Assembly (NCBI GenBank): GCA_003058495.1
Contig: QBVC01000038.1
Location: 1-50,796 of the forward strand
DNA: 50,796 nucleotides
Source of the DNA: a gamma proteobacterium symbiont of Ctena orbiculata
GTDB lineage: Bacteria > Pseudomonadota > Gammaproteobacteria > Chromatiales > Chromatiaceae
Reading direction: 5' to 3'
The position numbers and the translations under genes were made by a program. This document shows, one piece after another, positions 1-50,796 of this stretch. The notes beneath the pieces are model-generated. The model had not been told where the DNA came from. It saw nothing but the letters and a program-made list of their open reading frames with translations, and made no database searches. Each line of letters opens with the position of its first letter. Position 1 is the first letter of the stretch.

Positions 1-1014
1 GTACCTTCAGCTATACCCACGACGGTACGGAAAACCTCAGCGACAGCTTCAGCTACCGGATCACCGACAACGACGGCCAGACAGCAGATGCCACGGTCAC
101 CATCAATGTCACGCCGGTAAGCGATGCGACCCCGGTCGCGAACACCGACAGTATCACTGTCGCTGAAGGCGGTACGGCTACGACGCTCGATGGCGGTTTC
201 AGTACCCTATTGAACAACGACACCGGCCTGGGCGATACCCCGGTCACGGTCACATTGGTTAGCGATGTGAGCAACGGTATCCTGACCCTGAACAGCGACG
301 GTACCTTCAGCTATACCCACGACGGTACGGAAAACTTCAGCGACAGCTTCAGCTACCGGATCACCGACAACGACGGTGAGATGGCGGATGCCACGGTGAT
401 GATCAACATCACGCCGGTGAGCGACGTCACCCCGGTGGCCATCGCAGACAGCATCACCCTGGCTGAGGGCGGCACCGCTACCGCCTTGGCAGGCGGATCA
501 ACAACCGTCCTCGATAACGACACCGGCCTGGGCGATACGCCGGTAACAGTCTCACTCGTGGCGGATGCCGTGAACGGTACTTTGATCCTTAATGGCGACG
601 GTACCTTTAGTTACACCCATGACGGCAGTGAAAATTTCACCGATAGTTTCACCTATAGAGTGTCAGATAATGACGGTGAGATCAGTGACGCTACGGTGTC
701 GATTAATGTGACGCCGGTGAGCGATGCCACACCAGTCGCGAATGCCGACAGCATCACCGTTGCCGAGGGTGGGACAGCCACCACTTTGGATGGCGGCTTC
801 AGCACCCTGCTGAACAATGATACTGGTCTGGGTGATACCCCAGTGGCGGTGAGCCTGGTTGCCGATGTGACCAACGGCGCCCTGACCCTCAATGGCGACG
901 GCACCTTCAGCTATACCCACGACGGCTCGGAAAACTTCACCGATAGCTTTACCTATCGGGTGACCGACAACGACGGTGAGTCGGCCGATGCTACAGTTAC
1001 GATCGATATTGTCT
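1..1014 (+). repeat. Tandem 300-bp in-frame repeat, about 3.4 copies
   Basis: Units begin at 1, 301, 601 and 901, with a period of exactly 300 bp (100 codons). The first 60 bases of units 1 and 2 differ at one position only. Units 3 and 4 are more diverged at the DNA level but keep the protein motif. The array probably continues upstream. It encodes the cadherin-like repeats of the overlapping gene. Confidence 0.95.
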
Positions 1015-2684
1015 CAACCAATAGTTCCCCTGAGGCCTCGGACACCGGTTTCAGTGTAATCGAGGATACGGCCTATACTGGCAATCTGCCGACAGCAAAT
1101 GATGGCGATGGGGATGCTGTTACCTATCAGCTGGTGAGCGACCCTGAGCACGGCAGCGCCACTGTCGATGCGAATGGCAGGTTTGGTTATACCCCCGATA
1201 CCGATTACCATGGCGCCGATAATTTTAGCTATGGCGTGAGTGATGGCAATGGTGGCTTCAACAGCTACCTGGTAGAGATTGATGTAGTTGCGGCAAACGA
1301 CTCTCCGGTCATTACCAGTCATGGAGAAAATGAAAATGTTTTACTCGCAGTGGAGGAAAACAGCGTATCTGTAACAACAGTTGCTGCCGATGATCCCGAT
1401 AATGACGCCGTCTCTTTCGCAATTGATGGGGGTGCGGATCTGGGGTTGTTCAGTATCGATCCCGCGAGTGGCGAATTGGTATTTGTCGATGCACCGGATA
1501 CGGAGAACCCGCTGGATTCAGATCAGGATAACCTGTATCAGGTTCAGGTGTTGGTATCGGATGGGAATGGAGGAACGGATCGCCAAACCTTCACCATCGA
1601 GGTTACGGATGTGGATGAGTTTGATGTCGGTCTGTTGCTGGATTTGGAGGCAACGCCCGATACGATATCTCTCGCCGATTCGTTTCATGACAGTGTCGGC
1701 ATCACCGTCTATGCGGAAGATCCCGACTGCAGCAATAACCAAATCACCTACAGCCTGGACGACGATGCCAACGGTCTGTTCGCAATCGATCCCTCCAGCG
1801 GTGTGGTAACCCTGGCTTCTGCCGTGGAGAACCGGGATGCCGAACAGTTCGAGATCACTGTACGCGCCACCAGTGCAGACGGATCATATTCCCTGAAGAG
1901 CTTCAATATCTCTCTTGACGGCGTGATCGAGCCCCCGCCTGAACCGGAAGCGCCGTTCCTGGACGACATCATTGCCGATCTTGGGCCTACAGAACCTGTT
2001 GAACCCGATGGCCCGGTATCCGCGCAACCAGAGGAGGCTACAGGGCCTTCGCCACTGGCGACAGCGGTTGATTGGATGGGGGGGCGGATTCCGGCTGAAC
2101 AGGCCTCCGATGGGCTGGAGAGCGGCGTGGTGTTGGCAACGTCTGAGGACAGGAGCGAACCAGAGAGGGCGGTGATCGATCGCCTTGATGATGGCTTGTT
2201 CGACACGGAAGGTCGAAGCTCGCCCAACCTGGGTTTCATGCAGATTCGATTTACGCCGACAGCGGTGTCTCCTGATAAGCTGCCTTTGATCGACACATTG
2301 AGCAATGATTCGGTCGAGGTGCCGGATACGATCTGGGACCTGCTCGACATCATGAACCAGGAGATGTCGGACCATCGCAGCGAGCAGGCGTCGGGCGATG
2401 GCGTCGTGCTGCAGTCGGCGACCTTCGGCACCCTGGCCCTATCCGCCGGTTATGTGGCCTGGCTACTGCGCGCCGGTGTGCTTTCAGCCAGCCTGTTGTC
2501 GTTTTCGCCCCTGTGGCGACAGGTCGATCCGCTGCCGGTCCTCTCGGCCCATGCCAAGCGGCGGGATGAGAATCAGGAGCGGCTGGAAGAGGCGGATCCG
2601 GACGAGCAGCGGCTGGCGAGACTGTTTGATCGAAAGAGGAAGCCGAAGCACCGCCGTGGATTGTTTCCCGGGAAGGACGCATGA
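1..2684 (+). CDS. Giant cadherin-like tandem-repeat protein, 5'-truncated
   Basis: The frame is open from base 3, so the gene begins upstream; about 893 codons are visible. The first 338 codons are 100-residue repeats of a VCBS/cadherin-like fold (motifs FSYTHDG, DSFSYRITDNDGE, NNDTGLGDTP). More divergent cadherin-like domains follow to about base 1925, rich in DxD/DxN residues that usually bind calcium. An acidic, proline-rich linker comes next, then one hydrophobic segment (GYVAWLLRAGVLSASLLSF, around bases 2448-2504) and a charged tail ending in Arg/Lys clusters. I infer a periplasmic or surface repeat stalk anchored in the inner membrane by the C terminus with a short cytoplasmic tail. 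No RTX nonapeptides or type I secretion signal are seen. Its stop overlaps the start of the GGDEF-EAL gene (ATGA). The exact role (adhesion, matrix binding, sensing) is unknown. Confidence 0.85.
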   Translation, partial: TFSYTHDGTENLSDSFSYRITDNDGQTADATVTINVTPVSDATPVANTDSITVAEGGTATTLDGGFSTLLNNDTGLGDTPVTVTLVSDVSNGILTLNSDGTFSYTHDGTENFSDSFSYRITDNDGEMADATVMINITPVSDVTPVAIADSITLAEGGTATALAGGSTTVLDNDTGLGDTPVTVSLVADAVNGTLILNGDGTFSYTHDGSENFTDSFTYRVSDNDGEISDATVSINVTPVSDATPVANADSITVAEGGTATTLDGGFSTLLNNDTGLGDTPVAVSLVADVTNGALTLNGDGTFSYTHDGSENFTDSFTYRVTDNDGESADATVTIDIVSTNSSPEASDTGFSVIEDTAYTGNLPTANDGDGDAVTYQLVSDPEHGSATVDANGRFGYTPDTDYHGADNFSYGVSDGNGGFNSYLVEIDVVAANDSPVITSHGENENVLLAVEENSVSVTTVAADDPDNDAVSFAIDGGADLGLFSIDPASGELVFVDAPDTENPLDSDQDNLYQVQVLVSDGNGGTDRQTFTIEVTDVDEFDVGLLLDLEATPDTISLADSFHDSVGITVYAEDPDCSNNQITYSLDDDANGLFAIDPSSGVVTLASAVENRDAEQFEITVRATSADGSYSLKSFNISLDGVIEPPPEPEAPFLDDIIADLGPTEPVEPDGPVSAQPEEATGPSPLATAVDWMGGRIPAEQASDGLESGVVLATSEDRSEPERAVIDRLDDGLFDTEGRSSPNLGFMQIRFTPTAVSPDKLPLIDTLSNDSVEVPDTIWDLLDIMNQEMSDHRSEQASGDGVVLQSATFGTLALSAGYVAWLLRAGVLSASLLSFSPLWRQVDPLPVLSAHAKRRDENQERLEEADPDEQRLARLFDRKRKPKHRRGLFPGKDA

Positions 2685-5600
2685 AGTTTCGAATCAGTCC
2701 GACGATCAAGATCACCTTTGGACTGGTATTGTTGACCCTGAGTATTCTCCTGCTCGGTCGCCTTGTCGGTTTCGTGCCGGACGAAGAGAAAACCGTGCTG
2801 CAGGCAAGAAAGCAGTTCTGCGAATCTCTCGCCGTTCAGGTCTCCTCGGCGGCGAGCAAAAATGATCTGCAGATTCTGCGTACAACCCTGGAGTCGGTTG
2901 TGGAGAGAAACGACGATATCCTCTCCGCGGCACTGAGCAATAACCGGGGTGTATCCCTGGTTGCGGGCGAGCACGAGAAGCACTGGGTGAATGTACCCCT
3001 GGATCGATCCACTTCGACCCACGTGCGGGTGCCGATTATGGCGAAGGAGAACCGCTGGGGGACCCTGGAAGTGGCGTTTACGCCCCTGAGCAAGGAGAGC
3101 CGCCTGCCGTTGGGCACCCTGGGTGGATTGTTGCTCTTCGTCGCCCTGCTGGGTTTTGTTCTCTACATGATCTTCATCAAGCGGACCCTGCGCGAACTTG
3201 ATCCCAAGGCGGTGATCCCGGAGCGTGTCCGCTCCGCCTTCAATGCCCTCTCCGAGGGGCTGATCATCCTGGATGAGAAAGACCAGATCATACTGGCCAA
3301 CGACTCCTTCACCGAAAAGATCAATAAACAGGAGGATGCCTTGATCGGCCTGCGGGCGGACGAGTTGGCATGGCGCAAAAGGGAGAAAGGGGTCAAGGCG
3401 GATGTCTTTCCCTGGCGCACCAGCATGCAGAGCATGGAGCGTAAGACGGGCATCCCGATGCACCTCCAGCTGGAGAACAGCTCCGAACGGACATTTTCGG
3501 TCAATACCGCGCCGATCTTCGATGGCAAGGGCAGGCCGCGTGGCGTGCTGGCGACCTTCGATGATATGACCGACCTGGAGAAAAAGCACCGGGAACTCCA
3601 ATCAACGCTTGAAAAACTGCGTACATCGGAGAAGGCGCTGCGGGACAAGACCGTGGAGCTCGAGCTGCTGGCGACCCGCGATCCGCTGACCGGGTGCTAC
3701 AACCGGCGGGCATTTTTCGAAAAATATGGTGCCTTGTACAAGTCCGCCGTCAGGGAGAGCAGCGGCTTGGTCTTCATGATGATCGATATCGACGATTTCA
3801 AGACGATCAATGACCAGTTTGGCCATGCCAACGGCGACAAGGTGATAAGGTTCATCGCCGAAACCCTGCTCGTCAACTCACGGCCTGAAGATGTCGTTGG
3901 ACGATACGGGGGTGAGGAGTTCTCCCTGGTCATGCCGCATGCGGATCGGGAGCAGGCAGTCGTGCTTGCCGAGCGACTGCGCAACGAGATTCAGCAGAAG
4001 GGCTATGATCTCTTCACTGACAACCGCACGGTCACAGCAAGCTTCGGTCTGGCGCAGCTTGCGGATGGTGTGGAGGATCAGATGCAGCTTATCAGCAATG
4101 CCGACGATGCCCTCTATCTCGCCAAGGAGCAGGGCCGCAACCGTGTCATCTTCTGGGATGGCGACATGACCACGCGGGAACGTGCGGTCGAACAGGCGAA
4201 ACGCGAGGAGTTTGAGCGACGCATGGCGTTGGCCAACGGTCAGAGTGACAAGATCCTCCAGGGTGAGGTACACAGGCTGGAGGACCTGGTGCGAAACCTG
4301 GAATCGGAACTCGAATACAGCCGGGAAGAGATAAAGCGCCGTGAAGGAAAGGATGAACTGACGGGGCTGCCCAACAGGATTATATTCTCTGATCGGATAC
4401 TTCAGGTTCTCGCCAGATGCAAGCGTTATGAGAAATCGGCTGCCCTGGTCTCCATCGACATAGACGATTTCAGCAGTATCAACGAGGCATTTGGCTTCTC
4501 CAACGGTGATCGAATTCTCAAGGTCATATCGTCCAGACTGGTCGATACCCTGCGCATCACCGATACCGTCGCCGTCATAGATCAACAGGACGATAAAGAG
4601 TCATCCACCATTTCCCGTGTGAATAATGACGAGTTCGCGCTGATTCTGACCGACGTAAACGACATCGAATCGATTACCTGGGTCATTCGCCGTCTTCTCA
4701 ACGGTTTGAAAAAGCCGATCGAGGTCAATGATCAAGAGCTGTTTGTATCGTTCAGTGTCGGCGTCGCGCTCTATCCGCATGATGACGATACCCCGGCCGG
4801 ACTGATGCACAAGGCGGGTTCGGCCCGGTTTGCCGCCAAGCGTGAGGTCGGTAGCAACAACATTCACTTCTTCTCGCCGGACATCAACCGTGATGCCTAT
4901 CACAAGGTATGGCTGGAGAGCCAGCTGCACAAGGCGATCGTACGCGCTCAATTTGAGTTGGTCTATCAGCCCAAGTTCGACCTGAAGAGCGGGCGTATCG
5001 TCTCCTTGGAGGCGCTGGCGCGGTGGCCTCACGCCAAGGTCGGTTTGATACCTCCCGCTGAGTTTATTCCCGTCGCGGAAAGTACGGGATTGATACATAA
5101 GCTGGGTATCTTGGTGTTGCGACAGGCAATCCAGGACCTGAAAGTCTGGCATCAAGCGGGATTCGATGATCTGAGAATCGCGGTCAATCTGTCTGCCGTG
5201 CAGTTGCGTAAATCGAAACTCACACAGAAGGTGCTTGAGAGCTGTGAACAGGCAGGTGTTGCACCAGGTCATCTGGAACTTGAGATAACGGAAAGCGCTT
5301 TGGTGGAGAACTTCAAACAAACGGCTTCTGTCATGCAGGCCATGAGCGAGGCCGGCATTCACTTTGTGCTGGATGATTTCGGCAAGGGCTTTTCGTCTCT
5401 CAGCTATCTCAGGACATTGCCGATCGACGCGATCAAGATAGACCATTCATTTATCGAAGACACCCTGCCGAGTGAATACGATCAGACCATCATCAATGGC
5501 ATCATCTCCCTGGCAAGGGGGCTGCACTTGCGGGTCACCGCGGAGGGCGTTGAGACCGAAAGCCAGAAAAAGGTGCTTTCCAAGCTCGGTTGCGATGAGG

Positions 5601-5689
5601 TCCAGGGAACGCTCTATTGCGAGCCTGTCGCCATGGAGCAGGCGTTGTCACTGCTTGAAAGCCATAATCGGCCTGCCGGCGGGCAATAA
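2681..5689 (+). CDS. Membrane PAS-GGDEF-GGDEF-EAL cyclic-di-GMP enzyme
   Basis: 1002 residues. An N-terminal membrane segment (about 9-28) and a second (about 147-167) bracket a roughly 115-residue periplasmic domain. A PAS-like domain (about 186-300) and a short coiled coil follow. GGDEF domain 1 has an intact signature GGEEF (410-414) and an RxxD inhibitory site (RPED, 401-404), so diguanylate cyclase activity with product inhibition is predicted. A second coiled coil leads to GGDEF domain 2, whose signature is NNDEF (648-652) and is probably inactive. The EAL domain keeps EAL (777-779), the NLS, ELEITES, DDFGKG, IKID and AEGVETE motifs, so phosphodiesterase activity is also plausible. The start ATG overlaps the repeat-protein stop as ATGA, implying coupled translation. 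Known biology: such enzymes make or break c-di-GMP, often to control adhesion. Direct control of the upstream protein is inference. Confidence 0.93.
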   Translation: MKFRISPTIKITFGLVLLTLSILLLGRLVGFVPDEEKTVLQARKQFCESLAVQVSSAASKNDLQILRTTLESVVERNDDILSAALSNNRGVSLVAGEHEKHWVNVPLDRSTSTHVRVPIMAKENRWGTLEVAFTPLSKESRLPLGTLGGLLLFVALLGFVLYMIFIKRTLRELDPKAVIPERVRSAFNALSEGLIILDEKDQIILANDSFTEKINKQEDALIGLRADELAWRKREKGVKADVFPWRTSMQSMERKTGIPMHLQLENSSERTFSVNTAPIFDGKGRPRGVLATFDDMTDLEKKHRELQSTLEKLRTSEKALRDKTVELELLATRDPLTGCYNRRAFFEKYGALYKSAVRESSGLVFMMIDIDDFKTINDQFGHANGDKVIRFIAETLLVNSRPEDVVGRYGGEEFSLVMPHADREQAVVLAERLRNEIQQKGYDLFTDNRTVTASFGLAQLADGVEDQMQLISNADDALYLAKEQGRNRVIFWDGDMTTRERAVEQAKREEFERRMALANGQSDKILQGEVHRLEDLVRNLESELEYSREEIKRREGKDELTGLPNRIIFSDRILQVLARCKRYEKSAALVSIDIDDFSSINEAFGFSNGDRILKVISSRLVDTLRITDTVAVIDQQDDKESSTISRVNNDEFALILTDVNDIESITWVIRRLLNGLKKPIEVNDQELFVSFSVGVALYPHDDDTPAGLMHKAGSARFAAKREVGSNNIHFFSPDINRDAYHKVWLESQLHKAIVRAQFELVYQPKFDLKSGRIVSLEALARWPHAKVGLIPPAEFIPVAESTGLIHKLGILVLRQAIQDLKVWHQAGFDDLRIAVNLSAVQLRKSKLTQKVLESCEQAGVAPGHLELEITESALVENFKQTASVMQAMSEAGIHFVLDDFGKGFSSLSYLRTLPIDAIKIDHSFIEDTLPSEYDQTIINGIISLARGLHLRVTAEGVETESQKKVLSKLGCDEVQGTLYCEPVAMEQALSLLESHNRPAGGQ

Positions 5690-5780
5690 GCGTTTTCTTA
5701 CCACCTTGTTACAAATGCACAGTCGCGCTGCGATAGGTATAGTGGCGCGTGAGATCCCTGGCCTGCAACGGAGTTTTATC

Positions 5781-6836
5781 GTGCATTTGAGCTGTCGCAT
5801 ACTGTTGCTCTTTTTCCTGTTCGCCGGCGTGAGCGCCTGTGACCGGGGACCCGGGGATCATCAGCAGACCCTGCTTGTTTTCGGCACCCTGCTCGATATC
5901 AAGGCCTACACCGACAAACCGGATGAGTTTGCCGCCGCGGTCCGGGGGCTGGAGCAGACCTTCCAGATGATGCACCGGGAGTGGCATGCCTGGAAGGGGG
6001 ATGGAGAGCTGGTTCGGCTCAACCGGGCGATTGCCCGGGGCGACGCCATGCGCGTTACCCCGGAGCTGGCTGACCTGTTGCGGCAGGCCAAGCGCCATGC
6101 GCAGCAGAGCGACCACCTCTTCAATCCGGCGATCGGCCGCCTGGTCGCGTTGTGGGGGTTTCACAGCGATGAGCCTCCGGCTGGGCCGCCCCCCGATGCG
6201 AGCCGAATCGCGGCGTTGATCGCGCAGGCCCCGGCCATGTCCCAGCTTGTATTCGAGGAGAATCGAATCCGCGCCTCGAATCGGGCGGTCGCGCTGGACC
6301 TGGGGGCGTTCGCCAAGGGTTACGCCTTGAATCTCGCGATACGGCGCCTGCAGGCGTTCGGCATCGGCAATGCGATTGTCAACGCGGGTGGCGATCTCTG
6401 TGTCTCCGGCCGCCATGGCGATCGGCCCTGGGCGATCGGCATTCGCCACCCCCTGGGTGAGGGTGTGATCGCCTCGGTTGAGGTGGCGGACGGTGAGTGC
6501 GTGCTTACATCGGGGAATTACGAGCGCTATCGCGAACATGAAGGTATACGCTATGCCCATATCATCGATCCTCGTTCGGGCTACCCGGTGAGGCACGTGG
6601 CCTCGGCGACGGTGATCAGCAGGGACGGGGGGCTGGCCGATGCCGCGGCAACCGCCTTGAGTGTCGCCGGTCCGCAGCAGTGGCATAGGATCGCAGCGCA
6701 GATGGGTTTGGCCGAAGTGATGCTGGTGGATGAGAACGGTGCGGTCCATGTTTCGCCGCGGATGGGTCAACGGATCGAGTTTCAGCAACCCATCGACCGG
6801 GTCTTGGTCTCCGCGCCGCTGCAATCCCAACCCTGA
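5781..6836 (+). CDS. apbE: FAD:protein FMN transferase, ApbE family lipoprotein
   Basis: 351 residues. Transfers FMN from FAD to a Thr or Ser of target flavoproteins such as Nqr/Rnf subunits in the periplasm. The chosen GTG start has GGAG about 7 bases upstream and gives a lipoprotein signal ending in LFAGVSAC, with the Cys as lipidation site. The open frame runs further upstream into the EAL gene, but that would bury the signal peptide. Family signatures visible: FGTLLDIKAY near the N terminus, LDLGAFAKGYAL, NAGGD, HIIDPRSG and DAAATALSV with the metal-binding Asp/Thr. No Nqr, Rnf or nitrous-oxide genes are in the window, so the target is unknown. It lies 91 bases after the EAL gene on the same strand and ends 7 bases from convergent bioA. 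Confidence 0.93.
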   Translation: MHLSCRILLLFFLFAGVSACDRGPGDHQQTLLVFGTLLDIKAYTDKPDEFAAAVRGLEQTFQMMHREWHAWKGDGELVRLNRAIARGDAMRVTPELADLLRQAKRHAQQSDHLFNPAIGRLVALWGFHSDEPPAGPPPDASRIAALIAQAPAMSQLVFEENRIRASNRAVALDLGAFAKGYALNLAIRRLQAFGIGNAIVNAGGDLCVSGRHGDRPWAIGIRHPLGEGVIASVEVADGECVLTSGNYERYREHEGIRYAHIIDPRSGYPVRHVASATVISRDGGLADAAATALSVAGPQQWHRIAAQMGLAEVMLVDENGAVHVSPRMGQRIEFQQPIDRVLVSAPLQSQP

Positions 6837-6843
6837 CCCGACC

Positions 6844-8139
6844 CTAAATGCCGATCGGGCACCTCTCAACCACATCGACAACCGCCGCGGTCAGGGTGTT
6901 GAGGTCGTCCTCATCGATGATGTAAGGGGGCATCAGGTAGACCAGCTTGCCGAAGGGCCTCACCCATACCCCGGCATCGACGAAACAGGGTTGAACCTGC
7001 TGCATATCCACGGGCCTCTTCAACTCCACCACCCCGATCGCGCCCAGGACGCGAACCTCGTCCACCTGGGGCAGTTCGCGGCAGGGCGCAAGCCCGTTCT
7101 GCAGCCCCAGTTCGATGGCCTTGATCCGCTCCTGCCAGGGAGAGTCCAGGAGCAGCTCCAGGCTCGCCAGGGCGGCGCTGCAGGCAAGGGGGTTGGCCAT
7201 GAAGGTGGGGCCGTGCATGAAAAGCCCGGGATCACCCTGGCTGATGGTATTGCTGACCTCCTCCGTGGTCAGGGTCGCCGCCAGGCTCATGGTGCCGCCG
7301 GTGAGCGATTTACCGATACACATGATATCGGGGGTGATCGCGGCGTGCTCACAGGCAAACAGCTTGCCCGTGCGACCGAAACCGGTGGCGATCTCGTCCA
7401 GGATCAGAAGCACGCCGTATTGATCGCAGAGACTGCGTACCTCCTTCAGATACTCGGCGGAGTAGAAGCGCATGCCGCCGGCCCCCTGGACGATGGGTTC
7501 CAGGATCACCGCCGCTATCTGTGCGTGGTTCTTCTTGAGTTTTTTGCGCAACGCCTTGGCGCCGTCCCCCTTGCAGGGGTGGCCGAAGTAGCAGCTGGGG
7601 GCGTCGACGAAGATCTGTTTCGGCAGGATTTCAGAGAACAGATTGTGCATCCCGGTCTCCGGGTCGCACACCGACATGGCGCCGAAGGTGTCGCCGTGAT
7701 AGCCCCTGCGGATGGTGAGGAAACGCTGCTTTTCCGGCTGATCCTTGTCGTGCCAATACTGAATGGCCATCTTCATGGCCACCTCCACCGAGACCGAGCC
7801 CGAATCGGCAAAAAAGACGGTCTGCAGCGGTCCCGGGGTGATCTCGATCAGTCTTCTCGCCAGGTCGGCGGCGGGCTTGTGGGCGAGGCCGCCAAACATC
7901 ACATGGGGCATGGACTCGAGCTGTTCCCCGATCGCCCGCTTCAAGCGGGGATGGTTGTAGCCGTGAATGGCGCACCACCATGAGGACATGCCGTCGATCA
8001 GCTCCCGGCCATCCGCCAGGCGCAGCCGCACCCCATCGGCCGAAACCACCGGATAGGTCGGCAGGTCCGCGCCAATGGCACTGTAGGGGTGCCAGATATG
8101 CCGTTTGTCGAATTCGAACCAGTCCAAGTTATCACTCAT
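6844..8139 (-). CDS. bioA: Adenosylmethionine-8-amino-7-oxononanoate aminotransferase
   Basis: 431 residues, the usual BioA length. A PLP enzyme that converts KAPA to DAPA in biotin synthesis using S-adenosylmethionine as amino donor. Visible family features: IWHPYSAIG and the SSWWCAIHGYNHP stretch near the N terminus, MPHVMFGGLAH, the class III aminotransferase LILDEIATGFGRTG block, and the PLP lysine K277 in CIGKSLTGG. The ATG start has no clear Shine-Dalgarno sequence. bioB, bioF, bioH, bioC and bioD are not nearby, so the pathway is split on this chromosome. The upstream 476-base gap presumably holds its promoter; I could not identify a BirA-type operator there. Confidence 0.96.
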   Translation of the reverse strand: MSDNLDWFEFDKRHIWHPYSAIGADLPTYPVVSADGVRLRLADGRELIDGMSSWWCAIHGYNHPRLKRAIGEQLESMPHVMFGGLAHKPAADLARRLIEITPGPLQTVFFADSGSVSVEVAMKMAIQYWHDKDQPEKQRFLTIRRGYHGDTFGAMSVCDPETGMHNLFSEILPKQIFVDAPSCYFGHPCKGDGAKALRKKLKKNHAQIAAVILEPIVQGAGGMRFYSAEYLKEVRSLCDQYGVLLILDEIATGFGRTGKLFACEHAAITPDIMCIGKSLTGGTMSLAATLTTEEVSNTISQGDPGLFMHGPTFMANPLACSAALASLELLLDSPWQERIKAIELGLQNGLAPCRELPQVDEVRVLGAIGVVELKRPVDMQQVQPCFVDAGVWVRPFGKLVYLMPPYIIDEDDLNTLTAAVVDVVERCPIGI

Positions 8140-8615
8140 ATCAACTGAGATGTCCCGAAAAAAGTGAGGGTCTTGACAGCTACAGCGAGTCTTGAGGCGA
8201 TCTATTGCCAGATCATCTCGCCGGCCATGAACAGGCCTGTCTTAATTGGTCTTCTAGTGTACTCGCGCATGTTACAGCAATATGAACTCGCGGCGTAATA
8301 GACAGCGCCCCTGGCCCAACCGGGGCAAGCGACTGATCGCTTGAATATTATTCCTTAAAATCAGTGTCTTAAATACACAAATCCGGCGTGCTGCAAGGCG
8401 CCTTGCGGGCGCAGGGAGAAATCCCGCGCCTGCCTGGCCGCAAGACGTTCAGCGGCGGGTGAGAGGTTAGCAAAAAAAATGAGGATGTTGGCGAGTTTTT
8501 TTTATTCGCTTTCTATGTTACCAATGGGGTTTGAGATGATGAGTGGTTTTAGCCATAAATAAACGGCCCGGCGGGTCCCTGACGAAGATCCCAGCCATAA
8601 CAAGAGGAGAAAGAT
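8140..8615. other. 476-base gap with three consecutive hairpins
   Basis: No credible gene. It must contain the bioA promoter (minus strand) and the leader of the CDGSH gene (plus strand). Three compact inverted repeats stand in a row. The first is the perfect 14-bp palindrome gcaaggcgccttgc (8393-8406). The second is ggcgc-a-ggga / tccc-gcgcc closed by gaaa (8408-8430). The third is gccgc / gcggc with a 10-base loop (8437-8456). Runs of eight A and eight T follow at about 8472-8503 without a GC stem directly before the T run, so a classical terminator is not evident. It does not match a riboswitch class I recognise. Confidence 0.5.
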
Positions 8616-8861
8616 ATGGATAAACCAGTAGTAGCCGCAAAACAGCCCATCGATGTGGAACTCGTCGCAGGCAGAGAGTATTGGTGGTGCGCATGCGGGC
8701 GTTCATCCAACCAGCCCTTCTGCGATGGCTCACACCAGGGAACGGGAATTGAACCCCTCGGATTCAAGGCTGAAAAGAACGGCGAGGCCTGGCTCTGCCG
8801 TTGCAAACAGACGAAGAACCCTCCCTACTGCGACGGCAGTCACAAACAGGTTGAGGATTGA
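8616..8861 (+). CDS. Double CDGSH iron-sulfur domain protein
   Basis: 81 residues. Two consecutive CDGSH motifs are seen. Motif 1 has C25, C27, C36 and H40 ([16 protein letters not shown]). Motif 2 has C61, C63, C72 and H76 ([16 protein letters not shown]). Each should bind one 2Fe-2S cluster by three Cys and one His, as in mitoNEET relatives. There is no membrane segment, so it is a soluble bacterial protein. AGGAG lies about 8 bases before the ATG. The physiological partner of bacterial CDGSH proteins is mostly unknown; electron transfer or cluster handling is the family expectation. It stands alone, between bioA and a minus-strand cyclase. Confidence 0.93.
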
Positions 8862-8898
8862 GAGTCGCTAACCCCGGTGCATTGGCGTGGCGGGGAGT

Positions 8899-10026
8899 TC
8901 AGCCCTCGCCGGAAGTGGACTCATTGCGCGCCACGCCATCCTGGAGGTGGAATTCGATGCGGTTTCGTCCGTTGGCCTTGGCCTGATAGAGGGCCTGGTC
9001 GGCATTCACCAGCAGCTGTTCCCCGTCTGCCTTTTGTTGGGTTTTGCTTACAAGCGGCCGGGCTTCGCTGACCCCGATCGATACGCTGAGCCGGAGTGAT
9101 GAGCCATCGTCCAGGGCGATCGGCTGTGAATTGACCTCGAGGCGAATCCGCTCGGCCAGCATCAACGCTTCATCGAGGCAGGTTTGGGGCAGCAGAAGCG
9201 CGAACTCCTCACCGCCGAAGCGGGTTGCGATGTCACTGGCCCGCAGCCGGGAGCGGATGCGATTCGCCAGCTCGCGCAACACGGCATCCCCGGCTTGATG
9301 GCCATGGTTGTCATTGATGCCCTTGAAATGGTCGGCATCGATAAACAGGCAACTGAGCGGGTGACGATAGCGCCCGGCACGGGCCAGCTCCTCGTTGAGG
9401 CGCCGATCCAGGTAGCGTCGATTGTGCAGGCCGGTCAGTGGATCGGTAAGGCCGCTGATCAGGATATGCTCCCGATTGACGCTGTTCTCCAGACAGACGG
9501 TACAGATCGTGGCGAGCCGGGCAAGAAAATCGGTGGCGAGCTGACGGGAGAAGCGGTTTTCCTCGCTGCTGCCCAAATTGATACTGCCGATCAATCGGTT
9601 TTGCCGGATCAGAGGCAGGATGGCGATGCTCTTGAGTCCTAGGGTATCGGAGAAGAGTGTATCGTACTCAGGGCTTAGAAACGGGCCCAGCCAGGGACTC
9701 CGCAGGCGTTGAAAACGTGGATTGACCTTGACCATGTCATCGACGAAATCGAGTAACGGAAAGGCATTCTCATCGAGGCCGTTTTTATACAGCAGATGAC
9801 GGATTTCGTGATTGGGATCGTGAAGCAGCAGCTGTAGGGATTCGATCTCGAAGGAGGCCTTGAGACCCTCGGTCATGGAGCTGAACAGTTCCGGCAGCGT
9901 TTCCGCGCTCAACAGTTCCAGTTCACGGGCATGAAAACGCCCCAGAGTCGCCTGGTTCTCCTGCGCCTTCTGGGTTAACTCCTTGAGACGTTGACGAAGT
10001 TGCCGGTTTTCAATCTTTAGATCCAT
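8899..10026 (-). CDS. Diguanylate cyclase with coiled coil, GAF-like and GGDEF domains
   Basis: 375 residues, no membrane segments. An N-terminal coiled coil (about 1-40, Leu heptads in LRQRLKELTQKAQENQ) leads to a GAF/DUF484-like sensor domain (about 45-185). A GGDEF domain follows from about 195, with DPLTGLHNRR, the metal-binding FIDADHFKGIND stretch and GGEEF at 271-275. RASD at 262-265 is a canonical RxxD inhibitory site five residues before the signature. I therefore expect an active, product-inhibited cytosolic diguanylate cyclase. The input is unknown. It is the second c-di-GMP enzyme within 10 kb and is monocistronic as far as can be seen. Confidence 0.94.
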   Translation of the reverse strand: MDLKIENRQLRQRLKELTQKAQENQATLGRFHARELELLSAETLPELFSSMTEGLKASFEIESLQLLLHDPNHEIRHLLYKNGLDENAFPLLDFVDDMVKVNPRFQRLRSPWLGPFLSPEYDTLFSDTLGLKSIAILPLIRQNRLIGSINLGSSEENRFSRQLATDFLARLATICTVCLENSVNREHILISGLTDPLTGLHNRRYLDRRLNEELARAGRYRHPLSCLFIDADHFKGINDNHGHQAGDAVLRELANRIRSRLRASDIATRFGGEEFALLLPQTCLDEALMLAERIRLEVNSQPIALDDGSSLRLSVSIGVSEARPLVSKTQQKADGEQLLVNADQALYQAKANGRNRIEFHLQDGVARNESTSGEG

Positions 10027-10253
10027 CGCACTGCACTAAAAAGGACCGATCAGTCTTATCGGCACGGGATTCTGCTCCTTTAGAAGTCTGTCATCGAACC
10101 GGGGAGGCACGGATGCAGGATTCCGTTGAAACAGCATGGGTGACTGGACGCTTTCAGATTTAATTTTAGGCGATAACGACGAGCGCGGCAGATACGGCTC
10201 CTATGCAATGCAAGGGGCTGTTGCGGCAGGCGACGATAGGACAGACATCCTGT

Positions 10254-11339
10254 CTACTTCAAACTGAGCGCCCGCTTCTCGATATAGTGCCATGAGAGGA
10301 CGGCGAAAGGCGCTGTCACGGCCAGGGTGGCAACAAAGAGCAGATAGGGGGAGTCGATGTTGGTCAGCAGAATAAGCGATTGCATGACAGGGAAATGGAA
10401 GACGTACATGCCGTAGGAGTAATCGCCAAGGCGGTTGAAATGTAGAATCTTACCCCGCGGAAGATAGGCCAGGGCAAGTACTACATAGATCATCAGCAGA
10501 TACTCCAGGGTGGTGAAGAGGTGGCCTTCGAGGAAAACGCCGATGAGGAGAACGCCGGCGACCAGCCCCAGCAACGGGATCCATCCCAGGATGATCCGCT
10601 CGCGATAGAGATGCATGCAGGCGCCGGCCGCAAACAACGCGCCAAAGCCTATACCGCTCGTGATAATTACATTCGGAGTGAAGCCATAGGCCTGGGCAAG
10701 GATATAGAGCAGGATCGCACTGAGTGCGATTACAATCATTAAAGGGCGGTAGCTAATGAGTTTAGTGAGCCCCATCGCCGCCAGTACGAGATAGAAGATC
10801 GATTCCCAGGCGAGTGTCCACAGGGGGCCGTTGACGTTTGGATCGTGACTCTCCTCAAACACACCGGGAAGCGTGAGCGTCTTGTAGATAACCGGCATGT
10901 TCAAGTTCGAGGTCAGGAAAGCCAGGGTATGAGAGGAGCTCAGATAGCTGCCGAAGGACATTGTCGTGAACACCGGGCCCAGGATCAGGAGACAAAATGC
11001 CAATGAAATGATCAGCGCCGGATAGAGGCGCAGGATTCTGGCCTTGGCGAACGCCCAAAGGCTCTTCCTGTTATTGAGGCTCTTGGTTACAAGAAAGCCG
11101 CTGATGATGAAAAAGGTCGCCAATCCAAAACCGCTGGCATTGATCCCGGTCAGTTGATAGAGGGGGTCGCTCTTCTCATCGAGGCCGAGCAAGGCGTAGC
11201 TATGGGTAAAGACGACACTGACGGCGGCACATAAGCGCAGGAGATTGAAGTTGTTGTTTCGATTTTCGTCGTAAGCACTTATGCACTTCATTATGATGTG
11301 ACCGACAGGTATTTCATAAACCCGGACCGGGTGTCGCAT
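10254..11339 (-). CDS. Acyltransferase family 3 integral membrane protein
   Basis: 361 residues from the first ATG; a second in-frame ATG ends at 11291 and gives 345. Neither has a good ribosome-binding site, so the start is open. The NNNFNLLRLCAAVSVVFTHS opening, with its conserved Arg and His, is typical of Acyltransferase_3 proteins such as OatA and OafA. Further features are FGLATFFIISGFLVTKS and about ten hydrophobic segments. These enzymes O-acetylate or O-acylate cell-surface sugars using cytosolic acyl-CoA. No SGNH domain is attached. The acceptor (LPS O-antigen, exopolysaccharide, other) cannot be told because neither neighbour is a glycan gene. The C terminus ends in a short cytosolic Trp-His-Tyr-Ile-Glu-Lys segment. 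Confidence 0.9.
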   Translation of the reverse strand: MRHPVRVYEIPVGHIIMKCISAYDENRNNNFNLLRLCAAVSVVFTHSYALLGLDEKSDPLYQLTGINASGFGLATFFIISGFLVTKSLNNRKSLWAFAKARILRLYPALIISLAFCLLILGPVFTTMSFGSYLSSSHTLAFLTSNLNMPVIYKTLTLPGVFEESHDPNVNGPLWTLAWESIFYLVLAAMGLTKLISYRPLMIVIALSAILLYILAQAYGFTPNVIITSGIGFGALFAAGACMHLYRERIILGWIPLLGLVAGVLLIGVFLEGHLFTTLEYLLMIYVVLALAYLPRGKILHFNRLGDYSYGMYVFHFPVMQSLILLTNIDSPYLLFVATLAVTAPFAVLSWHYIEKRALSLK

Positions 11340-11476
11340 TCTTTGTGATTTTCAATCGTTCGCCTTGTTTTTGCCGGCGAGTTCGCAACATCGAAAAATA
11401 GGCTGTTGCAGTGCCGGCGCATGTATGAGTCAGGCATGATAACACAGGCTGTTGCTTGGCAGAGATCGGCGCCCGC

Positions 11477-12508
11477 TCAAAAGCCCCCGCTTACCCGCCA
11501 ACGCTGGTAATTGGGCTCGTCGATATAGCCCCTGCTGGTGATATAGTTGATTACCTTGCGCAAGCGATAGAAGCGGACCACGGAGTCGACACGAATTATC
11601 TCCTTGCCCCGTTCATCGAAAAAGATCAGGGAGGGGGTGTAGAAGAGCCCGAGATCCCGCGACCATCGATGGGCGGTTGTCCTCTCGCCGCCGGGGGTTA
11701 TCACTGGCGTCTCTTTGCTGATATCGAGTTGAACGTTGTCAAATCCGCGCAGCAGCCTGTTGATTGCCGGGTCGCGCAGTGGTTGGCCATGAAGCACATC
11801 GCAGGCGTGACAGTTTCCCTGTTCGAAATAGACCACAAGCGGACGCTGTCCGGGAAAACGGCTACGGTCCAGGTTATGCGGCGGCGGGATGAAAAAGTCC
11901 TCTTCGTTCAAATCTCCGGGTTCGAATGCGGTTCCCGATTCGCCCCTTGCCAGGTAGTCGGGAAATGACTCCTTGCGATAGTGTTCGTCAGCGACATACT
12001 CGAGCGCGGCACGAAACTGATAAGGAGGATAGTAGCCGCGCAGACGCAGCACCTCGCTGCCCTGTTGATCGTAAAAGATCAGTGAGGGGGTGAAGTTGGT
12101 CTCCTCGTATAGCGCATATTCGCGTTGCGTAACGACCTCGCCATCCAGGGTTGTGACCTCCTCGGTGCTCCAGATGTCGATGGGGATCACATCGAAGCGT
12201 TGCCGGGTATAGGTCGAGATATCGCTGAGGCCGAAATTGACCTCCAGCAACATCTTGCAGTAGGCGCATCGCTTCTGGCCAAAATAGACGATGATGCCGC
12301 GCTTGTCGTTTGCCACCGCCTCACTGAGGTCTTCCGGCAGGTCGAGGAAACTCTTTTTGAACCAGCCGGGGTACTGCAGCAGTTCCTCGAGGGGAAAGTC
12401 GTCAAAGGCGAAAATATCGGTTTCGGAATCGATCGCGAATGCCTGCGGGCTGAGTGATGACAGCAGTATCGATAGTACGATTGAGGCATATTGCAATAGC
12501 TTTTTCAT
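11477..12508 (-). CDS. Secreted protein with two thioredoxin-like domains
   Basis: 343 residues. The ATG at 12508 is chosen because it starts a clean Sec signal peptide (MKKLLQYASI...QAFA, cleavage near residue 25). The open frame extends 56 codons further upstream without a plausible leader. The mature part is an internal duplication. Domain 1 has VYFGQKRCAYCKML (CxxC at 81-84) and FTPSLIFYDQQG. Domain 2 has VYFEQGNCHACDVL (CxxC at 233-236) and YTPSLIFFDERG. The cis-Pro TPSL motif is kept in both. It looks like a periplasmic thiol-disulfide protein related to SoxW/thioredoxin_2-type proteins. Whether it reduces or oxidises substrates cannot be decided. No sox or ccm genes are adjacent. Confidence 0.88.
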   Translation of the reverse strand: MKKLLQYASIVLSILLSSLSPQAFAIDSETDIFAFDDFPLEELLQYPGWFKKSFLDLPEDLSEAVANDKRGIIVYFGQKRCAYCKMLLEVNFGLSDISTYTRQRFDVIPIDIWSTEEVTTLDGEVVTQREYALYEETNFTPSLIFYDQQGSEVLRLRGYYPPYQFRAALEYVADEHYRKESFPDYLARGESGTAFEPGDLNEEDFFIPPPHNLDRSRFPGQRPLVVYFEQGNCHACDVLHGQPLRDPAINRLLRGFDNVQLDISKETPVITPGGERTTAHRWSRDLGLFYTPSLIFFDERGKEIIRVDSVVRFYRLRKVINYITSRGYIDEPNYQRWRVSGGF

Positions 12509-12770
12509 GGGCATGACTCGGCAGGATGGAAAGTTAGTGCCCGGAGCTCTGATTCCAAATGACCAGCCTCTCTGATAAACCGGATATCCACTGCAGCGGT
12601 CAGAGGCGTTGTCAGCTGTTGTTTTTATATTGGTGGACAAGACGCTACAATAAACAGGGATAAATATAAAGGCCATGATAGTAAAAAATATGGCTTGTAC
12701 AGGGTATTACACTTGTTGTGGATATCGGTGCCGATGCAGGCATCACGGATATTTCACAAGGGGGAACGAA

Positions 12771-13325
12771 ATGAAAAAACATCTGCTTTTCCTGATCCTA
12801 TCCAGTCTCGCGGCATTCCCGCTCTATGCGGAGGATGAGGGGGATCCCTCGACTTACTGCAAACAGGCGGCGGAACTCTATGAGGAGGACGATATCGCCG
12901 GCGCCGTGGAAGAGGCGAAGTGGTGTCTCGAATCGCTGGAGCAGATCCAGCAGGCGAGAAAGAGCGACAAGTTCAAAGAGGAGATCGCCGGCTGGAAGCG
13001 CGGCGAGGTAAAACAGCAGAAAACGATGGGTTTTTCCATAATCGAAACCAAGTACACCAAGGAAGGCAAGACCATCGAGGTCAGCTACAACAGCGGCAGC
13101 GGCGGCATGGCGGCCATGTTCAGCCAGATGGGGGTGGCCGGAGGCGGCAAGAAGATCCGTCTCGGTCGCTACAGCGGCATGGTCATGGAGCAGGGTACGC
13201 GCAATGAGATCCTGATCGGACTCAAGATGACCCCCGGCATGCTCACGCTCGCTTCCAATAACGCCTCGCTGAAGGAACTGAAGGCCTTTGCCAAGAAATT
13301 CCCGGTCAAGGAGATCGATCAGTAG
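12771..13325 (+). CDS. Unrecognised secreted protein
   Basis: 184 residues. The ATG is preceded by AAGGGGG at good spacing and starts a Sec signal (MKKHLLFLILSSLAAFPLYA). An earlier in-frame ATG at 12675 would put this leader internally. The mature N-terminal part is helical and acidic, with two Cys (TYCKQAAELYEE and KWCLESLEQ) that resembles one helical-repeat (TPR/Sel1-like) hairpin. The C-terminal part contains a Gly-rich turn (SGSGGMAAMFSQMG) and strands. I do not recognise the family. It is divergently placed from the tandem-thioredoxin gene with about 260 bases between the chosen starts, so a shared promoter region and a disulfide link are possible but unproven. Confidence 0.78.
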   Translation: MKKHLLFLILSSLAAFPLYAEDEGDPSTYCKQAAELYEEDDIAGAVEEAKWCLESLEQIQQARKSDKFKEEIAGWKRGEVKQQKTMGFSIIETKYTKEGKTIEVSYNSGSGGMAAMFSQMGVAGGGKKIRLGRYSGMVMEQGTRNEILIGLKMTPGMLTLASNNASLKELKAFAKKFPVKEIDQ

Positions 13326-13364
13326 GCGAAATCCGGCCGCGGATCAGGCGCAGCTGCCGACAGG

Positions 13365-14156
13365 TTACAGAAACTCCGACCAATTCGTGGCGGGATCGCC
13401 GAATACCAGGAAGTGCGGATTGAGCAGCGAATCCTTGGTGTTGTACGCGAGGGGCTGCAGGTCGAGGGTGGTGACCTGTCCGCCCGCGGCCTCGACAACG
13501 GCCTGGGCGGCGGCGGTGTCCCATTCCGAGGTGGGGCCGAGCCGGGGATAGATATCGGCCCTGCCCTCGGCAACCAGGCAGAGTTTCAACGAACTGCCCA
13601 TGCTGACCAGTTCGTGATCGCCCAGGTTCTCGAGAAAACGCAGCAGTGAATCGCCGGCGTGGGAGCGGCTGCCCGCGACCCGGGTCGGCCGGCAGCGCTG
13701 TCCGGTGACGTGGATCGAACGCGCCGGTTGGTCGGCCTCCTGTTTCCATGCGCCGCTGCCCGAGACCCCGTAGTAGGTGGTATTCAATACCGGCGCATGC
13801 ACCACCCCCAGGGTGGGCGAGCCTGCCTCGATGAGGGCGATATTGACGGTGAATTCACCGTTGCGCTTGATGAATTCCCGGGTGCCGTCGAGGGGATCGA
13901 TCAACCAATAGCGCTGCCACTGCCGGCGAGTCTCATAGGGTATCGCGGACGACTCCTCGGAGAGCACCGGGATATCCGGTGTCAGTTCTTCCAGGGTGGA
14001 GACGATGATGTTGTGGGCGGCCTTGTCGGCGGCGGTGAGCGGAGATTTGTCCTCTTTTGTCTCGACTTCGAACTCAGTGTTGTAGATATCGAGAATGGCG
14101 TTGCCGGCCTGTTGCGCCAGGCGCAGCAGTTCGTCGAGATTCACGGGTTGGCTCAT
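13365..14156 (-). CDS. cysQ: 3'(2'),5'-bisphosphate nucleotidase
   Basis: 263 residues. Hydrolyses 3'-phosphoadenosine 5'-phosphate, a by-product of sulfate assimilation, to AMP; an inositol-monophosphatase-fold, Mg-dependent enzyme. Metal-binding motifs visible: SEES at 66-69, LIDPLDGTREF (DPLDGT 87-92) and the C-terminal EWDTAAAQAV. The start ATG overlaps the nudE stop as ATGA, so translation is probably coupled. nudE-cysQ beside yrfG is a familiar arrangement in gammaproteobacteria. The gene converges on the unrecognised secreted protein with a 39-base gap; I see no strong terminator there. Confidence 0.96.
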   Translation of the reverse strand: MSQPVNLDELLRLAQQAGNAILDIYNTEFEVETKEDKSPLTAADKAAHNIIVSTLEELTPDIPVLSEESSAIPYETRRQWQRYWLIDPLDGTREFIKRNGEFTVNIALIEAGSPTLGVVHAPVLNTTYYGVSGSGAWKQEADQPARSIHVTGQRCRPTRVAGSRSHAGDSLLRFLENLGDHELVSMGSSLKLCLVAEGRADIYPRLGPTSEWDTAAAQAVVEAAGGQVTTLDLQPLAYNTKDSLLNPHFLVFGDPATNWSEFL

Positions 14157-14692
14157 GCTAATAGATCCCTGGTCAAATAGAGGGCCGCGATCGATCGGGC
14201 CTCGGTCAAGTCTGGTTGGCCGATCAGTTCATCCCAGTCCCTGAGGCGCCAGGGTACGACTTCGATCGGTTCGGGTTCGTCACCCGGCTGTCTGTCGGGG
14301 TACAGATCCCGCGCAAGAATAACATGGGTTTGATGGCGGATGTAAGCGGGGGCGATGGTGAAGGTTTTGAGCAGGCGCAGATCCCGCGCCCCATAGCCGA
14401 TCTCCTCGCGAATCTCCCGATTTGCCGCCTCCAGGGGCGCTTCGTCCCGCTCCATGCGTCCCTTGGGCAGCCCCAGCTGATAGTCCTGACTGCCGGCCGA
14501 ATATTCGCGGATCAACAACACCGTTTCATCGTCGATCATCGGCACCACCAGCACGGATCCCCGCTCCCCGCCGATCAGCCGTTCATAGCGCCTCTGCGCG
14601 CCGTTGCTGAACTCCAGATCCAACTGTTCCACCCGAAACAGGCGGGTCTTCGCGATCTGCTGCCGGGAGAGGATTGTGGGGAGCTTGCTCAT
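14153..14692 (-). CDS. nudE: ADP compounds hydrolase, Nudix family
   Basis: 179 residues. Cleaves ADP-ribose, AP3A, NADH and similar ADP-linked compounds. The Nudix box is complete: G, five residues, E, seven residues, then REIREEIGY. The stretch LDLEFSNGAQRRYERL and the DLYPDRQPGDEPEP block closely resemble E. coli NudE. The start MSKLPTIL matches the family N terminus. A longer frame to 14767 would overlap the upstream gene and is less likely. It lies 5 bases after the upstream secreted-protein gene and overlaps cysQ by ATGA, so the three form one operon. Confidence 0.95.
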   Translation of the reverse strand: MSKLPTILSRQQIAKTRLFRVEQLDLEFSNGAQRRYERLIGGERGSVLVVPMIDDETVLLIREYSAGSQDYQLGLPKGRMERDEAPLEAANREIREEIGYGARDLRLLKTFTIAPAYIRHQTHVILARDLYPDRQPGDEPEPIEVVPWRLRDWDELIGQPDLTEARSIAALYLTRDLLA

Positions 14693-14697
14693 GGTTT

Positions 14698-15363
14698 TCA
14701 ACGGTCTGTGGATGAAGTGCGAAACTCGATTTCGGTGTACAACCTGCCTTGAAACCAACCGTCCCAATAGAGATTCCCCTGCTTTGGCGGGGGGCGCCCT
14801 GCATCGAGAGGGAGCGGTCTCAAGGCGGTGTAGTCTAGCAGATCGGCAGGATAGTCGACCTCCAGGGTGAGGCGCATCGGATAGTAACCGTCGAGAAATT
14901 TACGCATGTAGGGGCCGTTGCGCAGCTGATAGCGATCCCCTCCCAAAATGTGCAGCGAGCGGCTCTCGGCCTGCAGGCAGATCGAGGCGTGGCGTTGGAT
15001 ATCCCTGAGGACGATGCTTGAGCCTTCAACCAGGCCGGAGCCGATATTCTCCATGGAGAGCAGCTCGATCCGGCGGATACGCCGGGGGTGATAGACGATC
15101 TCGAGGAGTGGAACCGGATCGAGATGGCGGTGACACTGGTGCAAATCGACCCAACCGTCACGGAGACTATCCACGCCGATCTGAATCCGGTTAATATGGT
15201 GGTGCACAGGCTCCGCCGGCGGGGTGTCGAGAAACTCCAACTCACCTTCGTTGACAGCCTCGGTGTCCGACGCCCATGAGTCGTCGTCAAACGCCATCGA
15301 CGTCTCTTCGGCGGACGCGGCACAGGGGAGCAGGGAGAGCAGCAGTGACAGGACAAAACGCAT
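14698..15363 (-). CDS. Unrecognised secreted protein ahead of nudE-cysQ
   Basis: 221 residues with a Sec signal peptide (MRFVLSLLLSLLPCAASA). After a short acidic linker the mature protein has alternating basic and hydrophobic strands, for example HHHINRIQIGVDSLRDGW, two Cys (HQCHRHL, ASICLQAE) and a C-terminal YWDGWFQGRLYTEIEFR stretch. I do not recognise the family. It ends 5 bases before nudE, so it is the first gene of that operon. The start lies only 17 bases from the divergent yrfG start. Promoters for each direction must therefore sit within the opposite gene or the transcripts are leaderless. Confidence 0.8.
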   Translation of the reverse strand: MRFVLSLLLSLLPCAASAEETSMAFDDDSWASDTEAVNEGELEFLDTPPAEPVHHHINRIQIGVDSLRDGWVDLHQCHRHLDPVPLLEIVYHPRRIRRIELLSMENIGSGLVEGSSIVLRDIQRHASICLQAESRSLHILGGDRYQLRNGPYMRKFLDGYYPMRLTLEVDYPADLLDYTALRPLPLDAGRPPPKQGNLYWDGWFQGRLYTEIEFRTSSTDR

Positions 15364-15380
15364 AACTACAACTCTATACG

Positions 15381-16049
15381 ATGATCGACTGGAACCAAAT
15401 TGATATTGTCATGCTGGATATGGACGGCACCCTGCTGGACCTCCATTTCGACAACCACTTCTGGTTGGAACATGTGCCAGCCCGCTACGCCGAGGCGAAA
15501 GGAATGGCCCTGGAGCAGGCCAAGCAGGAGCTGTTGGCGCGCTATAAAAGTGTCGAAGGTACACTGGAGTGGTATTGCATCGACCACTGGAGCCGCGAAC
15601 TGGAGCTCGATATCGCCCTGCTCAAGGAGGAGGTGGATCACCTGATCGCTGTGCACCCCCATGTCATCGACTTTCTCGATCAACTGATGTGTGCCGGAAA
15701 GGAGCGGATTCTGGTGACCAACGCCCACCAAAAGACCTTGGCGCTGAAGATGGAGAAGACCCGCCTTGCCGGCTTCTTCAACCAGGTGATCTCCTCTCAC
15801 CAGCTGGGACTGCCGAAGGAGAATAACGAGTTCTGGCACCGCCTGCAGAATCTGCACCCCTTCGACCGGGAGCGGACCCTGTTCGTCGACGATAGCGCGG
15901 CTGTGCTCGCATCGGCCAGGCAATACGGCATACGCTGGCTGCTGGCGATGCTCAAACCCGACTCCAAGGAACCGCCGCGGGAGGTCGCGGAATACCCCGC
16001 GATCCACGACTTTTCGGAAATCACCGGCGGATTGAGATGTGAAATCTGA
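15381..16049 (+). CDS. yrfG: GMP/IMP nucleotidase, HAD superfamily
   Basis: 222 residues. HAD motifs: I is MLDMDGTLLDL with the nucleophile Asp, II is LVTNAH, III is the Lys in LGLPKENN, IV is FVDDSAAVL. The whole chain aligns by eye with E. coli YrfG (FDNHFWLEHVP, EGTLEWYCIDHWS), a 5'-nucleotidase acting on GMP and IMP. It is divergent from the secreted-protein/nudE/cysQ operon with a 17-base gap. No Shine-Dalgarno sequence precedes the ATG, which fits a leaderless or very short leader transcript. Confidence 0.94.
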   Translation: MIDWNQIDIVMLDMDGTLLDLHFDNHFWLEHVPARYAEAKGMALEQAKQELLARYKSVEGTLEWYCIDHWSRELELDIALLKEEVDHLIAVHPHVIDFLDQLMCAGKERILVTNAHQKTLALKMEKTRLAGFFNQVISSHQLGLPKENNEFWHRLQNLHPFDRERTLFVDDSAAVLASARQYGIRWLLAMLKPDSKEPPREVAEYPAIHDFSEITGGLRCEI

Positions 16050-16228
16050 TCCCGGGCCTTGAAACAAACATCAGGCCTGTTATGTGATTGAAATGATCTG
16101 CTGACGATCCCCCTGAACTGGCATCATCAACTCTTAAAGTCTCCTTTATCTGTCTGTCAATTCAAGCCCTCAGACTGTGACGCTCACAATAACCCCGGCA
16201 AAACAGTCAATTTCAGAGGAGCGATGAA

Positions 16229-17806
16229 ATGCATACTACTGTCAAGACCCTAGCTGCAGCAGCGGTGGCGACCCTAATGATACCCGTTGCCGCCCACGCG
16301 GACGAAAAGGATTTCGGTTTGTTCGTGGAGAAAAAACTGGAAGACAAGTCAGAGAAATTGTTCGGATTCAAGAAGCCGCTGGCCGAATCTTCGGATACGG
16401 TGATCGATCGTGCAGCGGGACAGCCTGCCAGCGAGCGTCAGCTGCTGGCCAAGGGCCTCAAGCCCCGCTATGTCGCCCGTAACGTCGCGACCTCCGGCGA
16501 CATGATAAGTTTCTGGCCGGACGACCTCGATTACACCCACCTCATGATCTGCATCGAGCAGCGCCGCGACGGCACCACCCCGGGTGGCGGTGGCGGCCTC
16601 AACGCCGCCGTGCAGCGCGTTGATATCAAGACCGGCGAGGTCGAGAACATCCTCCACGGCATGTCCCGTTGCGACGGCATCCGCACCACCCAGTGGGGCA
16701 CCCTGCTGGCCACCGAGGAGACATCGGACGGCGGCGCCTACGAGATCATCGATCCGCTCAACACCACCGGTCACTGGGTTGCCGATCGCGGCCTGCCCGG
16801 CATGCCCGCGGACATCCGTGACGGCATCGACAGTCCCAATCCGAGTACCAAGGTCGTCAAGCGCACCGCCCTGGTCACCCAGGCATGGGAAGGTCTGGAG
16901 GTCCTCGACAACGGCGTTGTGATCGGCGGTGACGAGCTGCGTGCCGGCAACGGCCCCGCCGGATTCGACAGCGACGGCGGCGCCATCTTCCGTTTCGTCC
17001 CCAGTGTGGCCTACGACTGCGGCGACAAGACCCGCCCAGGCCTGCTCTGCCCCAACACCATCAAGGACCTGAGTGATTCCCCGCTGGTCTCCGGCCAGAA
17101 CTATGCGCTGGCCACCGCCTGCACCGGCAATGACGACGTGGGTCAGGGTTGCGAGTACGGCGAGGGCAAGTGGGTCGAGGTTGACGCCGCCACCGCCCGT
17201 GCGGACGCCAACCTCGCCGGCGCCACCGGCTACTGCCGTCCCGAGGACCTGCATATCGATCGTGAATCACCGCGCTTTCATGGCGGCGACGGCATCGTCT
17301 GGTGCTGGACCAACACCTGCGGTGGTGGTGCGGGCGAGGCCCTCTGCGTGACCGAGAGCGACAGCACGGTCGAGGCCATGGATTACATCGCCGATGGCAA
17401 CTTCAACCGCAACCTGCTCGCCAACGGCACCACGGAAGCACAATCCTGGGTCACCCGCTTCGTCCAGGGCGACGAGGAGATGAACAGCCACGACAACCTG
17501 GAGATCCAGCCGGTCACCAGCAATGTCTACATCATCGAGGACAACGATTTCGGTGACGTCTGGGCCTGCCTGCAGGACGGTGCCGACCGTGACCGCGCCA
17601 GCGATGGTTGCGTGCGCATGCTCTCCATCAACAGCACCGCGGCCGAGCCCACCGGCTTCATCTTCGACGGTACCGGCAAGGTGGCCTACTACATCCTGCA
17701 GCATGGTCAACAGCCGGATGAACTGCTCGACTTTGGGTCGAATCCGGTCACCGGCCGCACCGACGACCTGGTCAAGATCACCGGCTTCAAGCTGCCGAAG
17801 AAGTAG
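16229..17806 (+). CDS. DUF839 (PhoX-like) secreted protein
   Basis: 525 residues. A GAGGAG ribosome site precedes the ATG. A Sec-type signal (about 1-24, ending AAHA) lacks the twin arginine typical of PhoX. The body matches the DUF839 beta-propeller pattern: GLKPRYVARNVATSGDM, the Gly-rich TPGGGGGLNAAVQRVD stretch, RCDGIRTTQWGTLLATEE, GYCRPEDLHI, NSHDNLEIQP and a C-terminal YYILQHGQQP. PhoX relatives are calcium/iron alkaline phosphatases; catalytic identity here is not established. Several Cys (YDCGDK, LLCPNT, TACTGN, GCEYG, WCWTNTCGG) could form disulfides. It is monocistronic and followed by a strong terminator. A clean PhoB box was not found. Confidence 0.88.
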   Translation: MHTTVKTLAAAAVATLMIPVAAHADEKDFGLFVEKKLEDKSEKLFGFKKPLAESSDTVIDRAAGQPASERQLLAKGLKPRYVARNVATSGDMISFWPDDLDYTHLMICIEQRRDGTTPGGGGGLNAAVQRVDIKTGEVENILHGMSRCDGIRTTQWGTLLATEETSDGGAYEIIDPLNTTGHWVADRGLPGMPADIRDGIDSPNPSTKVVKRTALVTQAWEGLEVLDNGVVIGGDELRAGNGPAGFDSDGGAIFRFVPSVAYDCGDKTRPGLLCPNTIKDLSDSPLVSGQNYALATACTGNDDVGQGCEYGEGKWVEVDAATARADANLAGATGYCRPEDLHIDRESPRFHGGDGIVWCWTNTCGGGAGEALCVTESDSTVEAMDYIADGNFNRNLLANGTTEAQSWVTRFVQGDEEMNSHDNLEIQPVTSNVYIIEDNDFGDVWACLQDGADRDRASDGCVRMLSINSTAAEPTGFIFDGTGKVAYYILQHGQQPDELLDFGSNPVTGRTDDLVKITGFKLPKK

Positions 17807-17854
17807 GGCTGTGACGACGACGCCGACCGCTTAAGCGATCGGGGTCGAGCGAAT

Positions 17855-17892
17855 GAGACCGCCCGCTTGCCATGCGGGCGGTCTCTTTTTTT
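17855..17892 (+). terminator. Rho-independent terminator after the DUF839 gene
   Basis: A perfect 12-bp stem, gagaccgcccgc / gcgggcggtctc, with a 7-base loop is followed by seven T. It lies 48 bases after the stop. There is no A run on the left side, so it acts mainly on plus-strand transcripts. Confidence 0.95.
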
Positions 17893-17906
17893 GTTTCTGC
17901 GCCCGG

Positions 17907-18737
17907 CTACTTGCCGGCCAGCCGCTGCAGCATCTCTTCCATGCGGATCAGCCGCTGCTCCATCTCCCGGGTGCGGGCGTCGATGCGGTGCACCTCCCCC
18001 GCCTCCCCTTCGCCGCTGTCACGGGAGAACTGTTCGTGTTCTCGCTGCAGCGTCTCGAGGACGATGCCGATCATCATGTTGAGGAAGACAAAGGCCACCA
18101 CGAAGATGAAGGAGAGATAGAAGGACCAGCTCAAGGGGTATACGTCCATGGTCTCGTACATCACGTCGGTCCAGTCCTCGAAGGTGGCGACGCGGAACAG
18201 GGTGAGCATGGCGATGGTGATGTTGCCCCAGAGCTCCCGGTTGATCTCGCTGAAGAACATGCTCCCCATGGCGGCATAGATGTAGAAGATGATGAACATC
18301 AGCAGGGAGACATAGCCCATCCGCGGGATGGCGGTGACGAAGGCGTTCATCAGGATGCGCAGCTCGGGGATGATGGAGACCAGGCGCAGCACCCGGAATA
18401 TCCGCAGCAGACGCCCGAGCAGGGCGGCCTCGCTGTCGTCCACCGGGATCAGGCTGGCGGTGACGATAAGGAAGTCGAAGATGTTCCAGCCCTTGCTGAA
18501 GAAGGACTTCAGGCTCTTCTCCGCCAGCATGCGGATGATGATCTCGGTAAGAAAGAAGAGGGTGATGCCCACGTCCAGGATCCGCAGCAGCTGCGCGGTG
18601 GCCGCCGGTATGGGGTAGGTCTTGGCGCCGATCATCAGGGCGGAGATGACGATGACCAGGATGACGAAGGTCTCAAACAGCTTGTTGGAGCGCAGCTGTT
18701 CGAATCGGTCCCGTAGTGTGGCTGTGCTGAGTGTCAT
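17907..18737 (-). CDS. Voltage-gated cation channel, single-domain (BacNav-like)
   Basis: 276 residues with one six-helix ion-transport domain. S1 about 20-38, S2 51-72, S3 83-99, S4 107-130 with Arg at 109, 112, 115 and 118 (RLLRIFRVLRL), S5 140-162, pore loop 172-195, S6 203-230. A C-terminal helix from about 252 (ARTREMEQRLIRMEEMLQRL) looks like the four-helix coiled coil of bacterial sodium channels. The selectivity filter reads TFEDWTD at 185-191. Classical bacterial sodium channels have TLESWS there; extra acids at the Ser and +2-after-Trp positions resemble calcium-selective filters. I predict a homotetramer in the inner membrane with raised calcium permeability. It is monocistronic. 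Confidence 0.92.
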   Translation of the reverse strand: MTLSTATLRDRFEQLRSNKLFETFVILVIVISALMIGAKTYPIPAATAQLLRILDVGITLFFLTEIIIRMLAEKSLKSFFSKGWNIFDFLIVTASLIPVDDSEAALLGRLLRIFRVLRLVSIIPELRILMNAFVTAIPRMGYVSLLMFIIFYIYAAMGSMFFSEINRELWGNITIAMLTLFRVATFEDWTDVMYETMDVYPLSWSFYLSFIFVVAFVFLNMMIGIVLETLQREHEQFSRDSGEGEAGEVHRIDARTREMEQRLIRMEEMLQRLAGK

Positions 18738-18898
18738 TGTCTTTTCAGAGTAGGGGCTGTGGCGACGAGGCGCGGATTATACATATCTCTGCTGAAAAAA
18801 ATCAGTATGAAATCGCCCTGCGATTAGTCGTGATATGGCATGGGAGGTTCCCCAATCACCCTCGAGTGTATGAGTGGGGGGGAAGGCAGTCCGGGATA

Positions 18899-19261
18899 TC
18901 AACGTCCCCAGCGCTTGAAACGTCTCCTGCAGTAGGCCAGCAGCTCGGCGTAGTTGCGGAAATAGAGCTCAAAGCCATCTTCCGCGGGGGCGTCCAACTC
19001 GCACCAGTCGTTGTCGTAGTCGCGGCAGATCTGCGGCCGCTGCGCGTAGATGCCGCAGGCCCCCCCTGGCCCCAGGTGTTCGCAGCTGCCCTGGAAGAGG
19101 AGGAACCAGCCGTCCTCGTCCTTGTAGATCTCGACCCCCTGATGCGAGACCTGCCACAACAGGTGTTCAAAGTCGGCCTTTGATCTGGGGGCGACGCCGA
19201 GCGCCTCTGTGGTGTAGGTGCAACACTTCGAGTTGAGGCAGCGGCTGCACTTGCCATCCAC
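18899..19261 (-). CDS. YkgJ-family cysteine cluster protein
   Basis: 120 residues. An N-terminal CSRCLNSKCCTYTTE cluster and later Cys in GSCEHLGPGGACGIYAQRPQICRDY match the YkgJ/CxxCxxCC metal-binding family, thought to hold zinc or iron. The start is GTG; GGAG lies about 8 bases upstream, within the last codons of rhlB. Only 5 bases separate it from the rhlB stop, so it is the second gene of a two-gene operon. Function is unknown. An RNA-related role is suggested only by the rhlB linkage. Confidence 0.88.
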   Translation of the reverse strand: MDGKCSRCLNSKCCTYTTEALGVAPRSKADFEHLLWQVSHQGVEIYKDEDGWFLLFQGSCEHLGPGGACGIYAQRPQICRDYDNDWCELDAPAEDGFELYFRNYAELLAYCRRRFKRWGR

Positions 19262-19266
19262 GTCGT

Positions 19267-20628
19267 CTACTCCGGATTGCCACTCTGCGGCGGTTTGGGG
19301 CCGCGCCGGCGCCGGCGTCGTTTCTTCGGTTTCTCACCATCCTTGGGTTTATGGCTCTTGTGGTGATGCCCCTTGCCGTGTCCTTTGCGTCCATCCTTGC
19401 CGCGGTGGGGCTGGCGTGAACCCTTTTCGGGATAGATTCGGCTCTTGGGATCTATCTCCGCCAACAGGGCCGGATCGACGGTCTGGGTGGGAATGGCATG
19501 GCCGACAAAGGCCTCGATGTCTGGCAGCGAGAAGGCATAGGTCTCGCAGGCGAAGCTGATGGCATCGCCGCTGGCGCCGGCACGGGCGGTGCGGCCGATG
19601 CGGTGGACATAATCCTCCGCATCCTCCGGCAGGTCGTAGTTGATGACATGGGTGACGTCGGGAATATGCAGTCCGCGGGCCGCCACGTCGGTGGCCACGA
19701 GCACCGACAGTTCGCCCTCCTGGAAGCGCTTCAGCAGGCTCAGGCGCTTCTTCTGCGGCACGTCGCCGGAGAGCACGGCGGTGTCGATGCCGTTCCCCTC
19801 GAGAAAGCCCCAGACCTTGTCCGCAACCCGCTTGGTGTTGACGAAGACGATGCTTCGGGCATCGCTCATGCCCTTGATCAGCCCGATCAGGAGCGGGATC
19901 TTCTCCTCGTTGGCGGCCATGTAGCAGGTTTCGGTGATCTTCTCCGCGGTAACCTGCTCCGGTGCCACCTCCACGCTCTGGGGGTTGTTCATGTGCTCGT
20001 AGGCGAGCTCCTTGACGCGGTAGGAGAGGGTGGCGGAAAAGAGCATGCCCAGCCTTTTCTGGGGCGGCGGGCAGCGGCGCATCATGTAGCGGATATCCTT
20101 GATGAAACCGAGATCGAACATCCGGTCCGCCTCGTCCAGGACCAGGACCTGGATCGCGCGCAGATCGTAGACATGCTGCTTGTAGTAGTCGATCAGGCGA
20201 CCGGGGGTACCGATGAGGATATCGACCCCGGTCTCCAACTGCCTGCGCTGCTTGTCGTAGCCCGTACCGCCGAAGACGGCGGCGGATGAGAAGTCTGTAT
20301 GTTTCGTCAGCGCCTGGGCGTCGTTGTAGATCTGCACCGCCAGTTCCCGGGTGGGGGCGAGGATCAGGGCGCGGGGCTGGTTGGCCTTGCGCGTCTCTTC
20401 CGCGGGGTGGAGCAGCAGGTGGCGCAGGGTGGCAATGAGAAAGGCCGCGGTCTTGCCGGTGCCGGTCTGGGCCTGTCCCGCCACATCCCTGCCGGCAAGG
20501 GCAATGGGAAGGGTCTCCGCCTGGATGGGGGTGCAGAATTCGAAGCCCGCCTCGGCGATGCCCTGGAGGATGGCATCGGGAAGCTCGAAGCTGTCGAAAC
20601 GTGTCTCGGTAAGGTGTTTGTCAGTCAT
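19267..20628 (-). CDS. rhlB: ATP-dependent RNA helicase RhlB
   Basis: 453 residues. All DEAD-box motifs are present: the Q motif in FCTPIQ, I AQTGTGKT, Ia PTRELA, Ib GTPGRL, II DEAD, III SAT, V ATDVAARGLH and VI HRIGRTAR. The opening HLTETRF...GFEFCTPIQAETLP is RhlB-like rather than RhlE or SrmB. The start is set at MTDKHLTE; the open frame extends 31 codons upstream into repeat DNA. The C-terminal 60 residues are very basic, with a run of six Arg, and probably bind RNA. In E. coli RhlB unwinds mRNA in the RNase E degradosome. The upstream gap to rlmH carries a palindromic repeat element. Confidence 0.93.
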   Translation of the reverse strand: MTDKHLTETRFDSFELPDAILQGIAEAGFEFCTPIQAETLPIALAGRDVAGQAQTGTGKTAAFLIATLRHLLLHPAEETRKANQPRALILAPTRELAVQIYNDAQALTKHTDFSSAAVFGGTGYDKQRRQLETGVDILIGTPGRLIDYYKQHVYDLRAIQVLVLDEADRMFDLGFIKDIRYMMRRCPPPQKRLGMLFSATLSYRVKELAYEHMNNPQSVEVAPEQVTAEKITETCYMAANEEKIPLLIGLIKGMSDARSIVFVNTKRVADKVWGFLEGNGIDTAVLSGDVPQKKRLSLLKRFQEGELSVLVATDVAARGLHIPDVTHVINYDLPEDAEDYVHRIGRTARAGASGDAISFACETYAFSLPDIEAFVGHAIPTQTVDPALLAEIDPKSRIYPEKGSRQPHRGKDGRKGHGKGHHHKSHKPKDGEKPKKRRRRRRGPKPPQSGNPE

Positions 20629-20712
20629 GGCGGGCAAGCATACAGTAATTTGGGCGCGCACACGATGGCTCCCTGTTGCATTGCCCGGAGAGAATGGGTT
20701 TATTAAAAAAAC

Positions 20713-21017
20713 AGTCCGCAAATGAACGCGAATGAACGCAAATAATGGAGATGTACGGATTCAACCCGCAGCAGTGTTTACAGGTATGCGGCTGTAGTAA
20801 AGTAGGTGCAGAATATATTGTATTATCAAATAGTTATAGTGATGAACTTGGCTGGATGTTGCACTGTCGCCATAGTGGAGAGGACCGCGGGAAGTTCCAT
20901 ATATGATTTTCAAGACTTGCCTTGGGAAGGAGTCGGGGTGATCCAAGCTGTTGTCAACTAATGAAATTAACTTTTGATTTGCGTTCATTCGCGTTCATTC
21001 GCGTTCATTTGCGGACT
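20713..21017. repeat. Inverted-repeat element A between rhlB and rlmH
   Basis: The left arm (20713-20743) starts agtccgcaaatgaacg. The right arm (20977-21017) is its reverse complement with one extra 10-base unit (gcgttcattc). Arms are built of 10-base steps gcaaatgaac / gcgaatgaac. The 233-base interior is AT-rich and has no gene. The arms recur around 47671-47912 and, degenerate, 31660-31760, so this is a dispersed family. It fills most of the 461-base divergent gap, so rhlB and rlmH promoters must lie in or beside it. Confidence 0.85.
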
Positions 21018-21089
21018 AATATTGCGACTGCTTACCAATTTCAAAAGCCAACAGGCCCAGGATGCCGTAGAATCCCGTACAATTCCCCC

Positions 21090-21563
21090 ATGAATATCTA
21101 TTTGATATCCGTAGGAAACCGCATGCCAGGCTGGATAGATGAGGGATATCGCGAGTATGCGCGTCGCATGCCGGCCGAATGCGCCCTCCATCTGATCGAA
21201 ATCTCCCCGGGGCATCGCGGCAAAAAGGCCGATATCGCCCGGGCGGTTCGCGAGGAGGGTGAGCGCATGCTGAAGGCGATCCCGAAGGGGTGTCTGGTCC
21301 TGCTGCTGGATGTGGGGGGCAGCGCCTGGAGCACGGAGCGTCTCTCGGGCAAGCTGGAGCAGTGGATGGCGGACGGAAAGGATCTGGCGATGCTGGTGGG
21401 TGGTCCGGAAGGGCTTGCGCCCGCCTGCCTGCAACGGGCGGATGGGCGCTGGTCGCTGTCGCCGCTGACCCTGCCCCATCCGCTGGTCAGGGTCCTGGTG
21501 GCGGAGCAGCTCTATCGGGCCTGGAGCCTGCTGCGGAACCATCCCTATCATCGGGCGGGTTAA
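21090..21563 (+). CDS. rlmH: 23S rRNA pseudouridine-1915 N3-methyltransferase
   Basis: 157 residues. A SPOUT-fold methyltransferase that modifies pseudouridine 1915 in helix 69 of 23S rRNA. Family features: MNIYLISVGNRMPGWIDEGY start, the SAM-binding MLVGGPEGLAP knot loop, LSPLTLPHPLVRVLVAEQLY and the C-terminal NHPYHR. The ATG is fixed by the family N terminus; an in-frame extension to 20922 runs into the repeat element. No clear Shine-Dalgarno sequence is seen. It is the first gene of the rlmH-maf-rng-yhdP run. Confidence 0.95.
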   Translation: MNIYLISVGNRMPGWIDEGYREYARRMPAECALHLIEISPGHRGKKADIARAVREEGERMLKAIPKGCLVLLLDVGGSAWSTERLSGKLEQWMADGKDLAMLVGGPEGLAPACLQRADGRWSLSPLTLPHPLVRVLVAEQLYRAWSLLRNHPYHRAG

Positions 21564-21591
21564 AGGCCAACGGCAAGAGGATAAATCCAGC

Positions 21592-22185
21592 GTGAAGGAG
21601 TTCCCACCCATCTACCTCGCTTCCCGCTCGCCAAGGAGGAGGGAACTGCTGCGCCAGATCGGTGTCGACCACACCCTGCTCGAGATCGATATCGATGAAC
21701 GGCAGCGGCCCGAAGAGGGGCCGGCCGCCTACGTGTTGCGGCTGGCGAGGGAGAAGGCCGAGGCGGGCGCGAATGCGGCCCAAGGGGGTGGATCTTTGCC
21801 GGTCCTGGCCGCTGATACCAGTGTTGTCATCGACGACGAGCTGCTGGGAAAACCCCGGGACAGGGCCCACGGACTCTGGATGTTGAGGCAGCTGTCGGGC
21901 AGGACCCACCAGGTCTTCACCGCAGTTGCCCTGGCCTGCGGGGGGGTGGCGAATGAACTCAGCCTTAGCGAGGTCAGCTTTCGCGCCTTGAGTGAGGCGG
22001 AAATCCTTGCCTATTGGGCCACGGGAGAGCCAGCCGATAAGGCGGGAGGCTACGCCATCCAGGGGATTGGCGCGCAATTTATCAGTAGCCTGCATGGCAG
22101 CTACTCAGGCGTGATGGGGCTGCCCCTTTTCGAGACAGCGGAATTACTGCGCCGCTGCGGCATCCAATTTAATAATGAAGAATAA
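21592..22185 (+). CDS. maf: Nucleoside triphosphate pyrophosphatase, Maf family (YhdE type)
   Basis: 197 residues. Hydrolyses dTTP/UTP and modified pyrimidine triphosphates, a house-cleaning role. Features: YLASRSPRRRELL near the N terminus, VLAADTSVVIDD with the catalytic Asp, KPRD, TGEPADKAGGYAIQG and SYSGVMGLPL. The GTG start has AGAGG upstream at slightly long spacing. It begins 28 bases after rlmH. The 3' end abuts rng, as in the E. coli yhdE-rng order. Confidence 0.95.
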   Translation: MKEFPPIYLASRSPRRRELLRQIGVDHTLLEIDIDERQRPEEGPAAYVLRLAREKAEAGANAAQGGGSLPVLAADTSVVIDDELLGKPRDRAHGLWMLRQLSGRTHQVFTAVALACGGVANELSLSEVSFRALSEAEILAYWATGEPADKAGGYAIQGIGAQFISSLHGSYSGVMGLPLFETAELLRRCGIQFNNEE

Positions 22186-22201
22186 GAGCACATCAGATGT
22201 T

Positions 22202-23656
22202 ATGAGTGAAGAGATACTGATCAATGTCACCCCCCCCGAGACCCGGGTTGCGGTGATCGAGAATGGCGCGGTGCAGGAAGTGATCATCGAGCGCTACGGT
22301 AAGCGTGGCCTGGTGGGCAATGTCTACAAGGGCAAGGTGTGCCGGGTGCTGCCCGGCATGCAGGCGGCCTTTGTCGACATCGGGCTGGAGCGGGCGGCAT
22401 TCCTGCATGTATCCGATATCGGGGAGACCACAGACAAGCCCAAGACGGACAATATCCATGAACTGCTGAGTGATGGCGACTATGTGATCGTGCAGGTGCT
22501 GAAGGATCCCATCGGCACCAAGGGCGCCCGTCTCACCACCAATATCTCCATCCCGTCGCGACACCTGGTGTTCATGCCTTCGCTGGGCAACATGGGCATT
22601 TCCCAGCGCATCGAGGCCGAGGATGAGCGCCAGCGCCTGCGCGAGCTGCTGAACCAGGTGGCGGAGGCGGGCGAGATATCGGGAGGCTATATCGCCCGCA
22701 CCGCGGCGGAGGGGGTGGACGAGGTCTCGCTGAAGGCGGATATGCGTTTCCTCGCCCGCCTCTGGTCCTCGATTCAGGAGAAGAGCAAGCTGAGCAACAA
22801 AATCGAGCTGATCCACGAGGACCTCTCCCTGCCCCTGCGCTCGCTGCGGGACCTGGTCGGCCCCGATGTGGAAAAGGTGCGCATCGATTCCAAGGAGACC
22901 CACCAGAAGGCGATCAACTTCGCGCAACAGTTCATTCCCGATATCAAGCACTGTATCGAATACTACCCCGGGCAGCGCCCCCTGTTTGATCTCTACGGCG
23001 TCGAGGACGAGATCCAGAAGGCCCTGGAGCGCAAGGTACAGCTCAAGTCCGGCGGTCATCTGGTGATCGATCAGACCGAGGCGATGACCACCATCGACGT
23101 CAATACTGGGGCCTTCGTCGGCCACAGAAACCTGGAGGAGACCATATTCAAGACAAACCTGGAGGCGGCTCAGGCCATCTGCCGGCAGCTGCGTCTGCGC
23201 AACCTGGGGGGAATCATCATCATCGATTTTATCGACATGCTCGATCCCGAACATCGGCGCCAGGTGTTGCGCGCGCTGGAGAAGTGCCTGGCGCACGATC
23301 ATGCCAGGACCCATATCACCGAGGTCTCCTCCCTGGGGCTGGTGGAGATGACCCGCAAGCGGATCCGTGAATCCCTGGAGCATGTCCTCTGCGAGCCCTG
23401 TCCCTGCTGCGGCGGCAGGGGATCGATGAAGACTGCGGAGACTACCTGTTACGAGATCTTTCGGGAGATCCTGCGGGAGTCGCGGCAGTTCGACGTCGAG
23501 TCGCTGCTGGTACTCGCCTCCCAGGAGGTGATTGACCGGCTCCTGGATGAGGAGGCGACCCACCTCGCCGAGCTCGAGCAGTTTATCGGCCATCCCATCA
23601 AGCTGCAGGTGGAAATGCTCTACACCCAGGAGCACTATGACGTCGTGCTGGTGTGA
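22202..23656 (+). CDS. rng: Ribonuclease G
   Basis: 484 residues from the ATG at 22202; an in-frame ATG at 22175 would add nine residues and overlap maf. The start MSEEILINVTPPETRVAVIENG equals the RNase G N terminus. An S1 domain covers roughly residues 35-130, followed by the 5'-sensor and RNase H-like parts. Catalytic Asp residues are visible in TTIDVNTGAFVGHRNL and IIIIDFIDM. The zinc-link Cys pair is in CEPCPCCGGRG. RNase G matures 16S rRNA and degrades mRNAs from 5'-monophosphate ends. Length fits RNase G; the RNase E C-terminal scaffold is absent. Confidence 0.97.
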   Translation: MSEEILINVTPPETRVAVIENGAVQEVIIERYGKRGLVGNVYKGKVCRVLPGMQAAFVDIGLERAAFLHVSDIGETTDKPKTDNIHELLSDGDYVIVQVLKDPIGTKGARLTTNISIPSRHLVFMPSLGNMGISQRIEAEDERQRLRELLNQVAEAGEISGGYIARTAAEGVDEVSLKADMRFLARLWSSIQEKSKLSNKIELIHEDLSLPLRSLRDLVGPDVEKVRIDSKETHQKAINFAQQFIPDIKHCIEYYPGQRPLFDLYGVEDEIQKALERKVQLKSGGHLVIDQTEAMTTIDVNTGAFVGHRNLEETIFKTNLEAAQAICRQLRLRNLGGIIIIDFIDMLDPEHRRQVLRALEKCLAHDHARTHITEVSSLGLVEMTRKRIRESLEHVLCEPCPCCGGRGSMKTAETTCYEIFREILRESRQFDVESLLVLASQEVIDRLLDEEATHLAELEQFIGHPIKLQVEMLYTQEHYDVVLV

Positions 23657-23680
23657 TGCCAAGCTCCAATTCACCCGCCA

Positions 23681-26600
23681 ATGTTGAACGCCGCTAAATA
23701 TCTTCACACCAAGTTTTGGCAAATCCTGGCGTGGCTGGTGATAGCGGCGGCGCTGCTGATCACCGCGCTGCGCCTGCTCGTGCCGGTCATCGATCTCGAT
23801 CCCTACCGCCGGGAGATCGAACGGGTGGCCGAGGAGGCGGCGGGTGTCGATCTGAAGATCGGCGCCATGAAGGCCCAGGTAAAGGGTGTGCATCTGGCAT
23901 TGGATTTCACCGATGTCAGCGTGCTCGATGAAGAGAGCGGCGACCCCCTGCTCTCCGCCCCTCAGGTTCTGGTCAATATCCAGTTGCTGCGCAGCCTCCT
24001 TTCCGGTCGGTTGCAGCTGGGTGGGGCCAGTGTCATCGGTACCCGGCTGAAGCTGGAGCGATTTGCCGACGGCAGCGTCGCCCTGCAGGGGATGGGGGGG
24101 GTGACAGAGGGGGATCCGGATACGGTGGCGGCCATCCTGCTGGGGCAGAATCAGCTGCGCCTGCTCGATACCGAGATCCATCTGAAGAGCGCCATACCCA
24201 ACCAGCCCCCGCTCAGGCTCTCGGGGGTCAATGTGGATCTGCGCAACAACGGATTGCGCCATCAGCTCTCACTGGCCACCCGGATCGGCAGAGCGGGGGA
24301 GGAGTCGGTTCGTCTGATCGCCAATCTGCTGCAGAAGGATGCGAACTCGCTGGCAATGAGCGGCGAATTCTATTTCAGATGTGAAGGGCTTGTGCTGGGG
24401 GGGCGGCTCTCGGAGTGGATGCCGGCACCCTATACCCTGGACGAGGGCGAGCTCGAGGTCGAACTCTGGGGTGATCTGGAGCAGGGGGTACTGCACAACC
24501 TGCGTGGAAAGGGCGAGCTGAACGACTTTCGTGTCAACGGACCCGGGCGGGCGGAGCCTTTCGAGCTGCAAAGCCTCGCCACCGAACTCGACTGGCGGCG
24601 CTTGCCCGACGGCTGGCAGCTGGAGCTCGAGGGGCTGGCCGTGCGACAGTCCCATGGGCAGTGGCCGACCAAGCGGCTAAGCGTCGCCTGGGAGTCGAAC
24701 GAACAGCTGCAGAAGCGGTTTCGACTCGGTGCGGACGCCTTGTCGCTGATGGAGCTGAACGATTTTCTGGCCATACTGAAGCTGCCCAATCCCGAGCTGC
24801 ACGCGGCGCTCAAGGGACTCTCGCCGGAGGGGGAACTGCACGATCTCGAATTCGAGTTTTTCAAACCGGACGCGGGTGAACTCGCCTGGCGTTTGAAAGG
24901 GGAGGTGGATGACTACACCCACCAGCCATGGCAGGACATTCCCGGCTTGCGTGGACTCAAGCTGGCCTTCGACGGCAACCAGGTCGGGGGGTGGCTGAAG
25001 ATAGACAGCAGCGACCTGCTGCTCGAGTTTCCCCAGCTGTTCCGCGTTCCGCTGCACGCGCAGAGGGCGATGGGGGATTTTGTCTGGAATTTCGACCTGC
25101 AGAAGGGGCTGCACCTGAACAGTGGACACCTGCAGATGAGTACCAGGGATGTGCAGACCCTCTCCCGGATCGATCTCCAGATCCCCTTCTCCGGAAAGGA
25201 CCTCTTTATCGATATGCAGTCCGATTTCTGGGATGCGGACGGATCGCGCAAGAGCGACTATCTGCCGGTCGGGATCATGCCGGGTGAGCTGGTCGACTGG
25301 CTCGATAGCGCCCTCGTCAGCGGCTATGTGAAGTCCGGCAGTTTTCTCCTCTACGGCCCGATCAGCGAGTTTCCTTTCCGCCAGCAGCAGGGGCGGTTCG
25401 AGGTCTGGTTCGGCGTGGAGGATCTGATCCTCGACTATATGCCGGAATGGCCGCGATTGTCCGAGGGGGTGGCCGAGGTCCATTTCATCAACAATTCCCT
25501 CAATGTGAAACTGCAGGACGGCCTGCTGCTCAACAGTCAGCTGCAGGATGTCGAGGTCGAGATCGAACACCTGAAGGAGGCCTCGCCGGTGGTCATCCGG
25601 GGGAGTGCGGCGGGCCCGTTGCAGGACCTGATGGCGATCCTCGGCGAGACCCCGCTGCGCAGCGATTTTGATGCCTTTGTCGATGCGGTGGAGGTGGCTG
25701 GAGAGAGCCGGACCTTTGTCGATCTGGCGATACCGCTGAAACAGCGGGACAAGTTGAAAATAGCGGGTGAAATCGGATTTAAAAACGCTGCCCTGAGGAT
25801 CAAGAAGCCCGATCTTCCGATCGACAACCTCAGCGGTAGTCTGCGTTTCAACCGCACCGGGGTCGAAGCCGAAGGCATCAAGGCCAGGCTGTTGGGGGAC
25901 GCGATCGTTTTCGACGTCTTGCCCTACAGCCATGAGGGTGAATTCTGGACACGGCTGACAACCCGCATGCCGATCAGTCTGGAACGCCTGAAGCGTCAGT
26001 TTCCCGAGTGGAAGCTGGACTATTTCACGGGCACGGGAGAGGGCGATGTGGAGGTCAAGATTGCCCATCATCCGAGCCAGGTGCCGGTCAGGTTGAACCT
26101 GGTCTCCGACCTGCAGGGTATCTCGATACTGATGCCGGAACCCCTTGGCAAGGCGGCTGAATCGAAAGTGAGTTTCGATATGGGTGCCGATTTCCGCAAC
26201 GATGAATCGACTGAATTGAGGATCCGCTACCAGGATCAGACCCACGCCCTGTTCCGTTTCTTCGAGACAGGGGAAAAGCCCTGGATCGCCGCCATCGGAT
26301 TTGCCCGGGAGGCGCTGTCGCTGGATGATGTCGAGGGTCTGCACATGAGGGGGCATCTGCAGCGACTGAATGCGGACAGCTGGGTCAGCTGGGTCAGACA
26401 GCAGGCCGCCGCGGAAGGGGAGGGATTGTCGCAGATCACCATGGATCTCAGTGTGGATGAACTCGTAGCCCTTGGCACAGCCTGTCCCGAAACCCGGTTC
26501 ACCTATCAAAACTATGCCGATGGTTACCGTATCGATCTGACCTCGGATACGGCGCAGGGCATGATTCAGATACCCCAAGCGCTGGATCAGCGGCCGATAT

Positions 26601-27556
26601 ACGGGCGCTTTGATTATCTGAAGTTCGATCTGAAGGAGCTGGCCCGCGGAATCACCGGACAGCAGGGGCAGCGACGGAAGGCAGCCGATCTCGATCCCCG
26701 AGACGTGCCCGCAATCAATTTTACGGTCGAGGATCTCTACATCAACGACCATCCGATGGGCAAGGGATACATTACCTGGAGAAAGGAGGACGATGGCATC
26801 ACGGTTGAAAGCCTGGCCCTGGTCGGGGAAGGGATCGACCTTTCGGGTCAGGGCTATTGGCGTCTGACTCCCAGGGGGCACAGCACATCACTCAATCTGC
26901 AGTTGCACACCGGCAGCCTGGGTAATCTGCAAAATGCCTTGGGCATCACCACCGGGATCGAGCAGGCGCCCACCGATGTCAAGGCCGAACTCTACTGGCC
27001 CACCTCCCCCCTGGCGATGGGCGCGGAGAAGCTCTACGGCAGTATCTCGCTGAAGGTGAACAAAGGACTGGTCAACAATGTCGATCCCGGGGTCGGCAGG
27101 CTGATCGGCCTGTTCAGCCTGAATGCCCTGGGCAAACGCCTGGCCCTCGATTTTTCGGACCTGTTTTCCGAGGGCCTGGCATTCGACTCCATCGAAGGCA
27201 ATTTCACCGTGAACGACGGCGATGCATACACATCGGATCTCGTGATGAAGAGCACTGCGGCGGTAATCGAGGTGCGCGGCCGCACCGGTCTGGCGAGCCG
27301 GACCTATGACCAAAAGATCGTGGTCACGCCGAATGTCAGTGCCACCCTGCCCCTGCTGGGCACGCTGGCGATCAATCCCACCGCGGGTGTGGCCCTGGCG
27401 ATGACGCAAAAGCTGATCGGGCGGATCTTCGACCGCATAGCCGAGCGGACCTATGAAGTCACGGGCAGCTGGGATAATCCTCAATATACACAGATCGATA
27501 TCACAAAAGAGGGCTCCGGTGGCAGTTCGCTGATGCCGGAGATGCCCGGTGAATGA
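23681..27556 (+). CDS. yhdP: YhdP-family AsmA-like envelope lipid transport protein
   Basis: 1291 residues. One N-terminal membrane anchor (about 13-37, LAWLVIAAALLITALRLLV) is followed by a very long beta-rich periplasmic body of the YhdP/TIGR02099 type. It ends in an AsmA-like C-terminal region with GVGRLIGLFSLNALGKRLALD and RTYDQKIVVTPN. E. coli YhdP, TamB and YdbH are thought to bridge the membranes and move phospholipids to the outer membrane. The gene starts 24 bases after rng, matching the conserved maf-rng-yhdP-tldD order. No good ribosome site is visible before the ATG. Confidence 0.95.
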   Translation: MLNAAKYLHTKFWQILAWLVIAAALLITALRLLVPVIDLDPYRREIERVAEEAAGVDLKIGAMKAQVKGVHLALDFTDVSVLDEESGDPLLSAPQVLVNIQLLRSLLSGRLQLGGASVIGTRLKLERFADGSVALQGMGGVTEGDPDTVAAILLGQNQLRLLDTEIHLKSAIPNQPPLRLSGVNVDLRNNGLRHQLSLATRIGRAGEESVRLIANLLQKDANSLAMSGEFYFRCEGLVLGGRLSEWMPAPYTLDEGELEVELWGDLEQGVLHNLRGKGELNDFRVNGPGRAEPFELQSLATELDWRRLPDGWQLELEGLAVRQSHGQWPTKRLSVAWESNEQLQKRFRLGADALSLMELNDFLAILKLPNPELHAALKGLSPEGELHDLEFEFFKPDAGELAWRLKGEVDDYTHQPWQDIPGLRGLKLAFDGNQVGGWLKIDSSDLLLEFPQLFRVPLHAQRAMGDFVWNFDLQKGLHLNSGHLQMSTRDVQTLSRIDLQIPFSGKDLFIDMQSDFWDADGSRKSDYLPVGIMPGELVDWLDSALVSGYVKSGSFLLYGPISEFPFRQQQGRFEVWFGVEDLILDYMPEWPRLSEGVAEVHFINNSLNVKLQDGLLLNSQLQDVEVEIEHLKEASPVVIRGSAAGPLQDLMAILGETPLRSDFDAFVDAVEVAGESRTFVDLAIPLKQRDKLKIAGEIGFKNAALRIKKPDLPIDNLSGSLRFNRTGVEAEGIKARLLGDAIVFDVLPYSHEGEFWTRLTTRMPISLERLKRQFPEWKLDYFTGTGEGDVEVKIAHHPSQVPVRLNLVSDLQGISILMPEPLGKAAESKVSFDMGADFRNDESTELRIRYQDQTHALFRFFETGEKPWIAAIGFAREALSLDDVEGLHMRGHLQRLNADSWVSWVRQQAAAEGEGLSQITMDLSVDELVALGTACPETRFTYQNYADGYRIDLTSDTAQGMIQIPQALDQRPIYGRFDYLKFDLKELARGITGQQGQRRKAADLDPRDVPAINFTVEDLYINDHPMGKGYITWRKEDDGITVESLALVGEGIDLSGQGYWRLTPRGHSTSLNLQLHTGSLGNLQNALGITTGIEQAPTDVKAELYWPTSPLAMGAEKLYGSISLKVNKGLVNNVDPGVGRLIGLFSLNALGKRLALDFSDLFSEGLAFDSIEGNFTVNDGDAYTSDLVMKSTAAVIEVRGRTGLASRTYDQKIVVTPNVSATLPLLGTLAINPTAGVALAMTQKLIGRIFDRIAERTYEVTGSWDNPQYTQIDITKEGSGGSSLMPEMPGE

Positions 27557-27609
27557 GCGAGCGGCGGACCACCGATCTGGAATACCCCTGTATACTGCGT
27601 GGGAGATGA

Positions 27610-27643
27610 CCAGGGGGTATCGGCAATTAGTGCCGGCCCCTGG
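27610..27643. other. Strong stem-loop between yhdP and the nitrilase gene
   Basis: Outer stem ccagggg / cccctgg and inner stem cggca / tgccg with an attag loop. No T run follows, so it is not a classical terminator. A second short hairpin, tcgagg / cctcga, lies just downstream at about 27653-27676. These could act in mRNA processing or partial termination; that is inference. Confidence 0.5.
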
Positions 27644-27727
27644 CTGGCGGCATCGAGGTTCATGATGCTATCCTCGAAATGAAATCCACCCGAAGGGGAT
27701 GGCTGGAGTCGAGTAAGGGTTTTTCAG

Positions 27728-28546
27728 ATGAGCGCTAAGAAGAATAAAGTCGCGGCACTGCAGATGGCCTCAAGTCCGAATGTGAGCGCCAACCTGCTGG
27801 AGGCGGAGAGATTGATCGGCGAGGCCGCTGAATCGGGTGCCGGGTTGGTGGTGTTGCCGGAAAATTTTGCCTTCAAGGGTGAGCACGACCGGGATATGCT
27901 GACCCTGTGCGAGGATGATGACGGACCCTTGCGGGGATTCCTCAGTCAAATGGCGCAACGCTATGGTGTCTGGTTGGTGGGAGGCACCATACCGATGCGC
28001 GCCAAACAGGGTGGCAAGGTGCGGGCCGCTTGTCTGATAATGGACAGCGACGGCAATCAGGTGGCTCGGTACGACAAGATACATCTTTTCGATGTCCATC
28101 TGGTGGAGACGGATGAACGCTATGTAGAGTCGAATACCATCGAACCGGGTGAGGAGCTGGTGACGGTGGAGACGCCCTTTGGCGTGTTGGGGGTCGCAGT
28201 CTGTTATGACCTGCGATTTCCAGAGCTGTTTCGCAAGCTGATGGAGAAGGGTGCGGAGATATTTGCAGTACCGGCTTCGTTTACCGCGATGACCGGCAAG
28301 GCCCATTGGGAGACCCTGGTGAGAGCCAGGGCGATCGAGAATCTCGCCTTCGTTGTCGCTGCCGCACAAGGGGGTTACCACCTCAATGGTCGTGAGACCC
28401 ACGGGCATAGTATGATCGTCGATCCCTGGGGCACCGTGCTGACCCAGGTGCCGAGAGGGACCGGATTTGTCAATGTGGAAATCGATCGCGAATACCAGCG
28501 GACCATACGCAGAACTTTTCCTACCATCGACCATCTGCGTCTATAG
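27728..28546 (+). CDS. Carbon-nitrogen hydrolase, Nit1/Nit2-like
   Basis: 272 residues. The nitrilase catalytic triad is visible: E45 in VLPENFAF, K117 in YDKIHLFD and C159 in VAVCYDLRFPELF. The length and RYDKIHLFDV block are typical of the Nit branch, where characterised members hydrolyse deaminated glutathione or omega-amides. The substrate here is not proven. An AAGG lies about 10 bases before the ATG. It sits between yhdP and tldD; E. coli lacks a gene at this point, but insertion of a nitrilase here is seen in other gammaproteobacteria (recollection, not checked). Confidence 0.92.
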   Translation: MSAKKNKVAALQMASSPNVSANLLEAERLIGEAAESGAGLVVLPENFAFKGEHDRDMLTLCEDDDGPLRGFLSQMAQRYGVWLVGGTIPMRAKQGGKVRAACLIMDSDGNQVARYDKIHLFDVHLVETDERYVESNTIEPGEELVTVETPFGVLGVAVCYDLRFPELFRKLMEKGAEIFAVPASFTAMTGKAHWETLVRARAIENLAFVVAAAQGGYHLNGRETHGHSMIVDPWGTVLTQVPRGTGFVNVEIDREYQRTIRRTFPTIDHLRL

Positions 28547-28734
28547 GGGTTGCAGCAGACGAACACCCTGATTTGGGCCGGCTTGCAGAGGTCTGCGCTG
28601 GCTCATCATCCCGAAGCCGATCGAATCGAGCCCACCACAGGCTATGGCGCCATACAGGCAGGGATTGAGATGGCGAACGGCGATCGGCAACGAACACAAC
28701 AGGATTAACCAAGGCCGCTAGGGCCAGGAATACC

Positions 28735-30177
28735 ATGTCTGATCTGATTCAAATTGCACAACAGACGATCTTGTCCCCGGTGGGATTGGCGGCGCAGGAT
28801 CTTGACCGCATGCTCGGCGAATTGACGGGTAAAGGCGTCGATGCGGCCGATCTCTACTTCCAGTCGAGCCGCCTGGAGTCCTGGGTGCTGGAGGACGGCA
28901 TCATCAAGGAGGGCGCGCACAATATCGAACAGGGTGCCGGCATCCGGGTGATCAGCGGCGAAAAGACCGGTTTTGCCTATTCCGATGAACTGCAGCTGCC
29001 CACCCTGCAGGAGGCGGCGCGGGCCGCCCGGGCGATCACCCGCAGCGGTGCCGAGCAGTCGGTGCGCATCTCGGGAGTGCCGATCTCCCGCCAGCTCTAT
29101 GCGGCGATCAATCCACTGCCCACCCTTGACGAGGTGGAGAAGGTTGAGCTGCTGCGCCAGCTGGACCGGGAGGCTCGCAACCAGGACCCCAGGGTTAAGG
29201 AGGTCATTGTCAGTCTGGTGGCCGCCCATGACGTTGTGCTGGTGGCCGCCATCGACGGCACCCTCTGCGCCGACGTGAGACCGCTGGTTCGCCTCAATGT
29301 CCATGTCATCGCCGAGCGGGGTTCACGCCGGGAACAGGGGAGCAGCGGCGGCGGCGCGCGGGAGAGCCTCGACTACTTCATGCAGCAGGAGCGGGGTTTG
29401 GGCTACGCCCGGGAGGCGGTGAGGCAGGCATTGGTCAACCTCGAGGCGGTGGATGCGCCCGCCGGCAGCATGCCGGTGGTGCTCGGTCCGGGTTGGCCCG
29501 GGGTGCTTCTGCATGAGGCTGTGGGCCATGGTCTGGAGGGTGACTTCAACCGCAAGGGGACCTCCGCCTTCAGTGGACGGATCGGCGAGCAGGTGGCCGC
29601 CGCTTGTTGCACCGTGGTGGACGACGGCACCCTTCCCGGACGGCGCGGCTCGCTGACCATCGATGACGAGGGCACGCCGGGCCAGAACACGGTATTGATC
29701 GAAAACGGCATCCTCAAGGGTTATATGCAGGACAAGCACAACGCAAGCTTGATGAAGGTCGACACCACCGGTAACGGCAGACGCGAATCCTACGCCCACC
29801 TGCCGATGCCGCGGATGACCAACACCTACATGCTGCCTGGCGAACAGGATCCGGAAGAGATTATCGGATCGGTGGATCGGGGCCTCTACGCGGTGAATTT
29901 CGGTGGCGGTCAGGTCGATATCACCTCCGGCCGCTTCGTCTTCTCGGCCAGTGAGGCCTACCTGATCGAGAAGGGCAAGGTGACCAGGCCGGTGAAGGGA
30001 GCGACCCTGATCGGCAATGGGCCGGAGACCATGACCCGGGTCAGCATGGTCGGCAACGACCTGAAACTGGACGCGGGGGTCGGGGTCTGCGGCAAGGAGG
30101 GACAGAGTGTCCCCGTGGGTGTCGGCCAGCCGACGCTGAAAGTGGACGAGTTGATCGTCGGGGGTACCGAACAGTGA
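28735..30177 (+). CDS. tldD: Metalloprotease TldD
   Basis: 480 residues. The zinc-binding HExxxH motif is HEAVGH at 260-265, within [18 protein letters not shown]. TldD pairs with TldE (PmbA) to form a heterodimeric protease that cleaves unstructured peptides, for example microcin B17 leader and the CcdA antitoxin. AGGA lies 5 bases before the ATG. The stop overlaps the pmbA start (GTGA), consistent with equal production of the two subunits. Confidence 0.97.
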
Positions 30178-31508
30178 TTGATATGGCGCAACGCAAAGCG
30201 GAATTGCAGCAACTGATTGAGGATCTGTTGGCCGAGGCCAGGCGCCAGGGGGCGACGGCCGCGGAGGCCGCGGTAAGCAGTAACGCGGGCCTCACCTTGA
30301 CCGTGCGCCTCGGTGAGACGGAGACCATCGAGCACACCCGCGACAACGGCCTCGGCGTGACCGTCTATTTCGGCCATCGAAAGGGCAGTGCCAGTACCTC
30401 CGATCTCAGTCCCCAGGCGATCCGGGAGACGGTGGAGGCGGCCTGTAACTTTGCCCGCTACACCTCCGAGGATCCCTGCTCCGGTCTGGCGGATGCGGCG
30501 TTGATGGCCACCGAGATTCCCGATCTCGATCTCTATCATCCCTGGCACCAGGGTGTCGATGAGGCGATCGAACTGGCGCTCCGATGTGAAGATGCGGCGC
30601 GGGATTTCGATCCCAGGATCTTCAATTCGGAAGGGGCATCGCTGAACTCCAACGACGGCCTCCATGTCTACGGCAACAGCCATGGCTTCATCGGCGGCTA
30701 TCCCTCTTCCCGTCACAGCCTGAGCTGTGCCGTGTTGGGCAAGCAGGACGGGAGCATGCAGCGCGACTACTGGTATACCCTCTGCCGTCAATCGGAGCGA
30801 CTGGAATCGCCGGAGCAGGTCGGCAGGCGGGCGGCGGAGCGGACCGTGGCACGGTTGAATGCCAGGCAGCTGCCGACCCAGCAGGCGCCGGTGCTGTTCC
30901 AGGCCGATGTGGCGGTCGGGCTGTTGCGCAGCTTTATCGGGGCGATCAGGGGAGCCGCGCTCTATCGCAAGGCGAGTTTTCTTCTCGACCACCTGGGGAG
31001 AGCCGTATTTCCAGCCTTTGTCAACATCCATGAAGAGCCCCATCTCCCCATGGGGCTGGCCAGCGCCGCCTATGACAATGAGGGCGTGGCGACCCGCAGC
31101 AGGGAGTTTGTGCGCCAGGGCGTGCTCGAGAGCTATGTGCTCGACAGTTATGCGGCACGCAAGCTCGGCATGCAGACCACGGGGAATGCGGGCGGGGTAA
31201 GGAATCTGCGCATCAGCAGCGGTGAACTGGACCGCGAGGGTCTGCTCAGGAAGATGGATCGCGGGCTGCTGGTCACCGAGCTGATGGGGCAGGGTGTGAA
31301 CATGGTAACCGGGGACTACTCCCGGGGTGCCGCCGGCTTTTGGGTGGAGGCTGGTGAGATAGCCTATCCCGTGGAGGAGATCACCATCGCCGGCAACATG
31401 CGGGATATGATGATGGGATTGCTCGAGGTGGGCAGCGACCTGGAGACCCGCAGCAGCGTGCAGACCGGCTCCTGGCTGATCGACCGGATGATGATCGCCG
31501 GCGAGTAA
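30174..31508 (+). CDS. pmbA: TldD partner subunit PmbA/TldE
   Basis: 444 residues from a GTG that overlaps the tldD stop; an in-frame ATG at 30183 is the alternative. The stretch GGGGG lies about 9 bases before the GTG. It shares the TldD/PmbA fold ([54 protein letters not shown]) but lacks HExxxH, as expected of the non-catalytic partner. The gene ends the rlmH-to-pmbA run. Confidence 0.96.
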
Positions 31509-31814
31509 GCGGGGGTTGGGGAGAAATGCTGCTTACTTGCGGGTGTTTCCAGTGCGTTCTGGTGGGGCAGGGCCCCACCAAAATAGCTTAGTTGGCCCAG
31601 AGAATTCTCGTACTGGTGCGGCAAGCCACACCCTACGCCTCGAATTCTTCTAAGAGATTAACCGCAAATAGACGCAAATTACCGCGAATCCACGCACAAT
31701 AGAGATTGCATTACACAAATTTCTGCGACATTTTGAGGTGATTGGCATTCATTTGCGGTTTTGAATAATCGACTAAGTATCATTCAGGTCAGAGAGTAAT
31801 TGCCCTTCCCTATC
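31509..31814. other. 306-base convergent gap with hairpin and repeat remnant
   Basis: No gene. It separates convergent pmbA and pdxA. A perfect 9-bp stem, tggtggggc / gccccacca with a 3-base loop (31560-31580), has no T run on either side. Repeat element B follows at 31660-31760. Confidence 0.6.
31660..31760. repeat. Degenerate inverted-repeat element B
   Basis: The left arm starts aaccgcaaatagacgcaaat at 31660; the right end atttgcggtt (31751-31760) is the exact reverse complement of the first 10 bases. The 10-base phasing (cgcaaat, cgcgaat, cgcac) matches elements A and C, but the arms are worn and the interior is short. Confidence 0.65.
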
Positions 31815-32816
31815 TCAGCCCACACCCTCCTTTGACCTGCTCTTGACCATCGTCTCCGCCACCTTCACTGCGTACTGCAGGCTGCCCAGGTTCGCCTGAC
31901 TGGTGCCTGCCAGGGGCAGGGCCGTGCCGTGGTCCACCGAGGTGCGGATGATGGGCAGTCCCAGGGTGATATTGACGGCATGGCCGAATCCCAGGTGTTT
32001 CAGCACCGGCAGACCCTGATCGTGGTACATCGCCAGGATCGCATCCGCCTGTTGAAGATGGATGGGAGTGAAGATGGTATCGGCGGGAAGCGGGCCGATC
32101 AGCTGCATTCCCTGGCTGTTCAGCTCCGCCAGTGCGGGTTGAATGACCTCGATCTCCTCCCGGCCAAGATGCCCCTGTTCCCCCGCATGGGGATTGAGTC
32201 CGCAGACCATGATGCGGGGTTGCGCTATGCCGAAATATTGCTGCAGGTCGTTGTGCAGGGTGGTCGCCACCTGCTGCAACAGGTCCCTGGTGATCGCCCG
32301 GCTCACCTCCGCCAGGGGCAGGTGGGTGGTGACCAGGGCGACGCGCAGATCGGGGGTGGCGAGCAACATCACCGGATTGGCGTCTTCACAGAGCGCGGAG
32401 AGGTATTCGGTATGGCCGGTGAAGGGGAGCCCGGCATCGTTGATCACCCCTTTGTGCACCGGGCCGGTAACCATCCCGTCGAACTCGCCGTTGATGCAGC
32501 CTTCGGTGGCGATGCGCAGGGTCTCCAGCACATACTCGGCGTTGGCGGGATTGAGTCGGCCGCAGACGACCTCATGATTGAGGTTCGCAGGGAGATAGCG
32601 AAGCTTGCCGGGTGGCAGGGGGGAGGCGGGTTTGCGCGCATCGAATGGGACAAGCTCGAGCCCCAGGCCGAGGCGTTTCGCACGCTGCTGCAGCAGAATC
32701 GGATCGGCAATGGCGACGAGCTCGGTCTCGGGATAGGGCCGCTGGGCAAGCATGATGCAGAGATCGGGGCCGACACCCGCAGGTTCGCCGGGAGTAAGTG
32801 CGAGACGTGAAATCAA
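31815..32816 (-). CDS. pdxA: 4-hydroxythreonine-4-phosphate dehydrogenase
   Basis: 333 residues. Oxidises 4-phosphohydroxy-L-threonine in pyridoxal phosphate synthesis. Visible: RLALTPGEPAGVGPDL start, TGPVHKGVINDAG, FTGHTEYLSAL, GLNPHAGEQGHLGREE and MYHDQGLPVLKHLGF with metal-binding His residues. The start codon is TTG and overlaps the surA stop (TTGA), so translation is probably coupled. It is third in lptD-surA-pdxA. The usual next genes, rsmA and apaGH, do not follow. Confidence 0.95.
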   Translation of the reverse strand: MISRLALTPGEPAGVGPDLCIMLAQRPYPETELVAIADPILLQQRAKRLGLGLELVPFDARKPASPLPPGKLRYLPANLNHEVVCGRLNPANAEYVLETLRIATEGCINGEFDGMVTGPVHKGVINDAGLPFTGHTEYLSALCEDANPVMLLATPDLRVALVTTHLPLAEVSRAITRDLLQQVATTLHNDLQQYFGIAQPRIMVCGLNPHAGEQGHLGREEIEVIQPALAELNSQGMQLIGPLPADTIFTPIHLQQADAILAMYHDQGLPVLKHLGFGHAVNITLGLPIIRTSVDHGTALPLAGTSQANLGSLQYAVKVAETMVKSRSKEGVG

Positions 32817-34123
32817 GGCGTTTCCAACTCTTCCAGCAAGACCTCCACATAGGCCTCGTCGCGCAGGCGACGCAGCCAGAGTTCAATGGCCTCTTCAGAT
32901 TTCTGCTTTTGGATCGCCAGGCGCGCCCTGTTCTTCATCGCCTCTTCGGTATTGTCGTGCTGGCGCCGTTCCAGAGGCTGCACGATATGCCAGCCGAACG
33001 GGGTCTTGAAGGGTTGGCTGATTGCGCCGATGTCAAGGGCATCCATCTGCTCCTCGAACTGGCTGACCAGGTCTCCGGGGCTGGTCCAGCCCAGGTCGCC
33101 ACCCTTGATCGCCGATGCCTTGTCATCGGAGTGGGAGCGCGCCAGCGCCTCGAATGAGTCGCCTCCTATGATACGCTCGCGCAAGGTCTCCAACCGCTGC
33201 CGTGCCTCGTTGTCGGAGACGATCTCATTGGTGCTCACCAGGATATGGCGGGCATGGGTCTGATTGATGATCAGCTTGTTGCCCCCCTTTACCTCCGCCA
33301 GCTTGACGAGGTGGTAGCCCGAGGCGTTACGGATGGGTTCGCTGACGCTTTCGACCTCCATCTCATCGATCACCCCGGTAAACAGGCTCGGGATCCGCGA
33401 CATCTCAATCCAGCCGAGATCGCCGCCATCCAGGGCCTGCCTGCCGTCCGAGTGACCTATCGCCAGTTCACTGAAGTCGGCACCCTCGGCAAGCTGGTCA
33501 TAGACCGACTGGGCCTTCTCCTTTGCCTCCTGCACATCTTCCGGTGATGCGCCCTCAGGGGTGGCGATGAGGATATGGTAGAGGCGGACCGCGGATCGCT
33601 GCCGGCTGGTTCCAACCTCCCGGGCGAGAAAATTCTCAATATCCTGTTCGGTGATCACGATCCTGTTGATCACCTCTTTCTGTTTCAGGCGGTTGATCAG
33701 GATGTCCTCGCGCAACTGCTCGCGGAAGAGGGCAAAGTTGATTCCGTCCGCCTCGAGGGTCTCGCGCAGTTGCAACAGGGAGATCCGGTTGGTCTTGGCG
33801 ATGTTGGCGATTGCCTTGGTGACGGTGGCATCATCAACGCTGAGACCAAGGCGCTGCGCGGCCTGCAGCTGCAACCGCTTGGTGATCATGCGTTCCAGCA
33901 CCTGCTGCTGGATGATCCGCATCGGCGGCAGATTGGTCTGCTTCTGTTCAAGTTGGGCAAGCAGTTCCCGGGTCTGGCTGTCGAGTTCGCTCTTGGCGAT
34001 GATATCGTCATTGACCAATGCCACGATGTGATCCAGCTCTTTGACCGCCGCCTGCGGGGCGATGCTGTAGCACAGCATCATCAACCCTGTCAGCAAGATG
34101 GTGAGGCGCTCTCTATTACCCAT
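32813..34123 (-). CDS. surA: Periplasmic chaperone and peptidyl-prolyl isomerase SurA
   Basis: 436 residues. Signal peptide about 1-26 (ends PQAA). The SurA N-terminal chaperone domain covers about 30-165 (HIVALVNDDIIAKSEL). Two parvulin domains follow at about 170-275 and 283-385 (HILIATPEG..., HARHILVSTNEI...), then a C-terminal helix. It carries nascent outer-membrane proteins, including LptD, across the periplasm. AAGGG lies just before the ATG. The gene starts 5 bases after lptD. Confidence 0.97.
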   Translation of the reverse strand: MGNRERLTILLTGLMMLCYSIAPQAAVKELDHIVALVNDDIIAKSELDSQTRELLAQLEQKQTNLPPMRIIQQQVLERMITKRLQLQAAQRLGLSVDDATVTKAIANIAKTNRISLLQLRETLEADGINFALFREQLREDILINRLKQKEVINRIVITEQDIENFLAREVGTSRQRSAVRLYHILIATPEGASPEDVQEAKEKAQSVYDQLAEGADFSELAIGHSDGRQALDGGDLGWIEMSRIPSLFTGVIDEMEVESVSEPIRNASGYHLVKLAEVKGGNKLIINQTHARHILVSTNEIVSDNEARQRLETLRERIIGGDSFEALARSHSDDKASAIKGGDLGWTSPGDLVSQFEEQMDALDIGAISQPFKTPFGWHIVQPLERRQHDNTEEAMKNRARLAIQKQKSEEAIELWLRRLRDEAYVEVLLEELETP

Positions 34124-34128
34124 AGCCC

Positions 34129-36399
34129 TTACCGTTCATTGTTAAAACCATATATCGTTTCCTGCATTGTGCTGTCCACAGCATGCCCCAGGGCGCCCAG
34201 GCCCCGCAACTCAAGCTGCAACATGAACCTTGTCTCCTCTTCCTCATCCTTGTCCTCGTTGGCTACATAGCGCTGGACCAGGGTGCGAAGCTTCCAGCAG
34301 CAGCGGCCGCCGTACTCCAAACCCGCTATTCTATTCATATTCCGCTCATAAAGGTAAGAGTACTTCCATTTGCCAAACAGGCTGAATTTGTGCCCAAAGG
34401 GCCAATAGAAGGAGAGATCCAGGTCTTCGATGCTATCGCGCTTGAAATTGTAATCGACATTGAAGCGTTGCTGCTCGGGGGTGCTGTAGCTCAGGGTGAA
34501 ACGTCCTCTCTCGACCTGTTCCTGATCGAGATGGGGATTGTGGCGCAGGGTCAGCCTGGTGCGCCAATGATCTCCCAATCTCGAGGAGAGCTCAGCCACG
34601 ATGGCGGAGGATGGATCCTCCTCCGCGGAGCCGCTCAACTGTACCTCTCTATCTTCGGCGTAGTAGATCTGACCGATACTGGCGCGCAGACGTTCCATGC
34701 CGTTGTCGCTTTGGAACCAGCGGCTGGTCAGGCCGAAGGCCAGCTGCTTGGCGTCACCGAAGCGGTCCCTGCCGGTGAAACGGTTCTCCTTGAACAGGTT
34801 GCTGAAGCTGATATCGAGTTCGGCGGAGTCGAAGTCCGGGATCTCCGACTGATCATCGAACGGCGCATAGAGCAGAAAGAGTCTCGGCTCCAGGGTCTGC
34901 AGCGCGGGGGTGCCGAACCAGTGGGTTTCGCGTTCGAATACCAGGCCGCCATCGAGGCTGTAGGCAGGGACGAAGTAGTCGGGAGTCTCATCCGGCGACT
35001 CGGCCTCCTGGTCGAGCCTGTAGCCCGCGTAGTTGAGGCTCAACCTCGGGACCAGGTGTCCCCAGCTGCGGCGCAACGGCAGACTGAGGGAAGGGCGCAG
35101 CGAGAGCCGTTCGCCGTTGGTCAGGGTATCGTGCTTGAAGTGCGCATACTCGCCGCTGAAGCCCAGGGTCAATCCCAGGGGACCGGTCCTGTTGCGATAG
35201 CGGGTCGAGAGTTGCGGCAGACGCCGGTAGGGGTGTTGACTCTCACTCAGGGAGTCATCCACGGTCTGAAACCGCTGCACCCGGCCGAGCAGATTCCAGT
35301 TGCCGATGTTGTAGGCGACCTCACCGACACGTTCCAGGTGGCGCCTGCTGGTGATGGCGAGACCGCTGCCGAAATCCTCCAGGTACTCGTTGTCGCTGAC
35401 CGCGCTGGTCTCGATGCGGGTTGCGAGTCCGGGATAGGGGAGGCTGGCGTGATAGAACCTCAAGGCGCTGCGCCTGTCGTCGCGATCCGGGCTCTGCTGC
35501 CTGTCGGCGGCGAGTATCTCGCCACTGATCTCGCCCCGCTGGCGCTCGCCGAGAAAACGGAACTCCGCCCCCAGCATGACGCCCCGTTTGCTCATCAGGC
35601 GCGGCGTCAGGGTGGCGTCGTAGTTGGGTGCGAGATTGAAGTAGTAGGGGAGGATGAGTTCGCTGCCGAGGCGGTTGGAAGAGCCCATGGAGGGTATCAG
35701 CAGACCGCTCTTTCTGCGCTCGTCCACCGGAAAGGTGAAGTAGGGGAGATAGAGAACCGGCACGCCGGCCAGCTCAAGCCTGGCATGGCGCGCGCTTCCC
35801 CAGCCTTGCGCCATATCGATAGCCAGCTCGGTGGCGACTAGGCGCCAGTCATCCCTGTCCGGGGGGCAGGTGGAGTAGACCGCATCCCGGTAATGGGAGT
35901 GCTCTCTGCCGTCCAGGGTGATCAGCGCCGCACTGCCCCTTGCGCCGCCTGTGGTGAGGCGAAACTCGGTTTCGCTCAACCAGCCGCTGTCGTCATCCAG
36001 CTCCAGATACCCCTCATCGGCGGTGGCCCGGACACCGCCCTGCTCAATGAAGAGATTGCCGAAGAGATTGGCGATGCGACGCCGGTGGTCGAAGCTGATG
36101 CTGTCGGCCTCCGCATAGCCGTCGGGGCGCCACAGCTGAACCGATCCTCTGAGCAGGCTCAATCCCCGCGCCTGGTCGTACTCCATCTGATCGGCCTCGA
36201 GCCGAATCGCCGCTCCCGGCAGCGCCGGGGTAGCAGGGAGACCGGTTTCGCCTGGCGGATTTTTGCAGTAGTCCCAGTCGAGCCCCCGGTCGATGCGAAG
36301 CCGATCATCCGCCGCCGCAAGCCGGGTTGCCAGCAGGCAGAGTGAAAGGATTATCGGGAGTGAACGAGGCGACATCGAGTTGACTGATTGGTGTTTCAC
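34129..36399 (-). CDS. lptD: LPS-assembly outer-membrane protein LptD
   Basis: 756 residues from a GTG; an ATG eight codons later (36375) would also give a good signal peptide (MSPRSLPIILSLCLLATRLAA). The N-terminal OstA/jellyroll domain includes ADQMEYDQARGLSLLRGSVQ. The large C-terminal barrel includes LYLPYFTFPVDERRKSGLL. All four disulfide Cys are present: C45, C178 and the adjacent pair C700-C701. LptD with LptE inserts lipopolysaccharide in the outer leaflet. First gene of lptD-surA-pdxA, divergent from an RND pump operon with a 148-base gap. Confidence 0.96.
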   Translation of the reverse strand: MKHQSVNSMSPRSLPIILSLCLLATRLAAADDRLRIDRGLDWDYCKNPPGETGLPATPALPGAAIRLEADQMEYDQARGLSLLRGSVQLWRPDGYAEADSISFDHRRRIANLFGNLFIEQGGVRATADEGYLELDDDSGWLSETEFRLTTGGARGSAALITLDGREHSHYRDAVYSTCPPDRDDWRLVATELAIDMAQGWGSARHARLELAGVPVLYLPYFTFPVDERRKSGLLIPSMGSSNRLGSELILPYYFNLAPNYDATLTPRLMSKRGVMLGAEFRFLGERQRGEISGEILAADRQQSPDRDDRRSALRFYHASLPYPGLATRIETSAVSDNEYLEDFGSGLAITSRRHLERVGEVAYNIGNWNLLGRVQRFQTVDDSLSESQHPYRRLPQLSTRYRNRTGPLGLTLGFSGEYAHFKHDTLTNGERLSLRPSLSLPLRRSWGHLVPRLSLNYAGYRLDQEAESPDETPDYFVPAYSLDGGLVFERETHWFGTPALQTLEPRLFLLYAPFDDQSEIPDFDSAELDISFSNLFKENRFTGRDRFGDAKQLAFGLTSRWFQSDNGMERLRASIGQIYYAEDREVQLSGSAEEDPSSAIVAELSSRLGDHWRTRLTLRHNPHLDQEQVERGRFTLSYSTPEQQRFNVDYNFKRDSIEDLDLSFYWPFGHKFSLFGKWKYSYLYERNMNRIAGLEYGGRCCWKLRTLVQRYVANEDKDEEEETRFMLQLELRGLGALGHAVDSTMQETIYGFNNER

Positions 36400-36547
36400 T
36401 TCGGGTGATGACTCTCAGGGCCTAGCAACGGACCCTGGGGAACCAATAGTGGTTTGCAAACTCACTTATGGTGGACATTGATATTTCACCACGCGGCACC
36501 GCACAAAATCGCATAGAATCTGCCTTACTTCAAATTATCTCTAACCA

Positions 36548-37741
36548 TTGGTAGCACAGGTGACCTCGGCAAAACGACGATTCTTCCTTACCCTGGCCAT
36601 TCTGATGACCACGATTGTCGTCGTCGTTTTGATCTTTGTGACCCGCCCGCAAGCCAATGTGGAGATGAGGCAGCCGGGCATCACCCGGGTCGAGGTGACC
36701 GAAGTGGTTCGCCGTGATCTGTTGCCGAGCGTCGAGTCTACCGGGGTGCTGCGTCCGCGGCAGGTCGCCTCGCTGCGTTTCGAGGTGGCAGGTGAACTGA
36801 GTGCCCGCGAGGTGGAGCCCGGTGAATCGGTCAGCGAGGGGGATCTGCTGCTGAGACTGGATAACGAGGACTACCGGGACGCAGTGAATGAAGCCGAGTC
36901 CCAGATCGCAGAGACCCGGGCCACCCTGGCGCGGGACGGGGCGCTGCTCAAGCTGGCGCGGGAGAACCGGCAGCTCGCGGAGCGGGAATATCAGCGTCTG
37001 GAAAAGCTGGGCAAGGGCTCGCTCGCCTCCGTCTCCACCCGGGAGAGCGCCCGCCAGCAGCTGATCAATCTGCAGAGTGAAGAGGCCCGGCTGGGATTCA
37101 GTCAACAGAGCGGTGAGGCGCGTCTTGCCCGCCAGGAGGCCGCCCGCAACCGGGCCCGGCGCAACCTTGAACGTACCCGTCTGCTGGCGCCGTTCAGCGG
37201 TCGGATAAACCGGGTCATGGTCGAGGTGGGTGACTATGTGCAGGGCAGCAGCCCGGTAGTGGAACTGATCGATGATGCCGCCCTGGAACTCGACGTGGCG
37301 GTGAGCGGCGACGTGGCCGCCGCCTTGGCCCTCGGGCAGGCGTTGCGGGTGGATGTGGACGGCCGCCAGGTGGATGGGGAGTTGGTGGCGCTGCAGATCG
37401 ATCCCGATCCTCAGACCCATACCCATCCCCTGCGCGTTCGTATCCCGGGTCAGGGCCTGTTGCCGGGACAGCTGGGCCGGGTGGATCTGCCGCTGCGCCC
37501 CCGAAGGGATGTCCTGGTGGTGCCCGCATCCGCGGTGTTGCGCGAGGAGGGGAAACACTTCGTCTTTCTGGTGCGGGAGAATCGCCTGCAGCGTCGACAG
37601 GTGGTTCCGGGCATACGCCACGGTGATTGGCTGCTCCTGCAACAGGGCGTGGAGCAGGGCGACATCCTGGTGGCCAGGGACCTGGAGGTGCTGAGCCAGG
37701 ACACCGAGGTTCAGGTCGAATCCGGCGGGAAGCAGCCTTGA
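36548..37741 (+). CDS. RND efflux membrane-fusion (periplasmic adaptor) protein
   Basis: 397 residues if TTG at 36548 is used; GTG at 36560 is an alternative and no ribosome site decides it. An N-terminal membrane anchor lies at about 12-32. The first lipoyl half (RFEVAGELSAREVEPGESVSEGD), a coiled-coil hairpin (about 105-205), the second lipoyl half (RTRLLAPFSGRINRVMVEVGDYV) and beta-barrel follow. It links the downstream inner-membrane pump to an outer-membrane channel; no TolC gene is nearby. Its stop overlaps the pump start (TTGA). Confidence 0.92.
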   Translation: MVAQVTSAKRRFFLTLAILMTTIVVVVLIFVTRPQANVEMRQPGITRVEVTEVVRRDLLPSVESTGVLRPRQVASLRFEVAGELSAREVEPGESVSEGDLLLRLDNEDYRDAVNEAESQIAETRATLARDGALLKLARENRQLAEREYQRLEKLGKGSLASVSTRESARQQLINLQSEEARLGFSQQSGEARLARQEAARNRARRNLERTRLLAPFSGRINRVMVEVGDYVQGSSPVVELIDDAALELDVAVSGDVAAALALGQALRVDVDGRQVDGELVALQIDPDPQTHTHPLRVRIPGQGLLPGQLGRVDLPLRPRRDVLVVPASAVLREEGKHFVFLVRENRLQRRQVVPGIRHGDWLLLQQGVEQGDILVARDLEVLSQDTEVQVESGGKQP

Positions 37742-40700
37742 TCGATTTTTCCATCCGCAATCCGCTGCTGGTCAACCTGATGTTGATCATCATCCTGTTG
37801 GCCGGGGTGATATCCTGGTATGCCATGCCCCAGGAGATGTTTCCGGCGGTGGAGCAGGACAAGGTCAGGATCAGCACCATCTTCGAGGGCGCCTCGCCGG
37901 AAGAGATGGAGCGCCAGGTCACCCTGCCCATCGAGCAGGAGTTGGATGGATTGGCCGATATCGACGTGGTCAGCTCCACCAGCAGCGAGGGCAGCTCGAG
38001 TATCCTCATCGAGCTGAAGAGCGGCTCCGACGTAGACAACTTCATGCGCAAGGTGCGTACCGCCCTCGATCAGGTGGATGATCTGCCGGAGGAGGCCGAA
38101 GAGCCGGAACTGGTGCGCCTCGAAACCCGCTTCCCGGTGATTTCGGTGAGCCTCTTCGGCAGCATCTCCCGGGGTGAACTCTACGCCATCGCCGAAACCC
38201 TCAGGGACCAGCTGATTCAGTTGCCGGGTGTGGCATCCGTCGGCACCGCCGGCGACCGGGAGTGGGAGGTCTGGGTGGTGGTCGATCCCCAGGTGATGGC
38301 CGCCCTGGGCGTCTCGCTCAACCAGGTGGCCCACGCCTTGCGCAACAACCTGCGCGACCTTCCCGGCGGCACCCTGAAATCCACGGCCGGTGACATACGG
38401 CTGCGCGGCATGGGGGTTCCCCCCGATCCCGAGCGCATGGCGGCTATCGTGCTGCGCCGCGACGAGCAGGGCGGACAGCTGCGGCTGGGGGACCTGGCAC
38501 AGGTGCAGCTGCGCCTGGAGGAGGCGCAGACCCTGGGTCGATTCAACGGCAAGCCGTCGGTCAACCTGACCATTAACAAGACCGGCAAGGCATCCACCAT
38601 CCAGGTGGCGCGGCTGGTAGGCGAGTTTGTCGAGGCGCAGAGCCGCGGGCTGCCGGCGGGGGTCAGTCTCGGCCTTTTCAACGACCTCTCCGTCTATGTA
38701 AAGACCCGCCTCGAGACCGTCAAGTCGTCGGGGATTGTCGGTCTTGCCCTGGTGCTGCTGTCACTCTATCTGATGCTCAATTTCCGCGTCGCGTTGATTA
38801 CCGCCCTCGGTATTCCGGTCTCTTTCCTGGTTGCCGTGATTGCCCTCTACATGCTGGATTACAGCATCAACATGGTCTCCCTGTTCGCCTTTCTCATCGC
38901 CCTCGGGCTGATTGTCGATGATGCCATCATCGTCAACGAGAACATCTATCGCCACCTGGAAATGGGGCAGACCCCGGCCAAGGCAGCGGCCCTGGGGACC
39001 AAGGAGGTCTACTGGCCGGTGGTCGCCTCGACCACCACCACCATTGCCGCCTTCATGCCGATGTTTGCCATCGGCGGCACCATGGGTGCATTCATCGCGG
39101 TGATACCGGTGGTGGTCAGCGCCTCCCTCGCCGGTTCCCTGATCGAGGCCTTCGGGGTGCTGCCCTCCCATGCCAAGGAGATCCTGCGCATGGCGAAGAA
39201 GCGAAAACCCGGACGTATCGACTGGAGTGCGCTGAACCGGCGCTACACCCGGCTGCTGAGAAAATGTCTCGACTACCGCTATCCCGTCGCCATGTTCAGT
39301 ATCGGGGTGTTGGCGGTCACCATCGCGTTTGCCCATACCCGTATCCCGTTCTTCCTCTTCCACCATGTGGATGTGGGGCAGTTCTTCGTCAACGTGGAGG
39401 CCCCCAGCACCTACAGCATCGAGGATGCGTCGCGCCTCGCGGGCAAGCTGGAACAGACAATGATGCAGACCCTGGGGGAGGATGAGCTGGAGACCCTGCT
39501 GAGCAATGTGGGGGTGATGTTCATCGACTTTCACCGGGTAAAGATCGGCAGTCGCTATATCCAGTTGATCGTCGATCTGAAACAGCAGAAGCCGAGCGGC
39601 TTCATCGAACGCTGGATCTCACCCGTCGTCAGTCTGAAGTTCTCCTGGGAGGGCAGCCGCGAACGCAGTTCCAAAGAGGTGATCGAGGAGGTGCGCGAGG
39701 CGCTGCAACAGATACCCGGTATTCAGCGCATGTCCATCCTGCGTACCCAGGGCGGTCCCGCCGGCGCCGATGTGGAGATCGGGGTGGTGGGTGAATCGGT
39801 GGATCGCATCAGCAAGACCGCGGAGACGATTCGCGGCTATCTCAGCCGCCTGCCCGGGGTCTCGGATGCGAGACAGGATATGGATCCCGGAAAGCTGGAG
39901 TACCGTTACCGGCTCAATGAACGCGGACGCCGTCTGGGGCTTACCCAGACCGAGCTCTCCAATGCGGTGCGCACCGGTTTCCTCGGTCTCAAACTGGCCC
40001 ATGTCAGCTGGCGCGACAAGCGCATACCCGTTCGCCTGATCTACAACGACGAACTGCGGCACGATGCCGCCGCCCTGGAGAGGCTGCCGATCACCCTGGA
40101 TGACGGACGTACCCTCTACCTGGGCGACGTGGCGGATATCGCGGAGGCGAGAGGCTACAACAGCATCAACCGGCGCAACCTGCATCGCCTGGCGACCATC
40201 ACCGCGGAGGTCGATCCGAAGCTTACCACGCCGAATCAGGTGCTGGACCAGGTGAGCGGCGAATTCAGTCAGCTCCCTGAAGGGCAGCACCTCATATTTC
40301 TCGGTGAGAAGAAAAAGGCGGAAGAGTCGATAATCGGCATGAAGCGGGCTGGCGTGATCGCCCTGGCGATCATTTTCTTCATCCTCGCCGCGTTGTTCAA
40401 GTCGCTGCTCGATCCGCTGGTGGTGATGTTCGCAATCCCGTTCGGCGCCATCGGGGTCATCGTCGGCCACGTGATCTTCGATTTCCACCTGCAGTTTCTC
40501 TCGCTGATCGGCTTTCTGGCCCTCACCGGCATCGTGGTCAACGATTCGCTGATCCTGATCGATTTCGCCAAACGCCTGCGACGCAAGGGATGGGAGCGCA
40601 AGGATGCCCTGGTCGAGGCGGGGCGGGTGCGCATCCGACCGATCCTGCTCACCAGCGCCACCACATTTCTCGGCATCTCGCCGTTGATTTTCTTCGCCAC

Positions 40701-40881
40701 CGGGCAGACGGCGTTTCTATCGCCAATGGCGGTCAGTCTCGGTTTTGGTCTGTTGTTTGCGACCCTGTTGATTCTGCTTGCGCTACCCTGTTTCTATCTC
40801 ATTGCCGACGATATGCGGTTGCGTGTCACTTCCCGCTTCGCTGCCGGCGAGGGCCCGGCGCTCCCGGCTATGGACAGCTGA
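37738..40881 (+). CDS. RND-family efflux pump inner-membrane permease
   Basis: 1047 residues from a TTG that overlaps the adaptor stop; the first residues IDFSIRNPLLVNLMLIIILL form TM1. Twelve TM segments and two large periplasmic loops (HAE/AcrB-like) are apparent. The proton-relay Asp pair in TM4 is kept (GLIVDDAIIVNEN). The AcrB TM10 Lys position reads Asn (GIVVNDSLILIDFA), as in many non-AcrB RND branches. Substrate unknown. An in-frame extension to 37627 overlaps the adaptor and encodes low-complexity sequence, so it is rejected. The pair sits between lptD and amgK. Confidence 0.94.
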   Translation: MIDFSIRNPLLVNLMLIIILLAGVISWYAMPQEMFPAVEQDKVRISTIFEGASPEEMERQVTLPIEQELDGLADIDVVSSTSSEGSSSILIELKSGSDVDNFMRKVRTALDQVDDLPEEAEEPELVRLETRFPVISVSLFGSISRGELYAIAETLRDQLIQLPGVASVGTAGDREWEVWVVVDPQVMAALGVSLNQVAHALRNNLRDLPGGTLKSTAGDIRLRGMGVPPDPERMAAIVLRRDEQGGQLRLGDLAQVQLRLEEAQTLGRFNGKPSVNLTINKTGKASTIQVARLVGEFVEAQSRGLPAGVSLGLFNDLSVYVKTRLETVKSSGIVGLALVLLSLYLMLNFRVALITALGIPVSFLVAVIALYMLDYSINMVSLFAFLIALGLIVDDAIIVNENIYRHLEMGQTPAKAAALGTKEVYWPVVASTTTTIAAFMPMFAIGGTMGAFIAVIPVVVSASLAGSLIEAFGVLPSHAKEILRMAKKRKPGRIDWSALNRRYTRLLRKCLDYRYPVAMFSIGVLAVTIAFAHTRIPFFLFHHVDVGQFFVNVEAPSTYSIEDASRLAGKLEQTMMQTLGEDELETLLSNVGVMFIDFHRVKIGSRYIQLIVDLKQQKPSGFIERWISPVVSLKFSWEGSRERSSKEVIEEVREALQQIPGIQRMSILRTQGGPAGADVEIGVVGESVDRISKTAETIRGYLSRLPGVSDARQDMDPGKLEYRYRLNERGRRLGLTQTELSNAVRTGFLGLKLAHVSWRDKRIPVRLIYNDELRHDAAALERLPITLDDGRTLYLGDVADIAEARGYNSINRRNLHRLATITAEVDPKLTTPNQVLDQVSGEFSQLPEGQHLIFLGEKKKAEESIIGMKRAGVIALAIIFFILAALFKSLLDPLVVMFAIPFGAIGVIVGHVIFDFHLQFLSLIGFLALTGIVVNDSLILIDFAKRLRRKGWERKDALVEAGRVRIRPILLTSATTFLGISPLIFFATGQTAFLSPMAVSLGFGLLFATLLILLALPCFYLIADDMRLRVTSRFAAGEGPALPAMDS

Positions 40882-41047
40882 TTAAACCCCTGCTTCATCT
40901 GATACAATCAGTTCGACCAACAGCATCAGTTTCCGGTACGGTTTGCCGCACCGGGCGCCCACTGCCATAAAAACAGCTCCTAAGCATGGCTCTTGATGCA
41001 GCTTGCCATGCCGCTTCATAGCAAAAACGCGAATCATATTGATAACG

Positions 41048-42046
41048 ATGCCGCAACGAATAGAACAACTGAAAAGGTGGCTGACGACGCTGCCCGGGTT
41101 GTCTGATTTCTCCTTCGAGCCCGCTTCCAGCGATGCGAGTTTTCGCCGCTATTTCAGAATTCATGGAGAAGGGTTCAGTTACATCGCCATGGATGCACCG
41201 CCGGATAGAGAGGACTCCGGGCCTTTTGTGAAGGTGGCGGAGGCATTCGAGTCGATCGGATTGAATGTGCCGCATATCTATGCGCGCGATCTCTCCCAGG
41301 GTTTTATGCTGCTGGAGGATCTCGGCAGTGAACTCTATCTCGACAAGCTGACAGACGAAACCGTGGACAGGCTCTACGGCGACGCCCTGGGTGCGCTGGC
41401 GACGCTGCAGGCCTGCGGACCGCGTCAACACCTGCCGCGCTACGACCGGGCCCTATTGATGCGGGAGATGGCGCTGTTTCGCGATTGGCTGTTGGTGGAG
41501 GAGTTGAAGCTCTCGCTCACCGATACAGAACAGGGAATGCTGGATAGGGTGTTTGAACTGCTTGCGGAAAACGCCTTGCAGCAGCCCCAGGTCTGTGTCC
41601 ATCGTGACTACCATTCACGCAACCTGATGGTCACCGGTAGGCACAACCCGGGCGTTCTCGATTTCCAGGATGCCGTTATAGGGCCGGTCACCTACGATCT
41701 GGTGTCGCTGCTGCGCGACTGTTATGTGAGCTGGCCCGCTGAACGGGTTGAGGCGTGGGCGATGGGTTATTTTGAGCTCGCGGTGCAGAGCGGTATCTTG
41801 CGTGGTGAACACGAGTCCCGGTTCATGGGTTGGTTCGACCTCATGGGGGTGCAGCGTCATCTCAAGGCGAGCGGGATATTCGCTCGATTGAACCGCCGTG
41901 ACGGAAAGCCGGGCTATCTGCGTGACATTCCACGCACCCTCGCTTACATCACCGGACTCAACAGCGAATTGAGCCAGCTGCAGGCGCTTTGCGACTTCAT
42001 CCAGTCACGGGTATTGCCCGGGTTGATGCCGGTTTCAAACCCCTAG
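41048..42046 (+). CDS. amgK: N-acetylmuramate/N-acetylglucosamine kinase AmgK
   Basis: 332 residues. A phosphotransferase-fold sugar kinase with the catalytic loop VCVHRDYHSRNLMV (Asp base and Asn) and the metal-binding LDFQDAVIGP. The opening PASSDASFRRYFRI and GFMLLEDLG are typical of AmgK. The ATG at 41048 is chosen over an upstream in-frame ATG at 41003. AmgK makes anomeric MurNAc-1-phosphate for the MurU recycling route to UDP-MurNAc. amgK-murU usually lies next to lptD; here the RND pair intervenes and no murU follows. The function assignment rests on family resemblance. Confidence 0.88.
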   Translation: MPQRIEQLKRWLTTLPGLSDFSFEPASSDASFRRYFRIHGEGFSYIAMDAPPDREDSGPFVKVAEAFESIGLNVPHIYARDLSQGFMLLEDLGSELYLDKLTDETVDRLYGDALGALATLQACGPRQHLPRYDRALLMREMALFRDWLLVEELKLSLTDTEQGMLDRVFELLAENALQQPQVCVHRDYHSRNLMVTGRHNPGVLDFQDAVIGPVTYDLVSLLRDCYVSWPAERVEAWAMGYFELAVQSGILRGEHESRFMGWFDLMGVQRHLKASGIFARLNRRDGKPGYLRDIPRTLAYITGLNSELSQLQALCDFIQSRVLPGLMPVSNP

Positions 42047-42427
42047 GCTTGCCCATTCAATCAGACAATTCATGCCGTTTTTTTAAGTTGGCTGTTACGA
42101 CCGTAGCTTAATCCACTGATTTCCTGTGATTTGACAATGTGTTACATAGCTAGTGTTGCTGTGTTACTTGGTATATAATTTGTCGCAACAATAACCGAGT
42201 GAAGGCCTCGGGTATTATCAGATTACCACCTAGAAAACTTTTAAATAGTAAAGATAACTCATTGATGTTAAGTTCTTTGAGATCACGAAAATAAATATTG
42301 TCGTAATTTTACAACAAAAGTTTTTTCTGTGTCTTTTTTGCAAAAAAACGCTTGCAATTTGCCACGCCGTTGACTAATATCTGCATCGTAGTCAATTTTC
42401 TACCCATCAATTCTCGGAGTTAACTCA
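42047..42427 (+). other. 381-base AT-rich leader and promoter region of the porin
   Basis: No gene. It is clearly more AT-rich than the flanks. Besides the listed promoter it has an extended -10-like tggtatataat at 42169-42179 and an isolated TTGACA at 42131. AT-rich DNA before a porin often binds regulators such as H-NS or OmpR-like factors; no specific box is claimed. Confidence 0.5.
42352..42380 (+). promoter_or_regulatory. Putative sigma-70 promoter of the porin gene
   Basis: TTGCAA (42352-42357), a 17-base spacer, then TAATAT (42375-42380). Each hexamer matches consensus at four of six. Transcription would start near 42387 and give a leader of about 41 bases with GGAG before the ATG. 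Confidence 0.5.
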
Positions 42428-43432
42428 ATGAAAAAAGTACTCTCTCTGGCAATTGCAGCTGCACTGGTGGCTCCTGCCGCAGTCATGGCTGATGCCACCC
42501 TGTTTGGTAAAGCTCACTTCATCATCGAAAACGTTGATGACGGTGACACTGATGTTTGGGGTGTTGACAGCATCCATTCACGTGTTGGTGTGAAAGGCAG
42601 CGAAGACCTGGGTGGTGGACTCAAGGCTGTTTATCACTTCGAATTCAAAGTAAACCAGGATTCCGGTTCCGGTCTTGGCGATCGTAACCAGTTCATGGGT
42701 CTGGCCGGTGGTTTCGGTACCGCTCTGTTGGGCCGTCACGACACCCCGATGAAGATCGCTCAGGGCAAATTCGACGAGTTCGGTGATCTGCCGAACGGCG
42801 ACCTTGCCAACGTTATTCCTGGCGATGACCGTGTCGACAACGTTATCGCTTACGTTTCTCCCGCCATGGGCGGCCTGACCTTCGTCGGTGCTCTGGTTTC
42901 CGGTGAGAGGCCCGACCTGGAGCTGGACGGCCCCGCCGACCACATCTCCCTGGCCGGTCTCTACAGCAACGGCCCGATCTTCGCTTCTCTGGCCTACAAC
43001 AGCTATGACCTCGGTCAACCTGTCGACGCTGAACCTTCACTGCTGCGTCTTACCGGTATCTGGAACGGCGGCATGTGGCAGGTTGGTGTCATGTGGGCCT
43101 CCATGGATCTGGACCTCGACGGTGTGGACGATCCTGATTACCTCGGTCTGAGCGGTCACGTCAAAGTCGGTTCCGGCAAGATCAAGGCCCAGTACCTGAT
43201 GGGTGACTCTACCAACGGTGGCGTTTCCGGTCTGGTACCTGGCTTCACTCCCAACGTGAATGTTGGTTTCCCTGTTTCCGATCCTGAGAACGATGTCACT
43301 CAGTTCAGCGTCGGTTACGAGCACAGCATGAGCAAGCGCACCAAAGCTCACGTGGGCTTCACCTCTTATGAAGAGGACGAGACCGAAGTTGAGTCTGATG
43401 CCTTCTTTGCTGGTCTGATCCACAGCTTCTAA
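42428..43432 (+). CDS. Outer-membrane general porin
   Basis: 334 residues. Signal peptide MKKVLSLAIAAALVAPAAVMA is followed by the typical porin opening DATLFGKAHF. The motifs SRVGVKGSEDLGGGLKAVYHFEF and GGFGTALLGRHDTPMK are those of the trimeric 16-strand porins (Porin_4 type). The last residue is Phe, in LIHSF, the barrel-assembly signal. The eyelet loop is acidic. Codon use is strongly biased (ctg, ggt, gac), suggesting high expression. GGAG lies 8 bases before the ATG. It has its own promoter region and terminator. Confidence 0.94.
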   Translation: MKKVLSLAIAAALVAPAAVMADATLFGKAHFIIENVDDGDTDVWGVDSIHSRVGVKGSEDLGGGLKAVYHFEFKVNQDSGSGLGDRNQFMGLAGGFGTALLGRHDTPMKIAQGKFDEFGDLPNGDLANVIPGDDRVDNVIAYVSPAMGGLTFVGALVSGERPDLELDGPADHISLAGLYSNGPIFASLAYNSYDLGQPVDAEPSLLRLTGIWNGGMWQVGVMWASMDLDLDGVDDPDYLGLSGHVKVGSGKIKAQYLMGDSTNGGVSGLVPGFTPNVNVGFPVSDPENDVTQFSVGYEHSMSKRTKAHVGFTSYEEDETEVESDAFFAGLIHSF

Positions 43433-43458
43433 TAGCTCACTCGAGTTATGCAAGTTGG

Positions 43459-43484
43459 GAAACGGGGCCTTCGGGCCCCGTTTC
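43459..43484 (+). terminator. UUCG-loop terminator after the porin
   Basis: An 11-bp perfect stem gaaacggggcc / ggccccgtttc closed by ttcg, ending in a short T-rich stretch, 26 bases after the stop. Confidence 0.85.
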
Positions 43485-43843
43485 TAGTTATACCCTCCTC
43501 AGTTTTTCTTCAACTCACACATCGATAGAGTCGCGCTGTCAATCGCGCCTGGCGGCCTGGCCTTGTCTCTGAAAATCACATAGAGGCGACGGCTGAAACG
43601 GCCTTGTGGGGCATTGCGCCACAGGATCCGATTGCCCGGGCATTTGCCCGCCGCCCAAGACTGTGCGGCGCTCTCTGTGGGTAGCTCGCCTATCGATAGT
43701 CCACCAGCCGGAGCGTCCTGTGGTGCGCTGCGGTTTTTCAGTTTTTTCAAGCGGATAAGGCCTCTCCCGTTGAATTGTGCTGCCGGGAGAGTCCGCATCG
43801 GGGTGCTGTGTGCCGGATTAAATAACAGAAAATTGGAGAAAAG
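43485..43843. other. Gap between porin terminator and prpE control region
   Basis: No convincing gene. A 117-codon minus-strand frame (43499-43852, starting MSTLFSNFLLFNPAH) has no ribosome site, no recognised family and a start codon inside the first prpE operator. A plus-strand frame at 43614-43901 is also unconvincing. A decayed gene cannot be excluded. Confidence 0.4.
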
Positions 43844-43851
43844 TGTCGACA
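43844..43851. promoter_or_regulatory. GntR-type operator 1 of prpE (overlaps -35)
   Basis: Perfect palindrome TGTCGACA in the context aaagTGTCGACAtta. It contains the TCGACA -35 hexamer. Its reverse complement reads TGTCGACACTT, the same as the other strong copies. The regulator is most likely the FadR-type GntR protein encoded downstream (inference). Confidence 0.75.
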
Positions 43852-43875
43852 TTATAGAAATTATTGTCTATAAAA
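43846..43875 (+). promoter_or_regulatory. Putative prpE promoter
   Basis: -35 TCGACA (43846-43851), an 18-base spacer, -10 TATAAA (43870-43875). The start would be near 43882. The same layout is found before gntR. Confidence 0.65.
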
Positions 43876-43907
43876 TAGGTTCAATATCCGATATTCAATA
43901 ATAAATT

Positions 43908-43915
43908 GTCGACAC
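43908..43915. promoter_or_regulatory. GntR-type operator 2 of prpE
   Basis: TGTCGACA in attgTCGACACTT context, 64 bp centre to centre from operator 1, about +27 to +34 relative to the predicted start and 37 bases before the prpE ATG. Confidence 0.75.
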
Positions 43916-43952
43916 TTACCGAAGACTGACAACATCAGAGGAGTGATCCCAC

Positions 43953-45845
43953 ATGTCACGTTATGCCGAGATATATCAACAGTCGTTGAATGACCCTGAA
44001 TCCTTCTGGGGCACGGTGGCCAAGGATCTGCATTGGCACAAGCCCTGGGAGAAGGTTCTCGACGAGTCGGCCAAACCATCACCGCGCTGGTTCAGCGGTG
44101 GCATGTTCAATACCTGTTTCAACGCCCTGGATAGACACGTCGAGGCGGGTAACGGTGATCGTCCTGCCCTGATCTACGACAGTCCGGTGACCGATCAGAA
44201 ACTCAGCTACAGCTACCGTGAACTGCGTGATACGGTTTCCAGGCTGGCCGGTGCGATCGCTGCCCAGGGTGTGGGGAAGGGTGATCGGGTGATTATCTAT
44301 ATGCCGATGATTCCGGAGGCGGCCATCGCCATGCTGGCCTGCGCCCGTATCGGCGCCATCCATTCTGTTGTGTTCGGCGGATTTGCGGCAAAGGAACTGG
44401 CGACCCGTATCGATGACAGCCAGCCCAAAATGGTGCTCTCCGCCTCCTGCGGTATCGAACCCAGCCGTCTGGTGGCCTACAAACCCCTCTTGGATGAGGC
44501 GATTGAGATCGCCCGGCATAAACCGGTCAGCTGTATCATCAAGCAGCGGCCGCAGTTGGCTGCCGAGCTGCAGGATGGACGGGATCTCGACTGGGACGAT
44601 GCATTGGCCAGTGCCGAGCCTGCGGATTGCATACCCGTAGCGGCGACCGATCCTCTCTATATTCTCTATACCTCAGGTACGACGGGACAACCCAAGGGTG
44701 TGGTCCGTGACAACGGCGGCCATGCCGCCGCGCTTCTCTGGTCGATGAAGAACATCTACAACGTCGAGGCGGGCGATGTCTATTGGGCTGCGTCCGACGT
44801 CGGTTGGGTGGTTGGCCACAGCTATATCGTGTATGGCCCGCTGTTGGCGGGTTGCACCACGGTCATCTATGAAGGCAAACCGGTTGGCACCCCTGATCCG
44901 GGCGCCTTCTGGCGCGTGATCAGCGAGTATGGCGTCAAGGTGTTGTTCACCGCGCCAACCGCGTTTCGCGCAATCAAGAAGGAGGACCCGCAAGGCGCCT
45001 ACCTGTCGAAATACGATATCGGTTGTATGGATACCCTCTTTCTTGCCGGTGAACGTTGTGATCCGGACACCCTCCATTGGGCGGAAACCATGCTCGACAA
45101 ACCGGTAATCGACCATTGGTGGCAGACCGAGACCGGATGGGCCATTGCCGCCAATCCCATGGGGGTAGAAGCGCTGCCGGTGAAAGCCGGGTCACCGACG
45201 GTATCGATGGTCGGCTATGACGTGCAGGTGCTCGATGACCAGGGTAATCAGAAGGCGGCAGGGGAGATGGGGGATATCGTAATCAAGCAACCGCTGCCCC
45301 CTTCCTGTCTGCCAACCCTGTGGAATAACGAACAGCGATTTGTCGATTCCTATCTGAGTGCCTATCCCGGTTACTACCTGACAGGTGATGCCGGATACAA
45401 GGATGAGGATGGGTATCTTTGGATCATGAGCCGCACCGATGACGTGATAAACGTGGCCGGACACCGCCTTTCCACCGGCCAGATGGAAGAGGTTCTGGCA
45501 GGGCATGCGGACGTGGCGGAGTGCGCGGTCATCGGTGTCGCTGATGCCCTGAAAGGCCAGCTGCCTCTGGGGCTCGTGGTTTTGAAGACAGGTGTGGAAA
45601 GATCGGTCGACGAACTTTCGGCTGAGTTGGTAAAGCGGGTGCGTGAACAGATCGGTCCGGTTGCCGCCTTCAAGCATCTCGCCGTTGTCAAGCGCCTCCC
45701 CAAGACCCGCTCAGGGAAGATATTGCGCGGAACCATGGTCAAGATCGCCGATGGAGAGGAGTGGAAGATGCCGGCCACCATCGACGATCCTGCGATCCTG
45801 GATGAGATCTCATCCTCCCTGCAGACGATTGGCTATGCCAAATAG
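43953..45845 (+). CDS. prpE: Propionyl-CoA synthetase
   Basis: 630 residues. An AMP-forming acyl-CoA synthetase close to Acs but with PrpE hallmarks: the RYAEIYQQSLNDPESFW opening, RIGAIHSVVFGGFAA, the P-loop-like YTSGTTGQPKGVVRD, SDVGWVVGHSYIVYGPLL, HWWQTETGW, RTDDVINVAGHRL and the catalytic K589 in RSGKILR (the acetylation-control site in relatives). It activates propionate to propionyl-CoA, the entry to the methylcitrate cycle encoded next. GAGGAG lies 9 bases before the ATG. Two TGTCGACA operators precede it. Confidence 0.93.
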   Translation: MSRYAEIYQQSLNDPESFWGTVAKDLHWHKPWEKVLDESAKPSPRWFSGGMFNTCFNALDRHVEAGNGDRPALIYDSPVTDQKLSYSYRELRDTVSRLAGAIAAQGVGKGDRVIIYMPMIPEAAIAMLACARIGAIHSVVFGGFAAKELATRIDDSQPKMVLSASCGIEPSRLVAYKPLLDEAIEIARHKPVSCIIKQRPQLAAELQDGRDLDWDDALASAEPADCIPVAATDPLYILYTSGTTGQPKGVVRDNGGHAAALLWSMKNIYNVEAGDVYWAASDVGWVVGHSYIVYGPLLAGCTTVIYEGKPVGTPDPGAFWRVISEYGVKVLFTAPTAFRAIKKEDPQGAYLSKYDIGCMDTLFLAGERCDPDTLHWAETMLDKPVIDHWWQTETGWAIAANPMGVEALPVKAGSPTVSMVGYDVQVLDDQGNQKAAGEMGDIVIKQPLPPSCLPTLWNNEQRFVDSYLSAYPGYYLTGDAGYKDEDGYLWIMSRTDDVINVAGHRLSTGQMEEVLAGHADVAECAVIGVADALKGQLPLGLVVLKTGVERSVDELSAELVKRVREQIGPVAAFKHLAVVKRLPKTRSGKILRGTMVKIADGEEWKMPATIDDPAILDEISSSLQTIGYAK

Positions 45846-45932
45846 CGGCTGACCCAGAGGCAGGGACCCGAAGCGCTGCCCCGGCAGGGATGCATCACGG
45901 CAGGGCTGAATTAAAGGCCTAAATTCCAAATA

Positions 45933-45940
45933 TGTCGACA
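45933..45940. promoter_or_regulatory. GntR-type operator 1 of the gntR gene (overlaps -35)
   Basis: TGTCGACA in tatgTCGACACATT context; contains the TCGACA -35 hexamer at 45935-45940. Confidence 0.75.
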
Positions 45941-45963
45941 CATTATGTTTTTTAGTCTATATT
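45935..45963 (+). promoter_or_regulatory. Putative gntR promoter
   Basis: -35 TCGACA, a 17-base spacer, -10 TATATT (45958-45963); predicted start near 45970. The blocks gtctata and tatccg keep identical offsets to the prpE control region, showing the two regions share ancestry or selection. Confidence 0.65.
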
Positions 45964-45995
45964 GAGCCCATATTATCCGGCAAATGAGTAAAATG

Positions 45996-46003
45996 TGTCG
46001 ACA
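45996..46003. promoter_or_regulatory. GntR-type operator 2 of the gntR gene
   Basis: TGTCGACA in atgTGTCGACACTTTT context, 63 bp from operator 1 of this pair, about +27 to +34 from the predicted start. It lies just before the regulator's likely ATG. Confidence 0.75.
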
Positions 46004-46018
46004 CTTTTAAAAAGAGAC

Positions 46019-46705
46019 ATGCAAAACCGACAACCGACTGAAAAGAGCGATCCTGTCACCATCACCCTGACTGATCGGCTGTTCGATACCCTCCAGCGCG
46101 CCATCGTTGAAGGGGAGATACAGTCCGGCAGCAAGATCAGCGAGCCTGAACTCGCGCGCCAGCATGGTGTAAGCCGGGGTTCATTGAGGGAGGCGATCGG
46201 GCGGCTCGAGGCGAGAAAGCTGGTGGAGCGCAAACCCAACCTGGGCGCCCGTGTGGTGACGCTCTCCTACGAGCAGCTGATTGAGATCTATCAGGTGCGC
46301 GAGGCCCTGGAGGGCATGGCTGCGAGGCTGGCAGCCCAGAATATGAGTGACAGGGAGATAGCTGAACTGCAGTCGTTGTTGGATGAACATGGCAGGCAGA
46401 TCGAAGAGGTGCATGGCGAAGCCTACTTTCAGAAACAGGGCGATCTCGATTATCACTACCGTATCGTACAGGGTTCAAAGAACCGCCATTTGATCGGTCT
46501 GCTATGCAACGATCTCTATCACCTGTTGCGCATGTACCGATTCCAGTTCGGCATGCGCAGCAAACGCTCCAGGCAGGCATACGATGAGCATCACTATCTA
46601 TTGAATGCGATCGCTGCCCGCGACCCTGAAATGGCTGAATTGTTGATGCGTCAGCATATTCGTTCATCCCGTAGAAACGTGGAAAAAATGTTGTTGGAGA
46701 ACTGA
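46019..46705 (+). CDS. GntR-family (FCD domain) regulator of propionate catabolism
   Basis: 228 residues from the ATG at 46019, which has AAGAG just upstream. A GTG at 45995 is in frame but lies across operator 2, so it is less likely. The winged helix-turn-helix is at about 15-80 (DRLFDTLQRAIVEGEI...RGSLREAIGRLEARKLV). The FCD ligand domain follows (about 90-215) with Asp/His metal-ligand candidates in LDYHYRIVQGSKNRHLIG and a further His in RQHIRSSR. FadR-type relatives repress methylcitrate or related genes until an organic acid binds. Autoregulation is predicted from the flanking operators. Methylcitrate or propionyl-CoA as effector is inference. Confidence 0.9.
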   Translation: MQNRQPTEKSDPVTITLTDRLFDTLQRAIVEGEIQSGSKISEPELARQHGVSRGSLREAIGRLEARKLVERKPNLGARVVTLSYEQLIEIYQVREALEGMAARLAAQNMSDREIAELQSLLDEHGRQIEEVHGEAYFQKQGDLDYHYRIVQGSKNRHLIGLLCNDLYHLLRMYRFQFGMRSKRSRQAYDEHHYLLNAIAARDPEMAELLMRQHIRSSRRNVEKMLLEN

Positions 46706-46711
46706 CGTTTT

Positions 46712-46746
46712 CAAGTTTTGAGTTATGAGTTCTTAGACTCACAACT
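46712..46746. repeat. Short 'ttttgagtt' repeat fragment in the gntR-prpB gap
   Basis: caagttttgagttatgagtt and then cttagactcacaact. The words ttttgagtt and actcacaact recur in the outer arms of the element between prpC and acnD (49136-49422). It fills most of the 62-base gap before prpB. Confidence 0.5.
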
Positions 46747-46767
46747 ATTCTTAGTTGAGGATATGAA

Positions 46768-47658
46768 ATGACCAACCAGCAAAATCCCGGCGCACGTTTT
46801 CGCGCCGCCATTGAACAGGAGAAGCCACTGCAGTGCGTCGGCGCCATCAATGCCTATCATGCCAGGCTGGCCGATGCGTCGGGTTTCAAATCCCTCTACA
46901 TCTCCGGTGGCGGTGTCGCTGCCGGTTCCTGCGGCATCCCCGATCTGGGGATTACAACCATGGAGGATGTGCTCACCGATCTGCGCCGGATCACGGATGT
47001 CACCGAACTGCCTGTCTTGGTCGATATCGATACCGGATGGGGCGGGGCCTTCAATATTGCACGCACCATACGCAACATGAACAAGTTTGGTGCGGCAGCG
47101 GTACATATCGAAGACCAGGTTCAGCAGAAGCGCTGCGGCCACCGCCCCAACAAGGCGATCGTCGGGGAGGATGAAATGGTGGACCGTATCAAGGCCGCGG
47201 TCGATGCCAAACTGGATGACGACTTCGTGGTAATGGCACGTACCGATGCCCTTGCGGTGGAGGGTATGCAGTCCGCCATCGACAGGGCATGCGCCTGTGT
47301 TGAGGCCGGCGCCGATATGATCTTTCCGGAGGCGATGACGGAGCTCGACCAATACCGGGAGTTCGTCGCCGCGGTGAAGGTTCCGGTACTCGCCAACATC
47401 ACCGAGTTCGGTTCGACCCCGCTCTACACGACCGGGCAGCTGGCGTCGGCGGGGGTGAGCATCGCCCTCTATCCCCTCAGCGCTTTCCGCGCCGCCAACG
47501 CTGCAGCCCTGAATGTCTACCAGGCCCTGCGTCGCGACGGTACCCAGCAGGGCGTCGTAGATACCATGCAGAGCCGGTCCGATCTTTACGACTACCTTGG
47601 TTACCACGATTTCGAACAAAAGCTGGACCAGTTGTTTGTCTCAGAGGAGACGGCGTAG
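46768..47658 (+). CDS. prpB: 2-methylisocitrate lyase
   Basis: 296 residues. Splits 2-methylisocitrate into pyruvate and succinate, the last step of the methylcitrate cycle. The active-site signature KRCGHRP with catalytic C123 is intact. Mg-binding and family blocks [27 protein letters not shown] and HIEDQV are present, matching PrpB rather than isocitrate lyase. GAGG lies about 8 bases before the ATG. Downstream is a 316-base gap with a repeat element before prpC. Confidence 0.97.
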
Positions 47659-47670
47659 GTTGAATGAACA

Positions 47671-47912
47671 GTCCGCAAATGATCGCGAATAAACGCTGAT
47701 GATTAGGGCGAATCTGACTAATCCGTCATTCCGGCCAATACCGGAGAAGTGGCGCAGGGATGCACCGTTTACGGACCTAAGGATGGAATCTATGTGCTTG
47801 ATTTTCCGGGATCCCGGCATGCGCCGGGATGACGAAGAGCGAATTAATCAGGGGCTCCATAGATTTAACTGTGATCAAAACATTTTGTTCTTATTTGCGT
47901 TCATTTGCGGAC
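47671..47912. repeat. Inverted-repeat element C
   Basis: The left arm begins gtccgcaaatgatcgcgaat (47671). The right arm (47893-47912) is atttgcgttcatttgcggac. With the preceding aaca, the left arm matches element A at 28 of 30 bases. The interior contains a different palindromic element (47724-47834). Confidence 0.85.
47724..47834. repeat. Nested inverted repeat with cgtcattccggc ends
   Basis: cgtcattccggc (47724-47735) and gccgggatgacg (47823-47834) pair at 11 of 12 positions. A further internal hairpin, ccggca-tgcgccgg, lies near the right end. It looks like a separate small mobile repeat inserted into element C. Confidence 0.7.
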
Positions 47913-47974
47913 ATTTTCATAAGCAGAATTAGTAACGAATCATCCAATTACCATCGCGTCAGAGGAGGTTTCCC

Positions 47975-49129
47975 ATGAGCGAACCCACCCAAATACTGCC
48001 CAAGGCGAAGAAGTCGGTCGCCCTCTCCGGCACCGCCGCCGGAAACACCGCCATCTGTACCGTCGGCCGCACCGGCAATGACCTGCACTACCGCGGTTAC
48101 GACATTCTCGATTTCTCCGAGACCGCCGAGTTCGAGGAGATTGCCTATCTGCTGATCCACGGCAGCCTGCCAACCAAGGCTGAGCTCGCCGCCTACAAGG
48201 CCAGGTTGAAGTCGTTGCGCGGCCTGCCCCTGGCAGTGAAGCAGGCGCTGGAGGCGATCCCGGCATCCGCCCACCCGATGGACGTGATGCGTACCGCCTG
48301 CTCGGTGATGGGCAGCTGTGTGCCGGAAAAGGAGAGCCATCCCGCCTCCGAGGCCCGTGACATCATCGACCGGTTGATGGCCAGTTTCGGCTCCGCCCTG
48401 CTCTACTGGTACCACTACGCCTTCAACGGCAAGCGCATCGACGTGGAGACCGACGATGACTCCATCGGCGGCCACTTCCTCCACCTGCTCCACGGAGAGA
48501 AACCGAAAGAATCCTGGGTGCGCGCCATGCATACCTCCCTGGTACTCTACGCCGAGCATGAGTTCAATGCCTCCACCTTCACCGCCCGTGTGGTGGCCGG
48601 GACCAACTCCGACATGTACTCCGCCATCACCGCCGCCATCGGCGCCCTGCGCGGACCCAAGCATGGCGGCGCCAACGAAGAGGCCTTCCGCATCCAGAGC
48701 CGTTACCACACCGCCGACGAGGCGGATGCCGACATCCGCGAGCGGGTTGGACGCAAGGAGATCGTGATCGGTTTCGGCCACCCGGTCTATACCGTGGGCG
48801 ATCCCCGCAACGAGGTGATCAAGCGGGTCGCCAAGGAGCTCTCCGAAGAGGCCGGCAACATGACCATGTTCAACGTCGCCGACCGCCTGGAATCGGTGAT
48901 GTGGGAGATCAAGAAGATGTTCCCCAACCTGGACTGGTTCTCCGCCGTCTCCTACAACCAGATGGGCGTGCCCACCGACATGTTCACCCCGTTGTTCGTT
49001 ATATCCCGTGTCTCTGGTTGGGGCGCCCATGTGATTGAGCAACGGGAAGACGGGAAAATTATACGGCCGTCTGCGAACTATACAGGACCGGAGAATCGTG
49101 ACTATGTGCCGATTGACGAAAGAGGCTGA
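47975..49129 (+). CDS. prpC: 2-methylcitrate synthase
   Basis: 384 residues. Condenses propionyl-CoA with oxaloacetate. Citrate-synthase catalytic residues are visible: H230 in [10 protein letters not shown]269 in [14 protein letters not shown] and D320 in NLDWFSAV. The short length and [10 protein letters not shown] opening fit the PrpC/type II class. AGGAGG lies 7 bases before the ATG. The C-terminal APPROX. 25 residues ([21 protein letters not shown] end) are standard for the family. Confidence 0.95.
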
Positions 49130-49457
49130 AGATTTAGTTTTGAGTTTTTAGTGATGCGTTTTGAGTCGGGGTGAGCGCTTTGCGCTGGTTGTTTTAGCCC
49201 CCCTCTCCCTGGCCCTCTCCCGCGAGGGGAGAGGGAATGCATTGATCAGAGATGTTGATAAAACGGAAAGTTTATTACTTCGACCTAACCAGAAGCTTTC
49301 GACGAACTTGGCGAGAACGTCCCCTCTCCCCTCGCGGGAGAGGGCCAGGGAGAGGGGGACACCAAAAACCATGAGCATAGCGAACACCCCCACTCAAAAC
49401 TAAAAACTCACAACTCAAAACGAATTTCATCCCGCCATCGCAGCGAACGAGAACTCC
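49130..49457. other. 328-base prpC-acnD gap
   Basis: No gene. It consists almost wholly of one large imperfect palindrome (49136-49422). No promoter or operator was identified. Confidence 0.6.
49199..49358. repeat. Perfect 37-bp inverted repeat with 86-base spacer
   Basis: Arms 49199-49235 and 49322-49358 are exact reverse complements (ccctctccctggccctctcc inside). Each arm is itself a hairpin (ccctctcc / ggagaggg). Outer sequences continue the symmetry imperfectly, with gttttgag words at 49136-49170 and ctcaaaac words at 49391-49420. The structure resembles a small non-autonomous element. Similar ccctctccctggccctctcc repeats are common in proteobacterial genomes (recollection). Confidence 0.9.
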
Positions 49458-50796
49458 ATGAACACCCAATTCAGAAAACGACTCCCAGATAGTGACCTGG
49501 ACTACTTCGACACCCGTGAGGCGGTAGAAGCAATCCAACCCGGCGCCTACACTAAACTCCCCTACACATCCCGGGTGCTGGCGGAGCAGCTGGTACGCCG
49601 TTGCGAACCCGGCCTGTTGACCGATGCCCTGAAACAGCTCATCGAGCGCAAGCGGGATCTCGACTTTCCCTGGTACCCTGCGCGGGTGGTCTGCCACGAC
49701 ATCCTGGGCCAGACAGCCCTGGTGGACCTGGCCGGGCTGCGTGACGCCATCGCCGACAGGGGGGGTGATCCGGCGAAGGTGAATCCGGTGGTGCCGACCC
49801 AGCTCATCGTCGATCACTCCCTGGCGGTGGAGCACGCCGGTTTCGAGGATGACGCCTTTGATAAGAACCGGGCCATCGAAGACCGCCGCAATGCCGACCG
49901 CTTCCATTTCATCGAATGGACCAAGACCGCCTTCGACAACGTGGATGTGATCCCCGCCGGTAACGGCATCATGCACCAGATCAACCTGGAGAAGATGTCG
50001 CCGGTGATCCAGTCCAGGAACGGCGTTGCCTTTCCCGACACCTGCGTCGGTACCGACAGCCACACCCCCCACATCGACGCCCTGGGTGTGATCGCCATCG
50101 GCGTCGGCGGCCTGGAGGCGGAGACCGTGATGCTCGGCCGCCCCACCATGATGCGGCTGCCGGAGATCGTCGGTGTAAGGCTCACCGGTAGGCGCAGACC
50201 CGGCATCACCGCCACCGACATCGTGCTGGCCCTGACCGAGTTCCTGCGCCGACAGCGGGTGGTTTCCGCCTATCTCGAGTTCTTCGGCGAGGGTGCCGAG
50301 AGCCTGACCCTCGGCGATCGGGCGACCATTGCCAACATGACCCCGGAGTTCGGCGCCTCCGCCGGGCTCTTCTATATCGACCGTCAGACAATCGACTATC
50401 TAAAGCTCACCGGCCGCACGCCGGAGCAGGTCGAGCTGGTGGAGAACTACGCCAAGACCACAGGCCTCTGGGCAGATGATCTGAAGAGTGCCGAGTATGA
50501 GCGGGTACTGGAGTTCGATCTCTCCCGGGTGGACCGCACCATGGCGGGTCCCTCCAATCCCCACCGCCGCCTGCCCACCTCGGCCCTGGCCGAGCACGGC
50601 ATCGCAGGCGCCTGGGAGGAGAGGCCGGGCGAGATGCCAGACGGCGCGGTGATCATCGCCGCCATCACCAGCTGCACCAACACCTCCAACCCGCGCAATC
50701 TGGTGGCCGCCGGGCTGCTGGCGCGTAAGGCCAACCAACTGGGGCTGGTGCGCAGGCCCTGGGTCAAGTCCTCCTTCGCCCCCGGCTCCAAGGTGG
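49458..50796 (+). CDS. acnD: Fe/S-dependent 2-methylcitrate dehydratase, 3'-truncated
   Basis: 446 codons are visible and the frame is open at the window end; the full family protein is about 860 residues. The aconitase fold is evident: PARVVCHDILGQTALVDLAG, VDHSLAVEH, PAGNGIMHQINLE, DTCVGTDSHTPHIDALG and the first 4Fe-4S Cys, C406, in ITSCTNTSNPRN. The order prpB-prpC-acnD and the start MNTQFRKRLPDSDLDYFDTREA indicate AcnD rather than AcnA. AcnD with PrpF dehydrates 2-methylcitrate in place of PrpD; prpF is expected just beyond the window. A GAGA stretch precedes the ATG at a reasonable distance. Confidence 0.95.
   Translation, partial: MNTQFRKRLPDSDLDYFDTREAVEAIQPGAYTKLPYTSRVLAEQLVRRCEPGLLTDALKQLIERKRDLDFPWYPARVVCHDILGQTALVDLAGLRDAIADRGGDPAKVNPVVPTQLIVDHSLAVEHAGFEDDAFDKNRAIEDRRNADRFHFIEWTKTAFDNVDVIPAGNGIMHQINLEKMSPVIQSRNGVAFPDTCVGTDSHTPHIDALGVIAIGVGGLEAETVMLGRPTMMRLPEIVGVRLTGRRRPGITATDIVLALTEFLRRQRVVSAYLEFFGEGAESLTLGDRATIANMTPEFGASAGLFYIDRQTIDYLKLTGRTPEQVELVENYAKTTGLWADDLKSAEYERVLEFDLSRVDRTMAGPSNPHRRLPTSALAEHGIAGAWEERPGEMPDGAVIIAAITSCTNTSNPRNLVAAGLLARKANQLGLVRRPWVKSSFAPGSKV

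Follow-up and report, generated by a model that had tools for sequence, protein, structure and literature searches.

Background

The regulator studied here is a GntR/FCD protein, as LldR presumably is too, and for its Pseudomonas aeruginosa relative it has been proposed or reported that a methylcitrate-cycle intermediate relieves the repression (PMC9765439, and the title of Cui 2022). This relative is PA0797, or PmiR (PMC13086498), which has been named PrpR and described as a repressor of the prp genes that binds DNA upstream of prpR, on a fragment of 250 bp, and its predicted motif ATTGTCGACAAT is credited to Suvorova 2012 (PMC9765439). A PrpR of the GntR type has also been predicted in Shewanella (Rodionov 2011, PMC3223726), and the sites of the FadR-subfamily PrpR are given as containing GT-N2-AC (PMC4494728). 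Moreover, double sites at a nearly constant distance are described in divergons of the FadR and HutC subfamilies and called cooperative; in the part of that paper at hand, helical spacing steps go unmentioned and the word 'periodic' is absent (PMC4494728).

As for looping, GntR/FCD regulators are stated to have been described as dimers until Atu1419, a tetrameric FCD protein which was seen by electron microscopy to loop DNA (PMC7797058), and NanR is reported to occupy adjacent repeats with three cooperating dimers (PMC8012715). LldR is described as having no looping synergy in a reporter library, its proximal site being ineffective there too, while for most repressors tested the distal sites acted cyclically without a proximal site, and 55 bp is reportedly amenable to looping (PMC7804116). 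In the literature as covered by titles and the openings of abstracts, Suvorova 2012 aside, whole-turn spacing was not found for this regulator. Among the matches listed for the palindrome TGTCGACA, all looked unrelated at the same level, and among the papers containing ATTGTCGACAAT it is PMC9765439 that deals with this regulator.

Results

The prp locus and its regulator

The window is the whole stretch of DNA that was analysed, 50,796 nucleotides of contig QBVC01000038.1 from a gammaproteobacterial symbiont of Ctena orbiculata, and it holds five genes in a row:

43953..45845, + strand: prpE-like acyl-CoA ligase gene, best match to propionate--CoA ligase models
46019..46705, + strand: gntR, gene of a GntR/FCD repressor of the PrpR/PmiR type (Pfam GntR and FCD; 7xp0 match)
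46768..47658, + strand: prpB, methylisocitrate lyase, over the curated cut-off
47975..49129, + strand: prpC, 2-methylcitrate synthase, over the curated cut-off
49458..50796, + strand: start of acnD, truncated by the window end (TIGR02333, E 8.1e-267)

The prpE-like product scores under the propionate--CoA ligase cut-offs (759.6 against 955, and 719.6 against 827.4) and just reaches the one set for a subfamily of acetate--CoA ligases (657 of 657), and the part of acnD in the window reaches 887.5 bits, the cut-off of 1419.85 being set for the whole protein. For gntR the start is either a GTG at 45995, which overlaps operator 2 as defined below, or the ATG at 46019. The GntR protein shares 95% identity with its counterpart in a genome of a Ctena orbiculata symbiont and 92% with the one in Candidatus Thiodiazotropha endolucinida, and the window is therefore placed in Candidatus Thiodiazotropha. 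Here gntR stands together with prpB and prpC, and 156 of the 169 loci compared below pass a prpB/prpC neighbourhood test.

In the GntR protein both PF00392 (GntR) and PF07729 (FCD) are over their Pfam cut-offs. By sequence, its best solved relative is 7xp0/7xp1, deposited as a probable transcriptional regulator and, as we assume, the PmiR of P. aeruginosa, and the match to 7xp0 (E 7.5e-73) covers residues 16-225. The entry 6z74, which we take to be Atu1419, resembles it weakly in sequence (E 7.5e-14).

Paired palindromes at the prpE and gntR promoters

Around the two predicted promoters, copies of TGTCGACA form two pairs:

43844..43851, no strand: predicted prpE operator 1, TGTCGACA, covering the -35
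43846..43851, + strand: predicted prpE -35, TCGACA, within operator 1, followed by a 17-bp spacer; absent from the consensus-scan list
43869..43874, + strand: predicted prpE -10, TATAAA; CTAT at the same offset is conserved in the genus
43907..43914, no strand: predicted prpE operator 2, TGTCGACA, 63 bp from operator 1, at about +26 to +33
45933..45940, no strand: predicted gntR operator 1, TGTCGACA, covering the -35
45935..45940, + strand: predicted gntR -35, TCGACA, within operator 1; in the consensus scan
45958..45963, + strand: predicted gntR -10, TATATT; in the consensus scan
45996..46003, no strand: predicted gntR operator 2, TGTCGACA, 63 bp from operator 1, shortly 5' of the ATG

Each promoter is flanked by two predicted operators, as is expected of a looping repressor that acts in the manner of LacI, with operator 1 lying over the -35. 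The preliminary description had claimed four palindromes in two pairs, and all four are located where it put them; of the distances it gave, 64 and 63 bp, the latter is borne out and the former is off by one, both pairs measuring 63 bp from start to start. Its -35 TCGACA inside the upstream copies, with a -10 at 17-18 bp, was found as well, the spacer being 17 bp at both promoters, and its downstream copy at about +27 to +34 comes out at roughly +26 to +33 when the transcription start is assumed to lie about 7 bp after the -10, the downstream operators starting 33 bp past the -10 end at both promoters. It had also given GTCTATA and TATCCG identical offsets, and in fact the two words recur in both window pairs at offsets 22 and 41. 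The former is partly conserved in relatives, where CTAT is present at offset 24 in 30 of the 31 segments (the window and L035-L050, of which L036-L050 belong to the window's own genus and served for the comparison of these two words) and overlaps into the -10. The latter finds no support in relatives: TATCCG occurs in 2 of the 37 listed segments, both from the window, and is therefore rejected as a shared element and taken as a coincidence. A promoter scan of 43430-46300 returned four promoter-like sites against a mean of 1.7 (sd 1.5) in shuffled sequence, and because it lists the gntR promoter and misses that of prpE, conservation carries more weight for the two promoters than the scan does.

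Altogether the window contains six copies of TGTCGACA against 0.69 expected, a number reached in none of 100 shuffles, so chance is rejected as the source of the palindromes; the remaining two copies, at 22372 and 42832, are unpaired. The four paired copies all carry the TGTCGACA core of the motif ATTGTCGACAAT, and the full 12-mer is present in none of the four. The 8-mer alone is not rare in the window's own genome, with 116 copies against 60 for the reversed control, which means that most copies are unrelated to prp, and pairs with a gap of 50-75 bp number two against none for the control. It is the pairing, not the 8-mer itself, that is the distinctive feature.

Spacing of the site pairs across loci

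The spacing was followed through 169 loci (L035, L051-L068, L101-L246 and L254-L257), some of which lie in draft genomes and which represent a sample of groups, by scanning 199 target regions, 169 of them 5' of gntR and 30 5' of prpE, with a 14-mer weight matrix derived from sites of the very loci scanned. L101-L246 are 146 of the listed matches, namely 40 of 80 in the window's order, 62 of 75 in the order of genome G508, 11 of 17 in the order of genome G237 and 33 of 45 class-sample rows, the other 12 of these rows being 8 already in the order lists, 2 from the window's genome or genus and 2 weaker second matches; L254-L257 are four further members of the 80 in the window's order. Left out were L001-L034, L036-L050 (the window's genus), L069-L070 (weak matches, to the DNA-binding part only), L071-L100 (the same genomes as longer stretches, or the window's genus) and L247-L253 (the malate:quinone oxidoreductase loci described below).

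As a result, a site pair was detected in 148 of the 199 regions (133 at gntR, 15 at prpE) and in 146 of the 169 loci, and pairs turned up in 3 of 3380 base-shuffled gntR regions (169 x 20), by which a chance origin of the pairs is rejected. The 148 primary spacings fall at 51-53 bp (15), 61-65 bp (93), 71-75 bp (30) and 116-117 bp (5), corresponding to 5 to 11 helical turns, with 84, 96, 105, 19 and 145 bp once each, and none of the 148 lies at 54-60, 66-70 or 76-83 bp. The operators are thus a whole number of turns apart, as in a looping repressor, with the exception of 19 and 145 bp (L154 and L185), which fit whole turns poorly; in L185 there are also site distances of 62 and 63 bp. A linear fit to the 5- to 11-turn values from 144 loci has a slope of 10.65 bp per turn, and all exact-palindrome pairs, three-site loci included, show the same peaks together with single values of 46, 80, 88, 109, 134 and 135 bp. 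At the threshold used, 23 of the 169 loci have no pair, some of them having a single site, so the pair is not indispensable. The Ectothiorhodospira loci L052, L053, L055 and L056 have gntR and prp genes and no pair at this threshold.

At a period of 10.5 bp the phase concentration R is 0.89 for the 148 pairs, and the 55 of them with spacings other than 61-65 bp have R 0.84. When the primary pairs are thinned so that each protein cluster at 65% identity contributes one value, R is 0.83 for 49 values and 0.79 for the 27 outside 61-65 bp, and thinning to 60% gives 0.79 for 30 values and 0.75 for 17, with a best period of 10.6-10.7 bp. The signal from all exact-palindrome pairs is weaker: at 65% it amounts to R 0.54 at 10.5 bp (27 values, p about 4e-4, where the Rayleigh p values assume independent rows, which related rows are not), at 60% to R 0.49 (24 values), and in both cases 9.0 bp scores higher, with R 0.62, being at 65% the best period scanned. 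The cause, in our view, is that loci with three sites contribute additional distances that survive the thinning, and the result still counts against a clean picture.

Operator partner and RNA polymerase

Whole turns between two operators could also be a by-product, if each operator were phased separately to RNA polymerase and the dimers never touched each other, an explanation that we regard as unlikely. For every pair the best sigma-70 promoter was scored with simple self-made weights. The predicted -10 and operator 1 are mostly 25 bp apart in Thiodiazotropha and its relatives, 37 bp in many loci of the order, 47-48 bp in a ten-member 5-turn clade where operator 2 comes right behind the -10, and mostly 46-52 bp in the 7-turn class. 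In the five loci of the 11-turn class it is 93-95 bp from the upstream site, which is judged too distant for a direct block of the polymerase and speaks against polymerase phasing.

The distances from site to promoter are indeed partly periodic, with R 0.60 and 0.60 for the 148 pairs and 0.77 and 0.81 for the 35 pairs with a promoter score of at least 18, and distal sites alone are reported to act cyclically (PMC7804116), both of which agree with such phasing. However, the distance from site to site is tighter in each comparison, with R 0.89 for the same 148 pairs and 0.91 for the 35, with 0.85 against 0.42 and 0.45 for 71 distinct layouts, and with 0.86 against 0.58 and 0.59 for the 16 layouts at a score of at least 18. 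Moreover, the predicted -10 slides while the sum of the two distances stays nearly fixed (main promoter register, score of at least 17; r -0.77 with n 32 in the 6-turn class and -0.86 with n 10 in the 7-turn class), though errors in the prediction of the -10 would mimic this. Such errors weaken the phase test and the sliding test alike. We read it as operator-operator geometry first and polymerase geometry second, where the latter may contribute to the spacing since the sites are partly phased to the promoter.

Independence of the spacing changes

If instead the two operators acted independently and additively, one as a block of the -35 and the other as a roadblock, their spacing would be inherited and without function. 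The 23 loci without a pair fit this explanation, as does the dominance of one spacing class within clades by descent. On the tree of the 169 proteins, however, at least 24 switches of turn class are needed, nearly always from one whole-turn value to another and 19 times among 5, 6, 7 and 11 turns, a count which is approximate since the protein tree is quick and has long branches; the branches marked by a star alone force nine changes for the 7-turn class. Together with the stretches between the turns in which primary pairs are absent, these changes make two independent operators very improbable. By the spacing classes and the changes on the tree, a single 63-bp spacing inherited by all is rejected. 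With one median per single-class group, a procedure that sets an upper bound on how many groups are independent, R at 10.5 bp is 0.90 for 45 groups and 0.88 for the 28 outside 6 turns. Considering the sequences compared, whole-turn spacing speaks for same-face cooperation, probably with a small repression loop, rather than for sites that act independently.

Association of the site pairs with gntR

In the window's order, TGTCGACA pairs with a gap of 50-75 bp are present in 70 of 147 genomes, against 2 of 147 for the reversed control (G006 and G060), and gntR is present in 80 at a threshold of 1e-55. Pair and gntR occur together in 69 genomes, the pair alone in 1, gntR alone in 11 and neither in 66; that is, 69 of the 70 pair-bearing genomes have gntR, and 1 of the 67 genomes lacking gntR has a pair. 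Likewise gntR or prpE stands beside the pair in 29 of the 30 pair loci L005-L034, the exception being L019 (genome G026), a lone pair near which no prp genes were found. That the palindromes belong to some regulator other than the encoded GntR protein is hardly credible, for although the 116 copies of TGTCGACA in the genome would suit it, the association just given runs against it, and in P. aeruginosa the DNA upstream of prpR is reported to be bound where the motif is predicted (PMC9765439).

A third TGTCGACA pair, again 63 bp apart, is found in L247-L253 from seven Thiodiazotropha genomes, and three pairs occur in 8 genomes of the genus, of which G067 is outside these fetched loci. In both loci scanned (L248 and L252) the gene 3' of the third pair encodes malate:quinone oxidoreductase, which may serve as a source of oxaloacetate for methylcitrate synthase. 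In the window's own genome a search for malate:quinone oxidoreductase had no match at 1e-60, an empty result that is weak by itself.

Discussion

Directly observed are the sites and the promoter match, the link to gntR and the whole-turn spacings. On this basis we propose that each promoter has two operators, one over the -35 and one just 3' of the transcription start, where two repressor dimers (or the halves of a tetramer) would bind on one helical face and hold on to one another, so that the promoter between them would be bent into a small loop and RNA polymerase shut out. A methylcitrate-cycle intermediate, 2-methylcitrate or 2-methylisocitrate, would release the repressor, and its release would open prpE and gntR-prpB-prpC-acnD at the same time, the repressor thus controlling its own gene as well. 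The same-face contact, the loop, the limits of the operons and the inducer in this organism are what we infer, and repression and binding upstream of prpR are carried over from the P. aeruginosa relative, in which they are described (PMC9765439). As a full explanation, cooperative same-face binding with a loop and release by a cycle intermediate seems to us quite probable. A loop of 52-63 bp would be tight.

Other claims of the preliminary description can be judged from the genome comparison. That the encoded FadR-type GntR protein binds the palindromes and represses both promoters gains support from the co-occurrence of pair and gene in 69 of 70 genomes and from the work on P. aeruginosa (PMC9765439). 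The pairs it expected with gntR in related genomes are there in 146 of 169 loci, the pairless pattern that would speak against it being confined to a minority of 23. Its looping between dimers on the same face is supported, as a probable mechanism, by the whole-turn spacings across genomes.

On a wider scale, we lean slightly towards the view that repressors of the PrpR/PmiR type form a very small loop of about 52-117 bp across the Gammaproteobacteria, the length of which would have changed repeatedly in evolution, and then only by whole turns, with the promoter free to move inside, as in a natural insertion experiment in more than 100 genomes. If this is true, looping by a GntR/FCD regulator is directly testable with the natural variants of 5, 6, 7 and 11 turns, and single-site models of prp control may overlook a second operator. 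The GntR/FCD regulators are a large group. Moreover, spacing statistics across genomes can hint at cooperation ahead of experiment.

Among the known systems, AraR of Bacillus subtilis is a looping repressor of the GntR superfamily, for which the title of Mota 2001 reportedly names cooperativity and looping. The ligand domain and the pathway of AraR differ from those of PrpR. The PrpR regulon predicted in Shewanella and other Proteobacteria is alike in having a GntR regulator of propionate use, itself a prediction of comparative genomics (PMC3223726), and paired whole-turn sites go unmentioned in the parts of PMC3223726 and PMC4494728 at hand, Suvorova 2012 aside. Atu1419 of Agrobacterium fabrum shares with our system the FCD protein, the short palindromes and the loop between two of them, whereas it is a tetrameric GntR protein of the VanR group with sites 190 and 109 bp apart and another pathway and effector, and its description, in the part at hand, has no series of spacings across genomes as is given here (PMC7797058).

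The nearest system is PrpR/PmiR (PA0797) of P. aeruginosa, which is alike in protein family, gene neighbourhood, the motif ATTGTCGACAAT and its role as a prp repressor, but for which the part of the paper at hand names one palindrome, 84 bp upstream, in contrast to two per promoter in the window (PMC9765439). The window also differs in having prpE inside the cluster. In the five loci L147, L151, L159, L160 and L162, which form one family (f160) and are taken for Pseudomonas, L147 alone having been compared with 7xp0, a second site is seen 73-75 bp downstream, beside the start codon. In view of the family match and the published work on PA0797, the regulator, the motif and the pathway are already known; the comparison of operator spacing across genomes is the new element here.
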